Position numbers and translations under genes: made by a program
The notes under the pieces: generated by a model
Databases searched by the model: none
Told to the model about the DNA's origin: nothing
Seen by the model: only the letters and a program-made list of their open reading frames with translations
Part shown: positions 1-64,000 of the stretch, in pieces
How positions within the stretch are numbered: position 1 is the first letter of the stretch
Layout: every line of letters starts with the position of its first letter
Assembly (NCBI GenBank): GCA_021324575.1
Contig: JAJPIW010000035.1
Coordinates: 1 to 64,000, forward strand
Reading direction: 5' to 3'
DNA: 64,000 nt
Source of the DNA: Intrasporangiaceae bacterium
GTDB taxonomy: Bacteria > Actinomycetota > Actinomycetes > Actinomycetales > Dermatophilaceae

Positions 1-92
1 AAGGTGGGCCCCATGACGAGCACCGGAGCGTGCGACGGTGGACGTAAAGGTGGGCCCCATGACGAGCACCGGAGCGTGCGACGGTGGACGTA
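1..92. repeat. 46-bp tandem duplication abutting the tRNA 3' end
   Basis: Positions 1-46 and 47-92 are the same 46-bp unit. Each unit ends in GGTGGACGTAAAGG, which contains the complement of the tRNA-Val acceptor 3' strand, so the tRNA 3' end is copied upstream. This could be a real tandem duplication at a tRNA end, a trace of an attachment site, or an assembly-edge artefact. The window begins inside the unit, so the full copy number cannot be seen. Confidence 0.75.
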
Positions 93-158
93 AAGGGACT
101 CGAACCCCTGACCTTTCGCGTGTGAAGCGAACGCTCTAACCAACTGAGCTATACGTCC
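85..158 (-). tRNA. tRNA-Val (anticodon CAC)
   Basis: On the minus strand the cloverleaf is complete: acceptor GGACGTA pairs with TACGTCC, the D-arm contains AGCTCAGTTGGTTAGAGC, and the anticodon stem TTCGC/GCGAA encloses the loop TTCACAC. The anticodon is therefore CAC, reading the valine codon GUG. The T-arm is AGGGG-TTCGAGT-CCCCT and the discriminator is A at position 85. The 3' CCA is not encoded. The gene lies next to the 46-bp tandem unit that repeats its 3' end. Confidence 0.95.
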
Positions 159-250
159 GGATGCCCTCGCGGGCTGACACAAGATACCCGTCAGCCCCGG
201 TCGCCGCGAAATCCAGTGGGCGGCGGGGTCAAGCCCACTCAGCAGACCTT

Positions 251-290
251 GGGTCACTTAGCGCAGGTTGCAACCTCTGCTGAGTGACCC
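251..290. terminator. imperfect 20-bp inverted repeat upstream of the PGPGW gene end
   Basis: Arms 251-270 and 271-290 are complementary at 17 of 20 positions with no loop. The outer part, GGGTCACTTAG against CTGAGTGACCC, matches the outer arms of the longer repeat at 4804-4876. It lies about 50 bp beyond the stop of the minus-strand gene ending at 341, so a terminator role is plausible. There is no U-tract, as is common in actinobacteria. The rest of 159-340 shows no gene. Confidence 0.5.
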
Positions 291-340
291 AGCCTCTGCT
301 AGCAGACGCTGCAGCACGGGGGCCGCCAGCCCCCACCACG

Positions 341-781
341 TCAGTCGAGGCCGAGGTGGGACTTCAGCCAGGTCTCGAGGCCGTCGGGCAGGAACGCCGG
401 CACGCCCGACACCCAGAGCATCGCCCACACGACCGCGAGGACGGACGCGACCGTCGCCAGTACGACGAGCCCCTTGACCCAGGATGGCTGTGCTGCCGTC
501 CAGCTCGTCCAGGCCCGCACCTTGCCACGCACGAACCCGAGGAGCCGCTTGGCGATCCGGAACTCCGACGCCCAGATCGCGAGCCCGAGGAAGACGATGA
601 CCCAGCCCGGCCCGGGCAACGGCACCAGCAGGATGCCGAGGGCGACCACCGCCAGCCCGGCGACGAACACCAGGATCCGGTACGCGGCATACAGGGGCGG
701 GTTGGCCCGGATCCGCCGACGCCAGGCCCAGTCTCGGTCGATGACTGCTTCGCCGGCCTCCTCGAGGTCCGGCTCGGTCAC
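341..781 (-). CDS. PGPGW-family (TIGR02611-type) membrane protein
   Basis: This 146-aa integral membrane protein carries the motif PLPGPGWVIVFLGLA (about residues 49-63) that defines the actinobacterial PGPGW family. Its function is unknown. There is a first transmembrane segment (about 29-48), a second across the PGPGW motif, and a third near the C-terminus (VLATVASVLAVVWAMLWV). The N-terminus is acidic and cytoplasmic-looking. The GTG at 781 was chosen because it overlaps the upstream pabC stop by 4 bp (GTGA), which implies translational coupling. A longer ORF upstream in this frame is only a shadow of pabC. Confidence 0.85.
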   Translation of the reverse strand: MTEPDLEEAGEAVIDRDWAWRRRIRANPPLYAAYRILVFVAGLAVVALGILLVPLPGPGWVIVFLGLAIWASEFRIAKRLLGFVRGKVRAWTSWTAAQPSWVKGLVVLATVASVLAVVWAMLWVSGVPAFLPDGLETWLKSHLGLD

Positions 782-1626
782 GGATCGACGTCCGTGGTCG
801 AGCGGTCGGCGAAGAGTGCCGACAGCTTCGCGGTCACCGGACCCGGGGCGGCATACGAGCGTCCCTCCCAGCTCGCTACCGGCAGGACGTCCTTGGTCGA
901 GGACGTGATGAAGACCTCCTCGGCGTCGTATGCCGTGTGCATCGGGATCGCTTCCTCGCGCACCTCGAACCCGGCGGCGCGGGCCCACTCGATGGTGAGG
1001 TCACGGGTCACGCCGGCCAGGCAGCCGGAGGAGAGCGGCGGGGTGAGCACGACCCCGGAGCGGACGAGGAAGAGGTTGGATCCGGTTGCCTCGCAGAGCT
1101 CGTCGCGGGTGTTGGCGAAGATCGCCTCGATCGCTCCCCGGTCGTGGGCCGCCGCGAGGGCGATGACGTTCTCGGCATACGACGTCGTCTTCAGCCCGGC
1201 CGTCGCGGCCCGCTCGTTGCGCACCCACGGCACGGTCGCCAGGGTCGCGGTCGCGGGTGGGCGCGGTTGGGGGCCTGCGGTGACGATGTAGGTGAGCGGT
1301 GAACCCGCGCGGTCCGACCCGAGCGGCCCGGAGCCACCGGTGACCATGTAGCGCAACCGCCCGAAGCCGAGGACCGGGCCGGCACCGAGCACCGACTCGA
1401 TGCCCTCGGCGATCCGGGCGACATCCGGGGCGGGGAGACCGAGCCCCGCCATCGTCCGCTCGAGCCTGCGCAGGTGTCTGCTCCGGGCGAAGGGCACCCC
1501 GTCGACGACCTTCAAGGTCTCGAAGGCGGCGTCGCCGACGGTCACGGCGTGGTCGAGGGCGGGAACGGCGGGCTCGTCGGCGCCGACGAGGCGGCCGTCG
1601 ACCCAGACACGGAACGGTTCGGGCAT
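778..1626 (-). CDS. pabC: aminotransferase class IV, probable 4-amino-4-deoxychorismate lyase
   Basis: This 282-aa protein is a fold-type IV PLP enzyme. The likely PLP lysine is in GLKTTSYAEN, and the C-terminal EVFITSSTKDVLPV segment fits the family. ADC lyase removes pyruvate from 4-amino-4-deoxychorismate to give p-aminobenzoate for folate. A pabB homologue 4.4 kb away on the same strand supports that role over branched-chain or D-amino-acid aminotransferase, but the sequence alone does not exclude those. The ATG at 1626 gives the usual N-terminus; longer ORF extensions run into the divergent intergenic region. The gene overlaps the PGPGW gene by 4 bp and is divergent from the sugar-importer operon, 91 bp away. 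Confidence 0.8.
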   Translation of the reverse strand: MPEPFRVWVDGRLVGADEPAVPALDHAVTVGDAAFETLKVVDGVPFARSRHLRRLERTMAGLGLPAPDVARIAEGIESVLGAGPVLGFGRLRYMVTGGSGPLGSDRAGSPLTYIVTAGPQPRPPATATLATVPWVRNERAATAGLKTTSYAENVIALAAAHDRGAIEAIFANTRDELCEATGSNLFLVRSGVVLTPPLSSGCLAGVTRDLTIEWARAAGFEVREEAIPMHTAYDAEEVFITSSTKDVLPVASWEGRSYAAPGPVTAKLSALFADRSTTDVDP

Positions 1627-1717
1627 GGCACCACTCTCCCAGAAGCCCGTTCGGGGTAGCGTCAGGCTCAGGTGGGCGGGCCATCTGGGGCGCGGCCGTG
1701 GATTGAAGGGACCAACC

Positions 1718-3025
1718 ATGTCGGACAGCGCGTTCAGCAAGTCGTTGGATCGTCGCAGCCTGCTCACCCTCGGCGGTGGAGCGGCAGCGGCCGGGCTGCT
1801 CGCCGCCTGCGGCAGCAACACCGGCCGGACGACGTCGTCGAGCACCACGTCCGGGTCCGGCGGGAGCAAGCCCGCGCTGGCCCAGTGGTACCACCAGTAC
1901 GGCGAGACGGGCACCCAGCAGGCCGTCCAGGGCTATGCCAAGGCCTACACCGACGCCACCGTCACGGTGACCTGGAAGCCCGGTGACTACGACCAGTCGA
2001 CCGCTGCGTCGCTGCTCACCGACTCAGGCCCCGACGTCTTCGAGTACGGCAACGGCCCGACGATCGACATGATCAAGGGCAAGCAGGTCGTCGACATGAC
2101 CGACGCCGTGGGCGCCGCCGCGAGCGACTTCAACGACGCGGTCATCAAGCGGATGACCTACGACGGCAAGATCTGGGCCATCCCGCAGGTCGTCGACATG
2201 CAGCTGCTCGTCTACCGCAAGTCGTTGCTCGCGGCCGCGAAGATCACTCCCCCGGAGACGATCGAGGAGCTCCAGAGCGCGGCTGAGGCGCTCACGACGG
2301 GCAAGGTCAAGGGCCTGTTCCTCGGCAACGACGGGGGTGCCGGCCTGATGGGCGGACCGATGCTGTGGGCCGCCGGCCTGGACTACCTCAAGGACGACAA
2401 CACCTTCGGCTTCGACGACGACGCGGCGGTCACCAGCCTCAGCAAGCTGCGCGAGCTGTTCACGTCCAAGCACCTGCTCCTCGGCGCGCCGGCCGACTGG
2501 TTCGACGCCTCCGCCCTCAACCAGGGGCTCACCGCGATGCAGTTCACCGGGCTGTGGACCTTCCCCGACATCAAGAAGGCGCTCGGCGACGACTTCGGCT
2601 GCATCCCCTGGCCCAAGCTCGGCTCGGCCAGCGACGGCAAGAAGTCGGTGCCGGTGGGTGCCTACGGCTCCTGCGTGAGCGCCAAGAGCAAGAACGTCGA
2701 CGCCGCCAAGGCGTTCGCCAAGTGGCTGTGGGTCGACCAGACCGACAAGCAGCTGGACTTCGCCACGGCATACGGCTTCCACATCCCCTCCCGCAAGGCG
2801 CTGCTCGCCAAGGCGACCACGCTCCAGTCCGGTCCGGCCAAGGACGCCGCGCAGTATGCCGTCGACTTCGGTCACGCGCAGAGCCCTCTGCTGTGGACGC
2901 CGAAGTGCCAGACCGCGTTCGGCGACATGATGTCCAAGATCGTCAAGGACGGCGCCGACGTGAAGGCCGAGATCGCCAAGGTCAAGACGGTCGCCGACGC
3001 CGAGCTGAAGCGGGTCGCGGGCTGA
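1718..3025 (+). CDS. ABC transporter extracellular carbohydrate-binding lipoprotein
   Basis: This 435-aa family 1 (MalE-like) solute-binding protein begins with DRRSLLTLGGG, a hydrophobic stretch, and the lipobox LAAC. It is therefore exported and lipid-anchored; the paired arginines could allow Tat export. The body has typical family features such as TDSGPDVFEYGNGPT and a C-terminal helix. Start ATG 1718 follows GAAGGGA at 1704-1710. It is the first gene of an importer operon with two MalF/MalG-type permeases. No ATPase gene is present, so a shared MsmK-like ATPase elsewhere is likely. The substrate is probably a sugar or oligosaccharide, as hinted by the PfkB kinase across the terminator. 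Confidence 0.9.
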   Translation: MSDSAFSKSLDRRSLLTLGGGAAAAGLLAACGSNTGRTTSSSTTSGSGGSKPALAQWYHQYGETGTQQAVQGYAKAYTDATVTVTWKPGDYDQSTAASLLTDSGPDVFEYGNGPTIDMIKGKQVVDMTDAVGAAASDFNDAVIKRMTYDGKIWAIPQVVDMQLLVYRKSLLAAAKITPPETIEELQSAAEALTTGKVKGLFLGNDGGAGLMGGPMLWAAGLDYLKDDNTFGFDDDAAVTSLSKLRELFTSKHLLLGAPADWFDASALNQGLTAMQFTGLWTFPDIKKALGDDFGCIPWPKLGSASDGKKSVPVGAYGSCVSAKSKNVDAAKAFAKWLWVDQTDKQLDFATAYGFHIPSRKALLAKATTLQSGPAKDAAQYAVDFGHAQSPLLWTPKCQTAFGDMMSKIVKDGADVKAEIAKVKTVADAELKRVAG

Positions 3026-3948
3026 GCAGCGTCCCGCTCGGGCGCCGCCTGCGCGGGCGGCAGGACCAGAACCTGTGGTTCTGGGCGTTCGTCGGGCCGT
3101 TCGTCATCGGGCTCGTCGTCTTCATCTACGTGCCCATCATCTGGAGCGCGTACCTGTCGTTCTTCTCCGCCTACAACACCGTCACCCCCACGGAGTTCGT
3201 CGGGCTGGGCAACTATCTCGACATGGTGCGGGACCCGGCGTTCCGCAGCAGCCTAGGCACGTTCGTCGTGTTCGCCATCTTCATCGTCCCGACGACGTTC
3301 GCCCTGTCCCTCGGGACGGCATTGCTCGTCGCCCGCACCCGGGTCATGCAGTCGTTCTTCCGGTCGGTGTTCTTCCTGCCGGTCGCCTGCTCCTACGTCG
3401 TCGCGGCGCTCATCTGGAAGATGTCGATCTTCTCCGGCGTCCGCTTCGGCCTGGCCAACACGATCCTCGGCTGGCTCGGCCGCGACACGGTGCCGTTCCT
3501 CTCGGTGACGCACCCGCCCTGGTACTGGCTGGTCATCGTGACGGCACGGCTGTGGCTGCAGATCGGGTTCTACATGATCCTGTTCCTCGCTGCGCTGCAA
3601 CGGATCTCGCCGACCCTGTATGAAGCGGCGGCGATCGACGGCGCCCGCGGCTGGCAGGTCTTCCGCTGGATCACGCTGCCGATGCTGCGGCCCACCTCGA
3701 CCGCCGTCACGCTCCTGCTGCTCATCAACGCGTTCCAGGCGTTCGACGAGTTCTTCAACATCCTGTCGACGTTCGGCACCTATCCCCCGTACGCCCGGCC
3801 ACCGCTCGTCTACCTCTACTACACGGCCCTCGGCCAGGGTCAGGACTTCGGCCACGGCAGTGCCGGTGCCGTGATCCTCACCCTCATCATCGCCATCGTC
3901 GCGGTCGTCCAGGGGCGGCTCACCGGCATCGGACGGGCGGCCGACTGA
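3022..3948 (+). CDS. ABC transporter permease, MalF/UgpA type
   Basis: This roughly 308-aa inner-membrane permease has about six transmembrane segments and the EAA loop EAAAIDGARGWQVFRWITLP, which contacts the ATPase. The start is uncertain because no ATG, GTG or TTG lies in frame near the expected N-terminus. The CTG at 3022 overlaps the previous stop (CTGA) in the same way as the other gene joints here and is the best candidate. Its TGA stop overlaps the ATG of the next permease (TGATG). Confidence 0.88.
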   Translation: MSSVPLGRRLRGRQDQNLWFWAFVGPFVIGLVVFIYVPIIWSAYLSFFSAYNTVTPTEFVGLGNYLDMVRDPAFRSSLGTFVVFAIFIVPTTFALSLGTALLVARTRVMQSFFRSVFFLPVACSYVVAALIWKMSIFSGVRFGLANTILGWLGRDTVPFLSVTHPPWYWLVIVTARLWLQIGFYMILFLAALQRISPTLYEAAAIDGARGWQVFRWITLPMLRPTSTAVTLLLLINAFQAFDEFFNILSTFGTYPPYARPPLVYLYYTALGQGQDFGHGSAGAVILTLIIAIVAVVQGRLTGIGRAAD

Positions 3949-4796
3949 TGGCCATCGTCCAGGACCGCAGCCAGCGCGCCGGCGCGATCGGGCGGTATGC
4001 CGCGCTCGGCCTCGGTGCGCTGCTCTTCCTCATCCCGTTCTACCTGCTCGTCCGCAACGCGCTCATGCGCGACCTCGACCTGACCGCGCCGGACTGGTAC
4101 TGGCTGCCGCCGCACTGGCAGTGGAGCAACCTCCAGGGCGTCTTCGACGACCCGGCCGTGCCCATGGGTCGGGCCCTGCTCAACTCGGTCGCCATCTCGG
4201 TCGTCCAGACCGTCGGCGTCCTCGTCCTGTCCGGGCTGGCCGGCTACGGCCTGGCTCGAATCCCCTACCGCCACGCCAACGCCGTGTTCTACACGATCAC
4301 CGCCACCCTGCTCATCCCGGCGGCGGTCACCTTCGTCCCGAGCTTCGTCCTCGTCTCCAGCCTGGGCTGGATCTCCACCCTGCGCGGCCTCATCGTCCCC
4401 GGCCTCTTTCAGGCGCTGGCGACGTTCCTCTTCCGCCAGTTCTTCCTCTCCTTCCCCAAGGAGATCGAGGAGGCCGCCCAGATCGACGGGCTCTCCTACT
4501 GGGGTGTCTTCTGGAGAGTCGTCGTGCCCAACTCCGGCGGCTTCGTGGCCGCCATCGGCACGATCACCTTCATCGGCTCGTGGAACGCGTTCCTCTGGCC
4601 GCTCGTCATCGGGCGCGACCCCGACAGCTGGACCGTGCAGATCGCCCTGTCGACCTACCTCACCGCCCAGAAGGTCGACCTGGCGCAGCTGTTCATGGCC
4701 GCTCTGGTGGCGATCCTGCCGCTGCTCGTCATGTTCCTCTTCCTGCAGCGCTGGATCGTCGAGGGCGTCGAGCGGACCGGCATCGCCGGCGACTGA
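3948..4796 (+). CDS. ABC transporter permease, MalG/UgpE type
   Basis: This 282-aa protein has six predicted transmembrane helices and the EAA motif EEAAQIDGLSYWGVFWRVVVP, typical of the second permease of carbohydrate importers. It overlaps the upstream permease at TGATG and is the last gene of the operon. Seven bases after its stop begins a 32-bp perfect inverted repeat that probably ends transcription. Confidence 0.92.
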   Translation: MAIVQDRSQRAGAIGRYAALGLGALLFLIPFYLLVRNALMRDLDLTAPDWYWLPPHWQWSNLQGVFDDPAVPMGRALLNSVAISVVQTVGVLVLSGLAGYGLARIPYRHANAVFYTITATLLIPAAVTFVPSFVLVSSLGWISTLRGLIVPGLFQALATFLFRQFFLSFPKEIEEAAQIDGLSYWGVFWRVVVPNSGGFVAAIGTITFIGSWNAFLWPLVIGRDPDSWTVQIALSTYLTAQKVDLAQLFMAALVAILPLLVMFLFLQRWIVEGVERTGIAGD

Positions 4797-4803
4797 CCCA
4801 CCC

Positions 4804-4876
4804 CACGTCACTGAGTGACCCAATTGTTCCGGTAGTCACGGTGTCTACCGGAACAATTGGGTCACTCAGTGACGTG
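4804..4876. terminator. 32-bp perfect inverted repeat between convergent genes
   Basis: Arms 4804-4835 and 4845-4876 are perfect complements around a 9-nt loop, giving a hairpin of 32 pairs on either strand. It lies between the convergent MalG-type permease and PfkB kinase, so it probably acts as a bidirectional terminator without a U-tract. Its inner part, CCAATTGTTCCGGTAG, is closely related to the palindrome at 12007-12056. Its outer part resembles the repeat at 251-290. Confidence 0.8.
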
Positions 4877-4884
4877 TATGCCGG

Positions 4885-6006
4885 TCAGTCCAGGCCGGGG
4901 ACGTCGGCCCGGCGCGCGATGGTCGCCGTGGCTCGGCGGCAGGCCTGGTCGGGCACGTCGCGCACGAGGTCCCCGAGGAAGCCGTAGCGTCGCCGCAGCG
5001 AGTGCGTGTAGCTGTCCTCGGCGGGGCAGCTGCGCAGGCCGGCGTGCCAGTCCGCGAGGTCCCCCCAGCCCGGCGCCGCGAGCGAACCCCCGAACTGCTG
5101 GAGCGCCAGACCGGAGCACAGGGCGGCGAAGGACAGCCGGTCAGTGAGCGGCCACCCGCCCAGCGTGCCGAGGACCAGCGCAGCGCCGAACACGTCACCC
5201 GCACCGGTCGGGTCGAGCTCGGCCACCCGAAGGGCCGGCACCTGGGCCTCTTCCCCCGTCGTCCCGTCGATGGCCAGGGCCCCGTGGGGACCGTTGGTGA
5301 CGATGGCCAGGGGCACGCGGTCGGCGAGGGCGTAGACCGCGTCCTGCGCCGTCGAGGTGCGGGTGTAGGCCATCGCCTCGACGGCGTTGGGCATGAAGGC
5401 GTAGCAGTGCTCGAGCTGGTCGAGCACTGCCGTGGACCAGGTCTCGGTCGGGTCCCACCCGACGTCGGCGAAGACGAGCGCGCCGTCCTGGCGGGCCAGG
5501 TCGACCCACGTCGGCTCGTCGGCATCGGAGATCGGGCCCGAGTGCGACAGCTCGACCATCACGGCCCGGGATCGCGGCGGCCGGCCGATCATCTGGCTGG
5601 CCGGCAGCGGCGCCTCATGACCGTGCGTCACCATGCTCCGGTCCCGATCGACGGCCAGGGACACGGTGACCGGCGTGTGCCAGTCGGGGAAGCGTCGGGA
5701 TCTCGCGAGGTCGACGTGCTCCTGCTCGGCGAGCGTGCGCCAGCAGAAGTCGCCGTAGTCGTCATCGCTGAAGGCCGCGGCGAGCGAGGTGCGCAACCCC
5801 AGTCTCCTGGCAGCGATGGCGAGGTTGGCGATGCCGCCTGGACAGGACGCCATGCCTTCGGCCCACTCCTCGGTGCCGCTCGCCGGCATCCGGGCGAGCC
5901 CGGAGAAGATGATGTCGAGGAACACCGTTCCCCATAGGAACAGGTCGACCTCGGGCAGGCCGTTGCCCCGCCTGTCCGCGAGCGGGTCAAAGGCGTCGTT
6001 CGGCAT
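4885..6006 (-). CDS. PfkB-family carbohydrate kinase
   Basis: This 373-aa ribokinase-fold kinase has the N-terminal glycine motif GGIANLAIAARRLG and the C-terminal signature DPTGAGDVFGAAL. The second aspartate in that signature is the catalytic base. Such enzymes phosphorylate sugars, nucleosides or related alcohols; the substrate cannot be read from sequence. The ATG at 6006 lies inside the end of pabB (20-bp overlap), indicating co-translation. It converges on the sugar ABC importer across a strong terminator. Confidence 0.88.
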   Translation of the reverse strand: MPNDAFDPLADRRGNGLPEVDLFLWGTVFLDIIFSGLARMPASGTEEWAEGMASCPGGIANLAIAARRLGLRTSLAAAFSDDDYGDFCWRTLAEQEHVDLARSRRFPDWHTPVTVSLAVDRDRSMVTHGHEAPLPASQMIGRPPRSRAVMVELSHSGPISDADEPTWVDLARQDGALVFADVGWDPTETWSTAVLDQLEHCYAFMPNAVEAMAYTRTSTAQDAVYALADRVPLAIVTNGPHGALAIDGTTGEEAQVPALRVAELDPTGAGDVFGAALVLGTLGGWPLTDRLSFAALCSGLALQQFGGSLAAPGWGDLADWHAGLRSCPAEDSYTHSLRRRYGFLGDLVRDVPDQACRRATATIARRADVPGLD

Positions 6007-7057
6007 GGGCCAGGTCCCTCCTGTCGTCGTCGATCGTGCCAGGTCCGGCGTGGACCGTCCCCGAGGCGAGCCCGACCAAGCGCGCGGCCTTGAGCTCGGT
6101 CTCCTCCCACTCGGCCTGCGGGTCCGATGCCCAGGTGATCCCCGACCCGGCACCGAAGCGCAGCCAGCGCCTTCCGACGGTATCCCGCTCGGCCCAGAAG
6201 GTGCGGATGCCGACGGCCAGTGCCGCCTCGCCGGCATCGCCGTCGACCCACCCGATGGCGCCGCAGTAGGGCCCGCGCGGCACTGGCTCGAGATCCGAGA
6301 TCGCTTGCAGCGCAGTCGACTTCGGTGCCCCACTCACGCTGCCAGGGGGGAACGACGCGGCCAGGATGTCGGCCCAGGTCGCATCGCGTCGCAGGTCGCC
6401 GCTGACGTCCGAGACGAGGTGCACGAGGCCGGGGTGCTGCTCGACGGCGCAGAGCCGGTCGACACGGATCGTGCCGGGCCGGCATACGTGCGAGAGGTCG
6501 TTGCGGACGAGGTCGACGATCATGACGTTCTCGGCGTGGTCCTTGGGGAGCATCTGCTCGGCGATCGCCGCCGTGCCCTTGATCGGACGCGACACGAGGT
6601 GACCTCCACGCCGCAGCAGGTAGGCCTCCGGCGAGGCGCACACGATGTCGAGCCCTGCTTCGGGGAGAGCCAGGCGCGCGGCATACGGGGCCGGGTTTCC
6701 TTGTGCGAGAAGGAGACCCAGGCCATCGAGATCGGCAGCCTCGGGCAGCGGGCAGGACATGACCCGGCAGATGTTGACCTGGTAGACGGTGCCGGCGGCG
6801 ATCCGTTCGCGGACGTCGGAGACCGCGGCGACGTATGCCGCACGGTCCAGGCTCGTCGTCCACTCACCGGCGACCGGGACCCAGGGAGTATCCGACGCAG
6901 GCGTGGGTGCGTGCCGGACCGTGGCGAACCGAACCGCCGTGATCTCGCCCTCGAAGCTGACGACGAGGGCCCAGAAGCCGGCACCGAGACCGTCGACGTC
7001 GTGCCGGACCTCGACGACATCGGTCGCGAGGCGGTCACCGAACTGTGCCCAACCCAC
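5987..7057 (-). CDS. pabB: aminodeoxychorismate synthase component I-like enzyme
   Basis: This 356-aa chorismate-binding enzyme contains SRPIKGT, ENVMIVDLVRNDLS, PGSVSGAPK and FGAGSGITWASDP, the conserved core of PabB/TrpE/MenF enzymes. The PIKGT form, with lysine, is typical of PabB-type enzymes that aminate chorismate at C4. At 356 aa it is shorter than full-length PabB because the N-terminal tryptophan-binding-like region is reduced. A glutaminase partner (PabA) is not seen nearby. A class IV lyase (pabC) on the same strand supports p-aminobenzoate synthesis. Confidence 0.85.
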   Translation of the reverse strand: MGWAQFGDRLATDVVEVRHDVDGLGAGFWALVVSFEGEITAVRFATVRHAPTPASDTPWVPVAGEWTTSLDRAAYVAAVSDVRERIAAGTVYQVNICRVMSCPLPEAADLDGLGLLLAQGNPAPYAARLALPEAGLDIVCASPEAYLLRRGGHLVSRPIKGTAAIAEQMLPKDHAENVMIVDLVRNDLSHVCRPGTIRVDRLCAVEQHPGLVHLVSDVSGDLRRDATWADILAASFPPGSVSGAPKSTALQAISDLEPVPRGPYCGAIGWVDGDAGEAALAVGIRTFWAERDTVGRRWLRFGAGSGITWASDPQAEWEETELKAARLVGLASGTVHAGPGTIDDDRRDLAHAERRL

Positions 7058-7107
7058 GCGCCGATCCTAGGCGAGACCACGAAGCCCGCCCCGACGCGCC
7101 GCGGGAG

Positions 7108-7947
7108 TCAGGCCAGTCGGGTGAACCGGACGGTCACCTCGGGCTCGGCCACCCCGCGACCGGAGTAGACGCCTTTGAACGGCGGGACGTCCTCGTAGTC
7201 GCGGCCGCGGGCGACGACGACGTATGCCAGCCCGACCGCGCCGACGTTGGTCGGGTCGAGCGGCAGCCAGGCGTTGTCCCAGTACTCGACCCACGCGTGG
7301 CTCTCGCCCTCACTCACGTCGCCGACGTTGCTCTCGGCGCTGGGGTCGAGGTAGCCGGAGACGTAGCGGGCCGGGATGTCGAGGTACCGCAGCGCCCCGA
7401 TCGCGATGTGGGCGAAGTCCTGGCAGACTCCGTTGCCCAGCGCCCAGGCCTCCTCGCCGCGGGCCGCGACACCGGTCGCCCCACGCTCGTAGGTCATCGT
7501 CGTCCGGATCGTCTCGGCGAGCCAGGCCGCTGCCTCGCGCGGGCTGGGTGCGTCGCGCACCGACTCGGCGAGGGCGATGAGACCCTCCCCCGGCCTCGTG
7601 CGAGTGGAGTCCATGAGCCACTCCGAGCTGCGGTCGACGAGGCCGGGGTCGTGCAGCGCGTCCCATCCCGCGGTCGCCGGGGGCTCGGGCTGGCTGGTCC
7701 GCTCGACGGTGCTGGTCGCCTCGATCTCGAGCCGCTGGTGGGGCGCGAGCGACTCCATGGCCGTGACGTGCGTGCCCCAGTGGTCGCGGTAGACGTGGCT
7801 CCAGGTGATCGGCCGGATGCGGATCCGGTTCTCCAGGGTGCTCTGGCCCGGCTCGTTGAGCGGGCTCATCCGGACCTCGTTGTGCGAGGCGCGGACCGCC
7901 TGGTCGTAGTCCATGACCGTGGTGTGGACGATCCGATAACGGCGCAT
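7108..7947 (-). CDS. transglutaminase-family protein
   Basis: This 279-aa protein has an N-terminal bacterial transglutaminase-like beta domain (MRRYRIVHTTVMDYD) and a papain-like core. The likely triad is Cys in NGVCQDF, His in SHAWVEYW and Asp in LPLDPTN. It may act as a peptidase or amide-bond enzyme. The ATG at 7947 overlaps the alpha-E gene stop (TGATG). It is the third gene of the ATP-grasp/alpha-E/transglutaminase set, which comparative genomics predicts to make or process a small peptide or peptide tag. Confidence 0.9.
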   Translation of the reverse strand: MRRYRIVHTTVMDYDQAVRASHNEVRMSPLNEPGQSTLENRIRIRPITWSHVYRDHWGTHVTAMESLAPHQRLEIEATSTVERTSQPEPPATAGWDALHDPGLVDRSSEWLMDSTRTRPGEGLIALAESVRDAPSPREAAAWLAETIRTTMTYERGATGVAARGEEAWALGNGVCQDFAHIAIGALRYLDIPARYVSGYLDPSAESNVGDVSEGESHAWVEYWDNAWLPLDPTNVGAVGLAYVVVARGRDYEDVPPFKGVYSGRGVAEPEVTVRFTRLA

Positions 7948-8870
7948 CACACCAGCTCCTCGGTCCAGGAGGGCGTCGGTCCGGAGAGGAAGTAGCGCGA
8001 GCGGATCGCGGCGGCCGAGGCCATGACCGCCCGCTGAACCCGCTGCATCTGCGCCGGCAGGTCGGCGATGATGTCCGGCGTAGCGCGGTACTCCAGAGTC
8101 GTCCGTATGCCGCCGAGCTGGCGGCGGGCCTCGTCCGAGACGCCGATCCGTTGGGACTCCGGCGAGAGCGCGGACAGCCGGCTCTCGGCCTCGGACAGCG
8201 CGAAGACGACCGACCTCGGGAACTCCCGGTCGAGGACGAGGAAGGTCGCGGCCAGCTCGTCGGTGTAGAGCCCGCGCTGGCTGCGCATGAAGGACTGGGT
8301 GGCGCCGCAGCTGGACAGCACCGCCGACCACGGTGGTCCACCGTGCCGCAGACCGCCGGTCGCGACGAGTCGAGCCGTCATGTCGGCCCGCTCGAGCGAC
8401 CGGCCCAGGACGAGGAAGTCCCAGGCGTCGTCGTGGCTCATCGTCGAGTCGGCCACGCCGGCGACGAGTGCGGCTCGCTCGCGGACCCAGGACAGGTGCC
8501 GCTCGGTCACCGTCTGGCGGCCCAGACCGTTCCAGCGGTGCCACGTCGTGTTGATGGCCTCCCACAGCTCGGTCGAGAGGGTCTCCCGGGCGCGGCGCGC
8601 GTTCTCGCGGGCGGCCAGCCAGGAGCCGTTGATCGAGCTCTGGTTCTCGTCGCCGAAGACGAGCTGTCGCCCCACCTCGGCGAAGGTCACCTCGTCGTTG
8701 CTCGGCAGCCCCATGATCACCGAGAGGACCTGCCGCGAGGCACGCGCCTCATCGGTTCCAGGGTCCTCCAGCAGCTGCAGCCGCAGCACGTCGACGATCC
8801 GAGCCGTCCCGTCCGCGCGCTCGACGTAGCGGCCGATCCAGAACAGCGACTCGGCGATCCGGCTCAGCAT
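7947..8870 (-). CDS. alpha-E domain protein (DUF403)
   Basis: This 307-aa all-helical protein begins MLSRIAESLFWIGRYVERAD, the signature of the alpha-E family. No enzymatic residues are known; the family is almost always encoded with a circularly permuted ATP-grasp protein and a transglutaminase. It overlaps the ATP-grasp gene by 7 bp and the transglutaminase gene by 1 bp, so the three are probably made together. Confidence 0.92.
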   Translation of the reverse strand: MLSRIAESLFWIGRYVERADGTARIVDVLRLQLLEDPGTDEARASRQVLSVIMGLPSNDEVTFAEVGRQLVFGDENQSSINGSWLAARENARRARETLSTELWEAINTTWHRWNGLGRQTVTERHLSWVRERAALVAGVADSTMSHDDAWDFLVLGRSLERADMTARLVATGGLRHGGPPWSAVLSSCGATQSFMRSQRGLYTDELAATFLVLDREFPRSVVFALSEAESRLSALSPESQRIGVSDEARRQLGGIRTTLEYRATPDIIADLPAQMQRVQRAVMASAAAIRSRYFLSGPTPSWTEELV

Positions 8871-10525
8871 CGGCGCGCCACCCGTCGCTCCTTCTCGTGG
8901 TGTTGTTGTCTCTGTTGCTGCTGCTGTTGTTGCTGTTGTTCCTGCTGGGCACTGCCGCTCATGGCGTCCTCGCGAGAGGTCGTGGGGGCGCTCATGACGA
9001 CGACCTCACGGGTGTCGGTCGCCTCGTCCCGCGGCACGAACGGCCCACGGTCGCCCTTGCGAGCGATCACCCAGGTGTCCTTGGAGCCGCCGCCCTGGCT
9101 GGAGTTGACGACGAGCTCGCCCTCGGGCAGGGCCACCCGGGTCAGGGCCCCGGGCAGGACCCGGATCCGGTCGCCGTCGTTGACCGCGAACGGACGCAGG
9201 TCGACGTGCCGGGGCCGGAGCGCCCCGTTGATGAAGGTGGGCACCGTCGACAGCTGGACCACGGGTTGGGCGATCCAGCCTCGGGGGTCGTCGGTGAGGG
9301 TCCGGCGGAGCCGGTCGAGGGTCTCGCCGCTCGCCCGAGGGCCGATGACCAAGCCCTTGCCGCCCGAGCCGTCGACCGGCTTGACCACCATCTCGTCGAG
9401 CCGACCGAGCACCGTCCTCAGCGCCTCGGGCTCGTTGCACCGGTAGGTGTCGACGTTGGGCAGGATCGGGTCCTCCCCGAGATAGAACCGGATGAGGTCC
9501 GGCAGGTAGGAGTAGATGAGCTTGTCGTCGGCGACACCGTTGCCGATGGCGTTGGCCAGGCTGACTCGACCCGCCCGTAACGAGGACACCAGCCCGGCGA
9601 CACCGAGCATCGAGTCACCCCGGAAGTGGACGGGATCGAGGAAGTCGTCGTCGATCCGGCGGTAGATGACGTCGACCTGCTGCTCGCCCTGGGTGGTCCG
9701 CATCCGGACCTGTCCACCACTGCACACCAGGTCGCGTCCCTCGACGAGCTCGACACCCATCGTCCGGGCCAGGAGGGCATGCTCGAAGTAGGCACTGTTG
9801 TAGACGCCGGGCGTCAGGACGACGACGGTCGGGTCGCTCGTCCCGTCGGGTGCGGCCGCTCGCAGCGCCTTGAGGAGCATCCGCGGGTAGTCGTTCACGG
9901 GGCGGATCCGCATGGTGGAGAACGCCTCTGGGAACACGTTGGCCATGGCACGGCGGTTGGCGACGACATAGCTGACCCCGCTCGGGACCCGCACGTTGTC
10001 TTCCAGGACGCGGAAAGTACCTTCCTCGTCACGGATCAGGTCGACCCCGGCGACGTGCACTCGCACACCGTTGGCGGGGCGGATACCCATGACCGCGCGG
10101 TGGTAGTGGCTCGAGGAGGCGATCAGCTGCCACGGGATGACTCCCTCGTGGACCGACCGCGGGATCTCGCCCTCGCGGGAGTAGATGTCGTCCAGGAACG
10201 CCTCGAGGGCGGCGACCCGCTGGACGACGCCGGTCTCGATCGTTGCCCACTCGTCGGCGGAGAGGACGCGGGGGACGACGTCGAGCGGGAAGGGTCGCTC
10301 CTCCCCCGCATGGTCGAAGGTCACCCCCTGGTCGAGGTAGTTGCGCGCCAGCACGTCGGCCCGCTCGCGCATCGCCGTAGACGACATCGACCGCAGCGTG
10401 TGGTGGACCGGTTTGTAGGGCGCCCGAGCCACACCCGGCGCCGCCAGCATCTCGTCCCAGGCCGCGCCCCTGCCGATGTAGTCATCGAAGAGGGACGTCG
10501 CAGTGTCCTCGCTCACAGTGGGCAC
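8864..10525 (-). CDS. circularly permuted type 2 ATP-grasp protein with polyglutamine tail
   Basis: This 553-aa protein belongs to the DUF404/DUF407 ATP-grasp family, predicted to ligate amino acids or peptides using ATP. Recognisable blocks are VLEDNVRVPSGVSYV, DVIYRRIDDDFLDP, the glycine-rich loop VVKPVDGSGGKG and LRPFAVNDG. The last 30 or so residues differ from the family core: a glutamine run followed by HH and basic residues, encoded by CAG/CAA repeats. Start ATG 10525 gives the expected N-terminus. The gene lies 30 bp downstream of ribA on the same strand, so it may belong to the larger minus-strand operon. Confidence 0.9.
   Translation of the reverse strand: MPTVSEDTATSLFDDYIGRGAAWDEMLAAPGVARAPYKPVHHTLRSMSSTAMRERADVLARNYLDQGVTFDHAGEERPFPLDVVPRVLSADEWATIETGVVQRVAALEAFLDDIYSREGEIPRSVHEGVIPWQLIASSSHYHRAVMGIRPANGVRVHVAGVDLIRDEEGTFRVLEDNVRVPSGVSYVVANRRAMANVFPEAFSTMRIRPVNDYPRMLLKALRAAAPDGTSDPTVVVLTPGVYNSAYFEHALLARTMGVELVEGRDLVCSGGQVRMRTTQGEQQVDVIYRRIDDDFLDPVHFRGDSMLGVAGLVSSLRAGRVSLANAIGNGVADDKLIYSYLPDLIRFYLGEDPILPNVDTYRCNEPEALRTVLGRLDEMVVKPVDGSGGKGLVIGPRASGETLDRLRRTLTDDPRGWIAQPVVQLSTVPTFINGALRPRHVDLRPFAVNDGDRIRVLPGALTRVALPEGELVVNSSQGGGSKDTWVIARKGDRGPFVPRDEATDTREVVVMSAPTTSREDAMSGSAQQEQQQQQQQQQRQQHHEKERRVARRC
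8901..8947 (-). repeat. CAG/CAA trinucleotide tract encoding a polyglutamine tail
   Basis: The + strand here is a run of mostly TTG and CTG triplets, read on the minus strand as CAA and CAG. It encodes about 15 glutamines, broken by one glutamate and one arginine, at the C-terminus of the ATP-grasp protein. Mixed CAG/CAA codons suggest the tract is maintained rather than freshly expanded, though such tracts can slip. Confidence 0.85.
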
Positions 10526-10555
10526 TCTATTGGGGAGGGCGAACGCGCGCGTGTC

Positions 10556-11251
10556 CTACATGTCACGGGGGTGTTTCCGGGCGTATGCCGGGTGCCTCGC
10601 CTCCTCCACCGGGAGGGTCAGGTCGTGTCCGCCGCGAGCGGCCTTGGTCTGCAGGTAGGTCACGTTGGTGGGCGACACGTGGACGGCCGTCGGAACCCGG
10701 CGAGCCACGACGACGCCCCGAGCGGCAAGCTGTCGAGCCTTGTCGGGGTTGTTGCTCAGCAGCACGATGCGCGGGGCACCGAGGGCGTGCAGCATCTGGG
10801 CCGCGGCGGTGTAGTCGCGCGCATCTTTGGGGTACCCGAGGGCCTCGTTCGCGGCATACGTGTCCAGGCCCTCGTCCTGCAGTGCGTAGGCGTCGACCTT
10901 CCCGTAGAGCCCGATCCCCCTTCCCTCCTGCCGGAGGTAGAGGACATATCCTCCGACCTCGGCGATCCGGCCGACGGCTTCACGCAGCTGCGCGCCGCAG
11001 TCGCACCGGCCGCTGCCGAAGACGTCCCCGGTGAGGCACTCGCTGTGCAGCCGGACGAGCGGCTCGTGGTCGGTGGAGTGCAGGGCGGTCGTATGCCGCC
11101 AGCGAGCGCCGAAGCCGAGAGCCAGGTGCTCGCGACCATCGACCAACCCACGGAAGGTGTGCAACCGGGCGATGACCGTGTAGCCGTCGCCGAAACGGAG
11201 CGGCACGTCGACCCGTTGGCGAATCGTCGCGGCTGGCGGTTGTGGCGTCAT
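10556..11251 (-). CDS. ribA: GTP cyclohydrolase II
   Basis: This 231-aa enzyme opens GTP to 2,5-diamino-6-ribosylamino-4(3H)-pyrimidinone 5'-phosphate, formate and pyrophosphate. The zinc cysteines are C72, C83 and C85 in [17 protein letters not shown], followed by [10 protein letters not shown] and the [16 protein letters not shown] block. There is no DHBP synthase (RibB) domain. It overlaps the RibD-like gene by 4 bp (ATGA). Its neighbours are not ribE/ribH, so it may feed a special pathway rather than housekeeping riboflavin. Confidence 0.92.
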
Positions 11252-11952
11252 GTGTCACCTCTGGGTGCATCGTCGGTGCAACGGTCGGACAGGGCGATCC
11301 GGATCAGGGCGACGCCTCCGACGGTGGCGGCCTCGATGACCCGGGCCCGGTGGTCGGCCGTCCAGGGGTAGGCGCCGTCGTTGACGAAGCGGGGGCCCGC
11401 GCCGACGAAGAACGGCGCGACCGCGAGGTGCAGCTCGTCCGCCACGCCGGCGCCGAGGAACGCGGTCAGGATGCCCGAACCGCCCTCGACGAGCAGTCGT
11501 CGTATGCCGCGCCCGGCCAGCGTGTCGACGATCCCCGAGGGGCCGGTCGCGGGATCGAACGCCAGGACGTCGGCTCGCTCGCCGAGGCGCCGGGCCAGGG
11601 CACCGGCAACGGCGGTGGCCGCGAGGACGAGGCGCTCGCCCCGACCGGTCGTGAAGAACCGTGCCGCGGGGTCGAGGTCGCCGCTGGCCGTGACGGTGAC
11701 CCTGGTCGGGGACTCGCTCCGCCCGGCCGCGACCCGCGCCGCCCTCCGGCCGGTGTCGCGTACAAGGAGGCGCGGGTCGTCTGTGCGGACCGTCCCGGCG
11801 CCGACGAGGATCGCGTCGCAGGAGGCGCGGACCGCATCGGCCCGGTCGAGGTCGGTGGCGTCGGACAGGACGAGGCGGTGGGGTGAGTCGTCGTCGAGCC
11901 GGCCGTCGAGGGACATGGCGGCGCTGAGGATCGTGTACGGGACGGGTGTCAC
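11248..11952 (-). CDS. RibD C-terminal-domain reductase (pyrimidine/dihydrofolate reductase fold)
   Basis: This 234-aa stand-alone RibD C-terminal domain begins [21 protein letters not shown], with [16 protein letters not shown] in the second half. These enzymes reduce the ribosyl side chain of the RibA-derived pyrimidine with NADPH. The deaminase domain is missing. The GTG at 11952 overlaps the upstream flippase stop by 4 bp and its own stop overlaps ribA, so it is translationally coupled on both sides. Confidence 0.85.
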
Positions 11953-12905
11953 GCGTCACCGCCTGCGCGGGAGGGTTCGAGGCTGCGGGTCGATGCAACC
12001 GGCGCACACAACTCTCCAATTGCTCCGGTGTACACCGGAGCAATTGGAGAGTTGTGAACGGGACGAGCGCGGGACCCGTCGCCGCCCAGGCCGGCGCCGC
12101 GGAGGAAGGCCAAACCTGGGGACACGGCGAGGAGCGTGACGACACCGTGCACGACAGCAGCCGAGACCCCAGTGGCGGCGCCCAGGCCTGCGGCCGCGAA
12201 CGCCCAGGCCGCGACCCCCTCGCGCGGACCCCAGCCGGCGAGGTTGAGGGGCAACGCCCCACCTGCGAGGACGAGCAGGGCCAGCGGGATGAGTGTGCTC
12301 ACGGGTGCCTGTGCGCCCACCGAGCGGGCGGCGACGACGAAGGTCAGGGCGTGAGCGACCGCCACGACGAGCGAGGACAGGACGATCCCCGGCGCCCGCG
12401 CGAGCAGGACGAGCAGCGCCAGGAGGCAACCGCCGGCCGCCCACGGGGCGACCCGCCCCAGCCCAGCCGGCACGAGGGCGGGTGCGCTGGCGACGGCGGC
12501 ACCCGTCAGCAGCAGGGCAACGGACTGACCGAGCACGCGATCCGCCACTACCGTGCGCCCGGCCAGCCCCAGGTGCGACGCAGAGCGGCCGTGACGCACG
12601 GCCCGGTCCACGTCGCCGATCACCCCGAACGGAAGAGTCGCGTTGAGCAGCTGCGACCGGTAGTAGGCCCGTACGGCATCGACCACCCGCAGGTCGAGTC
12701 CGGCCCGCCGCGCGAGCAGGGTCCAGCGCCAGGCCGATGCGACAGTGGCGACAAGGGTGCAGCCGAGGGCGACGGCGACGGTCCGCAGGTCGACGGCGGC
12801 CAGCGCCGCCAGGAGGGTCCGGGGCCCGACCCACCACAGCGCGACCACGAGAACGAGCGCGCCCACGAGCGCGCGCCCGATACGCCATCCCGCGCGTCCA
12901 GCCAT
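11949..12905 (-). CDS. flippase-like integral membrane protein (lysylphosphatidylglycerol synthase TM-type)
   Basis: This 318-aa protein has about eight hydrophobic segments and the family motif SQLLNATLPFGVIGDVDRAVR, with PLNLAGWGPREGVAAWAF towards the C-terminus. Relatives move or modify lipid-linked substrates. The ATG at 12905 follows AGGAGG by 4 nt. The last 35 or so codons run through a 50-bp perfect palindrome and end in a GTGA overlap with the RibD-like gene. The tail therefore looks as if the palindrome was inserted into, or grew within, the gene end. Confidence 0.8.
   Translation of the reverse strand: MAGRAGWRIGRALVGALVLVVALWWVGPRTLLAALAAVDLRTVAVALGCTLVATVASAWRWTLLARRAGLDLRVVDAVRAYYRSQLLNATLPFGVIGDVDRAVRHGRSASHLGLAGRTVVADRVLGQSVALLLTGAAVASAPALVPAGLGRVAPWAAGGCLLALLVLLARAPGIVLSSLVVAVAHALTFVVAARSVGAQAPVSTLIPLALLVLAGGALPLNLAGWGPREGVAAWAFAAAGLGAATGVSAAVVHGVVTLLAVSPGLAFLRGAGLGGDGSRARPVHNSPIAPVYTGAIGELCAPVASTRSLEPSRAGGDA
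12007..12056. repeat. 50-bp perfect palindrome inside the 3' end of the flippase gene
   Basis: Arms 12007-12031 and 12032-12056 are perfect complements with no loop, centred on GTAC. The core CCAATTGCTCCGGTGT is nearly identical to the inner arm of the repeat at 4804-4876, so the two belong to one family. Unlike that copy, this one lies within a predicted open reading frame between co-directional genes. There it could attenuate transcription of the downstream RibD/RibA genes. Confidence 0.85.
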
Positions 12906-12982
12906 CCACCCTCCTGGGTCGGCGTCCGGCCAGACTCGGCCCGACACAGTTGACACGATGCCGCAGTGCCCTCGGTTCAGTT

Positions 12983-14056
12983 TCACACCCCTCCGAGGTC
13001 GGTCGACCCGACGGCGAGGGCTGACTCGACCCTGTCGACCGTGGATGACCACGGCGCCAGGGTCGCCCGCCGCACCCGGGCTGCCGCGCGGAGCCGAGTC
13101 CGGAGCTCGGGATCGGTGAGCCACCTTCTGATGGCATCAGCCAGGCCGGCGGCATCATCGGTCGCCGCGACGAGCCCCGGCACTCCCGTCCGCGTGGTCC
13201 CCAGCGCCTCGGCGACCCCACCCACCGGCGTCACGACCACGGGTATGCCGCGGGCCAGCGCCTCACCGACCACCATCCCGTACGTCTCGTGTCGCGACCC
13301 GACGACGAGCAGGTCGGTCGCGGCATACGACTCCCCCAGCTCCTCGGGAGGTTGCGGGCCGGCGAGTCGCACCCGGCCCCCCAGACCATTCCTGTCCACC
13401 TCAGTGATCAGTCGCTCGACGTATGCCGGGTCGACGGCCCGTGATCCGACGCACGTCCAGGTCCACTCCAGGTCGCGAATCCCGTTGAGAGCTGCGAGGA
13501 CTCGATCCTGCCCCTTGACAGGAGCCAGGGCGCCGACGGACAGCAGCCGGCCGCCGTCAGTGCCTCCCACTGCGGTGGGCGCAGGGTCGACGCCCGGCCT
13601 GGCGACGATGACCTGAGCGGGGTCGGCGGCGGTGTGCTGCAGGAGCCAGCCGCGGGTCCAGTCGCTCGTCACGATGACCCGCTGCGCCGAACTGACTGCA
13701 CGCAGCTCGGAGGCAACCAGCGCGGCGTCCGGCGCCACACCCACCCCGAGCGGGAGGTGGACCAGCAGCACGATCCCGAGCCGTCCAGCCTCGGCCGCCA
13801 GGAGTTCGCCGGCAGCCGATCCGACGAGCCCGTCGACGAGCACCACCGAGCCGGCCGCCAGCCCCGCCAGGACCGAACGCAGCGCAGTCAGACCGCCTGG
13901 GCCCGGTACTGGCCAGTCGCCCGGGATGTCGTGACGCACGACGCGCCTACCGCGTTCGGTGAGCTCGCGGCATACGCGCAGGTCATAGGCGTTGCCACCA
14001 CTGGGCCGGGCCGGGTCCTCGATCCCGGCCGGCACGACGAGGTGGACGGTCCTCAC
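12983..14056 (-). CDS. glycosyltransferase family 4 protein
   Basis: This 357-aa GT-B enzyme shows the GT4 features [20 protein letters not shown] (start of the nucleotide-sugar domain), a [21 protein letters not shown] acceptor/donor motif, and VTPVGGVAE. It transfers a sugar from an NDP-sugar to an unknown acceptor. The GTG at 14056 makes a 4-bp GTGA overlap with the PTPS-like gene, so it is preferred over the ATG at 14080. A 77-bp gap separates it from the flippase. Its neighbours suggest the acceptor could be a pterin or a lipid-linked intermediate. Confidence 0.85.
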
Positions 14057-14439
14057 CAGGGGCGGGTGTAGGTCGCCCACGCGCTCGGGTTCTCGCGCAG
14101 GGTCACCTCGACCTCGGTGACGCCGGCCGCGCCCGGTCCGAGGTCGCTGGCGGCGACCCGGTCGGCGACGACGCGCGCGAGCACCTCGGTCGTCGTGTTG
14201 AGTCCGGCGAGGCTGGGGTCGTCGTCGAGGTTGCGGTAGGACAGGGCACCGACGACCGCGTGGAGTACCTCGCTCGCCCGCCCGATGTCGATGACGATCC
14301 CGTCTCGGTCGAGGTCCGGGCGGCGGAAGGTCACGTCGACGACGTAGGTCGCGCCGTGCAGTCCCTGGGCCGGCCCGAAGACCTCGCCGCGCAGGCTGTG
14401 GGCCACCATCATGTGGTCGCGAACGGTCACGCTGAACAC
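14053..14439 (-). CDS. divergent 6-pyruvoyl-tetrahydropterin synthase/QueD-like protein
   Basis: This 128-aa T-fold protein aligns with PTPS/QueD by [11 protein letters not shown] near the N-terminus, [12 protein letters not shown] in the middle and [13 protein letters not shown] at the C-terminus. The usual HGH zinc pair is reduced to HGA, and the catalytic Cys four residues before it is Ala. Zinc binding or chemistry is therefore probably altered. The conserved Glu near the C-terminus (RENP) remains and would bind a pterin ring. It sits between a dehydrogenase (3-bp gap) and a glycosyltransferase (4-bp overlap). Confidence 0.8.
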
Positions 14440-14442
14440 CGG

Positions 14443-15471
14443 TCAGCCTCCCTCTGGGTAGGTGATGACGTGGCAGATCGCGGGCTGTTCACCGCTCGCG
14501 AGCCGGGGCATCAGGTCGGGCAGCTCGTCGAACGGGGTGGTCCCGGTGAGGAGCACGTCGTATGCCGGATCCTCCAGCAGCCGCAGCGCGAGGGCCAGCC
14601 GGTCGGTCGTCGAGCGGCGGCTGGCCCGGGCCGGCCCGACCCGGCCGACCTGGCTGGAGCGGAGGGTGAGCCGCCTGGAGTGGAACGCCCCGCCGAGCTG
14701 CACGGTGACCTCGCGACGGCCGTACCAGCTGAGGTCGACGACGACACCTTCGACGCCGAGCAGGTCCAGGGAGGTCTGCAGGCCCGCTCCGGTGGCACTG
14801 GCGTGGATGACGAGGTCGAGGTCTCCGCCCGTTGCCGCGGCGGCCTCGGCCGGGGCGGCGAACCTGACGCCGAGCGCGTCGGACTCGCTGTGCCGCAACG
14901 GGTTCGCGTCGACGAGGGTGACGTCGACGCCGGGGATTCCGGCGAGGAGCCGGGCTGCACACAGCCCGACCATCCCACCACCGACGACGGCCACTCGGTC
15001 GCCGACGAGCGGTCCGGCGTCCCAGAGCGCGTTGACGGCGGTCTCGAGCGTTCCGGCGAGAACCGCGCGGTGGTCGGGTACGCCATCGGGAATCGGGGTC
15101 ACGGCCGCGGCGGGGACGACGTACCGGGTCTGGTGCGGGTGCAGGCAGAAGACGCGACGCCCGACCAGACGGTCCGGGCCGACTTCGGCGACGCCGACGC
15201 TCAGGTAGCCGGAGCTGACCGGACCGGGGAGGTCGCCCGCCTGGAACGGTCCGCGCATCGCGGCATACTCGCTCTCGGGGACACCGCCGGAGAAGACGAG
15301 CGTCTCGGTCCCCCGGCTCACCCCGGAGGCGACGGTCCGGACGCGGACCTCGTCCGGCCCCGGCTCCGGAAGGTCGACGGTCACGATCTCGCCGACCCCC
15401 GGCTCGCGCACCCGGAAGGCCCGCGCCGATCCCGCCGCCGACCCTGCCGCCAATCCTGTGGACTCGCTCAT
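14443..15471 (-). CDS. MDR-family dehydrogenase (BchC-like, no zinc motif)
   Basis: This 342-aa medium-chain dehydrogenase/reductase has the Rossmann motif VAVVGGGMVGLCAARLLAG. Its catalytic region reads GVSRGTETLVFSGG, with no GHE zinc motif. It resembles the BchC-like branch often annotated as zinc-binding alcohol dehydrogenase. The ATG at 15471 has GAGGGAG upstream and leaves a 59-bp divergent promoter region; an in-frame ATG at 15507 is the alternative. It is probably the first gene of the minus-strand pterin/glycosyl operon. Confidence 0.78.
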   Translation of the reverse strand: MSESTGLAAGSAAGSARAFRVREPGVGEIVTVDLPEPGPDEVRVRTVASGVSRGTETLVFSGGVPESEYAAMRGPFQAGDLPGPVSSGYLSVGVAEVGPDRLVGRRVFCLHPHQTRYVVPAAAVTPIPDGVPDHRAVLAGTLETAVNALWDAGPLVGDRVAVVGGGMVGLCAARLLAGIPGVDVTLVDANPLRHSESDALGVRFAAPAEAAAATGGDLDLVIHASATGAGLQTSLDLLGVEGVVVDLSWYGRREVTVQLGGAFHSRRLTLRSSQVGRVGPARASRRSTTDRLALALRLLEDPAYDVLLTGTTPFDELPDLMPRLASGEQPAICHVITYPEGG

Positions 15472-15530
15472 GAACCCGGCCGCTCCCTCACTCGTGAACC
15501 ATGGCATACGACAACGACCACGGAGGTGTG

Positions 15531-17684
15531 ATGCGTTCGGTTCACCGCGGTGTGGTCGGACGCGCCCTCGACCCGCTGGGCGGTCGGCTCGGCCCGGCCA
15601 ATGCCGTCACCGTCGGGCGTTCGGTGCTCGTGGTCGTCGTGGCTGTGCTCGTGGTGGCCGCGCCGACCGCCCGCTGGCCGATCGCCGGCCTCGCCACCTT
15701 CGCCCTGGTCCTGGACGGGGTCGACGGCTGGGTCGCGCGACGGACCGGGACGGTCACGCCGTTCGGGGCGCGGTTCGACATGGAGGTCGATGCCGCCCTC
15801 GTGCTCATCCTCGCCGTCCACGTCGCCGGGCAGCTCGGCATCGGCTGGGTCCTGTTCATCGGCGCCGCGCGCTACCTGCTCGCGATCGGCGTCTGGGTCG
15901 CGCCGTGGCTGGGTAGCCCTGTCCCGCAACGCTACTGGCGCAAGGTCGTGGCCGTTCTCCAGGTCGTCACCCTGGTCGTCGTCGGCACCGGGGTGCTCCC
16001 ACGGACCGCCGACCGGCTCGCCCTCGCTGGAGCGGGGCTGGCGCTGGCGGTCTCGTTCGGCACCCAGGTGTGGGAGGTCCGGCGGTTCCGCCCCACTGCG
16101 TCGCGCCGCTCGGCGGTCCTCGCCTCCGGGGTGGCCGTCGTCCTCGCGTGGGCCGTCCTCGCCGCCCCGGACGACGTGCGACAGGGGCTGGCTTCGATGG
16201 CCCAGATCCCCCTCGAGGGGCTCGTCGCGGTCGGCCTGGTGGTGCTGACCGGGGGCCGGGTCCGCGCCGTCCTCGCCGTGCTCGGCGCCCTGCTGCTGGC
16301 GGTCGTCGCGGTGGTCAAGCTCGCCGACCTCGGCTTCCGCGTCTCCCTCGGTCGGGCCTTCGACCCACCGACGGACTTCTCGTATGCCGGGTCCGCCGCC
16401 GGTCTCGCACGCGACTCACTGGGCCCGTTCGTCGGCACCCTCGTCGTCGTGCTCGCGGTGGGGCTCACGCTCGGGCTCGTGGCGGGGGTGGGTTGGGCCG
16501 GATGGCGCACGGCCCGTCTGGTCGCCACCCGACCGGTCACCAGCACTCGGGTACTCGTCGTCGGCGGCGCCGCCTGGGCGGTCGCCGCGGCCGTCGGGTT
16601 GCAGACTCCGACGGGGACGCCGGTCGCCGGACGGGCTACGGCCGGGGTCGCCGCCGCGCACGTGACCCAGCTGAGAGCCGACCTCGCCGACCGGGGCCGG
16701 TTCGGCGCGCGGATCGCGGCTGACCCGCTCGCCGGCGCGACCGCGACGAGCGAGCTCGGTGCCCTGCGCGGCAAGGACGTCCTGGTCGTCTTCGTCGAGA
16801 GCTACGGCCGGTATGCCGTCGAGGACTCACCTGTCGCGCCCGGGGTGACCGACGTGCTCAGGCGGGGTACGGATGACCTGGCGGCCGCCGGGTTCTCGGC
16901 ACGGTCCGGCTTCCTCACCTCGCCCACGTACGGCGGCATCAGCTGGCTGGCCCACTCCACCCTCGAGTCCGGGCTCTGGGTGGACCGTCAGGGCCGCTAC
17001 GACCAGCTGCTCACGACCAGCCGGACGACCCTCACCGGGCTCTTCGCCCGCAGCGGTTGGCGCACCGTGTGCGACGTCCCCGCGAACCGGCACGACTGGC
17101 CACCCGCTTCCTCCTTCTACCACTGCGACCAGACCTACGACGCCCGCAACATCGGCTACCACGGGCCGGCCTACGGCTATCCCCCCGTGCCTGACGAGTT
17201 CACCCTTGCCGCCTTCGCGCGCGACGAGCTGCAGCCCGGCCACGCCCCCGTCATGGCCGAGATCGACCTCGTGACCAGCCACGCGCCCTGGTCCCCCATC
17301 CCGCCGCTCCTCCCCTGGGCCGACCTCGGGAACGGGACGTCGTATGCCGCGGCAGCTCGACCGCAGCCGCGGCCCGGCGGTGAGCGGGCGGCATACGGCG
17401 CAGGCATCGAGTACTCGCTGGCCAGTCTCGTCGACTTCGTGAAGAACGCGGGCGACCCGAACCTCGTCCTTGTCGTACTCGGTGACCACCAGCCGTATGC
17501 CGCGGTCTCGGGAACGCACGCCGGCCACGACGTGCCGATCTCGGTCATCGCCCATGACCCCGCCGTGCTGGCTGCCGTGAACGACTGGGGCTGGACTGCC
17601 GGCCTGCTCCCGGCAGCGGACGCGCCGGTGTGGCCGATGGACACCTTCCCCGGAAGATTCCTCACCGCATACCGAAACCCTTGA
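15531..17684 (+). CDS. CDP-alcohol phosphotransferase fused to a sulfatase/LTA-synthase-like domain
   Basis: This 717-aa membrane protein has two modules. Residues about 1-190 hold the CDP-alcohol phosphotransferase signature DxxDGxxAR...GxxxDxxxD (DGVDGWVARRTGTVTPFG, then FDMEVD). More membrane segments follow to about residue 380. Residues about 410-717 form an alkaline-phosphatase-superfamily domain with metal-site candidates VVFVESYGRY, TSPTYGG and VLGDHQPY. It could attach a phospho-alcohol to a lipid or transfer a phospho-headgroup outside the membrane. The ATG at 15531 follows GGAGG by 4 nt. It is divergent from the pterin/glycosyl operon and probably part of the same pathway. Confidence 0.85.
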   Translation: MRSVHRGVVGRALDPLGGRLGPANAVTVGRSVLVVVVAVLVVAAPTARWPIAGLATFALVLDGVDGWVARRTGTVTPFGARFDMEVDAALVLILAVHVAGQLGIGWVLFIGAARYLLAIGVWVAPWLGSPVPQRYWRKVVAVLQVVTLVVVGTGVLPRTADRLALAGAGLALAVSFGTQVWEVRRFRPTASRRSAVLASGVAVVLAWAVLAAPDDVRQGLASMAQIPLEGLVAVGLVVLTGGRVRAVLAVLGALLLAVVAVVKLADLGFRVSLGRAFDPPTDFSYAGSAAGLARDSLGPFVGTLVVVLAVGLTLGLVAGVGWAGWRTARLVATRPVTSTRVLVVGGAAWAVAAAVGLQTPTGTPVAGRATAGVAAAHVTQLRADLADRGRFGARIAADPLAGATATSELGALRGKDVLVVFVESYGRYAVEDSPVAPGVTDVLRRGTDDLAAAGFSARSGFLTSPTYGGISWLAHSTLESGLWVDRQGRYDQLLTTSRTTLTGLFARSGWRTVCDVPANRHDWPPASSFYHCDQTYDARNIGYHGPAYGYPPVPDEFTLAAFARDELQPGHAPVMAEIDLVTSHAPWSPIPPLLPWADLGNGTSYAAAARPQPRPGGERAAYGAGIEYSLASLVDFVKNAGDPNLVLVVLGDHQPYAAVSGTHAGHDVPISVIAHDPAVLAAVNDWGWTAGLLPAADAPVWPMDTFPGRFLTAYRNP

Positions 17685-17748
17685 ACCAGAACGGGTTCCG
17701 ATCCGTGACATGGGGAGAGGCGACACCGCGTCGCTGAAGGAGGCTCCC

Positions 17749-17787
17749 ATGTCCTGGCGAAAGGTCGGTGGCCCTGATGGCCGGTAG
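17749..17787 (+). other. 12-codon ORF with strong Shine-Dalgarno, overlapping the next gene start
   Basis: GAAGGAGG at 17736-17743 is followed 5 nt later by an ATG that opens a 12-residue frame, MSWRKVGGPDGR, ending in TAG. It overlaps the start of the membrane protein in another frame. It could be a leader peptide giving translational coupling. Alternatively, a one-base error may split the true N-terminus of the membrane protein, because MSWRK...GR followed by PRTSVG would read naturally. Confidence 0.4.
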
Positions 17788-18217
17788 ACCGCGGACCTCG
17801 GTCGGCACCGTGCTCACCCTCGTGGTGGTCGTCGGTCTCGCGATCGATGCGTGTGTCCACTTCCACCTGGCGTCGTCCTTCACGGCGAACCGGACCCGTT
17901 GGCTCAGTGAGCCCGAGCTGTTCCGCGCCGAGGCCGCGGCGTCGCTGGTGGCCGCTGTCGCCCTGCTGGTGCGCCCGAACCGCTACACGATCCTGTTGGC
18001 GTTCCTGCTTGCCGCGGCCGGCACGTTCGCGGTCGTGTTCTACCGGTACGTGGACCTGGGCCAGGTCGGCCCGATCCCGAGCATGTACGACCCCTACTGG
18101 GCGCCGCCGGAGAAGACACTGAGCGCCGTCGGCGAGGCGCTGGCCGCACTGGCCGCGCTCGCTCTGCTGACGATGGGTCGCCGGGGAACCGGATCGGCAG
18201 CCCGCCGAGACGGCTGA
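17768..18217 (+). CDS. small integral membrane protein, function unknown
   Basis: This 149-aa protein has about four hydrophobic segments, one beginning TVLTLVVVVGLAIDACVHFH. The conserved-looking VHFHLA and YRYVDLG patches resemble actinobacterial hypothetical membrane proteins, but I cannot name a family. The GTG at 17768 or ATG at 17777 would start it; neither has a good ribosome site of its own, so initiation may depend on the preceding 12-codon ORF. It follows the CDP-alcohol/sulfatase gene on the same strand. Confidence 0.7.
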   Translation: MALMAGRPRTSVGTVLTLVVVVGLAIDACVHFHLASSFTANRTRWLSEPELFRAEAAASLVAAVALLVRPNRYTILLAFLLAAAGTFAVVFYRYVDLGQVGPIPSMYDPYWAPPEKTLSAVGEALAALAALALLTMGRRGTGSAARRDG

Positions 18218-18438
18218 CCGCTCGGGTTTGCCTGGACGCCGCGGTCGTTCTCACCACCCTCACACCGCGCCATTTCCGTGAGCGGCGTGGAGTTCCGGCC
18301 GGTTACCGGATCTGCCGAGGCGCAATGGCCAAGCGCCGGTAGCCGATCCCACCAACGAGCAATAGTCGTCACGAATCCTTTGCCTGTTCGTGGGCTCGCA
18401 CCACGGCGTGGCACACCCCTCCAGCGGCCGAGCTGCAG

Positions 18439-18499
18439 ATCGAGTGTGCAGTAGCTGCCCACAACAGTCCCGGAGATCAGTAACTGCTGCACACTCGAT
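18439..18499. terminator. inverted repeat with 13-bp perfect arms
   Basis: ATCGAGTGTGCAG at 18439-18451 pairs with CTGCACACTCGAT at 18487-18499. Wobble pairs extend the stem, and the loop is about 30 nt. It could terminate transcription from the upstream membrane-protein gene, about 220 bp away, but its distance makes this uncertain. Confidence 0.4.
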
Positions 18500-18748
18500 G
18501 CGGGGGCCTGGGACGCCGCCGCCGACCCGGCGACCCTGTCGCCCCAAAGTGCCGCCCTTCAGTGCTCGGTGTCCCCGCCTGCTTGGCGTTCGTCCTCACG
18601 GAACACTGGCGGACCGGAAGGCGGGCTGGACGGTATTACGTGACCCCCTCGGCGTGATGGGGTTGCGGCCGGGGCCTCACTCACAAGATTCGTGGGTTGC
18701 CGAGTAGGGGCTGCCTGCTCTGCCTATCCGGCAATTGTGGAGGCACCG

Positions 18749-18889
18749 GTGTCTACCGAGCGTGCAGACGGAGGAGTTCTGGCGGCTGGCGATGCGCAGG
18801 ACCTCACTGCCTTGTTGCTTGACCTCTCGCGATTGGCTCGCGAAGGACGAACCCGTGGCGAGGCTGTCCGCTGCTGGGTCTGCGTCTGA
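18749..18889 (+). pseudogene. possible 46-codon remnant
   Basis: A GTG at 18749, preceded by GGAGG with about 6-nt spacing, opens a 46-codon frame containing LTALLLDLSRLAREGRTRGE. That helix resembles the start of GAF/ANTAR-type regulators but ends abruptly. It may be a remnant of a longer gene or chance; evidence is weak. Confidence 0.22.
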
Positions 18890-18939
18890 TTCTTTCGTCC
18901 GTGGGTGCCGCTATCCGGGGCAGGTGTCAGGCGCAGGTG

Positions 18940-19506
18940 TCAGGCGGCGTGACGGACCGCGTGGCGGAGATAGACCACGCCGTTGTCGAATCGTCGGTTG
19001 TCCAGCAGCTCGAGGTCGGCTCGTACGCCTCGAGGCAGCGCCGGCTTCCCACCGCCGACGAGGACCGGGCAGAGCAGCAGCACACACTCGTCGACCAGGC
19101 CGTGCCGGAAGGCCTCAGCCGCGATCCCGGCGCCCCCGATGCTCAGGTCCGAGCCGGAGGCCTCCTTGAGCCGTCGTACGGCCTCCGGCTCGAACTGCCG
19201 CTCGATCCTCGTGCGCGCGGTCGACACGTCGGTGAGCGAGGTGGAGTAGACGACCTTGTCGGTGTCACGCCAGATCCCGGCGTACTCGCGGACCACCGGG
19301 GGCTCGTTCGCCAACCAGTCGTCGCTCTCCCACACGCGCATCACCTCGTACATGCGCCGCCCGTAGAGCGACGTGCCGATGTGTCGCTCATGCTCGTTCC
19401 AGAACGCGTGCACGTCCTCGTCCGGCACGGACCAGTTGAACGAACCGGTCTCGTCCTCCAGGAAGCCGTCGAGAGAGATGTTGGCCGCGTAGATCAACTT
19501 ACCCAT
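18940..19506 (-). CDS. dihydrofolate reductase-family (RibD C-terminal-like) protein
   Basis: This 188-aa protein begins MGKLIYAANISLDGFLED and contains YGRRMYEVM, DKVVYSTSL and LSIGGAGIAAEAF, the pattern of the large actinobacterial YyaP/YwjB-like reductase family. It probably binds NADPH; the substrate is unknown. The ATG at 19506 follows GGAGGG by 4 nt. It is divergent from the unknown gene at 19645. It lies in the GTATGCC-poor stretch. Confidence 0.85.
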   Translation of the reverse strand: MGKLIYAANISLDGFLEDETGSFNWSVPDEDVHAFWNEHERHIGTSLYGRRMYEVMRVWESDDWLANEPPVVREYAGIWRDTDKVVYSTSLTDVSTARTRIERQFEPEAVRRLKEASGSDLSIGGAGIAAEAFRHGLVDECVLLLCPVLVGGGKPALPRGVRADLELLDNRRFDNGVVYLRHAVRHAA

Positions 19507-19644
19507 GGAACCCTCCGCCCGGACGCCGGCGACATCGTGCGATGTCACAGGCATAGTCAACAGCACCGACTTGAGGTTGTGGATGCTCTCGCAGAGCGAC
19601 ACAACGGGCTGAACCTTGCCCCCCGCTGATGGCAGTCTGGCGCC

Positions 19645-20898
19645 ATGGCGATGCTTCGCGACATCTACTTCTACCCCCCTATGGGTGTCGTCGACCAGCC
19701 CTGGGGAGAGTACCCGCCCCCTCTGGATCGGCTGGTGCGCACCGCCAGGCGGGTGTGCGAGCGGTACGCCGAGGGCCTCCGCGCGGCAGGTATCACGTCG
19801 GTCGGGCCGGGCCTGCTGACCATCCACCCTGATCAAGAGACCCAGGCGGTGTCAGAGGGCCGTGGGTCAGAGCCAGCGGTCACCGTGCTGACCGGTCGCC
19901 CGGACGGCTGCGAGCTCGCGCGATGCCGGGTCCCGGCCGGAGTGGAGGACCTGGCCGCCCAGTCGCGGGCTCGGCTAGTCCTGGCTCTCATCGACGCAGC
20001 CATGGCCGAACTGGGCAGAGCCCGCGGCTGGGACGCGGCGAAGCTTCGGCAGGCGCACGACCACGTGATCAGTCACGACCTTGGGTTCACGTGGACCAGC
20101 CCGTGGAAGTCCAGCCGCACGCGAGCCCACCGTGTCCAGGTGCGGGTCAACCTGGACGACGACGGGTACGGCCGGCTGCTGGTGGTCTTCGCACAGCGGG
20201 ACGGCACGATGGTCGGAGCCGTAGGACCCTTCGTGGCCTTCTCGACCGTGGAGGGGTTCAAGCGCTCCTGGGCGACGGTCCGCTGGAACGAGGACGACAC
20301 GGGTGTGCGCCTCACTCCTTACTCGGGGCTCTTCGGTCTGACCGGTCCCGCAGTGACCGTCCTCGTCGAGGAGGCGCGTCGGTTGGACCCCGTCCCGCTC
20401 CTACCCGACGGCCCGCCGAGCACTTGGCACGTCCGGATCCTTGACTTCTCACGTGCAGGGTTGTCAGGGGGCGAACTCCCCACCGAGATCGATGGATCGG
20501 CGCACCACATCCGGTTCCTGGGCGGCGGCCCGACAGACCTAGCATCGGCCGACTACCTCAAGGCGCTTCACCACTTGCTCGTCCAGGCCACCGACCCGCC
20601 GTGGCAGCGGTGGTGGTCGGTCTCCCCTCACTCGCTCCTGGAGATCGGGTACCGGCTCCGTGAGGCGGCACCCGTCCCGAGTGTGCACGCGGGCAGACGC
20701 TGCGTCACCGCCAGGATCAACCGTCCCGCACACACGCAGCTGCAGGGCCGGGACGGGCTCGAGCAGGCGCGCAACGACGTGGTTGTGCTCTTCGAGAGGA
20801 TCCGCACGCGCTTCAACCTGGCCGAGCTGCCGCCCCTCGCGGACCTCGACACCCTCCAAGCCCTGACCTGGGCCGATGAACCGGACACCGCAACCTGA
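19645..20898 (+). CDS. uncharacterised 417-aa protein
   Basis: I do not recognise a family. The protein is soluble-looking, with no signal peptide or membrane segment. An N-terminal helical part (RLVRTARRVCERYAEGL) is followed by a mixed alpha/beta body with tryptophan-rich patches such as FTWTSPWKSS and PPWQRWWSVSPHS. Codon use is GC3-rich and the frame is long and uninterrupted, so it is a real gene. The first ATG, 19645, is used. It is divergent from the DHFR-like gene (138-bp gap) and convergent with the anti-sigma gene. Confidence 0.6.
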   Translation: MAMLRDIYFYPPMGVVDQPWGEYPPPLDRLVRTARRVCERYAEGLRAAGITSVGPGLLTIHPDQETQAVSEGRGSEPAVTVLTGRPDGCELARCRVPAGVEDLAAQSRARLVLALIDAAMAELGRARGWDAAKLRQAHDHVISHDLGFTWTSPWKSSRTRAHRVQVRVNLDDDGYGRLLVVFAQRDGTMVGAVGPFVAFSTVEGFKRSWATVRWNEDDTGVRLTPYSGLFGLTGPAVTVLVEEARRLDPVPLLPDGPPSTWHVRILDFSRAGLSGGELPTEIDGSAHHIRFLGGGPTDLASADYLKALHHLLVQATDPPWQRWWSVSPHSLLEIGYRLREAAPVPSVHAGRRCVTARINRPAHTQLQGRDGLEQARNDVVVLFERIRTRFNLAELPPLADLDTLQALTWADEPDTAT

Positions 20899-20967
20899 GG
20901 TTGCCTGCTGGCCAGGAACGCCCTGGCCGTCCAGTCTGTTCGGGGGCAGGCCCTCGCGCCGACGAAG

Positions 20968-21693
20968 TCAGGTCGTGGTCTCCAGCACGACCTTGCCTGA
21001 AGCGGTTCGCACCTCCACGTCGGTGATGTCGGAGCGAAGGGTGGCGGTGGCTCCGGTCAGGTGCATCGTCCTGCCGGGGAGCGCCAGCCAGGTCGCCACC
21101 TGCTCGGTCCTCCCGTCCTTGGTCCGCACGACGAGCGCGTATGCCGGGCCCTCCCCCTCGTGGTAACCCTGACCGGTGGGAACGGGCACGTCGGCCCAGG
21201 TGCAGGTGAGGTCGAGCCGAGTCCCCCAGGCGACCGGGACGGGGGCCACGGTCGCCGTGACGACGTGTTGGCCGACGGGTGTCATGACGAGAGCCTGCGC
21301 CGTCGGCCGCGCGGTCGAGGTCACGGAGGTGCCTTGGGTGAGCGGCGTGCCACCGTCCCGGGCGCTGTCCACCACCCAGGCCGCACCGGCTCCGATGACC
21401 AACGAGGCCGCCGCCGCCCCCGCGACCGCCCGCCAGGTCCGACGCCGCTGGATGGCACGCGCCTCCCGCACCAGACGTGGCAGGAGGAACGGCGGCGCGG
21501 CCGGCGACATCGCAGCGGGGTCGAGGTCGACCGGATCCACGAGCGCCAGCAGCCCCGGGATCCCGGCCAGCTCCTGGACCGAGCGGGTGCAGGTCGCGCA
21601 CCCGGGCAGGTGGGCGGCATACGCCTCCCGGTCCCCGGGGCTCAGGGACCCCAGGACGTATGCCGCGTCGTGGTGGGCCAGTATGCACGTCAT
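20968..21693 (-). CDS. anti-sigma factor with zinc-binding N-terminus
   Basis: This 241-aa protein starts MTCILAHHDAAYVLGSL and has the zinc anti-sigma pattern with CATC at about residues 33-36. A single transmembrane helix follows at about 92-110, then an extracellular C-terminal domain (RskA-like). It would hold the cognate sigma factor at the membrane and release it on a signal. Its ATG overlaps the sigma gene stop by 4 bp (ATGA), the usual sigma/anti-sigma arrangement. Confidence 0.88.
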   Translation of the reverse strand: MTCILAHHDAAYVLGSLSPGDREAYAAHLPGCATCTRSVQELAGIPGLLALVDPVDLDPAAMSPAAPPFLLPRLVREARAIQRRRTWRAVAGAAAASLVIGAGAAWVVDSARDGGTPLTQGTSVTSTARPTAQALVMTPVGQHVVTATVAPVPVAWGTRLDLTCTWADVPVPTGQGYHEGEGPAYALVVRTKDGRTEQVATWLALPGRTMHLTGATATLRSDITDVEVRTASGKVVLETTT

Positions 21694-22202
21694 GCGCCGA
21701 TCCCCCTCTCCTGCAACGCAAGTCGCAACGCCCGCAACGCGTAGTGCGTCCGCGACTTGACCGTCCCCTCGGGGATCCCCAGCCGGACCGACGCCTGCGC
21801 GACCGAGGCCCCACGGTAGTAGCACTCGACGACGACGGCTCGGTGCTCATCGGAGAGCGCCGACAGCGCATCGGCCACGACCCACGACTGGAGCATGCGG
21901 TCCACCTCGTCCACCGAGCCGACCACCTCGGGCAGGTCCGCAACGGTGACCTCGCTCTGGACCCGGCGGGTCCGCCACTCGTCGATGACGATGTTGCGGG
22001 CCACCGTGTAGAGCCACGACCGGACCGACCCGTGCGACTCCTCCAGCCGGCCCCAGTTGCGCCACGCCCGCAGCATCGTCTCCTGGAGGACGTCCTCGGC
22101 CCGGGCATGGTCGTGACCGGTCAGCCGCAGACAGTAGCCCCACAGGGCAGCCGCGTGCTCGTCGTGCAGCTGCTGCATGACCGCGGTCGGACTCGGCGAC
22201 AT
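21690..22202 (-). CDS. ECF RNA polymerase sigma factor
   Basis: This 170-aa sigma-70 family member has region 2 (WGYCLRLTGHDHARAEDVLQET, with RSWLYTVARNIVIDEWR) and region 4 (LSDEHRAVVVECYYRGASV, with GIPEGTVKSRTHYALRALR). It resembles the SigK/SigL type paired with membrane anti-sigma factors. Start ATG 22202 is preceded by AGGAGGTGTG. It is divergent from the flavin monooxygenase at 22318, which could be a target. Confidence 0.9.
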   Translation of the reverse strand: MSPSPTAVMQQLHDEHAAALWGYCLRLTGHDHARAEDVLQETMLRAWRNWGRLEESHGSVRSWLYTVARNIVIDEWRTRRVQSEVTVADLPEVVGSVDEVDRMLQSWVVADALSALSDEHRAVVVECYYRGASVAQASVRLGIPEGTVKSRTHYALRALRLALQERGIGA

Positions 22203-22317
22203 CACACCTCCTGCCCTCGACACGGACCACGGGCCCTTGCGGTTCAGTCTCCGCCCGAACGACCGTAGATCGTACGAACGGCGTATCGACCGCGAGGAGT
22301 CGGCGGACGATGGCGGG

Positions 22318-23682
22318 GTGACCACCGCCATCGTCGTGGGCGCAAGCATCGCCGGCCTCGCCACCGCCCGGGTCCTCGCCGACCACGTCGACGAGGTCGT
22401 CCTCCTCGAGCGCGACGACCTCTCAGCAGACACCGAGGCGGGGCCGGCCCGAGCCCGAGCTCGCGTCCCGCAGGGGCGACACGTCCACGTCCTCCTCGCG
22501 GCCGGCCTGGACCGGATCCGGGACTGGTTCCCGGGCCTACCCGACGAGCTCGAGGCGGCCGGAGCGGCGCCGATGGACGGCTCGGGCTGGTTCTTCCAGG
22601 CCGGTGGCTACCGCGCCATGGGCGACTGGGGCGGATCTGTTCTCGGGATGACCCGCCCCTTCCTCGAGCGCGGCATCCGTCGCCGCGTCCGGGCCCTGCC
22701 CAACGTCACGGTCCTCGACGACACGACGGTCGACGAGCTGACCTTCGACCCGACCGGCATCCGAGTGACCGGAGTGCGGACCGGCACCGACACCCGCTCC
22801 GCGGACCTCGTCGTCGACTGCTCCGGTCGCAACTCGCCCCTCGTCCGCGACCTGCTGGAGTCCGGACGGCTGGTTCCGCCCGTCACCCGGTTCGACGTCG
22901 GCATCGGATACGCCTCCCAGCTCCTGCGCCGCCGCCCGAGGGACCTCGACGGGCCGTTCCTCGCCTGCGCCCCCTCGCCACCGGACCACTTCCGGATCGG
23001 CCTCGCGCTACCCGTCGAGGACTCGCGCTGGCAGGTGACGCTCGGCGGGATGCACGGTGACGTCCCACCCCCGGATGCTGAGGGATGTCGTGCCTTCGCC
23101 GGCACGCTGCTCGTGCCGGAAGTCGCCGCGATGCTCGACGCCTGCGAGCCCATGTCCCCCGTGGTGACCCACCGCTACCCGACGGCGCAGCGGCGACACT
23201 TCGAGCAGGTCGCGGCCATCCCGGGGTTCGTCGTCCTCGGCGACGCCGCGTGCAGCTTCGACCCGATCTACGGTCAGGGCATGACCTCGGCCATCCTCCA
23301 GGCCGAGACGCTCGGGACCGCGCTGGCGAAGCTCGGCCTCGGCGACGACCTCCCCGCGGCGTTCCACAAGCGGGTGGCCAGGGTCATCGACGCTCCCTGG
23401 GCGATCGCCCTCGGCGCCGACTACGCCAACCCGCGGACCCCGGGCACGCCGCCCCGGGGGACTCGACTCGTCAACGCCTGGGTGGACCAGGTGATCCACG
23501 CTGGTCACACGTCCGAGCCGGTCGCCCGGGTCTTCACCGAGGTGCTCAACCTCCGCCGACCTCCCACCGCCCTCTTCCACCCCGCCGTCGTCGCCCGGGT
23601 GGCCATCGCCGCGCGTCGGTCCCCCGCAGCCCGTGGCCCGGTCCAGCGGCAGCCCATGGTGAGGACGTCCCCGCCGGCCTGA
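22318..23682 (+). CDS. FAD-dependent monooxygenase/halogenase-like oxidoreductase
   Basis: This 454-aa flavoprotein has the dinucleotide-binding motif VVGASIAGLATARVLAD at the N-terminus and GDAACSFDPIYGQGMTSA, the second FAD motif of aromatic hydroxylases and related monooxygenases, at about 310. The substrate is unknown. The GTG at 22318 places the FAD motif at the expected N-terminus; upstream in-frame sequence overlaps the divergent sigma-factor promoter. It may be controlled by the adjacent ECF sigma factor. Confidence 0.82.
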   Translation: MTTAIVVGASIAGLATARVLADHVDEVVLLERDDLSADTEAGPARARARVPQGRHVHVLLAAGLDRIRDWFPGLPDELEAAGAAPMDGSGWFFQAGGYRAMGDWGGSVLGMTRPFLERGIRRRVRALPNVTVLDDTTVDELTFDPTGIRVTGVRTGTDTRSADLVVDCSGRNSPLVRDLLESGRLVPPVTRFDVGIGYASQLLRRRPRDLDGPFLACAPSPPDHFRIGLALPVEDSRWQVTLGGMHGDVPPPDAEGCRAFAGTLLVPEVAAMLDACEPMSPVVTHRYPTAQRRHFEQVAAIPGFVVLGDAACSFDPIYGQGMTSAILQAETLGTALAKLGLGDDLPAAFHKRVARVIDAPWAIALGADYANPRTPGTPPRGTRLVNAWVDQVIHAGHTSEPVARVFTEVLNLRRPPTALFHPAVVARVAIAARRSPAARGPVQRQPMVRTSPPA

Positions 23683-23701
23683 CGAACGGCATACGAGAGC
23701 C

Positions 23702-23739
23702 GTCAAGAACGCGTCAAGACGCGTCAGGAGGCCGTCAAC
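23702..23739 (+). promoter_or_regulatory. four-copy GTCAAG direct repeat, putative KdpE operator
   Basis: GTCAAG at 23702, GTCAAG at 23713, GTCAGG at 23723 and GTCAAC at 23734 recur every 10-11 bp on one DNA face, ending 28 bp before kdpF. OmpR/PhoB-type regulators such as KdpE bind head-to-tail repeats of this size and period. The assignment to KdpE is inferred from position next to kdpFABCDE. Confidence 0.6.
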
Positions 23740-23767
23740 GACCTCAGCGGGCCACCATGGCGGCTCG

Positions 23768-23866
23768 ATGCTCGATCTCGTGATTGCCAACATCATCAGC
23801 GGAATAGTCGCCCTCGCACTGCTCGCCTACCTCGGCTACGCACTGATCCGTCCGGACAAGTTCTGA
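23768..23866 (+). CDS. kdpF: potassium-transporting ATPase subunit KdpF
   Basis: This 32-aa single-helix peptide, MLDLVIANIISGIVALALL followed by a second half ending YALIRPDKF, is the small membrane subunit that stabilises the KdpABC complex. The C-terminal RPDKF is characteristic. Its TGA overlaps the kdpA ATG (TGATG). Confidence 0.92.
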   Translation: MLDLVIANIISGIVALALLAYLGYALIRPDKF

Positions 23867-25515
23867 TGTCAGAGACCCTCAGCGGACTGCTGACCCTCAC
23901 CGTCCTGCTCGGCTTGCTCGCCGCGACCCACGCGCCACTGGGTGGGTGGATGGCGCGGGTCTTCACCGACGACAAGGACTGGCGGGTCGAGCGCGCTGTC
24001 TATCGCGCCGTCGGCGTCAACCCGCGATCGGAGCAGACCTGGCGGTCGTATGCCGTGTCGGTCACGGCGTTCTCCCTGGTCTCCATCGTCGTGCTCTGGG
24101 CGATGATCGTGCTGCAGAAGCACCTCCCCTTCGCCCAGGGCACCTCGGGCATGGGCCGGAGCACCGCGATCAACACGGCGGTCTCGTTCGTCACGAACAC
24201 CAACTGGCAGTCGTATGCCGGTGAGGTCGGGACGGGTCCCCTGGTCCAGACCTTGGGACTGACCATCCAGAACTTCGCGTCGGCGGCCGTCGGCATCGCC
24301 GTCGCGATCGTCATCATCCGCGGCCTGGCCCGCCAACAGACCCACGAGCTCGGCAACTTCTGGGTCGACCTCGTTCGCTGCATCACGCGAATCCTGTTGC
24401 CGCTGGCCGCGATTGCCGCCGTCGTGCTCATGGCCGCCGGTGTCATCCAGAACCTCGCCGAGCCGATGACCATCCACTCCCTCGCGGGTGCCGACCAGCA
24501 GCTCCGCGGCGGCCTCGTCGCGTCCCAGGAGGCGATCAAGGAGCTGGGCACCAACGGCGGTGGCTACTTCAACGCCAACTCTGCCCACCCCTTCGAGAAC
24601 CCCAACGCGTTCACCAACCTGCTGGAGATCTTCCTGCTGCTCGTCATCCCCTTCGCCCTCCCGCGGACCTACGGGATCATGGTCGGCGACAGACGCCAGG
24701 GCTGGACCCTCCTCGGCCTCGCCGGCGCCCTGTGGGGCCTCAGCGTCGCGCTGACGACGTGGGCCGAGGTGGCGGCCTCCTCCGGAGTCGCCGGGTCGAT
24801 GGAGGGCAAGGAGCAACGCTTCGGCACCTGGGCCTCGACCCTGTTCGCCGCCTCGACGACAGGCACCTCCACCGGTGCCGTCAACTCCCTCCACGAGAGC
24901 TACAGCCCGCTCGGCGGTGGCGTCATCCTCACCAACATGGCGCTCGGCGAGATCGGGCCCGGCGGGACGGGGTCGGGCCTCTACGGCATCGTCATCGTCG
25001 CCATCATCACCGTGTTCATCGCGGGCCTCATGGTGGGTCGCACGCCGGAGCTCCTCGGCAAGCACATCGGTCGCCGCGAGATCACGTATGCCGCGCTCTA
25101 CACCGTCGTGACGCCGACCCTCGTCCTCGCCGGGGCCGGTGCCTCGCTGGCCATGTCCGGGCCGAAGTCGACGATGCTCTCGCACGGGCCGCACGGCCTC
25201 ACCGAGGTGCTCTATGCCTACGCGTCGGCCGCCAACAACAACGGCAGCGCGTTCGCCGGCCTGGGAGCCGACAACCCCTGGTACAACCTGACCCTCACGG
25301 TCGCCATGTTCGTCGGCCGGTTCGCGCCGATGATCCTCGTCGTCGCCCTCGCGGGTTCCCTTGTCGCACAGAAGAAGCGGCCCGCGACGGCCGGAACGAT
25401 GCCCACCCACACGCCCCTGTTCCTCGGCCTGCTGATCGGCGTCGCGCTCATCATCACCGGCCTCACGTACTTCCCCGCCCTCTCCCTCGGTCCGATCGCG
25501 GAGGCCCTGTCATGA
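23866..25515 (+). CDS. kdpA: potassium-transporting ATPase subunit KdpA
   Basis: This 549-aa potassium channel subunit of the high-affinity Kdp pump has about ten membrane segments. Selectivity-loop regions include [20 protein letters not shown] and [20 protein letters not shown], with [11 protein letters not shown] later. It overlaps kdpF (TGATG) and kdpB (ATGA). Confidence 0.96.
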
Positions 25516-27539
25516 CGTTCAACTCCCTGCTCAAGGCCCTCCCCGAGTCCCTGGCAAAGCTCGACCCACGCCACGTCTTCCGGTCCCCCGTCATCTTCGT
25601 CGTGTGGGTCGGCTCGATCCTCACCACGGCGCTCGCCGTGGTCAACCCCAGCGTGTTCACCATCTCGGTGACCATCTGGCTCTGGCTGACTGTCCTGTTC
25701 GCCAACGTGGCCGAGGCCGTCGCGGAAGGACGGGGCAAGGCCCAGGCCGCATCGCTGCGGGCCACCCGTACCGAGACGGTCGCCCGTCGGCTGACCAGGA
25801 CCGGCGCCGAGGAGCAGGTTCCCGGGACCGACCTGCGGGTCGGTGACCGCGTCGTCGTCGAAGCGGGTGAGCTCATCCCCGGCGACGGCGATGTCATCGA
25901 GGGGGTCGCCAGCGTCGACGAGTCGGCCATCACCGGCGAGTCCGCCCCGGTCATCCGGGAGTCCGGCGGCGACCGCAGTGCCGTCACGGGCGGGACGACC
26001 GTCCTCTCCGACCGGATCGTCGTGCAGGTCACGACCAAGCCCGGCGAGTCCTTCATCGACCGGATGATCGCCCTCGTCGAGGGTGCCGAACGGCAGAAGA
26101 CCCCCAACGAGATCGCCCTGACCATCCTGCTCACGACCCTGACGATCGTCTTCCTCGTCACCGTCTTGGCCCTGCAGCCGTTCGCGGCATACAGCGGCAA
26201 GGAGCAGCCGGTCGTCGTCCTCGTCGCCCTGCTCGTCTGCCTCATCCCGACGACGATCGGCGCCCTCCTCTCGGCCATCGGCATCGCCGGCATGGACCGC
26301 CTCGTCCAGCGCAACGTCCTGGCCATGTCCGGCCGAGCGGTCGAGGCCGCTGGCGACGTGTCGACGCTCCTGCTCGACAAGACCGGCACGATCACCCTGG
26401 GCAACCGGCGGGCCACCGAGTTCTGCGCCCTCCCGGGCACGCGCACGCTCGAGCTCGCGAGGGCCTCGTATGCCGCGTCGCTCGCCGACCGCACCCCCGA
26501 GGGCAGGTCCATCGTCGAGCTCGCCACGACCAACCACGGCGTCGAGGACCTGACCTCCGAGACGACGATGGAGTCTGCCGGGGCCGAGTTCGTCAAGTTC
26601 ACCGCGCAGACCCGGATGTCCGGCGTCGACTACCCCTCGGGCGCTCAGATCCGCAAGGGTGCGGCAAGTGCCGTGACGGCGTGGGTCCGCGAGAGCGGCG
26701 GCACCGTGCCGGCCGGGACGATGGCGATCGCCGACGGCATCGCCGGCGAGGGCGCGACCCCGCTCGTCGTCGCCGAGCGGGTCGGCAGCAGCCCGGCGCA
26801 GGTCCTTGGCGTGATCCGGCTCAAGGACGTCGTCAAGCCCGGCATGGTCGAGCGCTTCGACACCTTGCGTGCCATGGGGATCCGCACTGTCATGATCACC
26901 GGCGACAACCGGTTGACGGCTCAGTCGATCGCCCGGGAGGCCGGGGTCGACGACTTCCTCGCCGAGGCCACGCCCGAGGACAAGATGCGCCTCATCGGCG
27001 AGGAGCAGTCCGGCGGGCGGCTCGTCGCCATGACCGGCGACGGCACCAACGACGCCCCGGCGCTGGCCAAGGCCGACGTCGGTGTCGCGATGAACACCGG
27101 GACGTCCGCGGCCAAGGAGGCCGGCAACATGGTCGACCTGGACTCCGACCCCACCAAGCTGATCGAGATCGTCGCCATCGGCAAGCAGCTGCTCATCACC
27201 CGAGGCGCCCTCACGACGTTCTCCATCGCCAACGATGTCGCGAAGTACTTCGCCATCATCCCGGCGATGTTCGTCGGGGTCTTCCCCGGACTGAAAGCTC
27301 TCAACATCATGGGCCTGCACTCCCCCGAGTCCGCGATGCTCTCCGCCGTCATCTTCAACGCCCTCATCATCATCGCGCTGATCCCGTTGGCGCTCAGGGG
27401 TGTTCGCTACACACCGAGCGGCGCAGCGGCGATGCTGCGACGCAACCTGCTGGTCTACGGCGTCGGCGGCATCGTCGCCCCGTTCATCGGGATCAAGCTG
27501 ATCGACCTCGTCGTCTCCCTCCTCCCCGGAATGAGCTGA
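25512..27539 (+). CDS. kdpB: potassium-transporting ATPase ATP-binding subunit KdpB
   Basis: This 675-aa P-type ATPase couples ATP hydrolysis to potassium uptake. The phosphorylated aspartate is D289 in DKTGTITLG, the actuator loop is ITGESAPV, and the hinge is [21 protein letters not shown]. Length and motifs are standard. A 6-bp gap follows before kdpC. Confidence 0.97.
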
Positions 27540-27545
27540 TCCACC

Positions 27546-28121
27546 ATGTCCTTCACCCGCCAGAGCGTCGCCGCGCTGCGGATGCTCATCGTCCTGACCG
27601 TCCTGCTCGGCATCGGCTACCCCGCCGTCGTGTGGGGCGTCGGCCGGGTCGCCTTCCACGACCAGGCCGCGGGGTCCGTCGTCCGCGTCGACGGGAAGGT
27701 CGTCGGGTCGAGCCTGCTCGGCCAGGACTTCACCGCCGCCGACGTCTTCCACAGCCGGCCGTCGGCCAGCAGCTACTCCGGCGACACGAGCGGTGGCTCG
27801 AACCTCGCCGCCAGCGACCCGGCCCAGGTCAAGGCGATCGCGGACCGCCAGGCGGCATTGGTGAAGGACGGCGACCTCCCGGCCGACGGGCTTGCCGCTC
27901 CGGACGCGCTCACCGCCTCGGCGAGCGGCCTCGACCCGGACATCTCCCCGGCATACGCCATGGACCAGGCGCCCCGGGTCGCCAGGGCGTCCGGCCTCTC
28001 CGAGACCGTCGTGACCAAGCTGGTGACGGAGCACACGAGCGGTCGAGTCCTCGGCTTCCTCGGCGAGCCGCGGGTCAACGTCCTGGACCTGAACCTCGCC
28101 CTGGCCGCCGCGCGGATCTGA
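27546..28121 (+). CDS. kdpC: potassium-transporting ATPase subunit KdpC
   Basis: This 191-aa protein has one N-terminal membrane helix (MLIVLTVLLGIGYPAVVWGV) and an extracellular domain with FHSRPSAS, SNLAASDP and SPAYAMDQAPRVARA, which match KdpC. It completes the pump assembly. kdpD follows after 17 bp. Confidence 0.95.
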   Translation: MSFTRQSVAALRMLIVLTVLLGIGYPAVVWGVGRVAFHDQAAGSVVRVDGKVVGSSLLGQDFTAADVFHSRPSASSYSGDTSGGSNLAASDPAQVKAIADRQAALVKDGDLPADGLAAPDALTASASGLDPDISPAYAMDQAPRVARASGLSETVVTKLVTEHTSGRVLGFLGEPRVNVLDLNLALAAARI

Positions 28122-28138
28122 TCAGGGAGAATCGCGAC

Positions 28139-30709
28139 ATGAGCCGTGGCCGTCTGCGCATCTACCTCGGGGCCGCCCCCGGGGTGGGCAAGACGGTGGC
28201 CATGCTCGACGAGGGACGGCGCCGCATCGAGCGCGGCACCGACGTCGTCGTCGCCGTGTGCGAGACCCACGGTCGCAAGTACACGGCGGCGATGCTCGAC
28301 GGTATGCCGGTCGTGCCACTCCGGGAGTCGCTGCACCGGGGGACGATGCTGCGCGAGCTCGACCTGCTGGCCGTCCTCGAACGCCGGCCCGAGGTCGCCC
28401 TCGTCGACGAGCTGGCCCACACCAACGCCCCCGGCAGCGCTCACCACAAGCGGTGGGAGGACCTGGAATCGTTGCTGGACAATGGGATCGACGTCATCTC
28501 GACGGTCAACGTCCAGCACCTGGAGTCGCTCAACGACGTCGTCGAGGCGATCACCGGGATCCGACAGCAGGAGACGGTGCCGGACCAGATCGTGCGGTCC
28601 GCCGACCAGATCGAGCTCGTCGACATGTCGCCGCACGCGCTGCGCCGACGGCTGGCCCACGGCAACGTCTACGGCTCGGACCGGGTCGACGCGGCCCTGG
28701 CCAACTACTTCCGCGAGGGCAACCTCACGGCGCTGCGCGAGCTGTCGCTGCTGTGGCTCGCCGACCGGGTCGACGAGGGTCTGGAGGCCTACCGCACGGC
28801 CCACGGCATCGATACGCCGTGGCCCACCCGCGAGCGGGTGGTCGTGGCCCTGACCGGTGGCCCCGAGGGAGTGACCCTCTTGCGCCGGGGCGCCCAGATC
28901 GCCTCGCGCGGGCCGGGCGGCGAGCTCGTCGCCGTCCACATCACGCCCGCTGACGGGCTCGTCGATGCCAACCTGGAGAACCTCACCGCCCTGCGCGAGC
29001 TCACGACCGAGCTGGGCGGCACCTTCCAGACCGTGTCCGGTGGGGACGTCGCCGCCGCGATCCTCGATGTGGCGCGCGGGGTCAACGCTCGCCAGATCGT
29101 CCTGGGGGCTTCCCGGCACGGCGTCGTCCAACGACTGCTCCGCAACAGCGTCAACGAGGAGGTCGTCGCCGGGTCCGGAGACATCGACGTCATGCTCGTC
29201 ACCCACGACCTCGCAGCCCGCCGCCGGGGCACCGCCAGCGATCGCACCGGCCCCTTCCGAAGGGTTGGCTCGCTCCTCGGGCGGCGGCGCACCATCGCCG
29301 GCTGGCTTCTCGCGACCGTGGGCATCGTGGCTCTCACAGCGGCACTCGCCGCGACGCGCGACCTGCACGACCTGCCGCTCGAGATGCTCCTGTTCCTCGG
29401 GCTGACCGTCGGCTGCGCCCTCCTCGGCGGCTTCGGCCCGGCCCTCGCGTCGGCGGTCCTGGGCAGCCTGGCCCTCAACTGGTTCTTCACGCCGCCGCTC
29501 TACACCTTCACCATCGACGACCCGCAGAACGCCGTGGCCGTCGTCGTCTTCGTCATCATCGCGCTCGGCGTCGGCTCCGCGGTCCACCTCAGCGACCGAC
29601 GAGCCGCGGCGGCACGCGCTGCCCAGCGTGAAGCACAGGCGCTCGCGGCCTCCGCGGAGAACCTGCTCGGCGAGGTCGACCCCCTGCCTGCGCTCCTCCA
29701 GCACACGGTCGAGGTCTTCGGGATGGACGGCGCCGGAGTCGTGCGCCGGGAGACCTCCCGAGACCCGTGGGAGGTCATCGCCGCCACCCCCGGCTTCGAC
29801 GCCACCCAGGTGGACCAGTCGGCGGTGCGCGCTCCCGTTCCCGATAGCTCGGTCCTGGCTCTCCAGGGGCATGTCGTCACCGCGGCCGACCGCCGGATCG
29901 TCAGCGCGTTCGCGGCTCACGCGGCGGCCCTGCTCCGTCGCCAAGAGCTTGCGGCACAAGCAAGCTCGGCCCAGGAGCTGGCCCGCGGCAACCGGAGCCG
30001 GACCGCGCTGCTCGCGGCGGTGTCGCATGACTTGCGCACCCCGCTGGCCGGGATCAAGGCCGCCGTCTCTACGCTCCGCGAGCCTGGTCTCTCCCTGCCG
30101 GCTGCCGACGAGGCCGACCTGCTGGAGACCATCGAGGAGTCGACCGACCGGCTGGCCGCCCTCGTGACCAACCTGCTCGACCTGTCCCGACTGCAGAGCG
30201 ACTCGGTCCGGACCCACCTGGCCCCGGTCGCGGTCCCTGACGTCGTCGACGCAGCCCTTGCTGGTCTGCTCGACACGGGCGACGTGCTGCTCGAGATGCC
30301 GCGCGACCTCACCCTCGTGACGACCGACCCGGGCCTGCTCGAACGGGTCCTCGCCAACCTCGTCGAGAACGCCCGCCGGTATGCCGCGGGGCGGGGTCGG
30401 GTCCTGGTCCAGGCCGCCAACCTGCCCGGCCGGGTCCAGATCCGGGTCATCGACCATGGCCCCGGCGTTCCCGACGCGCAGAAGGGGGCGATCTTCGCGC
30501 CGTTCCAACGCATCGGCGACGTCCCCGTCGGAGACGGCGTCGGGCTGGGCCTCGCCGTGAGCCGGGGGCTCGTCGACACGATCGGCGGGACGCTCACCGC
30601 CGAGGACACCCCGGGAGGCGGGCTGACCATGGTCGTCGAGCTGCCGCTGGACGTCGCACCCGAAGGTTCCGCAGCCCGGCATACCGAACCCGAAGGCGCC
30701 CGCCGATGA
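28139..30709 (+). CDS. kdpD: sensor histidine kinase KdpD
   Basis: This 856-aa membrane kinase senses low potassium or osmotic upshift and phosphorylates KdpE. Domains in order are the KdpD Walker A GAAPGVGKT (about 11-19), a universal-stress-type domain (about 215-370), four clustered membrane helices (about 390-490), a GAF-like region, and the HisKA block with H630 in AVSHDLRTPL. The ATPase follows with ENARRYA and GVGLGLAVSRGLV. The start is ATG 28139 after AGGGAG. It overlaps kdpE by 4 bp. Confidence 0.95.
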   Translation: MSRGRLRIYLGAAPGVGKTVAMLDEGRRRIERGTDVVVAVCETHGRKYTAAMLDGMPVVPLRESLHRGTMLRELDLLAVLERRPEVALVDELAHTNAPGSAHHKRWEDLESLLDNGIDVISTVNVQHLESLNDVVEAITGIRQQETVPDQIVRSADQIELVDMSPHALRRRLAHGNVYGSDRVDAALANYFREGNLTALRELSLLWLADRVDEGLEAYRTAHGIDTPWPTRERVVVALTGGPEGVTLLRRGAQIASRGPGGELVAVHITPADGLVDANLENLTALRELTTELGGTFQTVSGGDVAAAILDVARGVNARQIVLGASRHGVVQRLLRNSVNEEVVAGSGDIDVMLVTHDLAARRRGTASDRTGPFRRVGSLLGRRRTIAGWLLATVGIVALTAALAATRDLHDLPLEMLLFLGLTVGCALLGGFGPALASAVLGSLALNWFFTPPLYTFTIDDPQNAVAVVVFVIIALGVGSAVHLSDRRAAAARAAQREAQALAASAENLLGEVDPLPALLQHTVEVFGMDGAGVVRRETSRDPWEVIAATPGFDATQVDQSAVRAPVPDSSVLALQGHVVTAADRRIVSAFAAHAAALLRRQELAAQASSAQELARGNRSRTALLAAVSHDLRTPLAGIKAAVSTLREPGLSLPAADEADLLETIEESTDRLAALVTNLLDLSRLQSDSVRTHLAPVAVPDVVDAALAGLLDTGDVLLEMPRDLTLVTTDPGLLERVLANLVENARRYAAGRGRVLVQAANLPGRVQIRVIDHGPGVPDAQKGAIFAPFQRIGDVPVGDGVGLGLAVSRGLVDTIGGTLTAEDTPGGGLTMVVELPLDVAPEGSAARHTEPEGARR

Positions 30710-31428
30710 AGGTCGTCCTCGTCGTCGACGACGAGCCGCACCTGCGGCGCACCCTCGCGATCAGCCTGCGCGCGCACGGCTACGAGGCCGAGACCGTCGC
30801 GGACGGCAGGTCGGCACTGCAGTCGATCGCCGAACGTGTGCCGGACGCGGTCGTCCTGGACCTCGGCCTGCCCGACCTCGACGGCGTCGAGGTGCTGCGT
30901 CGGATCCGGGAGACCTCCACCGTCCCGGTCGTCGTACTCTCGGCGCGCACCGACTCCACCGACAAGGTCGAGGCGCTCGACCTCGGCGCCGACGACTACG
31001 TGACCAAGCCGTTCGGGATGCAGGAGCTCCTCGCGCGGATCCGGGTCGTGCTCCGGAGAGCACCCGACGGTGCGGGCGGCCCGCAAGCCTTCACGACGAG
31101 CCATGTCAGCCTCGACTTCGCCGAGCGCCGGGCCGTCGTCGCCGGCGAGACGGTCCACCTCACGCCCACCGAGTGGCGCTTCCTCGAGACGCTGGCTGCC
31201 GCCGATGGTCGGCTGGTGTCCCGCGAGGACCTGCTCCACCAGGTCTGGGGTCCGGGCTACCAGCGCGAGGCCAACTACTTACGGGTCTATGCCAACCAGC
31301 TGCGACGCAAGATCGAGCCTGAGCCGGGCGCCCCACGCTACCTGGTGACCGAACCGGGTCAGGGCTACCGCCTCCTCGGCGACGCGCCTCGCACGGCCTC
31401 CCCCGCAACACCCCGGCCAGCCCCCTGA
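30706..31428 (+). CDS. kdpE: response regulator KdpE
   Basis: This 240-aa OmpR-family regulator has acidic pocket D8/D9, phosphorylated D52 in VVLDLGLPD and K101 in YVTKPFG, with a winged-helix domain ending in YLVTEPGQGYRLL. It activates kdpFABC when potassium is scarce and may bind the repeats at 23702-23739. A 58-bp palindrome begins 8 bp after its stop. Confidence 0.95.
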   Translation: MKVVLVVDDEPHLRRTLAISLRAHGYEAETVADGRSALQSIAERVPDAVVLDLGLPDLDGVEVLRRIRETSTVPVVVLSARTDSTDKVEALDLGADDYVTKPFGMQELLARIRVVLRRAPDGAGGPQAFTTSHVSLDFAERRAVVAGETVHLTPTEWRFLETLAAADGRLVSREDLLHQVWGPGYQREANYLRVYANQLRRKIEPEPGAPRYLVTEPGQGYRLLGDAPRTASPATPRPAP

Positions 31429-31436
31429 CAGCAGGA

Positions 31437-31494
31437 GTGTTCGTTTGTCGCAGGAGTGGCCGACATGTCGGCCACTCCTGCGACAAACGAACAC
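31437..31494. terminator. 58-bp perfect palindrome after kdpE
   Basis: Arms 31437-31465 and 31466-31494 are perfect complements with no loop, centred on CATG. It begins 8 bp after kdpE and lies between convergent transcription units, so it probably ends transcription from both sides. Unlike the 4804 and 12007 repeats it does not share the CCAATTG core. The 165 bases from here to the dehydrogenase end hold nothing else recognisable. Confidence 0.8.
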
Positions 31495-31661
31495 CGCGAG
31501 CACTTCCGGTGGCGCCCCAACGATCGCCGGCTCAGATCTCGGCTGCCACCCGCAACGCCATGACCTGCGCGCATGTTCACCAGTCAGGCGCAGGGCCCGA
31601 GTGGTCAGTCGGCGCGGGCGGCAGGGTCAGGCGGCGGACGGCGGGCCGGTCCCAGCCGGGT

Positions 31662-32678
31662 TCAGGGCTGCAGAAGGACCTTGATCGCGCGTCGCTCGTC
31701 CATCGCGGCATACGCATCGGCCACCTCGGCCAATGGCAGGGTGAGGTCGAAGACCCGGCCCGGGTCGATGGTGCGGCTCCAGACCCGCTCCAGCAGGTCC
31801 GGCAGGTACGCACGGACCGGCGCCGGGCCACCGCGCAGGCCCACGTTGGCCCAGAACATGTGCTGCTGCGGGAACTCCGGGTCGTGCGGCACGCCGACCC
31901 AGCCGACCTGGCCACCCGGCCGAGCCGCGCGCAGGGCCTGGGTCACCGACTCGGTCGTCCCGACGCACTCGAGGACCGAGTCGGCGCCGATCCCGTCGGT
32001 GAGGTCCAGGACGTGCGCGATGCCCTCGTCACCCCGCTCGGCCACGATGTGGGTGGCCCCGAAGTCGGTGGCGATGGCCTGCCGGCTCGCGTGCCGGCTC
32101 ATCGCGATAATCCGCTCCGCACCCAGCTGCGACGCGGCGAGGACGCCGGAGAGGCCGACCGCGCCGTCGCCGACGACCACGACCGTCGACCCCGGCCGGA
32201 CGTCCGCGGACACCGCTGCGTGCCACCCGGTGCACATCACGTCCGAGAGCGACAGGATGCCCGGCACGAGGTCGTCCGCGGGGGTCTCGGGTGTGGCGAT
32301 GAGGGTGCCGTCGGCGTTCTGGACGCGGATCAGCTCGGCCTGGCACCCGTCGTAGCCCGTCCGGTGGAGGCAGTTGGCCAAGGCGCCCTTGCGGCATACG
32401 GCGCAGGTGTTGTCGCTCGTGAGGAAGCCACCGACGACGAACTGCCCGGGCCGGACCGAGGTGACCGACGAACCGACCTCCTCCACGACGCCGACGTACT
32501 CGTGGCCGATCGGCGTGGGCTTCGGGACCGACGAGATGCCGCGATAGCGCCACAGGTCCGAGCCGCACACGCAGGCCGCGACCGTCCGGATGACCGCGTC
32601 GGTGGGCTCGACGATGGTGGGATCGGCGCGCTCCTCGTACCGGACGTCGCCGGGGGCATGGATCACAGCGCCGCGCAT
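31662..32678 (-). CDS. zinc-dependent alcohol dehydrogenase
   Basis: This 338-aa MDR enzyme has the catalytic zinc ligands Cys in CVCGSDLW and His/Glu in PIGHEYVGVVEEVG, a structural-zinc loop CAVCRKGALANC, and the NAD(P) motif VVVVGDGAVGLSGVLAA. The substrate is unknown. The ATG at 32678 is preferred because GAGGAG lies 6 nt upstream; the ATG at 32684 directly abuts that site. Confidence 0.88.
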   Translation of the reverse strand: MRGAVIHAPGDVRYEERADPTIVEPTDAVIRTVAACVCGSDLWRYRGISSVPKPTPIGHEYVGVVEEVGSSVTSVRPGQFVVGGFLTSDNTCAVCRKGALANCLHRTGYDGCQAELIRVQNADGTLIATPETPADDLVPGILSLSDVMCTGWHAAVSADVRPGSTVVVVGDGAVGLSGVLAASQLGAERIIAMSRHASRQAIATDFGATHIVAERGDEGIAHVLDLTDGIGADSVLECVGTTESVTQALRAARPGGQVGWVGVPHDPEFPQQHMFWANVGLRGGPAPVRAYLPDLLERVWSRTIDPGRVFDLTLPLAEVADAYAAMDERRAIKVLLQP

Positions 32679-32778
32679 GAGCATCTCCTCGTAGTGGTCA
32701 CGCTCCTACCGTACGAGGATTCCGTATGCCGGCGGGAGACCCTGCAACTACCTCTCGACGACCCTCGACCGGCACCGG

Positions 32779-33774
32779 TCAGGACGGCCCCGGTTCGACC
32801 CGGTGCCAGACCGCGCCGTCGGGCACGACCGGGTACCTGCCCCAGCCCAGGAGCTCCTCCTGGCCGATCGTGCGGACCTCGCCGCGACCGCGGCCGGCCA
32901 CCGTCTTGACGATGAACTGGGCCCGGCGAACTCCCGGCTCGATGGCGTCGATGATCTGCAGCACGGCCCAGCTCTCCCCCGCCTGCCCGTTGCTGTAGCA
33001 GCCGTCGATGCGCAGGTGGTCGGCGGTCAGTGCGTCCTGCTCCTGCTGTCGGCGCAGCGCCTGGTAGATCGCCAGCAGCTCCTCGTCGCTGACGTCGACG
33101 ACCGCCTCGACCTCGTCGAGGGCGGCACGCAGCTGTCGTGGTGTGAAGGGCGCCTCGTGACCCAGCTGTGCCCCTGCCGCCACGGCCGCCTGGTGGTAGG
33201 CGAGCACCACCGGATAACGCCGCCAGCGGAACGGTGCGTTGAGCACGACACCGGCCACGACGACCAGCGCCGCGTTCAGCAGGACCGGCGACAGGACGTA
33301 GGACCAGCCGGGCGGACCGGCCGTGCTGACCGCGAGCACCGCCGACAGCGCCGTCGCCCCTCCGGGTGGGTGCACGCACCGGCAGCTATGCATGACGATG
33401 ACGGCCAGCGCCACGGCGGCGGCTGCCGCCACCACGCCTCCGCCCAGGACATGGGCCACGGTCCCGGCGAGGGCAGACAGGCTCTGGCCGCTGATCACGG
33501 CCCAGGGCTGGGCCAGCGTGCTGTGCGGCACCCCGAACACGAGGACGGCCGAGGCGCCGATGGAGGCCATCAGCCACAGGGCATGGACGTTGGGGCGGCC
33601 GTTGCCGATCCACGTCGAGGTCAGCCAGGCCACCATGGCGATGCCCAGTGCCGCGGTGACCGTGGCCACCAGCTGCTCGCGCCAGGACACGGCGTGCTCG
33701 GGGAAGCCCACGGTGTGCCACAACGTCCGCCACCAGCGGCTCCCGACGACGCGGAGCCGCCTCTGCCTGGACAC
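32779..33774 (-). CDS. HPP-family membrane protein
   Basis: This 331-aa protein has four to five N-terminal membrane helices containing the family motif CVHPPGGATALSAVL, and a soluble C-terminal region from about residue 190. HPP proteins are linked to nitrite or anion transport in plastids and cyanobacteria, but the bacterial role is poorly known. It is divergent from the RuBisCO gene with 285 bp between starts. Confidence 0.85.
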   Translation of the reverse strand: MSRQRRLRVVGSRWWRTLWHTVGFPEHAVSWREQLVATVTAALGIAMVAWLTSTWIGNGRPNVHALWLMASIGASAVLVFGVPHSTLAQPWAVISGQSLSALAGTVAHVLGGGVVAAAAAVALAVIVMHSCRCVHPPGGATALSAVLAVSTAGPPGWSYVLSPVLLNAALVVVAGVVLNAPFRWRRYPVVLAYHQAAVAAGAQLGHEAPFTPRQLRAALDEVEAVVDVSDEELLAIYQALRRQQEQDALTADHLRIDGCYSNGQAGESWAVLQIIDAIEPGVRRAQFIVKTVAGRGRGEVRTIGQEELLGWGRYPVVPDGAVWHRVEPGPS

Positions 33775-33869
33775 GGCGGCGATTGTGCCACGGGCCCCGC
33801 CCCAGGCCCGGCCACGACCCTCAGCGGCACGGGCGATGGCCCCTCGACCGCCGGCCGGACACCGAGCGG

Positions 33870-33890
33870 CATACGGCAGACAGCCGTATG
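33870..33890. promoter_or_regulatory. inverted repeat in the divergent HPP/RuBisCO intergenic region
   Basis: CATACGGC (33870-33877) and GCCGTATG (33883-33890) form a perfect 8-bp dyad with a 5-nt spacer. Its left arm is part of the abundant CGGCATAC motif. It lies about 170 bp before the RuBisCO start and 96 bp before the HPP start, so an operator role is possible. Nothing else in 33775-34059 is identifiable except AAGGAG, 6 nt before the RuBisCO ATG. Confidence 0.35.
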
Positions 33891-34059
33891 GTGACCCCCG
33901 TCACGAACTTCACCCCCGGGTTCACCCCATGGCTGCATCCGGACTCGTCAGGAGCAACACCAGACTTGGAGGCCGTAGACATCTCGGTGCACGCTTCTGA
34001 TGTCCCGTCGTCTGCCAGCCCCAGGCGTCCCAACCTGATCAGATACAAGGAGCGAATCG

Positions 34060-35442
34060 ATGGATCAATCCGCACGCTACGCCGACCTGTCCCTCAAGGA
34101 AGAGGACCTGATCAAGGACGGCAAGCACATCCTGGTCGCCTACAAGATGAAGCCCAAGCCGGGCTTCGGCACGTACCTCGCCTGCGCCGCCCACTTCGCC
34201 GCCGAGTCCTCCACGGGCACCAACGTCGAGGTCTCCACGACTGACGACTTCACCCGTGGCGTCGACGCTCTCGTCTACTACATCGACGAGGCCAACAACG
34301 ACATGCGGATCGCGTACCCGATCGACCTGTTCGACCGGAACATCACCGACGGCCGCATGATGATCGTCTCGTTCCTCACCCTCGCCATCGGCAACAACCA
34401 GGGCATGGGCGACATCGAGTACGGCAAGATCATCGACTTCTACGTGCCCGAGCAGGCCATCCAGCTCTTCGACTTCCCGGCCACGGACATCAGCGACCTG
34501 TGGCGCATCCTGGGTCGTCCGATCAAGGACGGCGGCTACATCGCCGGCACGATCATCAAGCCCAAGCTCGGCCTGCGCCCGGAGCCGTTCGCCAAGGCGG
34601 CCTACCAGTTCTGGCTCGGTGGCGACTTCATCAAGAACGACGAGCCCCAGGGCAACCAGGTCTTCGCCCCGATGAAGAAGGTCATCCCGCTCGTCTACGA
34701 CTCGATGAAGCGGGCCATGGACGAGACCGGCGAGGCCAAGCTGTTCTCGATGAACATCACGGCTGACAGCCACGACGAGATGCTCGCCCGCGCCGAGTTC
34801 GGTTTGGAGACGTTCGGCCCGGACGCCAACAAGCTGGCGTTCCTCGTCGACGGCTACGTCGGTGGCCCGGGCATGATCACGACCGCCCGCCGCCACTTCC
34901 CGGACCAGTACCTCCACTACCACCGGGCCGGTCACGGCGCTGTCACCTCGCCCAGCTCGAACCGTGGCTACACCGCGCTCGTGCTGGCCAAGATGTCGCG
35001 CCTGCAGGGTGCCTCCGGCATCCACGTCGGCACCATGGGCTACGGCAAGATGGAGGGCGAGGCCGACGACAAGAACATCGCCTACATGATCGAGCGCGAC
35101 GAGTGCCAGGGCCCGGTCTACTACCAGAAGTGGTACGGCCGCAAGCCCACGACGCCCATCATCTCCGGCGGCATGAACGCGCTGCGGCTCATCGGCTTCT
35201 TCGAGAACCTCGGCCACGGCAACGTCATCAACACCTCCGGTGGTGGCGCCTACGGGCACGTCGACTCGCCCGCTGCCGGCGCGACCTCGCTGCGCCAGGC
35301 CTACGAGTGCTGGAAGGCGGGTGCGGACCCGATCGAGTTCGCCAAGGAGCACAACGAGTTCGCCCGCGCGTTCGAGTCCTTCCCGGGCGACGCAGACCTG
35401 CTGTTCGAGGGCTGGCGCGACAAGCTGGGCGTGCACAAGTAG
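34060..35442 (+). CDS. cbbM: ribulose-1,5-bisphosphate carboxylase, form II
   Basis: This 460-aa protein matches form II RuBisCO (Rhodospirillum rubrum CbbM type) along its whole length, from [18 protein letters not shown] to [21 protein letters not shown]. Catalytic residues are present: K167 in [12 protein letters not shown], the carbamylated K192 with D194 and E195 in GGDFIKNDE, and loop-6 K330 in [10 protein letters not shown]. It would fix CO2 onto ribulose bisphosphate as a homodimer or oligomer without small subunits. The ATG at 34060 has AAGGAG 6 nt upstream. CbbQ and CbbO follow after a strong hairpin. Form II enzymes are known mainly from proteobacteria, so horizontal transfer is likely. 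The window-wide GTATGCC motif does not occur in this gene. Confidence 0.97.
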
Positions 35443-35464
35443 GCACGACAGCACGTGCATCGCG

Positions 35465-35500
35465 GCGAAGGCCCCGTCCCCGGCGGGGCGGGGCCTTCGC
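35465..35500 (+). terminator. hairpin between cbbM and cbbQ
   Basis: GCGAAGGCCCCG (35465-35476) pairs perfectly with CGGGGCCTTCGC (35489-35500). The 12-nt loop can itself pair (CCCC/GGGG). It lies 22 bp after the RuBisCO stop and 62 bp before cbbQ. It could terminate most cbbM transcripts or protect their 3' ends, giving much more RuBisCO than activase. Confidence 0.8.
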
Positions 35501-35562
35501 CCATCATCAGCCCGACCATCCAGCCGGACGCATCGGACCGGCCCTCTGCGATCGGATAGAGC

Positions 35563-36366
35563 ATGAGCGACCACGACCAGTACCTCGTCAAGGACGAGCC
35601 GTACTACCAGCCCCAGTCCAACGAGGTGGCCCTCTTCGAGGCGGCGTATGCCGCTCGGCTGCCCGTCATGGTCAAGGGCCCGACCGGCTGCGGCAAGTCC
35701 CGCTTCGTCGAGTACATGGCCTGGACGTTGGGGCGGCCGCTCATCACGGTGGCCTGCAACGAGGACATGACCGCCTCGGACCTGGTCGGCCGCTACCTGC
35801 TGGACACCAACGGCACCCGCTGGCTGGACGGCCCGCTCACCGTGGCCGCCCGGATCGGGGCGATCTGCTATCTCGATGAGGTGGTCGAGGCCCGGCAGGA
35901 CACGACCGTCGTCATCCACCCGCTCACCGACCACCGGCGGGTCCTTCCACTGGAGAAGAAGGGCGAGCTGGTGACCGCCCACCCCGACTTCCAGCTGGTC
36001 ATCTCCTACAACCCCGGCTACCAGTCCCTCATGAAGGACCTCAAGCAGTCCACCAAGCAGCGCTTCACCGGCTTCGACTTCGACTACCCGGAGGCCGAGC
36101 TCGAGGCCGGGATCCTCGTCAAGGAGACCGGCGTCGACCCCGAGACGGCAGCACAGCTGGTCAAGATCGGCCACGCTGCCCGCAACCTGAAGGGTCACGG
36201 CCTGGACGAGGGCGTCTCCACCCGCCTGCTCGTGTATGCCGCCACGCTCATCGCCCAGGGCGTCGCCCCTCGCGACGCCTCCCGGATGTCGCTCGTGCGT
36301 CCGATCACCGACGACGTCGACATCCGCGCCACCCTCGACCACGCCATCGACACGACCTTCGCGTGA
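35563..36366 (+). CDS. cbbQ: RuBisCO activase AAA+ subunit CbbQ
   Basis: This 267-aa MoxR/NorQ-type AAA+ ATPase has Walker A GPTGCGKS (39-46) and Walker B ICYLDE with D105 and E106. It forms a hexamer that works with CbbO to remove inhibitory sugar phosphates from RuBisCO. NirQ/NorQ proteins are similar, but the flanking cbbM and cbbO decide the assignment. The ATG at 35563 is used; 34 bp separate it from cbbO. Confidence 0.93.
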
Positions 36367-36400
36367 GCCGCGGCTGCGGCGGGATCGGAGAGGCGGCGAG

Positions 36401-38653
36401 ATGATCGAGACCGACGAGCGGCTCCAGGAGTACTGGACCCGTCTGGACACCGGCTTCCCGCAGGTCGAGGCGGTGTTCGAGGGTGCCATCGCCGGTGCCC
36501 TGGCCTCGCTCAGTGAGGACGGGCTCCTCGCCTACCTGGACGCCGCCCGCACGCTCGGCAAGCTGGGCCGCGGGGTCGAGCCGATGCTCACGTTCCTGGC
36601 GGAGTGGCCGCCGGCCGCCGATGCCGTCGGCGAGGACGCACTGCCCGACGTGATGGGGGTCGTGATGCGTATGCAGCGCTCCCCCAACGGCACCGCCATC
36701 ACCCCGTTCCTGCAGACCCTGGCGCCCGTCGCCCGACGCATGCAGTCACGCGACCAGCTCCGGCACTACCTGGACATCTGCCTGGACCTGATGGACGCGA
36801 CCACCATCTCCATCCACGGCCACCACACGACGATCCAGAGTCCGAGCCTGGTCACGTTCTTGGAGAAGGCGCCGGGCCTGACCGACCAGCTGTCGATCGC
36901 CGGCATACGCAACTGGGTCGACTACGGCATACGGAACTACCTCCAGCGGCCCGACCAGCAGCAGGAGTACTTCGCGCTCAAGACGGCCGACAGCAACGCG
37001 GTCCTGGCCCGTCAGCGCCGGGGCACGCTCTTCATGGATGTGGAACGCAAGCTCGACCTCTACCTGCGCGGGCTGTGGGACGACACCACCTACCTCGTCC
37101 CCTACTCGACGGCCTTCCACGAGATCCGCAAGCCGATCCCCTACTACGACAAGCTCGGGATGCGGATCCCCGACGTCTACCAGGACGCCGGCAACGTGTC
37201 CGGCATGGACCGCTACTACGTCACCCTCGCGCACATGGTCGGTCACCGGCGCTGGACCGACGTGCAGACGGCGGACAACTGGAGCCCGTTCCAGCGGATG
37301 GCGGTGGAGTTCTTCGAGGACTGCCGCATCGAGACCCTGCTCTGCCGCGAGTACCCCGGGCTGCGCCGCCTGCTCCTCGCCCTCCACCCCAAGCCCGTCG
37401 AGGGCGCCTGCGACCCCACGACCATGTCCTGCCTGCGCCACCGGCTGGCCATGATGTCGCGGGCGTTCCTCGACCCCGACCACGGCTACTACGACCCCAT
37501 GGTGCTGGAGTACACCGACCGCTTCCACGCCCTGCTGGCCGAGGGCGAGTCGAGCACCGCCGAGATGGCCGAGCTCGCCCTCTCCTACGTCACGAGGAGC
37601 CGGCGGCAGAGCGACCAGCTCGCCAACGTGTGGTTCGAGGACACCGTCATCGACTACCGCGACGACAACCGGCACATGTGGCGGTTCATCGAGGACGACG
37701 ACGAGGCGGACGACTTCAACAAGAAGCCGCTGTCCGACCCGGACAAGGAGATCACCAGCCTCCCACCGCGCCTCTATCCCGAGTGGGACTACAACAGCCT
37801 GACCTACCGGCCCGACTGGGTCAGCGTCTACGAGGGGCTGCACCCGACCGGCGACTCCCGCGAGATCGACCGGCTGCTGGCCGAGCACTCGGCCCTGGCC
37901 AAGCGGCTCAAGCGCCTGCTGGACCTGCTCAAGCCCCAGGACAAGGTGCGGATCCGATACCAGGAGGACGGCAGCGAGCTCGACCTGGACGTCGCGCTGC
38001 GCTCACTCATCGACCTCAAGAGCGGCTCGACGCCCGATCCCCGAATCAACATGAGCCACCGCACCGATGGCCGCGACTTCGCCGTGCTCCTCCTCGTGGA
38101 CCTGTCCGAGTCGCTGAACCAGAAGCCACCCGGCTCGACCAAGACCATCCTGGAGCTGGAGCAGGAGGCGGTGTCCCTGCTGGCGTGGGCGATCGAGCAG
38201 CTCGGCGACTCCTTCGCCATCGGCGGCTTCTACTCCAACACCCGGCACGACGTCCGCTACCTGCACCTCAAGGGGTTCTCGGAGCAGTTCGACGACTCCG
38301 TCAAGGGGCGTCTTGCCGCGATGCGGGCTGCCTACTCCACCCGCCTGGGCGCGGCCATGCGGCACGGGGCGCACTACCTCGGCGGCCGCAAGGCCGACAA
38401 GAAGCTGATGCTGATCCTCACCGACGGTGAGCCGTCCGACATCGACGTCGAGGACGAGCGGCTGCTCATCGAGGACGCTCACCGGGCGGTGACCGAGCTG
38501 GACCGAGAGGGCATTTTCACCTACTGCATCAGCCTCGATGCGCGGGCGGACGAGTACGTGTCCGACATCTTCGGCCGGTCCTACACCGTCATCGACAACA
38601 TCGAACGGCTTCCGGAGAAGCTTCCGGAGATCTTCATCGCCCTCACCAAATGA
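36401..38653 (+). CDS. cbbO: RuBisCO activase VWA subunit CbbO
   Basis: This 750-aa adaptor has a large N-terminal helical region and a C-terminal von Willebrand A domain. The MIDAS motif DLSES is at D567-S571, followed by LILTDGEPSDI. In the CbbQO activase this VWA domain docks on RuBisCO and couples it to the CbbQ hexamer. The NorD family is homologous, but context favours CbbO. The ATG at 36401 follows GGCGGCGAG and gives the usual N-terminus. Confidence 0.93.
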   Translation: MIETDERLQEYWTRLDTGFPQVEAVFEGAIAGALASLSEDGLLAYLDAARTLGKLGRGVEPMLTFLAEWPPAADAVGEDALPDVMGVVMRMQRSPNGTAITPFLQTLAPVARRMQSRDQLRHYLDICLDLMDATTISIHGHHTTIQSPSLVTFLEKAPGLTDQLSIAGIRNWVDYGIRNYLQRPDQQQEYFALKTADSNAVLARQRRGTLFMDVERKLDLYLRGLWDDTTYLVPYSTAFHEIRKPIPYYDKLGMRIPDVYQDAGNVSGMDRYYVTLAHMVGHRRWTDVQTADNWSPFQRMAVEFFEDCRIETLLCREYPGLRRLLLALHPKPVEGACDPTTMSCLRHRLAMMSRAFLDPDHGYYDPMVLEYTDRFHALLAEGESSTAEMAELALSYVTRSRRQSDQLANVWFEDTVIDYRDDNRHMWRFIEDDDEADDFNKKPLSDPDKEITSLPPRLYPEWDYNSLTYRPDWVSVYEGLHPTGDSREIDRLLAEHSALAKRLKRLLDLLKPQDKVRIRYQEDGSELDLDVALRSLIDLKSGSTPDPRINMSHRTDGRDFAVLLLVDLSESLNQKPPGSTKTILELEQEAVSLLAWAIEQLGDSFAIGGFYSNTRHDVRYLHLKGFSEQFDDSVKGRLAAMRAAYSTRLGAAMRHGAHYLGGRKADKKLMLILTDGEPSDIDVEDERLLIEDAHRAVTELDREGIFTYCISLDARADEYVSDIFGRSYTVIDNIERLPEKLPEIFIALTK

Positions 38654-38710
38654 CCGAGCTCCGATAACCACTGCCTATCGGCCGATCACCGTTGGCAATC
38701 GGTGTGACAA

Positions 38711-38739
38711 TTGACTCAGACCTTGTGCCACTGCACGAT
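38711..38739 (+). promoter_or_regulatory. putative promoter for the formate dehydrogenase genes
   Basis: TTGACT (38711-38716) and CACGAT (38734-38739) are separated by 17 bp and lie 37 bp before the fdhA start. The -35 matches 5 of 6 consensus positions, the -10 only 3 of 6. A local palindrome, ATCGGCCGAT, lies just upstream. The fdh genes could therefore be transcribed separately from cbbO. Confidence 0.35.
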
Positions 38740-38775
38740 TCAAAGACAGAGCACCACCTCAAAGCGGAGGAAACC

Positions 38776-40749
38776 ATGGCGAAGACCAAGTCCCGGCCCT
38801 ACCCGCGACTGACCGAGCCGATGGTTCGCGAGCACGGCGTGCTGCGGCCGGCCACGTGGGACGAGGCCCTCGACCGCGCGGCCGAGGGCTTCAAGCGCAA
38901 CCTGGCCGCCCACGGCCCGGAAGCGTTCGGGCTGTTCTCCTGCTCGCGCGCGACCAACGAGGTCAACTTCGTCGCCCAGAAGTTCATCCGGTCGGTGATC
39001 GGCACCAACAACATCGACTCCTGCAACCGAACTTGACACGCTCCTAGTGTCGCCGGTCTGGTGGCAGTGTTCGATGCAGGTGGCGGTACCAGCTCCTACC
39101 GCGAGGTCGAGGATGCAGACGTCATCGTCATGTGGGGTACCAACGCCCGGGAGGCGCACCCCATCTTCTTCCACCACGTCCTGAAGGCGATCCACAAGGG
39201 CGCCAAGCTGTATGCCGTGGACCCGCGGCGGTCCAAGACCGCGGAGTGGGCCGATGCCTGGCTCGGCCTGGACATCGGGACCGACATCGCCCTGGCCTAC
39301 GGGATCGCTCGCGAGATCATCCACGCCGGCCTGGTCAACACGACGTTCATCGAGCGCGGCACCTCCGGCTTCGAGGAGTTCGTCGCCGCAGCCGAGCCGT
39401 GGACCCTGGAGGTCACCTCGCGGGAGACCGGCGTCCCGGCCGAGCTGATCCGCTCCTTGGCACACGACTTCGCCAAGGCCGACAAGGCCCAGCTGTGCTG
39501 GACCCTTGGCATCACCGAGCACCACAACGGCACCGACAACGTGCGCGCGCTGATCAACCTCGCCCTGCTCACCGGCCACGTCGGCAAGTACGGCTCGGGG
39601 CTGAGCCCGCTGCGCGGCCAGAACAACGTCCAGGGTGGCGGCGACATGGGTGCGATCCCCAACAAGCTGCCCGGCTTCCAGGACGTCGAGGACGACGAGG
39701 CGCGCGCCAAGTTCGAGCGCATGTGGGGCGTCACACTGCCCCCGAAGCGGGGCATGCACCTCTCCCAGATGATGGAGGCGATGGACGAGGGACACCTCAC
39801 CAACCTGTTCATCATCGGCGAGAACCCGGTGCAGTCCGATGCCGACTCCGCCCACGTCATCAAGCGGCTGCAGAACCTGGACCACCTCGTGGTGCAGGAC
39901 ATCTTCCTCACCAAGACCGCCGAGCTCGCCGACGTGGTCCTGCCCGCGGCCGCCGCCTGGTGCGAGACCGAGGGCACCGCCACCAACAGCGAGCGCCGCG
40001 TGCAGCGGATCCGCAAGGCGCTCGACCCGCCGGGCCAGGCGCGCGACGACATCGCGATCATCCGCGACCTCGCCGGGCGGATGGGGCACGAGTGGACCTT
40101 CCAGACCTCCGAGGACATCTGGAACGAGGTCCGGGCGCTCTCCCCCGACCTTGCCGGGATGTCCTACAAGCTGCTCGACGAGCGCGGCGGACTCCAGTGG
40201 CCGTTCCCGGACGAGGACGGACCCGAGTCGTCGTTCCTGCACGGCCGGCTGTGGGAGACCGACCCGGAGAAACGTGGCCGGCCGGCACCCTTCGGCATCG
40301 TCGAGCACGAGCTGCCCGTCGACGAGCTCGACGAGGAGTTCAACCTGCGCCTCACGACCGGCCGTCGGCTCACCGACTACAACACCGGTGTGCAGTCCAT
40401 CGGGTTCAAGTCCCCACTGCGGATCGGCACCACACTCGACCTGTCCCCGGAGGACCTGGCCAGGTGGGACATCGAGGACGGCGAGATCGTCCGGGTCAGC
40501 TCACGTCGAGGCTCGCTCCTCGTCCCCGCGCGGCTCGAGCCGGCGCTGCGGCCCGGGATCGCGTTCATGGTCTGCAACTTCCCCGACGAGGTGGACACCA
40601 ACCTGCTCACCATCGAGGCCAACGACCCGATCGCCGGCACGGCCGAGTTCAAGGCCACCGCCATCAAGGTCGAGAGGCTCCTCGACGTCGTCGATCCCGA
40701 TGGGCTGGTCGCGATGAGCGAGCGGCTCCCCGTCGCCTCGGAGGCCTGA
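38776..40749 (+). CDS. fdhA: formate dehydrogenase catalytic subunit, selenocysteine-containing, lacking the N-terminal Fe-S domain
   Basis: This 657-residue molybdopterin oxidoreductase is interrupted only by TGA at 39034-39036 (residue 87). The context DSCNRT-TGA-HAPSVAGL is where formate dehydrogenases carry the Cys or Sec that binds molybdenum or tungsten. The frame is unchanged after it, and a bSECIS-like hairpin follows, so I read it as selenocysteine. Later motifs include VMWGTNAREAHP, SGLSPLRGQNNVQGG, FIIGENPVQSDAD and RRLTDYNTG. The usual N-terminal [4Fe-4S] domain is absent and is found on the protein at 42603-43544. ATG 38776 follows CGGAGG. Conventional annotation would split it into two false ORFs at 39036. 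Confidence 0.93.
39034..39066 (+). other. selenocysteine codon and bSECIS element
   Basis: After the UGA (39034-39036), 18 nt precede the apical loop GGUCU (39055-39059). The stem pairs 39048-39054 (UGUCGCC) with 39060-39066 (GGUGGCA), seven pairs with two wobble pairs. Escherichia coli fdhF has the same GGUCU apical loop, also 18 nt after its UGA. SelB binds this loop to deliver Sec-tRNA. Confidence 0.85.
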
Positions 40750-40753
40750 TCCT

Positions 40754-42606
40754 GTGGACCTGAAGTTCACTGACGCAACAGCCCACGAGGACGAGCGCGA
40801 CGCCGTCGACCGGCTCATCGGCGAAGCCCACAGCGGGTGGTACGGCGGCGAGCGTGACGCGACGGACCACCGGATGTCCTACGGCGGGCACCAGGCCCGG
40901 TCGGAGCGACACCTCGTGCTCGAGGCGCTGCACGCCGTCAACGACCGGGTGGGCTGGATCAGCCCGGGTGCGCTCAACTACATCGGCCGCCGACTCAGTG
41001 TGCCGCCGGCCGACGTCTACAGCGTGGCCACCTTCTACGCGCTCTTCTCGACCGCTCCCCGGCCCAAGCGGATCGTCCACGTCTGTACCGACGTGGCGTG
41101 CGAGGCGCTGGGAGCCAAGGGTGTCTGCGACACCCTCCAGGCGCGGCTCGGCCCGCCCGGTGCCGCGTCCGGCTGGAAGCACAGCCCCTGTCTCGGCGTC
41201 TGCGAGCGGGCGCCGGCGGCGATGGCGGTCGAGGCCGGAGACCCGGTGGTCGAGCACGTCATCGCGCCCACCACGGCCGACGACGTGGTCCAGGCCCTCG
41301 AGGTCGGACCGGCCACCCTGGCCGCCGAGGCGTCGCCGACCATGGCCGTCCCGCAGGCCGGTGACGAGGGACTGATCCTGCTACGCCGGGTCGGCAGGGT
41401 CGACCCCGAGAGCATCGACGACTACATCGCCCATGACGGCTACCAAGCGCTCGACCGGGCCCTGGAGATGGGGCCTCAGGCCGTGGTCCAGGAGGTCATC
41501 GCCTCGGGGCTGATGGGTCGCGGTGGCGCCGCCTTCCCCACGGGTCGGAAGTGGGAGGCGACCGCGGGGCAGCCCGCTCAGCCGCACTACCTGGTCTGCA
41601 ACGCCGACGAGAGCGAGCCGGGCACCTTCAAGGATCGGGCCATCCTCGAGGGCGACCCGTTCTCCCTGATCGAGGCGATGACCATCGCGGCCTACGCGAC
41701 CGGCGCGGTGCGCGGCTACATCTACCTGCGTGGCGAGTACCCCCGGTCGTACCGTCTCCTCCACAACGCACTGCACGCGGCCCGCAAGCGCGGCTACCTC
41801 GGTGCCGACATCCTCGGCACGGGCTGGTCCTTCGACCTGGAGATCCGTCGTGGCGCCGGCGCCTACATCTGTGGCGAGGAGACCGCCATCTTCAACTCGA
41901 TCGAGGGCTACCGCGGCGAGCCGCGCACCAAGCCGCCGTTCCCGGTGGAGGTGGGCCTGTTCGGGAAGCCGACCGTCGTCAACAACGTCGAGACCCTCGT
42001 CAACGTGCTGCCGATCATGGAACTCGGCGGCGCGGCATACGCCCAGATCGGCACCGAGCAGTCCACCGGCCCGAAGCTGTTCTGCATCTCCGGCAACCTG
42101 GTCCGCCCGGGCGTCTACGAGGTGCCGTTCGGGTCCACGCTGGGCGAGATGATCGAGCTGGCCGGCGGTGTCCCGGAGGGGCGGACGCTGCAGGCGATTC
42201 TCCTCGGCGGCGCGGCCGGCAGCTTCGTCCGGGGCGACGAGCTCGACATCCACTGACCTTCGAGGGCACTCGCGCCAACAACGCGACCCTCGGGTCGGGC
42301 GTGATCCTCGCTCTCGACGACACCGTCGACCTCACCAGGATCCTGCTGCGGATCGCCGGGTTCTTCCGGGACGAGTCGTGCGGCCAGTGCGTGCCCTGTC
42401 GAGTGGGCACGGTGCGCCAGGAGGAGGCCCTGCTGCGGATCGCCCACAACGGCCGCTCCCCCGGGTCCAACGCCGGCGACATCCTGTTGCTGCGTGACGT
42501 CGGCCAGGTCATGAAGGACGCCTCGATCTGCGGCCTGGGCCAAGCCGCCTGGAACGCCGTCGAGTCCGCGATCGACCGGCTCGGAGCCCTGGAGGAGACG
42601 CGATGA
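40754..42606 (+). CDS. formate dehydrogenase NuoE-NuoF fusion (FdsG-FdsB type), frameshifted
   Basis: Residues about 1-160 are a NuoE/FdsG [2Fe-2S] domain (CTDVAC and CLGVC cysteines). From about 200 it is NuoF/FdsB, with the FMN motif GRGGAAFPTGRKW and NAD-loop GAYICGEETAI. The frame stops at 42256 (GDELDIH-stop), where relatives read on to LTFEGT. The rest, including the [4Fe-4S] cysteines ESCGQCVPC, continues in another frame to 42606. One missing C near 42250 explains this. It could be a sequencing error, true inactivation, or recoding. GTG 40754 starts it 4 bp after fdhA; it overlaps the next gene at ATGA. Confidence 0.88.
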
Positions 42607-43544
42607 CCGCCACCCATGAGCGCACGCCCGTCGAGATGGGTATGCCGGTTCGTCTGGTGACCTTGTCCGTCGACGGGCAGGAGGTGTCGGTCCCGGAGGG
42701 GTCGACCCTCCTGGACGCCTGCACCGCGGTCGGGGAGGACATCCCGACCCTGTGCTACGGGGACACCCTCACACCCAAGAACGCCTGCCGCGTCTGCATG
42801 GTCGAGGTCGAGGGCTCTCGCGTCCTCGTGCCGTCGTGCTCGCGCAAGGTGACCGAGAACGTGGTCGTCCGGACCGACACCGAGCGCGTACGCCACAGTC
42901 GGCGGCTGGTGCTCGAGCTGCTCGGGTCGTCCGTCGACCTGTCCACGACTCCGCACGTGGAGGAGTGGATGGCCGAGTATGCCGCCGACCCGGGGCGCTT
43001 CGGGCCGCCTGCTCCCGAGGACCTCCACCGCGACGTCCACGAGCCCGGCGAGCACCACGCCGGCGACGGCAGCGTGGCCGAGACGATGGAGCAGCCGGAC
43101 AAGGTCGACAACGACCTCTACGTCCGCGACTACAGCAAGTGCATCCTCTGCTACAAGTGCGTCGACGCCTGTGGGACCCAGTGGCAGAACACCTTTGCCA
43201 TCCAGGTGGCCGGCCGCGGCTTCGAGTCCCAGATCTCCACCGAGTTCAACGTCGAGCTGCCCGAGTCCGCCTGCGTCTACTGCGGCAACTGCATCGAGGT
43301 CTGTCCGACCGGGGCGCTCTCGTTCAAGTCCGAGTACGACATGCGCGCCGAGGGCACCTGGAACGAGGACGAGCAGACCCAGACCACGACCCTGTGCACC
43401 TTCTGCGGGGTGGGCTGCAACCTCACTCTGCACGTCCAGGACAACACGATCGTCAAGGTGTCCTCACCCCATGACCACTCCGTCGGGCACGGCAACCTCT
43501 GCATCAAGGGCAGGTTCGGCTTCCAGCACGTCCAGAACCGATAG
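42603..43544 (+). CDS. formate dehydrogenase iron-sulfur subunit carrying the FdhA N-terminal [4Fe-4S] domain
   Basis: This 313-aa protein contains, in order, a [2Fe-2S] plant-type ferredoxin domain (C51, C62, C65, C79), two [4Fe-4S] sets (C180/183/186/190 and C224/227/230/234), and a C-terminal molybdopterin-oxidoreductase Fe4S4 domain (C265, C268, C272, C300; CTFCGVGCNLTL...CIKGRFGF). It ends exactly where the FdhA catalytic part at 38776 should begin. The His-Cys cluster ligands of FdsA/HoxU are not evident. It is thus the front half of an FdsA-like subunit made as a separate protein, encoded behind its partner. It would carry electrons from the active site to the FMN subunit. Confidence 0.9.
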   Translation: MTATHERTPVEMGMPVRLVTLSVDGQEVSVPEGSTLLDACTAVGEDIPTLCYGDTLTPKNACRVCMVEVEGSRVLVPSCSRKVTENVVVRTDTERVRHSRRLVLELLGSSVDLSTTPHVEEWMAEYAADPGRFGPPAPEDLHRDVHEPGEHHAGDGSVAETMEQPDKVDNDLYVRDYSKCILCYKCVDACGTQWQNTFAIQVAGRGFESQISTEFNVELPESACVYCGNCIEVCPTGALSFKSEYDMRAEGTWNEDEQTQTTTLCTFCGVGCNLTLHVQDNTIVKVSSPHDHSVGHGNLCIKGRFGFQHVQNR

Positions 43545-43561
43545 CAGGCCCCGCGATCAGG

Positions 43562-43598
43562 CCGTGCGTGGCGTCGCGCAGCCCGGCGCCACGCACGG
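43562..43598 (+). terminator. hairpin after the formate dehydrogenase operon
   Basis: CCGTGCGTGGCG (43562-43573) pairs perfectly with CGCCACGCACGG (43587-43598) around a 13-nt loop. It lies 17 bp after the stop, and the next gene starts at 43615. Confidence 0.8.
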
Positions 43599-43614
43599 TC
43601 GATAGGTTGGACCC

Positions 43615-44586
43615 ATGAGTGACATGCGCTTCCGGCCGCTCGGCGACAGCGGTCTCATGGTGTCCGTCGTGGGCGTGGGCTGCAACGCCTTCGGGGCGAG
43701 GATCGACGCCGAGCAGACCCAGCTGGTGGTCAACGCCGCACTGGACCACGGCATCACCCTGTTCGACACCGCCGACTCCTACGGCGACGGTGCCAGCGAG
43801 GAGCTCCTGGGGGAGGCGCTCGGGTCACGGCGCGAGGAGGTGATCGTCGCGTCGAAGTTCGGCCGCGGCAAGAGCCAGGCGCAGCACAAGGGCGCTCCCG
43901 GGAGCCGGTGGTATGTCCGCCGGGCCGTCGAGGCCAGTCTGCGGCGCCTCGGAACCGACTACCTCGACCTGTACCTGTTGCACCGCCCCGACCCGATCAC
44001 GCCGATCGAGGAGACGCTCGAGGCGATGTCCGAGCTCGTCCGCGAGGGCAAGGTCCGCTACATCGGGTCCTCGAACTTCACCGCCTGGCAGGTGACCCAG
44101 GCCGAGTGGGCCGCGCGCGCGATCGGCGCCGAGCGGTTCATCGCCGCCCAGAACGAGTACTCCCTCTACAACCGGCTCGCCGAGCAGGAGCTGGTTCCGG
44201 CCTGCGAGGCGGCCGGGGTCGGGATCCTGCCCTACTTCCCCCTGGCCTACGGGCTGCTCACAGGGAAGTACCACCGCAACCAGGAAGCCCCCGAGGGGAG
44301 CCGGCTCTCGGGTTCGGGCCAGGCTGCACGGCTCGCGGAAGCCAAGTGGGACCGGATCGAAGCCCTCCAGTCGTATGCCGAGGTGCGCGGAATCTCGTTG
44401 CTGCAGCTCGCGATCGGTGGCCTCGCGGCCCAGCCGGCAGTCGCCAGTGTCATCAGCGGGGTCTCCCGACCCGAGCAGATCGCGACGAACGTCGAAGCCG
44501 GCTCCTGGGAGCCCAGCGCGGACGACCTGCGCGCCCTGGCCGACCTGCGCGACGAGCCGGAGTTCTCCTACACGACCTACGCGTGA
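43615..44586 (+). CDS. aldo/keto reductase
   Basis: This 323-aa TIM-barrel NADPH-dependent oxidoreductase has the catalytic tetrad in FDTADSYGDG (Asp, Tyr), IVASKFG (Lys) and LLHRPDP (His), and the cofactor region GVSRPEQIATNVEA. It belongs to the YghZ/voltage-channel-beta-like actinobacterial group. The substrate is unknown. It lies directly behind the fdh terminator and is probably independent. Confidence 0.9.
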   Translation: MSDMRFRPLGDSGLMVSVVGVGCNAFGARIDAEQTQLVVNAALDHGITLFDTADSYGDGASEELLGEALGSRREEVIVASKFGRGKSQAQHKGAPGSRWYVRRAVEASLRRLGTDYLDLYLLHRPDPITPIEETLEAMSELVREGKVRYIGSSNFTAWQVTQAEWAARAIGAERFIAAQNEYSLYNRLAEQELVPACEAAGVGILPYFPLAYGLLTGKYHRNQEAPEGSRLSGSGQAARLAEAKWDRIEALQSYAEVRGISLLQLAIGGLAAQPAVASVISGVSRPEQIATNVEAGSWEPSADDLRALADLRDEPEFSYTTYA

Positions 44587-44641
44587 CCCCTCGGGATCCG
44601 GGCCGTATGCCGGGGATGGACCCCAGGCGTACGGTGACCGT

Positions 44642-44827
44642 GTGAGCCCTCGGTTGCGTCTCGTCCTCGGTGTGGTCCTCGTTGTCGTCGGGGCGGTCTG
44701 GACGCTGCAAGGGGTCGGTGTGATCGGCGGCAGTGCGATGTCAGGGGTCACACTCTGGGCTGTCGTCGGCCCGCTCGTCGCCATCGCCGGTGTGGCCATC
44801 GCCCTGCCGGCCCGTCGCTCCCGGTAG
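44642..44827 (+). CDS. 61-aa two-helix membrane protein
   Basis: The GTG at 44642 opens a short frame with two hydrophobic helices (LVLGVVLVVVGAVWTLQGVG and LWAVVGPLVAIAGVAIAL). Small proteins of this layout are common in actinobacteria and uncharacterised. No good Shine-Dalgarno is seen. A GTATGCCG motif lies in the short intergenic region before it. Confidence 0.65.
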   Translation: MSPRLRLVLGVVLVVVGAVWTLQGVGVIGGSAMSGVTLWAVVGPLVAIAGVAIALPARRSR

Positions 44828-44832
44828 CCGGG

Positions 44833-45734
44833 GTGACTGCCCCTTTCGTTCCGGGTGCCCGGGCCATCCTGACGCAGCTGTCGAGCTCGACCGGTGACGT
44901 GGTCTTCGCGCCGGACGCGGCGGGCGAGGGGCACTGGGTCGGGGCGCCCTCGGCCCGCCTCGTCGACGGGGTCTGGTGGCTGGCCCACCGCGAGCGGGCG
45001 CCGCTGGACCAGGGACGTGGTCGTGCCAACATCCTGAGCCGGTCCGAGGACGGCGTGCACTTCGAGCCGGTCGCCGAGGTGACCAGCGCGATGTTCGGTG
45101 CGGCCTCCCTCGAGCGGCCGGCCCTCGTGCCTCGACCAGGTGGCGGTTGGCGGCTCTACGTCTCGTGCTCGACGCCGGGGTCCAAGCACTGGTGGGTGGA
45201 GTCCCTCGATGCGCCGACCGTTGCCGGGCTGCCTCGGGGAACTCGCACGGTCGTGCTCGCCGGCGACGGCACCGAGGCCTGGAAGGACCCCGTCGTCCGG
45301 CGGGACGGCGGTCGCTGGCAGCTGTGGGGCTGTCGTCACCCGCTCGACGGCGGCGACGACGAGGCCGACCGGATGACCAGCCACCATGCCACGAGCCAGG
45401 ACGGGCTGCAGTGGTCCTTCACCGGCCGGGTCCTCGCGCCGACTCCGGAGTCGTGGGACGCCCGGGGAACGCGCGTGACCGCGGCATACAGGGGTGCGCT
45501 CTTCTACGACGGGCGCGCGACCGCTGCTGAGAACTGGCACGAACGAACCGGACTCGCGAGACCGACCCATCCCTCCCGGTCGCGGGACCCACCCCTGCAG
45601 GTCGCACCCTGCGGTATCTCGACGTCGTTCCGACCGGCCGTGGGGTGCGGCTGTACTGGGAGGCGTCGCGGCCCGACGGCTCGCACGACCTGCGCACGAC
45701 CGAGCTGGTCGGCTCCTCTACTTCCAACTTATAG
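44833..45734 (+). pseudogene. beta-propeller glycosidase-like gene with a one-base frameshift
   Basis: GTG 44833 begins a frame resembling five-bladed GH43/GH32-like proteins (HWVGAPSARLVDGVWWLAHR, RPALVPRPGGGWRLYVSCS, EAWKDPVVRRDGGRWQLWG). After ENWHERTGLA near 45560 the coding shifts to another frame (TDPSLPVAGP...RYLDVVPTGRGVRLYWEAS) and ends at TAG 45732-45734. Adding one G near 45560 restores a continuous gene of about 300 aa. It could be a real mutation or a read error. The RAE element begins 6 bp after the stop. Confidence 0.75.
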
Positions 45735-45740
45735 CGCAGC

Positions 45741-45763
45741 GGGGGGCTTGCGGCAAGGCCCCC
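45741..45763 (+). promoter_or_regulatory. rifamycin-associated element (RAE)
   Basis: The sequence contains GGGGCTTGCGGCAAGGCCCC, an inverted repeat matching the RAE found upstream of rifamycin-inducible resistance genes in actinobacteria. A -10-like TATAGC lies immediately upstream. It stands 120 bp before helR, so helR is probably induced by rifamycins. Confidence 0.85.
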
Positions 45764-45882
45764 GGCGTGACGGAGAATCATCGGCCCGAGCCGCACGCAG
45801 CGTGGCCCGGCGCGGCCGTCGCCACCGACGACGGCCCTTGACCAGGGGGCGGGGTCACGCCCCTCAGATCGGAGCTGATGAC

Positions 45883-48027
45883 GTGAGTCCCTTGAGTACC
45901 AGCGCATTCGACCTGTCCGACCGACTCGCCGCCAAGGCCGAACCGGCTCTCGTGGCCGACGACGAGCGACACTTCGCAGCGATCGCCGAGAGCCTCGAGC
46001 AGTCGATCGCCGACCTGTCCGACCGCCTGGCCGCCGTGCGCAAGGCCCCCGGCGGTGCCGGCCAGGCGGCGATGGAGCGCGACCTGGAGGTCCACCGGCT
46101 CACCGCACGCCTGCGGGCCCTTCGCCGCTTCGGCCTCGACCTGTGCCTCGGGCACCTGGTCAGCGCGGATGATCCGGAACCCATCTACATCGGCCGACTC
46201 GGCCTCACCGACCGCACCGGTCGACGGCTGCTGCTCGACTGGCGCTCCCCCGCCGCCGAGCCCTTCTTCGGCGCGACACACGCCAACCCGATGGGCCTGG
46301 CCAGCCGCCGCCGCTACCGATGGACAGGTGGTCGGATCACCGACTACTGGGACGAGGTGTTCACGCCGGAGGGGTTCGCGGGGCACGCCGCCGCGCTCGA
46401 TGACCAGTCCGCCTTCATCGCCAGTCTCGGCGAGAACCGGTCGGCCCGGATGCGGGACGTGCTCGGCACCATCGCGGCCGACCAGGACGCCGTCATCCGC
46501 GCCGGGTCACGCAGCGCGCTCGTCGTCGACGGAGGACCGGGCACCGGCAAGACGGTCGTCGCACTGCACCGCACGGCATACCTCCTCTACTCCGACCCAC
46601 GCCTGGGACACCGACGTGGCGGAGTCCTGTTCGTGGGCCCGCACCAGCCGTACCTGGCGTACGTCTCCGACGTCCTGCCCAGTCTGGGTGAGGAGGGCGT
46701 CCAGACCTGCACGGTGCGGGACCTCGTTGCCGAAGGCGTCACGGCGTCGGTCGAGACCGACCCGCACGTCGCGCGTCTCAAGTCCTCCTCGGAGCTCGTC
46801 GGGGCCATCGAGAAGGCCGTCGCGTTCTACGAGGAGCCACCGACCGCGGGGATGGAGGTGGAGACGCCCTGGTCCGATATCTGGCTGAGCACCCAGGACT
46901 GGGCCGAGGCGTTCACCGCGCCGGAACCGGGGACTCCGCACAACGAGGCTCGTGAGCAGGTCCTGGATGAGCTGCTCACCATCCTGGCCGCCAAGGTCGA
47001 GGACGACGTGCCGACCGAGCAGGTGTGTCACTCGCTGCGAGGGAACCGGGAGCTGCTCTCGGCGCTGCACCGGGCCTGGCCGATGATCGAGCCGACCGAC
47101 CTCGTCGGGGATCTCTGGACGGTACCGGCATACCTGCGGATGTGCGCCCCCTGGCTGGAGCCAGAGGAGGTGAAAGCGTTGCGGCGCAAGGATGCCCAGG
47201 CCTGGACGGTCTCCGACCTGCCGTTTCTCGACGCGGCCAGGCATCGGCTCGGCGACCCGCAGGCCCCCCTCCGTCAGCGCCGCGAGGACGCCTTCCAGGC
47301 GGTCGAGCGCGAGCAGCTGGCCGCGGTGATCGACGACCTGATCGCGGCCGATGACGACGGCGAGGGACTGGTGACGATGCTGCGTCACCCGGACATCAGG
47401 GAGAACCTCGTCGACGAGTCCACCGCGACCCGCACGCAGACTGACCTGCTCGCCGGGCCGTTCGCGCACGTCGTCGTCGACGAGGCCCAGGAGCTGACCG
47501 ACGCGGAGTGGCAGATGCTGCTCCTGCGCTGCCCGTCCCGGAGCCTCACCATCGTCGGGGACCGGGCCCAGGCCAGGCACGGGTTCACCGAGTCGTGGCA
47601 GGAGCGGCTCGAGCGGATCGGGCTGGACCGCGTCGACCTGGCGTCGCTGAGCATCAACTACCGGACGCCGGAGGAGGTGATGACCGAGGCCGAGCCGGTC
47701 ATCCGATCCGTGCTCCCGGACGCCAACGTGCCGACGTCGATCCGCAGGACACGGGTCGCGGTGGTCCACGGATCCGCGCTGGACCTGAGCACGATCCTGG
47801 ACACCTGGCTCACCACCCACGCCGAGGGGGTCGCCTGTGTCATCGGCGATCCGACGTATGCCGCGACGGCGCGTGTCCGCTCGCTCACCCCGGAGCTGGC
47901 CAAAGGGCTCGAGTTCGACCTGGTCGTCCTGGTCGACCCCGAGTCGTTCGGGACCGGCATCGAGGGTGCGGTCGACCGCTACGTCGCAATGACCCGCGCG
48001 ACCCAGCAGCTCGTCATCCTGCGGTGA
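45883..48027 (+). CDS. helR: RNA polymerase-recycling helicase-like ATPase HelR
   Basis: This 714-aa UvrD/HelD-superfamily ATPase has an N-terminal coiled arm, Walker A GGPGTGKTVVALHRTAYLLY, Walker B HVVVDEAQELTD, and motif III/IV blocks (IVGDRAQARHGF, SLSINYRTPEEV). HelR removes stalled RNA polymerase and displaces bound rifamycin, giving resistance. The upstream RAE strongly supports HelR over other HelD-like proteins. GTG 45883 has GGAG 8 nt upstream and gives the HelD-type N-terminus. Confidence 0.93.
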   Translation: MSPLSTSAFDLSDRLAAKAEPALVADDERHFAAIAESLEQSIADLSDRLAAVRKAPGGAGQAAMERDLEVHRLTARLRALRRFGLDLCLGHLVSADDPEPIYIGRLGLTDRTGRRLLLDWRSPAAEPFFGATHANPMGLASRRRYRWTGGRITDYWDEVFTPEGFAGHAAALDDQSAFIASLGENRSARMRDVLGTIAADQDAVIRAGSRSALVVDGGPGTGKTVVALHRTAYLLYSDPRLGHRRGGVLFVGPHQPYLAYVSDVLPSLGEEGVQTCTVRDLVAEGVTASVETDPHVARLKSSSELVGAIEKAVAFYEEPPTAGMEVETPWSDIWLSTQDWAEAFTAPEPGTPHNEAREQVLDELLTILAAKVEDDVPTEQVCHSLRGNRELLSALHRAWPMIEPTDLVGDLWTVPAYLRMCAPWLEPEEVKALRRKDAQAWTVSDLPFLDAARHRLGDPQAPLRQRREDAFQAVEREQLAAVIDDLIAADDDGEGLVTMLRHPDIRENLVDESTATRTQTDLLAGPFAHVVVDEAQELTDAEWQMLLLRCPSRSLTIVGDRAQARHGFTESWQERLERIGLDRVDLASLSINYRTPEEVMTEAEPVIRSVLPDANVPTSIRRTRVAVVHGSALDLSTILDTWLTTHAEGVACVIGDPTYAATARVRSLTPELAKGLEFDLVVLVDPESFGTGIEGAVDRYVAMTRATQQLVILR

Positions 48028-48039
48028 GCCGGCACCGGT

Positions 48040-50142
48040 CTATCGCCTCAGCTCCTGGTCCCACAGGATGTCGGTCACCCGGCTGACGGCCGCGGTGAGG
48101 TGTCGGCGGAACGTGCTCGACGGCAGACCGAGCGCCTCCGCCGCCTTCTCGAGGGTCGCCGCCGGTTGGACGTAGGAGCGGTAGAGCACCCTGTGGAGGC
48201 GGCGGTCGGCCTGGGCCGGGGACGTGTGCAGCTGCTCGACGGCCGCTCCCACGACCTGCTGGAGGGCCATGACCCGGTCAGGCGGGCCCGTCGTGTCGGC
48301 GAGCCGCTCGGTGACGACGCGCGCGCCGAGCAGGGGGTTGTCGCGCAGCCGGTCGGCCCGGGTGAGGTGCCGGAGCGCGAGCCGGGTGGCTGTGGCAAAG
48401 GTGTCACGGTCCAGCACCAGAAGCCCCGGGTCGGCACCCGTCGGCCGGACCTCGGGGTGGCTGCCGACCTCACGCATGGCCAGCGCGGACAGCCACTGGG
48501 TCGGGGTGACGAGGCGCCAGTCGTGACCATGGACGCCGTAGCGATGCCCGCCCACCGTGAAGTCCGCGTCCGGCATCGGTGACTGGTCGGCATACGTCGC
48601 GAAGTCTGCCCACGCCCCGGGGTCGGCGAACGGCAGTAGGGTCAAGGCGGGTCCGGGTGTGCTGAGGTAGTGCCGGCCGAGCTCGACGGCGATGAGGCTC
48701 TGTACCGGCGAGATGTCCTGGTAGGTGTCTCGCGCCATCCAGAAGCGGATGTGGGTGACCCGCTCCCCCGGCCGCAGCGGCGGGTGGTGGTGCAGCTGGC
48801 GCCGGGCACCCGCGAGCGCCGGGTCCCCGTGGTCCTGCGTCGGGTCATCAACAGCGACGGGTAGCAGGCAGAGGAGGCCGGCCACCTCCGACCCGTCCCG
48901 GATGACCTGCCAGGCGTCGGGCCGGACCGAGAGCCAGTGGCCCGCGAGGGCAGCGGACTCAGGTCCCTCGTGGCGTTCGACGATGGCGAGGATCGCCGGG
49001 GCGTCGGCCGCGGTCGCCGGACGGGTGCTGAGGCCGCCGGCCGCAGCCCCGACGTCGGCGGGGCGCAGGAACGCGCGCAGCTCGACGTGCAGGAACATCA
49101 GGTCCATGAGGACAGCGGCCTGCTCGTCGGGTCCACTCACGGCGAGCTGCTCGAGGTAGTACTGGCGAGCGGCGGCATGCAGCTCGGCGAACCGCGACGG
49201 GTCGCGCCATTCCAGGTCGGTGGCGATGGCGTCCTTGGCGAGCTCGTGGAGGTAGAGGCCCGCGCGCCCGGAGTCGACGAACGGCAGCCGCCGCAGCCAG
49301 CCGAACAGCACGGTCGCATCGTTCGCCTCGGTCGGCGGGGTCGGCTCGGTCGGCTCGGTCGCGGCGACCAGCCGGGCCAGCAGTGGCTCGGTGAGGAGGC
49401 GGACCTGCGCGCACGCCTCCAGCGCGTGACGGTGCGGTGCCGACGGCACGGCGCGCACGAACCGCTCGACGAGGGTGGCGATGACGTCGGGTGACCCGCG
49501 CGGGTCGAACGCCCCGTCCTGCGCAAGCACCTCCCCGACGAGCGCAAGGGCCAGCGGGTGCCCCCGCGTGAACTGCACGGCCCCGTCCCGTGCCTCCTTC
49601 GGGATCTGCCGCTGGGCGAGGAGGGCGTCGCTGTCCTCGTCGCTGAGGTTCGCCAACGGCATGACGTCGACCAACGAGGACCAGCCCGGGTCTGCGAGCC
49701 AGTCGGGTCCGGGGGCATTCTGGCCGGCGAGCACGACGAGAGTGTCGGCGGCCAGGCCGGGGAGCAGCTGGTCGCGGAGCATGGGGTCAAAGGGCTGCAG
49801 CAGCTCGTAGGTGTCGACCATGAGGACGCGTCGGCCCTTGGCCGCGGCAAGCGGTTCGTATGCCGCGGTGAACCCGGCCGCGAAGGCCTCGGGCGAGGGT
49901 GGCAGCTCTCGGGCGTCGACGAGTGCAACGGGTACGCCCGCCGCGGTGCACACGTCGGCGAGCTGGCGCAGCAGGGTGCTCTTGCCGACACCCGCCGGCC
50001 CGTGGACGTGGACCACCGCGACCGACAGCTCCTCGGCTGTCACCCATGCCGTGAACCGTGCGATCTCGTCGGTGCGCCCGACAAAGCCGCTGCGGCGTGC
50101 CACGGAGAGCCGGTCACCCAGTGTCGGAGCCACGTCGACCAC
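48040..50142 (-). CDS. large P-loop ATPase with C-terminal helix-turn-helix
   Basis: This 700-aa STAND/MalT-like protein has an N-terminal NTPase (Walker A HGPAGVGKSTLL, Walker B RRVLMVDTYELL). A middle domain from about residue 370 resembles an acyltransferase-like sensor (RPATAADAPAILAIVERHEG). A C-terminal HTH (ATLEKAAEALGLPSSTFRRHL) suggests DNA binding. It is probably a signal-dependent transcription regulator; the ligand is unknown. It converges on helR with only 12 bp between stops. Confidence 0.75.
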   Translation of the reverse strand: MVDVAPTLGDRLSVARRSGFVGRTDEIARFTAWVTAEELSVAVVHVHGPAGVGKSTLLRQLADVCTAAGVPVALVDARELPPSPEAFAAGFTAAYEPLAAAKGRRVLMVDTYELLQPFDPMLRDQLLPGLAADTLVVLAGQNAPGPDWLADPGWSSLVDVMPLANLSDEDSDALLAQRQIPKEARDGAVQFTRGHPLALALVGEVLAQDGAFDPRGSPDVIATLVERFVRAVPSAPHRHALEACAQVRLLTEPLLARLVAATEPTEPTPPTEANDATVLFGWLRRLPFVDSGRAGLYLHELAKDAIATDLEWRDPSRFAELHAAARQYYLEQLAVSGPDEQAAVLMDLMFLHVELRAFLRPADVGAAAGGLSTRPATAADAPAILAIVERHEGPESAALAGHWLSVRPDAWQVIRDGSEVAGLLCLLPVAVDDPTQDHGDPALAGARRQLHHHPPLRPGERVTHIRFWMARDTYQDISPVQSLIAVELGRHYLSTPGPALTLLPFADPGAWADFATYADQSPMPDADFTVGGHRYGVHGHDWRLVTPTQWLSALAMREVGSHPEVRPTGADPGLLVLDRDTFATATRLALRHLTRADRLRDNPLLGARVVTERLADTTGPPDRVMALQQVVGAAVEQLHTSPAQADRRLHRVLYRSYVQPAATLEKAAEALGLPSSTFRRHLTAAVSRVTDILWDQELRR

Positions 50143-50189
50143 TCAACACATGCTGCACGAGGGGGTGCGGTGCCGCAAGCACCGGCCGG

Positions 50190-50223
50190 CGCCGCGATGA
50201 CCGGGCACGCCCGGTCATCGCGG
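50190..50223 (-). terminator. 16-bp perfect hairpin after the secreted-protein gene
   Basis: Arms 50190-50205 and 50208-50223 are perfectly complementary with a 2-nt loop. The hairpin lies just beyond the stop of the minus-strand secreted-protein gene and 48 bp before the ATPase start, so it separates the two units. Confidence 0.8.
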
Positions 50224-50230
50224 CAGCGGC

Positions 50231-50617
50231 TCAGAGCTCGCTGTCGGTGCGCAGCCGCAGGGTGACGACCGTGTTGGTCGTGCCGGTGTTGGTGGCGCAC
50301 AGGGAGTAGTAGCCCGGGCCGGGGAAGGTGCCGTACGCGGACCGCAGCTCCACGGCATACGCGGTGGCGCGGTTGGCCGTGTTCTGGACGACCACGCCGT
50401 TGTCGAGGAGCTTGAACTTGGCGCCGGCCGCGGTGGCCGTGCCGTCGCCGCGCACCTGGTAGGAGGCGTACTGCTGGACGCAGGCGGTCTGGCCCGGGGC
50501 CAGACCGTAGGTGTTGAAGGTCGAGGCCGAGGCCGAGCCGGCGCCGGCGACGGCCAGGGTGGCGGCGGTCGCGGTGAGGGCGGCGGCGCCGGCGAGACGT
50601 GTGGTGAAAGCGGACAT
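50231..50617 (-). CDS. small secreted protein, function unknown
   Basis: This 128-aa protein has a clear Sec signal peptide (FTTRLAGAAALTATAATLAV, cleavage probably after SASA). The mature part is about 97 aa, with two cysteines (TACVQQY and SLCATN) that could pair. It is Gly/Thr-rich, beta-sheet-like, and lacks catalytic motifs. ATG 50617 has AAGGAG upstream. The actinobacterial relatives I can recall are hypothetical. Confidence 0.8.
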   Translation of the reverse strand: MSAFTTRLAGAAALTATAATLAVAGAGSASASTFNTYGLAPGQTACVQQYASYQVRGDGTATAAGAKFKLLDNGVVVQNTANRATAYAVELRSAYGTFPGPGYYSLCATNTGTTNTVVTLRLRTDSEL

Positions 50618-50866
50618 GTGATGCTCCTTGGCGTGGGGCGCCGGGTGGCGCCGGGTGGGTACTGAACGGCGGTGGTGCCGGGGTCTTGGGGATCTGCCCT
50701 TCGACGTGCACGGAACGTACGGCCGGGAAACGCTCACTTCCCAGACCGAAAGCCGCTCATTCCGCGCCCGATGTCCGCCGGTCCGCCCACCGCGACCCTC
50801 GTATCCTGCGAAGGTGGTGTCCTGCGCTCCGGGCTGCCGTCGTCGAGAGTCGTGAGGGGAGCCGCC

Positions 50867-51016
50867 GTGGAAGGGCCTGTGCTCATCACGAAGCTCTTCG
50901 TCCCGCGGCCGCGGGCGACGACCGTCGACCGCCCCCGGCTGAGCGAGAAGCTCCAGGAGGGCGCGCAGACCAAGCTGACCGTCCTGTCCGCGCCAGCGGG
51001 TTCGACTACCGTGTGA
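50867..51016 (+). pseudogene. LuxR/MalT-family regulator N-terminal remnant
   Basis: GTG 50867 opens VEGPVLITKLFVPRPRATTV, then LSEKLQEGAQTKLTVLSAPA, the invariant start of large ATP-binding LuxR (MalT-like) regulators. The frame dies at GSTTV exactly where Walker A (GFGKTT) should be. The remaining 800 or so residues are absent, so this is a deletion remnant. The divergent 50618-50866 interval shows only promoter-like sequence. Confidence 0.7.
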
Positions 51017-51082
51017 ACTCCAGGCAACGCAGTCCGGCGCGTCCGTATGCCGTGCCGGGGGGAGGTAGAGCAGGGTGCACAC

Positions 51083-52093
51083 GTGATCGGTACCTACGTC
51101 GGCTACGTCGATGGCGCCGACCGCCTGCACGACTTCCTCAGCGGCGTGATGCGCGACCAGCTCGGGATGCGGGAGGCGCACCCCGCATTCCGGGCGTTCC
51201 GGCTGACTGGCAGCAACGAGGTCTACGGCTACGAGGAGAAGTTCACCCGGACCCGCCTCATCTGCAAGTTCTACGGCAGCACGTTCGGTTGGGACCGCGA
51301 CCGGGCGATGCGCGCGGCATACCGCGAGTTCGACGGTCTGAACCGGTTGCGGGGCTTCGGGCTGGACGGCTCCCCCCACCACGTCATCCGGCCCCTGGCC
51401 GTCGACCGGGACACCAACGCGGTGCTGGCCGTCGAGTACTTCGGCGGCGAGCCGTTCAGCCACGCGATCAGTCGCGCCACCCGGGACGGGGACGCCACCC
51501 ACCTGTACTGGCGGCTCACCGCCCTGGCGTACTTCCTGGCCACCCAACACAACCGCACGGCGAACGGGCTCACCGTCGACTTCGACGTCGACGGCCGGTA
51601 CTTCGAGGGCCTGGTCCGCCGTCTGCAGGCCCGAAGCGGACTCGGGCAGTGGGACGCCGAGGAGCTGCTTTGGCTGCGCGACCTGTGGCGCGGGCGTCCA
51701 CGCATGTGGCAGGACCGCCAGGTCTGGCTGCACGGCGACGCCACTCCCGCGAACTTCCTCTTTGGCCACGGGCTAGACGTCGCGGCCATCGACCTGGAGC
51801 GAGTGACTCGCGGCGACCGGATGTTCGACGTCGGGCGGGTCGTCGGCGAGCTGCAGCACTCGTTCATGTCGGCCACCGGTGACCGGTACAGCGCCGAACC
51901 CTTCATCGGGCACTTCCTGTGGGAGTACGCCTGCCACTTCCCTGATCGTGAAGCCGCCTTCGGGTCCATCACCTCCCGAGCGCCCTTCTACATGGCGCTC
52001 AACCTGCTCCGGATCGCTCGCAACGACTACGTCGGCACCGACTACCGGCACCAGCTGGTGTCGCAGGCCAAACGACTGCTGCGTGCCAGCTAG
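51083..52093 (+). CDS. APH-family phosphotransferase
   Basis: This 336-aa protein-kinase-fold enzyme has the Brenner-type motif WLHGDATPANFLF (catalytic Asp) and the metal-binding AAIDLERVTRGDRMFDVGR. Such enzymes phosphorylate aminoglycosides, choline, sugars or other small molecules. GTG 51083 is the most likely start. The HAD phosphatase gene begins 42 bp downstream, so the two probably act on one metabolite. Confidence 0.78.
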   Translation: MIGTYVGYVDGADRLHDFLSGVMRDQLGMREAHPAFRAFRLTGSNEVYGYEEKFTRTRLICKFYGSTFGWDRDRAMRAAYREFDGLNRLRGFGLDGSPHHVIRPLAVDRDTNAVLAVEYFGGEPFSHAISRATRDGDATHLYWRLTALAYFLATQHNRTANGLTVDFDVDGRYFEGLVRRLQARSGLGQWDAEELLWLRDLWRGRPRMWQDRQVWLHGDATPANFLFGHGLDVAAIDLERVTRGDRMFDVGRVVGELQHSFMSATGDRYSAEPFIGHFLWEYACHFPDREAAFGSITSRAPFYMALNLLRIARNDYVGTDYRHQLVSQAKRLLRAS

Positions 52094-52135
52094 GTTGACC
52101 GTGGCCCCGACCGCGATACCGAGAGGCGACACACC

Positions 52136-52867
52136 GTGGAGATCCAGGCCATCGCGTTCGACGTCAACGGCACATTGGTGCAGATCCTCACCGAGGACGC
52201 CGCGGATGCCGCGTTCCGTGCCGTTGGCCATCTGCTGACCTACCAGGGAGTCGACCTGCGCCGGCACCAGGTGCGCGACCTGTACTTCCACCTGCTCAAG
52301 GAGCAGAAGCGGCACAGCCCGGAGCGGTATCCCGAGTTCGATGCGGTCGCCGTGTGGCGGTCGCTCCTGGAGGCCACCGCCACCGACTACACCCGCGCCT
52401 TGCCCGCGGAGAAGCAGGCACAGCTGCCGCTGCTCCTGGCCGAGACCTACCGCGGCGTGACCCGACGCCGGCTCAGGCTCTTCCCGCACGCCCGCACGGT
52501 CCTCGACACCCTCCACAGCCGCTTCCCGTTGTCGATCGTCACCGACGCCCAGTCCACCTATGCGCGGGGTGAGCTGCACAAGGTCGGCATCGCCGAGTAC
52601 TTCTCCCCCATCGTCGTGTCCGGCGACCACGGCTTCCGCAAGCCCGACCCGCGCCTGTTCCAGATGGCCCTGGACGGCATGGGCGTGGCCGCCGAGAACG
52701 CCCTGTACGTCGGCAGCGACATGTACCGCGACATCCACGGGGCCCGCCAGGTCAGGATGCAGACCGTGATGTTCGACTCCGACCAGGGCGTCAAGGACCA
52801 CGAGGGCACCAAGGCCGACCACACCATCACCGACCTGCGCCAGCTCCTCCCGATCCTCGGCCTGTAG
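52136..52867 (+). CDS. HAD-family hydrolase
   Basis: This 243-aa HAD-IA phosphatase has motif I AFDVNGTLV (the second Asp of the usual DxD is Asn), motif II IVTDAQ, and motifs III/IV GFRKPDPRLF and YVGSDMYRDIHGAR. The DVN replacement of DxDGT may change chemistry from standard phosphatase activity. GTG 52136 is the start. It is paired with the upstream phosphotransferase. Confidence 0.82.
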   Translation: MEIQAIAFDVNGTLVQILTEDAADAAFRAVGHLLTYQGVDLRRHQVRDLYFHLLKEQKRHSPERYPEFDAVAVWRSLLEATATDYTRALPAEKQAQLPLLLAETYRGVTRRRLRLFPHARTVLDTLHSRFPLSIVTDAQSTYARGELHKVGIAEYFSPIVVSGDHGFRKPDPRLFQMALDGMGVAAENALYVGSDMYRDIHGARQVRMQTVMFDSDQGVKDHEGTKADHTITDLRQLLPILGL

Positions 52868-52914
52868 CCCCCCGACATCAGCGACTCGGCCACTCCTGGT
52901 CGTAGAGTGCGCCC

Positions 52915-53841
52915 ATGATCGGAGGTGCGGCCACCCCAGCGCTGGCCGCGGTGGTCGCGAGCCTCCTCGGTCTCCCGGCGATGTGGGCCGACGCACCCAC
53001 TGCTGCCGTCCCGCACCACCCGATCGCGTCCTACCCGGCATACGCGGTGCCGGGGCCGGGCGCCTCCTCACGAGCGGTTCTCGGCACCAGCTGGTGTCGG
53101 TCGTTGGGTCGTCAGACAGTGGTCTATCTCGATCCCGGGCACGGCGCGAACGTGACTCCGACCCCGGCGACCTCCGGCGGGTCGAAGGGCATCTACTCCG
53201 GCGAGAACGGCAGCGGCGGCAACGAGGACGCGAACGTCTTCACCGTCGCGGTGCGCGCCAAGGCCCTGCTGGAGCAGGCCGGGTACAGCGTCACCCTGTC
53301 CCGCACGTCGAACCCGGACAAGCAGCGCCGGACGCTCTGGCAGAAGGGGAACGCCGCCGAGACGGCCAACTCCGGCCTGCCCGCCGACATCGCGGTCAGC
53401 CTGCACACCGACATGAAGGCGAACATCGGGGCCGGCCAGATCTACTACGACAACCAGGGTGGGTACCGGCAGAACAACTCGAACACAACCAGACGGGTCT
53501 TCAACGCCCCGGCGGTCGCCGCGAGGAGCAAAGCGTACGCGACGGCATTCCAGAAGGTGCGCAGCTCATTGCAGCGCGCTCCGGTCAGCACCTTCGCCGG
53601 ACACACCTTCCCGGCGTCGCGCAACCTCGGGTCGCACGGGACGATCCCCATCGTCATGCTGTCCGCGCAGGATGTGCCGTGGGTCTACAACGAGTTCGGC
53701 CGCACCACCGCTGCCGGCTTGAGCGCCCACGACCTGTCCACCTATGTGAGCTCCGTCGTCCAGGGCGTCGAGAAGTCGATCGGGCCCACGTCCGGCACGG
53801 GGAAGCTCCTCGCCGGGTGCACCGTCCGCACGGGACCGTAG
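52915..53841 (+). CDS. N-acetylmuramoyl-L-alanine amidase (Amidase_3)
   Basis: This 308-aa exported zinc amidase cleaves the lactyl-peptide bond of peptidoglycan. It has an N-terminal signal-like helix, then VVYLDPGHGANV (zinc His), GGNEDANVF (Glu), AVSLHTD (His) and WVYNEFGRTTAAG (catalytic Glu). The ATG at 52915 puts the hydrophobic segment at the N-terminus. Confidence 0.88.
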   Translation: MIGGAATPALAAVVASLLGLPAMWADAPTAAVPHHPIASYPAYAVPGPGASSRAVLGTSWCRSLGRQTVVYLDPGHGANVTPTPATSGGSKGIYSGENGSGGNEDANVFTVAVRAKALLEQAGYSVTLSRTSNPDKQRRTLWQKGNAAETANSGLPADIAVSLHTDMKANIGAGQIYYDNQGGYRQNNSNTTRRVFNAPAVAARSKAYATAFQKVRSSLQRAPVSTFAGHTFPASRNLGSHGTIPIVMLSAQDVPWVYNEFGRTTAAGLSAHDLSTYVSSVVQGVEKSIGPTSGTGKLLAGCTVRTGP

Positions 53842-53965
53842 CCGACCCGACTTCGGTGGCCGGACGTGGACCGTTCTGAGCTCGCCGGTCGCCGAGTCCC
53901 ATCACTGACGGCGTATGCCGGGTGTCCGGCGGGTCTCGAACCCCGGCGTCCCTGAGGTGGCCGGG

Positions 53966-54230
53966 TCAGAACGGTGGCTCGTCGCCCTCGGAGGGGTCGG
54001 GCTCGAGGGTGACGAGAACGTAGCGGCGAGTTCCCTGGTCGAGCCAGCGCAGGTCGCGTCCGTCGATCGGGCGTAGGGGTCGTTGGACCGTGAGGTCGTG
54101 TTCGGCGAGGAGCAAGTTGTCGTAGTGCCGTTCCAGTGGTGTCTGTCGGGCCTGCTCGGGTGGGGCGGGACGCCGATGGGGCGGTCTGTCGAGCTCGATC
54201 TGGAGCCAGAGCGCGGTTCCGCCGGTATAG
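53966..54230 (-). pseudogene. gene fragment of unknown family joined to a PucR remnant
   Basis: The minus strand here encodes about 85 residues (GGTALWLQIELDRPPHRRP..., later RPIDGRDLRWLDQGTRRYVL) with good coding character but no start of its own. It is fused out of frame to the PucR remnant at 54230-54326. I do not recognise its family. The rest of 53842-53965 holds only a GTATGCCG motif and GC-rich short repeats. Confidence 0.4.
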
Positions 54231-54326
54231 GGTCCAGGAGACCGCCCGGTCGAGACCGTCGGCGCCGGAGACGAGGTGCAGCCGCAGGTGGGACATCTCG
54301 AGAAGATCCGAGATGGTGATCGCCAT
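54230..54326 (-). pseudogene. PucR-family regulator N-terminal remnant
   Basis: ATG 54326 opens MAITISDLLEMSHLRLHLVS followed by GADGLDRAVSW, which matches the start of PucR purine-catabolism-type regulators. After about 32 residues the family sequence stops and unrelated coding begins. The rest of the regulator is missing, so it is a truncated remnant. Confidence 0.6.
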
Positions 54327-54368
54327 GACGCGAGGATAGGGCGCACGGACTCTCGACAGACGTCCTGC

Positions 54369-55475
54369 TCACCCGGCCCGAGTGTTCCAGCGGTGCCACA
54401 CGGCGTAGCCGACGACCAGTGAGATCGAGCAGCCGATGACGGTGTCGACCAGCCGCTCGCGCAGCAGGGCGGCGGAGAGGTTGTGGCCGAGCCCGCTGAG
54501 CACGGCGATCAGTGGTGTCATGACCAGCGCGTATGCCGTGTAGTTGGCCACCTTCAGGTGGATCCGCGCCGCTCCGATCAGGCCCAGCACGCAGACGGTG
54601 GCCCACATCGGAATCGCGTTCAGCAACAGCGCGCCGACCAGCACACCGAGCGCCGTGCCGATCCCGCGCTGCAGCGTGCGCGCCAGTCCACCCACTGGGT
54701 CACGCTGCACGACGAGGACCACGGTCAGCAGGATCCAGTAGGAGTGCGGTTCGCGGAGCAGATGCACGAGCAGCTCAGCGGTGAGCATGCAGCTGCCCAG
54801 GCGCAACGCGTACAGCCACCCCACCGGCTGCCCCAGCCGCGTGCGCCAGGCCGTCAGGTCCGCGGCCCAGGATCGCCGGGTCGCGCCCACTGAGACCGCC
54901 CGCCTGCCCAACACGTGGTGAGCGACACCGAAGGCGACCAGGGTCAGGAACCCACCCAGAGCAGCGCCCAGCACCACGTACCCGATCACCCGCGGCGGGG
55001 ACACCAGGGCCGAGGACAGGGTCGCGCCGACGATCAGGAAGACCAGGAACAGCCCCGCCGCCTTGGCGACGGCCGGCCGCAGGGTGCCCACCAACGCGAC
55101 CACCACGGCGGCCACGACAGGCACCACCGACCGCGCGGGGTCCGCACGGTCGCACACCATGCCGATGAAGATTCCCGCGACCCCCGCCAGGGTCGAGGTG
55201 ACCAGGTCGACCAAACGCGCGCGCAGGCTTCCGGCATGACCGCTGCCGGACACGATCAAGGCTCCCAACGCGGCCGCCATGCCGGCGCCGAGATTCGCGG
55301 CAGCGTCACCGATCGCGACCGGCACCGCCAACGAGAGGCCCGCCGCGAGCAGTCGGAGCAGGTCGATCTCGACCCGCTCCCATCGGGTCACGTCGGCGAG
55401 CATCCCGCGCCCCGCAGTCGACGCCGACCGCGCCTGGTGCCGCCAGCGACGACCCCCTGGAAGTGGCTCGGCCAT
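54369..55475 (-). CDS. FUSC-family inner-membrane protein
   Basis: This 368-aa protein has two blocks of hydrophobic helices and the FUSC signature SYWILLTVVLVVQRDPVGG, with RGIGTALGVLVGALL following. Relatives export aromatic acids and other toxic organics. ATG 55475 starts 3 bp after the YCII stop; ATG 55403 (MLADVTRWERVEID) is an alternative start. The two genes probably form an operon. Confidence 0.82.
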   Translation of the reverse strand: MAEPLPGGRRWRHQARSASTAGRGMLADVTRWERVEIDLLRLLAAGLSLAVPVAIGDAAANLGAGMAAALGALIVSGSGHAGSLRARLVDLVTSTLAGVAGIFIGMVCDRADPARSVVPVVAAVVVALVGTLRPAVAKAAGLFLVFLIVGATLSSALVSPPRVIGYVVLGAALGGFLTLVAFGVAHHVLGRRAVSVGATRRSWAADLTAWRTRLGQPVGWLYALRLGSCMLTAELLVHLLREPHSYWILLTVVLVVQRDPVGGLARTLQRGIGTALGVLVGALLLNAIPMWATVCVLGLIGAARIHLKVANYTAYALVMTPLIAVLSGLGHNLSAALLRERLVDTVIGCSISLVVGYAVWHRWNTRAG

Positions 55476-55478
55476 CCG

Positions 55479-55844
55479 TCAAGGACTCTGCGGAAGCTGC
55501 ATGGGGACCTGGAAACGTCGCACTTCCTGGGGCCAGCCGCAGGCAACCGCGATCCGCCCGGCCCACAGCCGCGCCGCCTCCTCGTCGGCCACGTCGACGA
55601 CGGCGAAGCCGCCGAGGTGTTCCTTGGTCTCGGCGAACGGGCCGTCAGTGAACAGCGGCTCGCCGCTCGACGCATCGACACTGAACACCGGGGTGGTGTC
55701 GTCCAGGCCACCGGTGAAGATCAAGACGCCGGCAGCTCTCATCTCTTCCAGCAGCGGCCTCAGCGTCCTGGACTTCTCCCGCAGCTCCTCGAGCGTGTGG
55801 TCAGGCACCCACTCGTCGTTGAAGGCGATGAGGTACTCGGTCAT
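55479..55844 (-). CDS. YCII/DGPF-domain protein
   Basis: This 121-aa protein has the DGPFAETKEHLGGFAVVDV signature of the YCII-related (DGPF) family of small alpha/beta-barrel proteins. The role is unclear; relatives are often found next to ECF sigma factors. ATG 55844 follows AGGAGGAG. The 55845-56162 interval between it and the APC permease contains promoter-like TTGACC and TTGACG sequences, a CGGCATAC motif and no gene. Confidence 0.85.
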   Translation of the reverse strand: MTEYLIAFNDEWVPDHTLEELREKSRTLRPLLEEMRAAGVLIFTGGLDDTTPVFSVDASSGEPLFTDGPFAETKEHLGGFAVVDVADEEAARLWAGRIAVACGWPQEVRRFQVPMQLPQSP

Positions 55845-56162
55845 GTCTCCTCCTTGTGCCGGGGCGGACACCGGTCGCCACCCTCCACCCTCTCCACGGG
55901 CGGCGGCGGCCCAGTTCGACACGGTGTCAGGATCGTTACCCGTCCGTGACCACCCAGCTGCTCGTCACGACGTCGACCGAGTCCCGGCTCATCTCGAATC
56001 ACCTTGCCGGACAACGAGTTCGGGCGACGTTGACCGGCATACGGCGCGGGTTCCGGCTGCGAAGCCGACGCCGGGGCTCGGACGACGCCTTCGACTCAGT
56101 GATTGACGGACAGCCGGAGCAGTTCCAGAGTGTGCCTATCGACCGGGACGAAGGATGGACAG

Positions 56163-57806
56163 ATGGCTACCACAACGACTGACCCCGCTGGAACCGGTAC
56201 GTCCCACCTGACGCGCAGCATCGGCTTCTGGGGTCTGACGTTCGTCTCCCTGGGTTCCATCATCGGGTCCGGCTGGCTGCTCGGGGCGCTCAACGCCGCG
56301 GTCGTCGCCGGGCCGGGGTCTCTGGTCTCGTGGGTGCTGTCGGCGATCATCCTGACGGTGCTGGCGCTGATCCACTCCGAGCTGGGCACGAGCTATCCGG
56401 TGGCCGGCGGGACCGCCCGCTACCCCTACTTCGCCTTCGGTGCGCTGGCCGGGTTCACCGCCGGCTGGGCCGCCTGGCTTCAGGCCGTCGCCGTCGCGCC
56501 GATCGAGGTCGAGGCGAGCCTGTCCTACCTGAACAGCGTGGGCTGGATCAAGGAGCACGTCAACATGCTGACGAGCACCGGGTCGCTCAACGGGATGGGC
56601 CTGTTCATCGGCACGATCTTCATGCTCCTGTTCACGGTGCTCAACCTGCTCGGCGCCAAGCTGCTCTCGGAGAGCAACTCGGCCATGGTGATCTGGAAGG
56701 CCGCGGTCCCGTTGCTGGCCATCGTCGTGATCATGGTCCTCAGCTTCCACGTCTCGAACTTCACCGCCGGCGGCGGCTTCGCCCCGCACGGTGTCCACGG
56801 CATCTTCGCCGCCCTGCCGCTCGGCGTCGTGTTCGCCCTCCAGGGTTTCGAGCAGGCGGTACAGATGGCGGGCGAGGCCAAGGACCCACAGCGCCACCTG
56901 TCCCGGGCGATCATGCTCGCGATGGCGATCGGCGCCGTGCTCTACATCATGCTCGAGGTCGCCTTCATCGGCGGTCTGGACCCGGCCAACCTGGCCCGCG
57001 GGTGGGACAACCCGATCGGCGTGGGCGACTACGGCCCGTACTACACGCTCGCGGTCACGGTCGGCGCCGGCTGGCTGGCCACGATCCTGATCATCGACGC
57101 GTTCATCTCCCCCGCCGGCACCGGACTCCTCTATGTCGGCACGACCGCCAGACTCTCCTACGCCCTCGGCCAGGAGGAGGTGCTGCCCAAGCAGCTCACC
57201 CAGGTCAACAAGCGCGGCGTCCCGGTCTGGTCGATCCTGCTGGCCTTCGTCGTCGGGGAGATCTTCTTCCTGCCGTTCCCCAGCTGGAGCAAGCTGGTCG
57301 GTGTCATCACCTCGGCGACCGCGATCATGTACGCGTTCGCGCCCGTCACGCTGGCTGCGCTGCACAAGCGCGACCCCGACCGCTTCCGGCCCTACCGTAT
57401 GCCGTTCCCCAAGCTGCTCAACCCGGTCGGCTTCTGTTTCGCGAACCTGATCATCTACTGGAGTGGCTTCGACGTCATGTGGAAGCTGCTCGGGCTCATC
57501 CTCGTCGGCCGGGTCCTCTTCGAGTTCGCCTTGCGCCGCGCCGATCCCAAGCGCACCGACGTCGACTTCCGGGCCTCGTCGTGGATCTGGCCCTGGCTGA
57601 TCGGGGACACCGTGATCAGCGTCCTTGGCCGCTACGGGGGCCACAACGTGCTCCCGGACTGGATCGACATCCTCGTCGTCATCGCGTTCAGTCTCGGCAT
57701 CTTCTACTACGCCGTGGAGTTCTCCCGGACCAAGGAGCAGGTGTACGCCGCCATCGACAACGAGGACTGGCAGCTGCCCGGATCGAACGAGGTGACGCTG
57801 CCATGA
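56163..57806 (+). CDS. APC-superfamily amino acid permease
   Basis: This 547-aa secondary transporter has about 12 membrane helices. The APC N-terminal motif is FVSLGSIIGSGWLLGALNAA, with QGFEQAVQMAGEAKDPQRHL in the first third. It resembles amino-acid or urea-type exchangers. ATG 56163 has AAGGA upstream. The frame overlaps the following solute-binding protein by 4 bp (ATGA), which is unusual because APC carriers normally lack binding proteins. Confidence 0.9.
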   Translation: MATTTTDPAGTGTSHLTRSIGFWGLTFVSLGSIIGSGWLLGALNAAVVAGPGSLVSWVLSAIILTVLALIHSELGTSYPVAGGTARYPYFAFGALAGFTAGWAAWLQAVAVAPIEVEASLSYLNSVGWIKEHVNMLTSTGSLNGMGLFIGTIFMLLFTVLNLLGAKLLSESNSAMVIWKAAVPLLAIVVIMVLSFHVSNFTAGGGFAPHGVHGIFAALPLGVVFALQGFEQAVQMAGEAKDPQRHLSRAIMLAMAIGAVLYIMLEVAFIGGLDPANLARGWDNPIGVGDYGPYYTLAVTVGAGWLATILIIDAFISPAGTGLLYVGTTARLSYALGQEEVLPKQLTQVNKRGVPVWSILLAFVVGEIFFLPFPSWSKLVGVITSATAIMYAFAPVTLAALHKRDPDRFRPYRMPFPKLLNPVGFCFANLIIYWSGFDVMWKLLGLILVGRVLFEFALRRADPKRTDVDFRASSWIWPWLIGDTVISVLGRYGGHNVLPDWIDILVVIAFSLGIFYYAVEFSRTKEQVYAAIDNEDWQLPGSNEVTLP

Positions 57807-58621
57807 CACGGACCCGCACCCTCCACGGACGGCAGATCGCGGCGGTCGGCGTTGCCGCCCTCGTCGTCGGCCTGGTCTCGGGCTGTGGCTCGACCAAGAC
57901 CCTGTCGTTCTGCACCGACCCCACCTACCCGCCGGCCGAGTTCTACCAGGTGGCCAAGGTGGGCGGCGGCGGCAGCGAGCTCAAGCGTCAGCTGGCCGGC
58001 GCCGACATCGACATCGCCAGCGAGGTCGCCAAGCGGACCGGCAGCAAGGCCGAGTTCGTGGAGACCTCGTTCAGCGGGATCTTCGACGCCCTGGACGCCA
58101 AGAAGTGCGACGCGATCATCTCGTTCGTCAACGACACCGCTGACCGGCGGCAGAAGGTCGACTTCGTGGACTACCTCGCGGCCGGCCAGTCGGTCATGAC
58201 GCGCGCGGATGCCGCGCCGATCAGCTCGGTCGCCGACCTCTACGGCCGATCGGTGGCGGTGGCCAAGGACACCACCGAGGAGCAGTTCCTCACGGCTGCC
58301 AACCAGAGCGCACCCTCAGGTCAGACCATCAAGGTGCTCTCCTTCGGCACCGAGAACGACGCCATCTACGCGTTGCAGCAGAAGGCCGCCGACGTCTACT
58401 TCGGAGACTCCCCCATCGTCGCCTCGGCCGTGGCCGCCGACCACAACCTGCGCGCCGGAGCCGAGCTGGTCAAGCCGGTACCGGTGGGGATAGCCCTGCG
58501 CAAGGGCGACGACCGTACGGCCAAGATCGCCTCCGCCATCAAGGACATCTACGGCGACGGCACGATGGGCAAGATCCTCGCCCAGTGGAAGTTCACCGAG
58601 TACGCACTGCCCCAGCAGTAG
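57803..58621 (+). CDS. family 3 amino-acid-binding lipoprotein
   Basis: This 272-aa family 3 solute-binding lipoprotein has the lipobox LVSGC, then CTDPTYPPAEF at the ligand-binding N-lobe and FVDYLAAGQSVM and VYFGDSPIVASAV later. It probably binds an amino acid. It is translationally coupled to the APC permease, with no ABC permease or ATPase nearby. Confidence 0.88.
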   Translation: MTRTRTLHGRQIAAVGVAALVVGLVSGCGSTKTLSFCTDPTYPPAEFYQVAKVGGGGSELKRQLAGADIDIASEVAKRTGSKAEFVETSFSGIFDALDAKKCDAIISFVNDTADRRQKVDFVDYLAAGQSVMTRADAAPISSVADLYGRSVAVAKDTTEEQFLTAANQSAPSGQTIKVLSFGTENDAIYALQQKAADVYFGDSPIVASAVAADHNLRAGAELVKPVPVGIALRKGDDRTAKIASAIKDIYGDGTMGKILAQWKFTEYALPQQ

Positions 58622-58752
58622 AACCGGCAGATCGGCGAACGTCTGGGCGCCTGGCCATGTCCCGGCGGCGAGTGCCGAGAGCCCGCTCGTATGCCGTCAG
58701 CGCCTCGGAAGCGCGGCCGGCGGGAGTGAGCGGCCCCACGGTTTATGTCGTG

Positions 58753-58783
58753 TGCTGCTGCCCCGTGCTGTGGGGCAGCAGCA
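58753..58783 (+). terminator. 12-bp perfect hairpin
   Basis: TGCTGCTGCCCC (58753-58764) pairs with GGGGCAGCAGCA (58772-58783) around a 7-nt loop. It lies about 130 bp after the APC/binding-protein operon and probably ends it. Confidence 0.65.
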
Positions 58784-58892
58784 GAGCAGACAAGCTGGCG
58801 AGGGGACGTCTTCGGCAAGTACGGATTTGGAGCCGAGGGAGCCGCGGAGCTGTGGGGCCGGAGGGTCGCGGAGCCTGAGATCCTGGGGCGAT

Positions 58893-58977
58893 GGAGCGAA
58901 AGCGCCGATCTTCCCCGTCGGTGACCTTGTCGCGGCCATGGACTTCTACGAGCGCCTGGGGTTTGCCCGTCCCAGAA
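58893..58977 (+). pseudogene. VOC (glyoxalase) N-terminal remnant
   Basis: The frame encodes KAPIFPVGDLVAAMDFYERLGF, the typical start of vicinal-oxygen-chelate proteins, then runs into unrelated sequence beside the hydrolase end. No start codon or remaining domain is present, so it is a fragment. The rest of 58622-58998 contains only the hairpin and a GTATGCCG motif. Confidence 0.55.
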
Positions 58978-58998
58978 CGGGCGTCCACGACCTGAGGA

Positions 58999-60477
58999 CT
59001 ACGCGCCGGGGAGCCACTCGAGCAGCTTGGCGCTCAGCTCGGGCCGGCCGAAGTAGGAGCTGTGGTCGACCCCGGCCTCGGCCGGGAAGACGAGCGGGTC
59101 GGCGACGGGGAAACCCGGCGTCGAGGGGAGGCTGTAGGCGCCGACGGTCGGGACGACGAGGTCGTTGAGGACCTCGTCGAAGACGATGTCGGTGCCCTTG
59201 TCCCGGGCGATCCGGGCCAGGGAGGACCCCGCGGGCGGCTCGAAGTTCGACGCGACGACCCGGTAGGTCGCCGTGCTCCCCGGAGACTTGTTGAACCCCT
59301 TGAGGTCGTCGCCCGACGGGTTCATCGACATAATCCCCTCCAGACCGCCGAAGGCGCCGACGGCCACCTGCTTGACGATCGACAGGACGAGGCCGAGCAC
59401 GTCGGTCACCCCGTTGTCCGGGAGGTACTGGACCAGGTTGGTGATCCGGTCGAGTAGCTGGGAGATGTGCTCCTTGTCGGCCAGCGCCGTTCCGGCGTTC
59501 GGCGGGGCGACCATGACCAGGTTGCGGACCGTCAGGCGACCGCCGAGCCCGAGCTCGGTGGCCCGCTCGGCGAGCGCCCGACCGACGAGGCCACCACGGG
59601 AGTGCGTGACGACGTCGACCGTCAGCGCGCCATCGCCCGGCACCACACCCGCAAGCCACTCGATGTTCGCGCTCGGCGTCACCGAGATGGTGAAGTGGTC
59701 GATCGCGAAGACCCGCCCGTCGTAGCGGCGGGACAGCTCGCCGAGCACATCCGCCGGCAGGGCGGTGAAGGCGGTGTGCGACATCGCCGTCGTGCCGTGG
59801 ACGAAGAGCAGGGACGCGCCCTCTCCCACCTTGGCCCAGTCAGCCGGCCCGAAGGCCGGGACGTCCAGGGTGGCGAGGGTGTCGACTCCGAGCCAGCGCA
59901 CCTGGTTGCGGCGGTTGTGCTCCTCCCACTTGCCCGCGAAGTAGTTGCCGACCTGGCCGAGCACGGGGTCGATGAGCGGGAAGACGAGGACCTTGAACAG
60001 CTTGGTCCCGAGCGCGCCCAGGACGCCGCGCTGGCCGCCCTCGGTCGACTCGGCGAGCACGACCGCGCGGGGGACCCGGTAGGTGCGCCGCTCGCCGCCG
60101 CGCGTCGGGCTCTGCGTCGGTGCGAACGAGTCCGGTAGGTGCCAGGTCAGTGAGCCGTCCTCCGCGGCATACAGGAGGACCTGTCCGTTCCCATCGCCCG
60201 GCGCGGGCACCTCCAGGACGATCTCCTCGCCCCCGCCGCCGCCCCGGGTTCCGCCGTTGTCGTCGAGCTCGACCTGCTGGGACACCTCGACGGTCAGCTG
60301 CTCGCTGATCGAGGCGTCGCCGAGGGCGGTGAGGAACGCCTCGGTCGCATCCTCGGCGCCGCGCATCCCGGCGCTCGCCGCGGGGTACACCTCGACCTGT
60401 CCGGTGAGCCCGGGCGTGGTGATGACGACCTCGCCGACGACGACCGGGATGCCCTCCGGTCGGAGCTGTTCTGCCAT
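58999..60477 (-). CDS. alpha/beta-hydrolase (lipase-like) with N-terminal extension
   Basis: This 492-aa protein has a roughly 200-residue N-terminal region and a C-terminal alpha/beta-hydrolase domain. The nucleophile elbow is THSRGGL with S293, and LFVHGTTAM is a likely oxyanion-hole strand. Such stand-alone lipase-like domains occur beside CHAT proteins. ATG 60477 starts it, 24 bp after the CHAT gene stop, so the two are probably co-transcribed. Confidence 0.8.
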   Translation of the reverse strand: MAEQLRPEGIPVVVGEVVITTPGLTGQVEVYPAASAGMRGAEDATEAFLTALGDASISEQLTVEVSQQVELDDNGGTRGGGGGEEIVLEVPAPGDGNGQVLLYAAEDGSLTWHLPDSFAPTQSPTRGGERRTYRVPRAVVLAESTEGGQRGVLGALGTKLFKVLVFPLIDPVLGQVGNYFAGKWEEHNRRNQVRWLGVDTLATLDVPAFGPADWAKVGEGASLLFVHGTTAMSHTAFTALPADVLGELSRRYDGRVFAIDHFTISVTPSANIEWLAGVVPGDGALTVDVVTHSRGGLVGRALAERATELGLGGRLTVRNLVMVAPPNAGTALADKEHISQLLDRITNLVQYLPDNGVTDVLGLVLSIVKQVAVGAFGGLEGIMSMNPSGDDLKGFNKSPGSTATYRVVASNFEPPAGSSLARIARDKGTDIVFDEVLNDLVVPTVGAYSLPSTPGFPVADPLVFPAEAGVDHSSYFGRPELSAKLLEWLPGA

Positions 60478-60500
60478 GACGTCCTCCTGGGATCGGTTGT

Positions 60501-62990
60501 TCAGCTGGGTCTGGTCAAACGCATGCGGGGGTGTCCGAAGACCTGGAAGGCGACGAGCGTTGCGGTGATGCCCGCGGTACCGGCGGTGACCGCGTCCTTG
60601 GTGTATCCGGCTCGTATGCCGCGCATCGCCTCTCCCACCGACACCGGTTCCGCCGCGGTCCAGGTCTGGGCATAGAACGCCTCGGCGAGGGTGCCCGCCA
60701 CGTCGTCGTCGACGTTCCACAGGGGTGCCACGACGGCGCCGGCCCCGATCCGCAGGAGAGTCGTCGCGAAGCCCCCGTAGCTGCCGAGGACGACCTCGTC
60801 GGCCCCGACCTGACAGGCGTTGAGGAAGACGAGCGGACCGGCAGCCAGATCGCCGTTCTCGACTTCCAGGGGGGTGAGGAAGGTGGCCTTGACGGCCCCC
60901 GCAGCTCCCTTGGAGATCAGGACGATGCCCTCCTGGTCGCCCTGGCTGTCGAACTGTCCGTGCAGGGCCACGTGGACGACGTCAGCGGCCGGGGAGCCCC
61001 CGAGCAGGCCCATGACGCTGACCAGGTCGGGCTCGACCGATGCCGCCGGCGGGGTGAACAACGCAGCAACGGCGGAGGCCTCGGCCATCGCGTGCTCGAG
61101 CTTGCCCCATCCCGGCACCCCCGTGTAGTCGGCCGTGATGACCGCACCGCTGCGGACGGTGACGCTGGCCCGCGGCGTGGGTCGCGGCTTGTGCTCGCTG
61201 AGCGGCCAACGGCCGATGGCAGCGTGGGCGCCGAGGAACGGCGACGACCCACCCCAGGTCGTCGACAGAGCCGGGGCGATGGTGCCCAGCTCCCATGGCA
61301 CATATAGCTCTTCGGTGAGGAGCAGCACGGCCGGCGCGGTGGTGCGGGCCGGGTCGGTGATCACCGCGTGCAGCGCCGCCTGGATACCGTCGGGGATGGC
61401 GGCGCCGATCCGCTTGGCCCGGCCGGCGAGGGTCAGGTAGTCGGCCAGCCGGTCGGTCGAGAACTGGATCGCCCGACGGGTGTCGAGGGCGAAGCCGGAG
61501 ATGTCGCCGTCCAGGGCGGCGACGTTGGGGGCGTCCGGGACCGTGACACCCGATGACGCGGCATACGCCGTCCAGACCCAGCTCGTCGGCGAGGTGTCGG
61601 CCCGACAGACGGCGACGACCAGGTCGGGGGCGTCGGAGTCCGCAGCGGGCGAGAGGTCGAGGAGTGCGACGTCGCGCGTCGGCACGGCCGGGGCGGCAGC
61701 CACGAGCGAGGCCTCGTCGACGCACGCGAACGTCCGGAACGCCACGGCCACGACCTGTCCGTCGCGCAGGTAGTGGACCCCGATCCGGCGGGTCGGCGGG
61801 CCGTCCTCGATGTATGCCGCGGTGAAGGTGACGCTCTGGCTGGGATAGGGGTCGGCGTCGCTCACCGTGAGGGTGAAGCGGGTCGGGCCGGTCGGCACGA
61901 GCGAGGATGGGTCGACGACGAGGACGACTTCCAGCTCGGTGCTCTCCCCCGCCGCCGTCCGGACCGCTCCGCTCGCCACGATGCCCTGCGACTTGCGCGG
62001 CCCGAGCCCGACGGCGACCTCGAACGGGGTGTCCACGACGACCACGTCGGGCCGGTCGGTGTGCGTCGTCAGGTCGATCCGCGGGTAGGCGGTGCGGGTT
62101 GAGACCGGCGGCTCCTCCGGTACGGCCGGGGGCGGGGGCACCGGCGGCGGGGGCGGTGCCGGGGGTGGTGGTGCCGGGGGCGCCGGCGGCTCGGCCGCGG
62201 TCGGGGGCTCAGGAGCGGCTGCCCCCACGTCCCCGGGCTCGTCCTCCGGTCCGCCCCGGAAGACGACCTCCGGCGGCTTCGCCGACTGGGTCGGTGGACG
62301 GCGCGGCTCCTGCTCCGGCAGGGAGGGCCGCGCGCTGGCGATGGCCATGACCACGGCCGTGACGGCGGCGAGGTCACCCTGCGCTCCGACCGCCGTGGCG
62401 AGCCCGCGCAGCAGCCGGGTGGACGGGCTGCGCGCCAGAATCGTTGCCACGACAGCGAGCTCGTCGCCGGTCAGGCCGCGCGCCGCCGCGAGGAGGTCGG
62501 CGACCGGCATACGGGACGGCGGAGCCAACCCGCTCACGGCCTCCGCGCCGTGCAGTCCCGCCAGACGCCCTTCATCGGTGGGCAGGGCGACCGACCGGGT
62601 CACCAGGTCGAGGACGAGAGTCCCCGCGTCGTCGGCGGGAAGCGCGACGAGCGACTCGACCTCCTCCCGCGACACGTGGTCGGACAATGCATCGACGGGT
62701 GCGGCACGAAGCGCGTCGGCGACCCTACGGGCCTGGTCCATCTCGGCGGCGGTCGGCGGCGGGTCGACGACGAACGCGCGGTCGCGGCATACGACCCCGG
62801 AGTCGACCACCGTCGCGAGCAGCCGACCCGCAGGATCGGACCGTCGTGCGTTCGCCGCGGCGAGGGCCGCACGATCGTCCTCGGAGAGCCCGTATGCCGC
62901 GAGGGCGCGGGCCATCGCCGCCACCGCCGCATCATCACCGGCGGACACGACCGCGTCGGCGACCGCATTCCACGAATCAACGTCTGCCAC
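60501..62990 (-). CDS. CHAT-domain caspase-like protein with proline-rich linker
   Basis: This 829-aa protein has a helical N-terminal half (about 1-220), a proline-rich linker (about 270-300; runs of PPPP), a beta-rich middle, and a C-terminal CHAT domain. The predicted dyad is H677 in VALHGQFD and C726 in FLNACQVG. CHAT proteases act after autoinhibition is relieved, for example in TPR-CHAT and gasdermin systems. It may activate or cleave the neighbouring hydrolase. It is divergent from a second CHAT gene at 63131. Confidence 0.85.
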   Translation of the reverse strand: MADVDSWNAVADAVVSAGDDAAVAAMARALAAYGLSEDDRAALAAANARRSDPAGRLLATVVDSGVVCRDRAFVVDPPPTAAEMDQARRVADALRAAPVDALSDHVSREEVESLVALPADDAGTLVLDLVTRSVALPTDEGRLAGLHGAEAVSGLAPPSRMPVADLLAAARGLTGDELAVVATILARSPSTRLLRGLATAVGAQGDLAAVTAVVMAIASARPSLPEQEPRRPPTQSAKPPEVVFRGGPEDEPGDVGAAAPEPPTAAEPPAPPAPPPPAPPPPPVPPPPAVPEEPPVSTRTAYPRIDLTTHTDRPDVVVVDTPFEVAVGLGPRKSQGIVASGAVRTAAGESTELEVVLVVDPSSLVPTGPTRFTLTVSDADPYPSQSVTFTAAYIEDGPPTRRIGVHYLRDGQVVAVAFRTFACVDEASLVAAAPAVPTRDVALLDLSPAADSDAPDLVVAVCRADTSPTSWVWTAYAASSGVTVPDAPNVAALDGDISGFALDTRRAIQFSTDRLADYLTLAGRAKRIGAAIPDGIQAALHAVITDPARTTAPAVLLLTEELYVPWELGTIAPALSTTWGGSSPFLGAHAAIGRWPLSEHKPRPTPRASVTVRSGAVITADYTGVPGWGKLEHAMAEASAVAALFTPPAASVEPDLVSVMGLLGGSPAADVVHVALHGQFDSQGDQEGIVLISKGAAGAVKATFLTPLEVENGDLAAGPLVFLNACQVGADEVVLGSYGGFATTLLRIGAGAVVAPLWNVDDDVAGTLAEAFYAQTWTAAEPVSVGEAMRGIRAGYTKDAVTAGTAGITATLVAFQVFGHPRMRLTRPS

Positions 62991-63130
62991 GAGATCCTCC
63001 TGCTGGATGGGAGGTGCCGTCCCGGCGACTGATACCGAACACGACAGGAATTGTTTGGTGCGGCGGTACTATCGAGCGTTGTCCTGGCTCCATGTTGATG
63101 TATCCGTCATCTCGTGGAAAGGGGGCGCAG

Positions 63131-64000
63131 GTGGCCTCTCGGACGTACCAGAACTTTGACCTCCTCGTGGAGGCGACTCCCACCGGCTACCACGCCCGGG
63201 TCGTCAACAGCCCCACGGGTGAATCACCCTCCATCGACTTCACCCTGCCGTTCGACGCGACCGTCCTGGAGAACCTCCTCCTCAAGCTCGACCCGGGCCG
63301 GTCCGGCACCCGCCGGGTGGCGCAGGACCCGCAGGTGCAGGCCGGGCGCGACTTCGGCGGGCCGCTCTTCGACGCGGTGTTCGCCGGCGACGTGGCCTTG
63401 GCCTGGGGCCGCGGACAGGATGCGGCGGGTACCGCCGGCAACGGGGTCCGGTTGCGGCTGCGGCTCACCGACGCGCCGGCCCTCGCCGGGCTGCCGTGGG
63501 AGCTGCTCTACGACCGGCGGGCCAACGCCTTCATCGCGCAGTCAGAGCGCACCCCGCTCGTCCGGTACCTCGATGTCCCCCAGGTGATCCGCCCGCTCAG
63601 CGTCGACGGCGCCCTCCGGCTGCTCGTCGTCATCTCCTCACCGACCGACCTGCCCGAGCTCGACGGCGACGCAGAGTTCGCCCGGGTCACCTCGGCCCTG
63701 GCCGACCGGATCGCGTCCGGCCAGGTGGTCGTCGACCGGTTGCCCACCGCCACGATCAGCGCACTCGGGCAGTGGCTGCGCTCGCACGACGTCCATGTCC
63801 TGCACTTCGTCGGCCACGGCGACTTCGACACCCGCCAGCAGGACGGCGTCCTGTACTTCTGCGACAGCTACGGGCGCAGCTCGGCCATCACGTCCTCGGT
63901 GCTCGGGCCGTTCGTCCACGACCACGACCCGCTACGACTCGTCCTGCTCAACGCCTGCCGGTCGGCGCACGTCGACAACACGGACCCCTACAGCGGGATG
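63131..64000 (+). CDS. CHAT-domain protein, 3' end outside window
   Basis: GTG 63131 opens a frame still open at 64000 (290 codons). An N-terminal effector-associated region (about 1-110) precedes a CHAT domain with LPWELLYDRR, H229 in HFVGHGDFD and C276 in LLNACRSA. It may be longer, with other domains beyond the window. The 140-bp gap to the first CHAT gene would hold both promoters. Confidence 0.8.
   Translation, partial: MASRTYQNFDLLVEATPTGYHARVVNSPTGESPSIDFTLPFDATVLENLLLKLDPGRSGTRRVAQDPQVQAGRDFGGPLFDAVFAGDVALAWGRGQDAAGTAGNGVRLRLRLTDAPALAGLPWELLYDRRANAFIAQSERTPLVRYLDVPQVIRPLSVDGALRLLVVISSPTDLPELDGDAEFARVTSALADRIASGQVVVDRLPTATISALGQWLRSHDVHVLHFVGHGDFDTRQQDGVLYFCDSYGRSSAITSSVLGPFVHDHDPLRLVLLNACRSAHVDNTDPYSGM

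Follow-up and report, generated by a model that had tools for sequence, protein, structure and literature searches.

The 64,000-nucleotide stretch of Intrasporangiaceae DNA analysed here (the window) contains a set of seven genes that almost certainly forms one functional unit. The unit is old and occurs in many soil bacteria. Its best-conserved part is a trio encoding a BchC-like dehydrogenase, a PTPS-like protein and a GT4 glycosyltransferase, and the lipid-headgroup gene is less constant. The trio usually has as neighbours GTP cyclohydrolase II (GCH II; GCH2 in gene counts), a RibD-type reductase, a flippase-like protein and a CDP-alcohol transferase. Our leading reading, held with moderate confidence, is that the window has one copy of a conserved SCO6650-type unit that would divert GTP into a specialised small molecule by the steps proposed below. 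Searches of open-licence papers found no description of such a cluster.

Pfam, NCBIfam and fold searches recovered all seven genes where an earlier note on this DNA had placed them (Table 1). The same note described the genes as coupled by overlaps. This holds for three of the five minus-strand junctions, GCH II/RibD_C (4 bp), RibD_C/flippase (4 bp) and GT4/PTPS (28 bp), but not for PTPS/dehydrogenase, where a 3-bp gap is found, or for flippase/GT4. Codon-based start choice puts the likely start of the flippase at 12866 and that of the dehydrogenase at 15411, and with these starts the flippase does not overlap GT4, nor the dehydrogenase CDP-OH, both overlaps needing the longest open reading frames; the codon-based start of GCH II may be 11206. 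The note was right that standard ribE, ribH and folB are missing, as far as the nine window proteins scanned with Pfam are concerned, none of which matched these families. The window's cluster has no methyltransferase. A canonical riboflavin operon was rejected, GCH II and RibD_C being the only domains of that kind that Pfam finds in the cluster proteins.

Table 1. Genes of the cluster in the window
Feature	Coordinates	Strand	Evidence
GTP cyclohydrolase II (GCH II), monofunctional	10556..11251	-	PF00925 GTP_cyclohydro2 1.9e-53
RibD_C-type reductase without deaminase domain	11248..11952	-	PF01872 RibD_C 1.7e-36
LPG_synthase_TM / flippase-like membrane protein	11949..13124	-	PF03706 3.3e-25
GT4 glycosyltransferase	12983..14080	-	PF00534/PF13692, GT4 3.2e-28
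PTPS/QueD homologue, SCO6650 type	14053..14439	-	PF01242 3.5e-25; 3d7j
MDR-superfamily dehydrogenase, BchC-like	14443..15507	-	NCBIfam; alignments; AlphaFold model; PDB fold search
CDP-alcohol phosphotransferase + helical stretch + LtaS-like domain, divergent fusion	15501..17684	+	PF01066 CDP-OH_P_transf 2.4e-15 (N-terminal); fold search

Gene-neighbourhood comparison shows that these genes do not vary independently, in agreement with their earlier description as one coupled set. The trio is together in 24/24 loci of the same order, and because it persists at dehydrogenase identities as low as 31-37%, the linkage is more than chance. Wide loci with both dehydrogenase and PTPS-like genes (n = 167, the core loci) also have GT4 in 165 cases, a flippase-like gene in 125, CDP-OH in 122, GCH2 in 114, RibD_C in 111 and an LtaS-like hit in 42, counted with profiles built partly from the same loci and including weak hits for RibD_C in L181, L244 and L245 (18 bits in L245), for GT4 in L181 and for four methyltransferases. 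A gene counted here as absent is one not found within the fetched locus, which covers about 6-10 kb on each side and less at contig ends. The dehydrogenase gene immediately precedes PTPS, on the same strand, in 20/20 wide order loci and in 17/20 wide phylum loci, the misses being L090-L092. The same arrangement is found in 74/80 named loci, 38/40 class loci (not in L241 and L244) and 13/13 PTPS-bearing loci of a further set; in the six remaining named loci the dehydrogenase was either not found (L122, L138, L159, L166) or was further off or inverted (L136, L169). It is present in 26 of the 28 new short phylum loci, which come from the best of 80 matches. At least 581 relatives were matched, and the set used is the 80 nearest to the window. 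The phylum search gave 80 matches in 77 genomes, of which the best 30 were used as loci (28 of them new); 20 of the 24 order loci were widened; and a further search gave 58 places in 57 genomes, of which 40 were widened, the remainder being mostly in the set already. The dehydrogenase by itself was rejected as a cluster marker, because L213 and L218 carry distant dehydrogenases and no PTPS.

The window genome has a second GCH II, also with Tyr at the site discussed below and with a RibB part upstream, side by side with another RibD-type protein on contig C72. GCH I is present in this genome and in 26/26 other carriers tested. The cluster is therefore probably not the genome's riboflavin or folate supply. 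Its GCH II was rejected as the only one in the genome, and the earlier note's proviso that this ribA might be the sole riboflavin enzyme does not apply. Since every carrier tested has GCH I, a second pterin route is not needed for folate, and replacement of GCH I for that purpose was likewise discarded. It might still be argued that the cluster GCH II and RibD_C, which belong to riboflavin enzyme families, are a spare supply feeding riboflavin only, with unrelated genes as neighbours. We regard this as highly improbable given the separate RibD/RibBA locus, the lack of a deaminase domain in the seven cluster proteins, and a linkage to dehydrogenase, PTPS and GT4 that holds across distant families of the phylum.

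Another explanation is that the cluster modifies a pterin from ordinary GCH I, giving a pterin glycoside of the cyanobacterial kind, and that GCH II, RibD_C and the creatininase described below are a separate, neighbouring flavin-precursor module. The ubiquity of GCH I among the 26 carriers is consistent with this, as are the f34 clusters, which adjoin folB: a folB-family neighbour is divergent to the cluster in 10/10 wide f34 clusters first fetched, and FolB was identified in L080. GCH2 is also not in every locus, being absent from the fetched locus in, for example, L029, L032-L034, L036, L037 and 13/14 f34 loci, where it may lie elsewhere. However, a GCH2-RibD_C pair stands beside the trio even in f25, f31 and f36, families that are very distant, both genes are frequent in the core loci (114/167 and 111/167, three of the latter weak), and the minimal set of Streptomyces sp. 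CBMA152 (L168), dehydrogenase-PTPS-RibD_C, keeps the reductase next to the other two. The PTPS-like protein has also lost the triad residues with which a PTPS acts on the GCH I product, and we find this explanation improbable.

GCH II of the window has the features expected of a family member that forms DARPP, the intermediate described below: the fold, Tyr at the site that a residue alignment matches to E. coli RibA Tyr105, and a zinc motif, HSEC...CDC, corresponding to the zinc cysteines of the E. coli enzyme (C54, C65, C67). In E. coli RibA these cysteines and Tyr105 matter for GCH II. The product of GCH II is a diaminopyrimidine, not a pterin, so the pterin chemistry proposed earlier does not fit this step. 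The RibD_C protein has as its best PDB sequence match 5xux, which we take to be archaeal Rib7, and scores 107 bits against NCBIfam rib_reduct_arch, below the cut-off of 186. In these NCBIfam and PDB searches it resembles archaeal reductases that act before deamination, and Pfam finds no deaminase domain in it or in the other six cluster proteins. GCH2-RibD_C is one open frame in the 16 loci checked for fusion, those with both genes close, on one strand and in frame; all are of Tyr type.

The residue at the Tyr site goes together with a second gene. A creatininase-family gene is found in 0/62 loci with a Tyr-type cluster GCH II, a count that includes L092, where riboflavin genes stand next to a canonical PTPS, and L122, whose cluster is truncated at a contig end, and in 53/54 loci with Met, His, Leu or Gln; in the remaining non-Tyr locus an orthologue lies ~13 kb away, outside the fetched locus. 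The zinc motif is CDC in all Tyr rows and CEC in all non-Tyr rows. Genome-wide, 0/23 Tyr-type carriers, the window genome included, have a creatininase orthologue: 14 are without any match and nine have distant relatives only, at 95 bits or less. In the three genomes of the non-Tyr clade that were searched, orthologues reach 261-445 bits. A creatininase orthologue hidden elsewhere was thus rejected for the 23 Tyr-type carriers. On a tree of 100 of the 114 core loci with GCH2 (L088 was left out for its long branch; others lacked flippase or GT4 hits), the swap needs only two changes, and one reversal is seen, in L158, which combines Tyr with a fused GCH2-RibD and lacks a creatininase in its locus. 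Another analysis of these changes used 75 of 77 rows, L092 and L122 being dropped. The Fisher p of 1.3e-32 is unusable as such, because the tree needs two changes only and the independent-pairs test gives 2/2 (p 0.5). RibD_C is missing from the fetched locus in 38/54 non-Tyr loci, and one of the 16 counted as present is the 18-bit hit in L245; reduction may therefore be optional, supplied elsewhere or off the path.

We read the swap, from sequence, as alternative ways of making a single intermediate, 2,5-diamino-6-ribosylaminopyrimidinone phosphate (DARPP), which could be reached directly or via a formylated intermediate and a deformylase. SCO6655, presumably the S. coelicolor copy of the cluster GCH II, reportedly keeps the formyl group and has Met in place of Tyr. 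Met-type Streptomyces-like clusters have the creatininase (the S. coelicolor locus is outside our sample), whereas in the window GCH II carries Tyr and no creatininase lies next to it. The cluster creatininase matches PF02633 (2.3e-63) and reaches 36.6 bits against NCBIfam ArfB, with a cut-off of 180; it is nearer to MftE, also below cut-off. In Sinorhizobium riboflavin synthesis, the creatininase-family protein BrbF deformylates a formylamino pyrimidine to DARPP; the text on BrbF leaves the activity of distant homologues open and has the matching GTP cyclohydrolase III as still undiscovered in BrbF bacteria (PMC9478397). The cluster creatininase is like BrbF in its annotation and predicted reaction, but it is actinobacterial and lies beside a non-Tyr GCH II; the window genome has no orthologue of it. 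Compared with the archaeal route (GCH III, ArfB, DARPP reductase), non-Tyr clusters with RibD_C seem to encode the same two-step formation of DARPP followed by reduction. They differ in using a GCH II-family enzyme, in a creatininase below the ArfB cut-off and in downstream genes that are not riboflavin genes. DARPP is probably the entry intermediate.

The dehydrogenase is less easily placed. Pfam gives five weak hits, of which only NAD_binding_8 is just above cut-off and ADH_zinc_N is below. In NCBIfam it scores highest with BchC, at 39.5 bits against an equivalog cut-off of 291, and a BchC dehydrogenase proper was rejected on that score. Alignments show none of the usual MDR zinc-ligand motifs. 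Among the neighbours that a PDB fold search with its AlphaFold model (mean pLDDT 90) gives are the dehydrogenases of threonine, butanediol and sorbitol, enzymes whose reaction is the oxidation of a secondary alcohol, and also zinc-free double-bond reductases; many zinc-free MDR enzymes reduce double bonds, which counts against the oxidation proposed below.

The PTPS-like protein aligns over 126 residues with PDB 3d7j (Streptomyces SCO6650; E 2.7e-47), an entry titled 'Uncharacterized protein'. Both have HGA in place of HGH. The window protein is without the catalytic Cys, the Asp-His pair and the third zinc His and keeps the C-terminal Glu, and we class it as an SCO6650-type PTPS homologue by its relation to 3d7j, the HGA motif and this Glu. 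SCO6650 itself is said to be without zinc, triad or PTPS activity. Among 148 window-type rows, Ala replaces Cys and Glu is kept in all 148, the third zinc His is Ala in 146 and Val in two, and Asp and its His are absent in 143 and 146. Three control PTPS rows keep all canonical residues, and the PTPS of L090-L092 has canonical residues. PTPS or QueD activity was rejected for the window protein on these losses, which leaves the PTPS-like protein of the earlier note as a homologue without the known PTPS residues. The Glu is kept in 171/171 non-canonical rows, suggesting that the protein handles a 2-amino-4-oxo ring. These rows include three solitary copies in Streptomyces (L138, L159, L166) that lie outside any such cluster and give no functional clue.

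These losses also bear on the possibility that the product is a glycosylated ribityl-diaminopyrimidine without a pterin ring. The dehydrogenase and PTPS-like protein would then modify its side chain or simply bind it, with GT4 and the membrane proteins making a nucleoside-like glycolipid or an exported antibiotic. GCH II and RibD_C do lead to a pyrimidine and not to a pterin, the PTPS-like protein has lost its catalytic residues, and a CDP-alcohol transferase and a flippase-like gene are in 122/167 and 125/167 core loci. Expression of SCO6655 is anticorrelated with modelled flux; as the published text puts it, most such genes are expressed more strongly in stationary phase and may contribute to making antibiotics (PMC2853524). 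Against it stand the invariant Glu, with the ring handling it suggests, and the divergent folB-family neighbour of the f34 clusters. We consider this alternative rather unlikely, though clearly less so than a separate flavin-precursor module.

The remaining genes point to sugar transfer and to the membrane. The best PDB relatives of the GT4 protein by sequence are 3c4q/3c48, and in L082 GT4 and a methyltransferase are one protein. Pfam finds nothing in the C-terminal part of the divergent gene taken alone (16101-17684), but the fold predicted for it (mean pLDDT 77) is closest to LtaS 4uoo, a weak match (E 1.8e-7, query TM-score 0.35), and a stand-alone relative just passes Pfam Sulfatase (PF00884). 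The LtaS-like part is preceded by a long helical N-terminal stretch, modelled between it and the CDP-OH domain and probably a membrane segment. Unlike LtaS and the phosphoglycerol transferases, the window domain is fused to a CDP-alcohol transferase, the two being separate neighbouring genes in L073, and an LtaS-like hit is in only 42/167 core loci. Cyanobacteria make pterin glycosides via UDP-glucose:tetrahydrobiopterin glucosyltransferase and would likewise pair PTPS-type chemistry with a glycosyltransferase; the window cluster has GCH II instead of GCH I.

Taken together, gene linkage, fusions, residue losses and the Tyr/creatininase swap are observed, and from them we infer every chemical step of the SCO6650-type scheme. 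GCH II would open GTP to 2,5-diamino-6-ribosylamino-4(3H)-pyrimidinone 5'-phosphate; in the sister clade (Streptomyces, Amycolatopsis, Actinomadura and others) a formyl-keeping GCH II variant and a creatininase-family deformylase would give the same compound. The RibD_C reductase would turn the ribosyl into a ribityl chain, and a ribityl product is somewhat favoured. The dehydrogenase, using NAD(P), may then oxidise one of the chain's secondary hydroxyls. Were this C2', the two redox steps together would amount to the Amadori step of GCH I, and attack of the 5-amino group on the ketone could form a ring of the dihydroneopterin type; the degenerate T-fold protein, with its conserved Glu binding the 2-amino-4-oxo ring, would act as template for closure. 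Such closure to a pterin is doubtful. GT4 would add a sugar, other lineages probably methylating too, and the flippase-like and CDP-alcohol transferase/LtaS-like proteins may move the product to the membrane or link it there. An end product both glycosylated and membrane-linked is a tentative reading of the enzyme families. The fullest version seems unlikely: a GCH I-independent redox pterin route (RibD_C at C1', dehydrogenase at C2', closure on a degenerate PTPS fold) to a new glycosylated, membrane-linked pterin produced throughout Actinomycetota, fed in the sister clusters by a bacterial 'GCH III plus deformylase' pair that evolved from GCH II and creatininase.

If the scheme is true, the uncharacterised SCO6650 structure would be tied to a defined, widespread pathway with a named entry intermediate, and formyl-keeping GCH II variants would have a candidate deformylase partner. 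A glycosylated pterin as end product would add a new class to the cofactors or natural products of actinobacteria, one obtainable from ordinary strains of Streptomyces and Micromonospora.

Searches of Pfam, NCBIfam and fold libraries upheld the presence of all seven cluster genes. The earlier note's coupling by overlaps holds at three junctions (4, 4 and 28 bp); one junction is a 3-bp gap, and the rest hinge on the start chosen. The window cluster contains no methyltransferase gene. Directly after it on the same strand lies a gene for an ATP-grasp protein, of which no relative was labelled in 40 other loci compared, and a second RibD_C protein is encoded at a distance of ~7 kb from the RibD_C gene of the cluster.

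Cluster genes and flanking features in the window
Feature	Position	Strand	Arrangement
Dehydrogenase, PTPS-like, GT4, flippase-like, RibD_C, GCH II	within 10556-17684	-	in this order
CDP-alcohol transferase/LtaS-like fusion			divergent from the six minus-strand cluster genes
Circularly permuted ATP-grasp protein	8864-10525	-
Second RibD_C-domain protein	18970-19500	-

The window genome (assembly 4.24 Mb) has seven RibD_C matches in all and two copies of GTP cyclohydrolase II (GCH II), one in the cluster and one on another contig. The latter has Tyr where E. coli RibA has Tyr105 (Tyr type) and lies ~1.3 kb from another RibD_C protein. Because the genome holds this second GCH II and one copy of GCH I, the cluster looks additional to vitamin synthesis.

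That the genes form one functional group, as first proposed, is well supported by neighbourhood comparison: the dehydrogenase-PTPS-GT4 trio occurs in 24/24 loci of the order, and GT4 in 165 of the 167 core loci, defined by dehydrogenase and PTPS. The same core set, whose counts include eight weak hits, carries flippase-like (125), CDP-OH (122), methyltransferase (119), GCH II (114), RibD_C (111), creatininase (56) and LtaS-like (42) genes. In five sets of wide loci the dehydrogenase lies directly upstream of PTPS on the same strand (20/20, 17/20, 74/80, 13/13 and 38/40); the three phylum loci failing this in the second set have canonical PTPS residues. It is also present in 26/28 new short phylum loci (best of 80 matches). 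The other two are L052, cut by a contig end, and L071, with a different PTPS that has canonical residues and is the same gene as that of L091.

In deep relatives (families f25, f31 and f36; dehydrogenase identity 31-37%), GCH II-RibD_C is divergent to dehydrogenase-PTPS-GT4, and nine PTPS-bearing loci hold GCH II in 8/9 and RibD_C in 9/9. In family f34, RibD_C-dehydrogenase-PTPS-GT4 all point the same way, and a folB-family gene flanks the cluster on its other side in 10/10 loci compared. In L080-L089 of this family, an acyltransferase gene and the folB-family gene are divergent to the cluster, a hint of a pterin link. In two f34 genomes (G360 contig C73, G173 contig C15), the GCH I match falls in two or three pieces within a single long open frame, of 864 and 552 aa respectively, a pattern that resembles folE interrupted by one or two inteins. 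At L168, dehydrogenase-PTPS-RibD_C stands as a three-gene set on its own.

The PTPS-like query matched 24/149 genomes of the order, 57/394 of the class and 77/396 of the phylum (the phylum count alone including weak QueD-like matches); the dehydrogenase query matched 38/296 phylum genomes. A public genome collection yielded at least 581 relatives, of which the nearest 80, those used here, come mostly from Micromonospora, Actinoplanes, Streptomyces, Pseudonocardia, Amycolatopsis, Actinomadura and kin. Three cluster-bearing records are titled Burkholderiaceae MAG, Xenophilus sp. E41 and alphaproteobacterial MAG (L142, L147 and L171); the cluster has either been transferred outside Actinomycetota or the contigs are misassigned.

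In 16 loci, all of the Tyr type, a single open frame spans GCH II and RibD_C; this fusion is an argument for RibD_C acting on the product of GCH II. A creatininase-family gene (PF02633; no NCBIfam equivalog reached cut-off) is present in 0/62 loci with Tyr-type GCH II and in 53/54 with non-Tyr GCH II (Met 36, His 10, Leu 5, Gln 3), with a lowest score of 284 bits. The sole exception, L242, has an orthologue (66% identical) ~13 kb from its PTPS, beyond the fetched locus. Every Tyr row carries the zinc motif CDC, and every non-Tyr row CEC. Among 23 Tyr-type genomes searched whole, 14 gave no creatininase match and nine only distant ones (≤43% identity, ≤95 bits); no orthologue was found in the window genome, which is one of the 23. 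SCO6655, with Met, reportedly retains the formyl group. PMC3509567 cites the study behind this for three Streptomyces genes whose GCH II activities are changed. BrbF, a creatininase-like enzyme of Sinorhizobium, was shown to remove this same formyl group (PMC9478397). On the simplest reading, both cluster types would make 2,5-diamino-6-ribosylamino-4(3H)-pyrimidinone 5'-phosphate (DARPP). The exchange needs only two changes on the tree of dehydrogenase, GT4 and flippase, and thus counts as two independent events, not 116; most simply these are a gain and, at L158, a reversal. This Pseudonocardia MAG locus falls within the non-Tyr clade; its GCH II is of the Tyr type and fused to RibD_C, and the locus lacks a creatininase gene.

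By sequence search, the sole PDB relative of the window PTPS-like protein at E 0.001 is 3d7j, SCO6650 of S. coelicolor. Three Streptomyces records (L138, L159 and L166) carry a solitary SCO6650-type PTPS in neighbourhoods unlike the cluster, with genes similar among the three. Residue loss is graded: three canonical controls retain all PTPS residues; all three His persist in the nine deep rows, where Glu replaces Cys and the His of the Asp-His pair is found in 0/9; they also persist in the 14 f34 rows, where Ala replaces Cys and the pair's His is found in 0/14. In 148 window-type rows the third zinc His is also gone, as are Asp (absent in 143) and its His (146). The C-terminal Glu, which in PTPS holds the 2-amino-4-oxo ring, is retained in all rows. 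Because this Glu is kept and other PTPS residues are lost, the protein probably still binds a ring of this kind but is unlikely to perform PTPS chemistry.

We propose that RibD_C would reduce DARPP to a ribityl compound, which the dehydrogenase may oxidize at the C2' secondary alcohol to a ketone. GCH I arrives at this ketone through an Amadori rearrangement. If the ketone closed onto the 5-amino group, a dihydroneopterin-type ring would result, with the T-fold (PTPS-like) protein a candidate template. GT4, plus methyltransferase in other lineages, would then decorate the product; in L082 the two are fused. The membrane proteins would act after decoration, and the CDP-OH/LtaS-like fusion, the least constant part of the cluster, points to headgroups being transferred at the outer face. 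Taken together, a glycosylated or membrane-anchored GTP-derived cofactor or lipid, as originally suggested, is possible; the new, testable part is the entry intermediate and the exchange between GCH II Tyr and creatininase.
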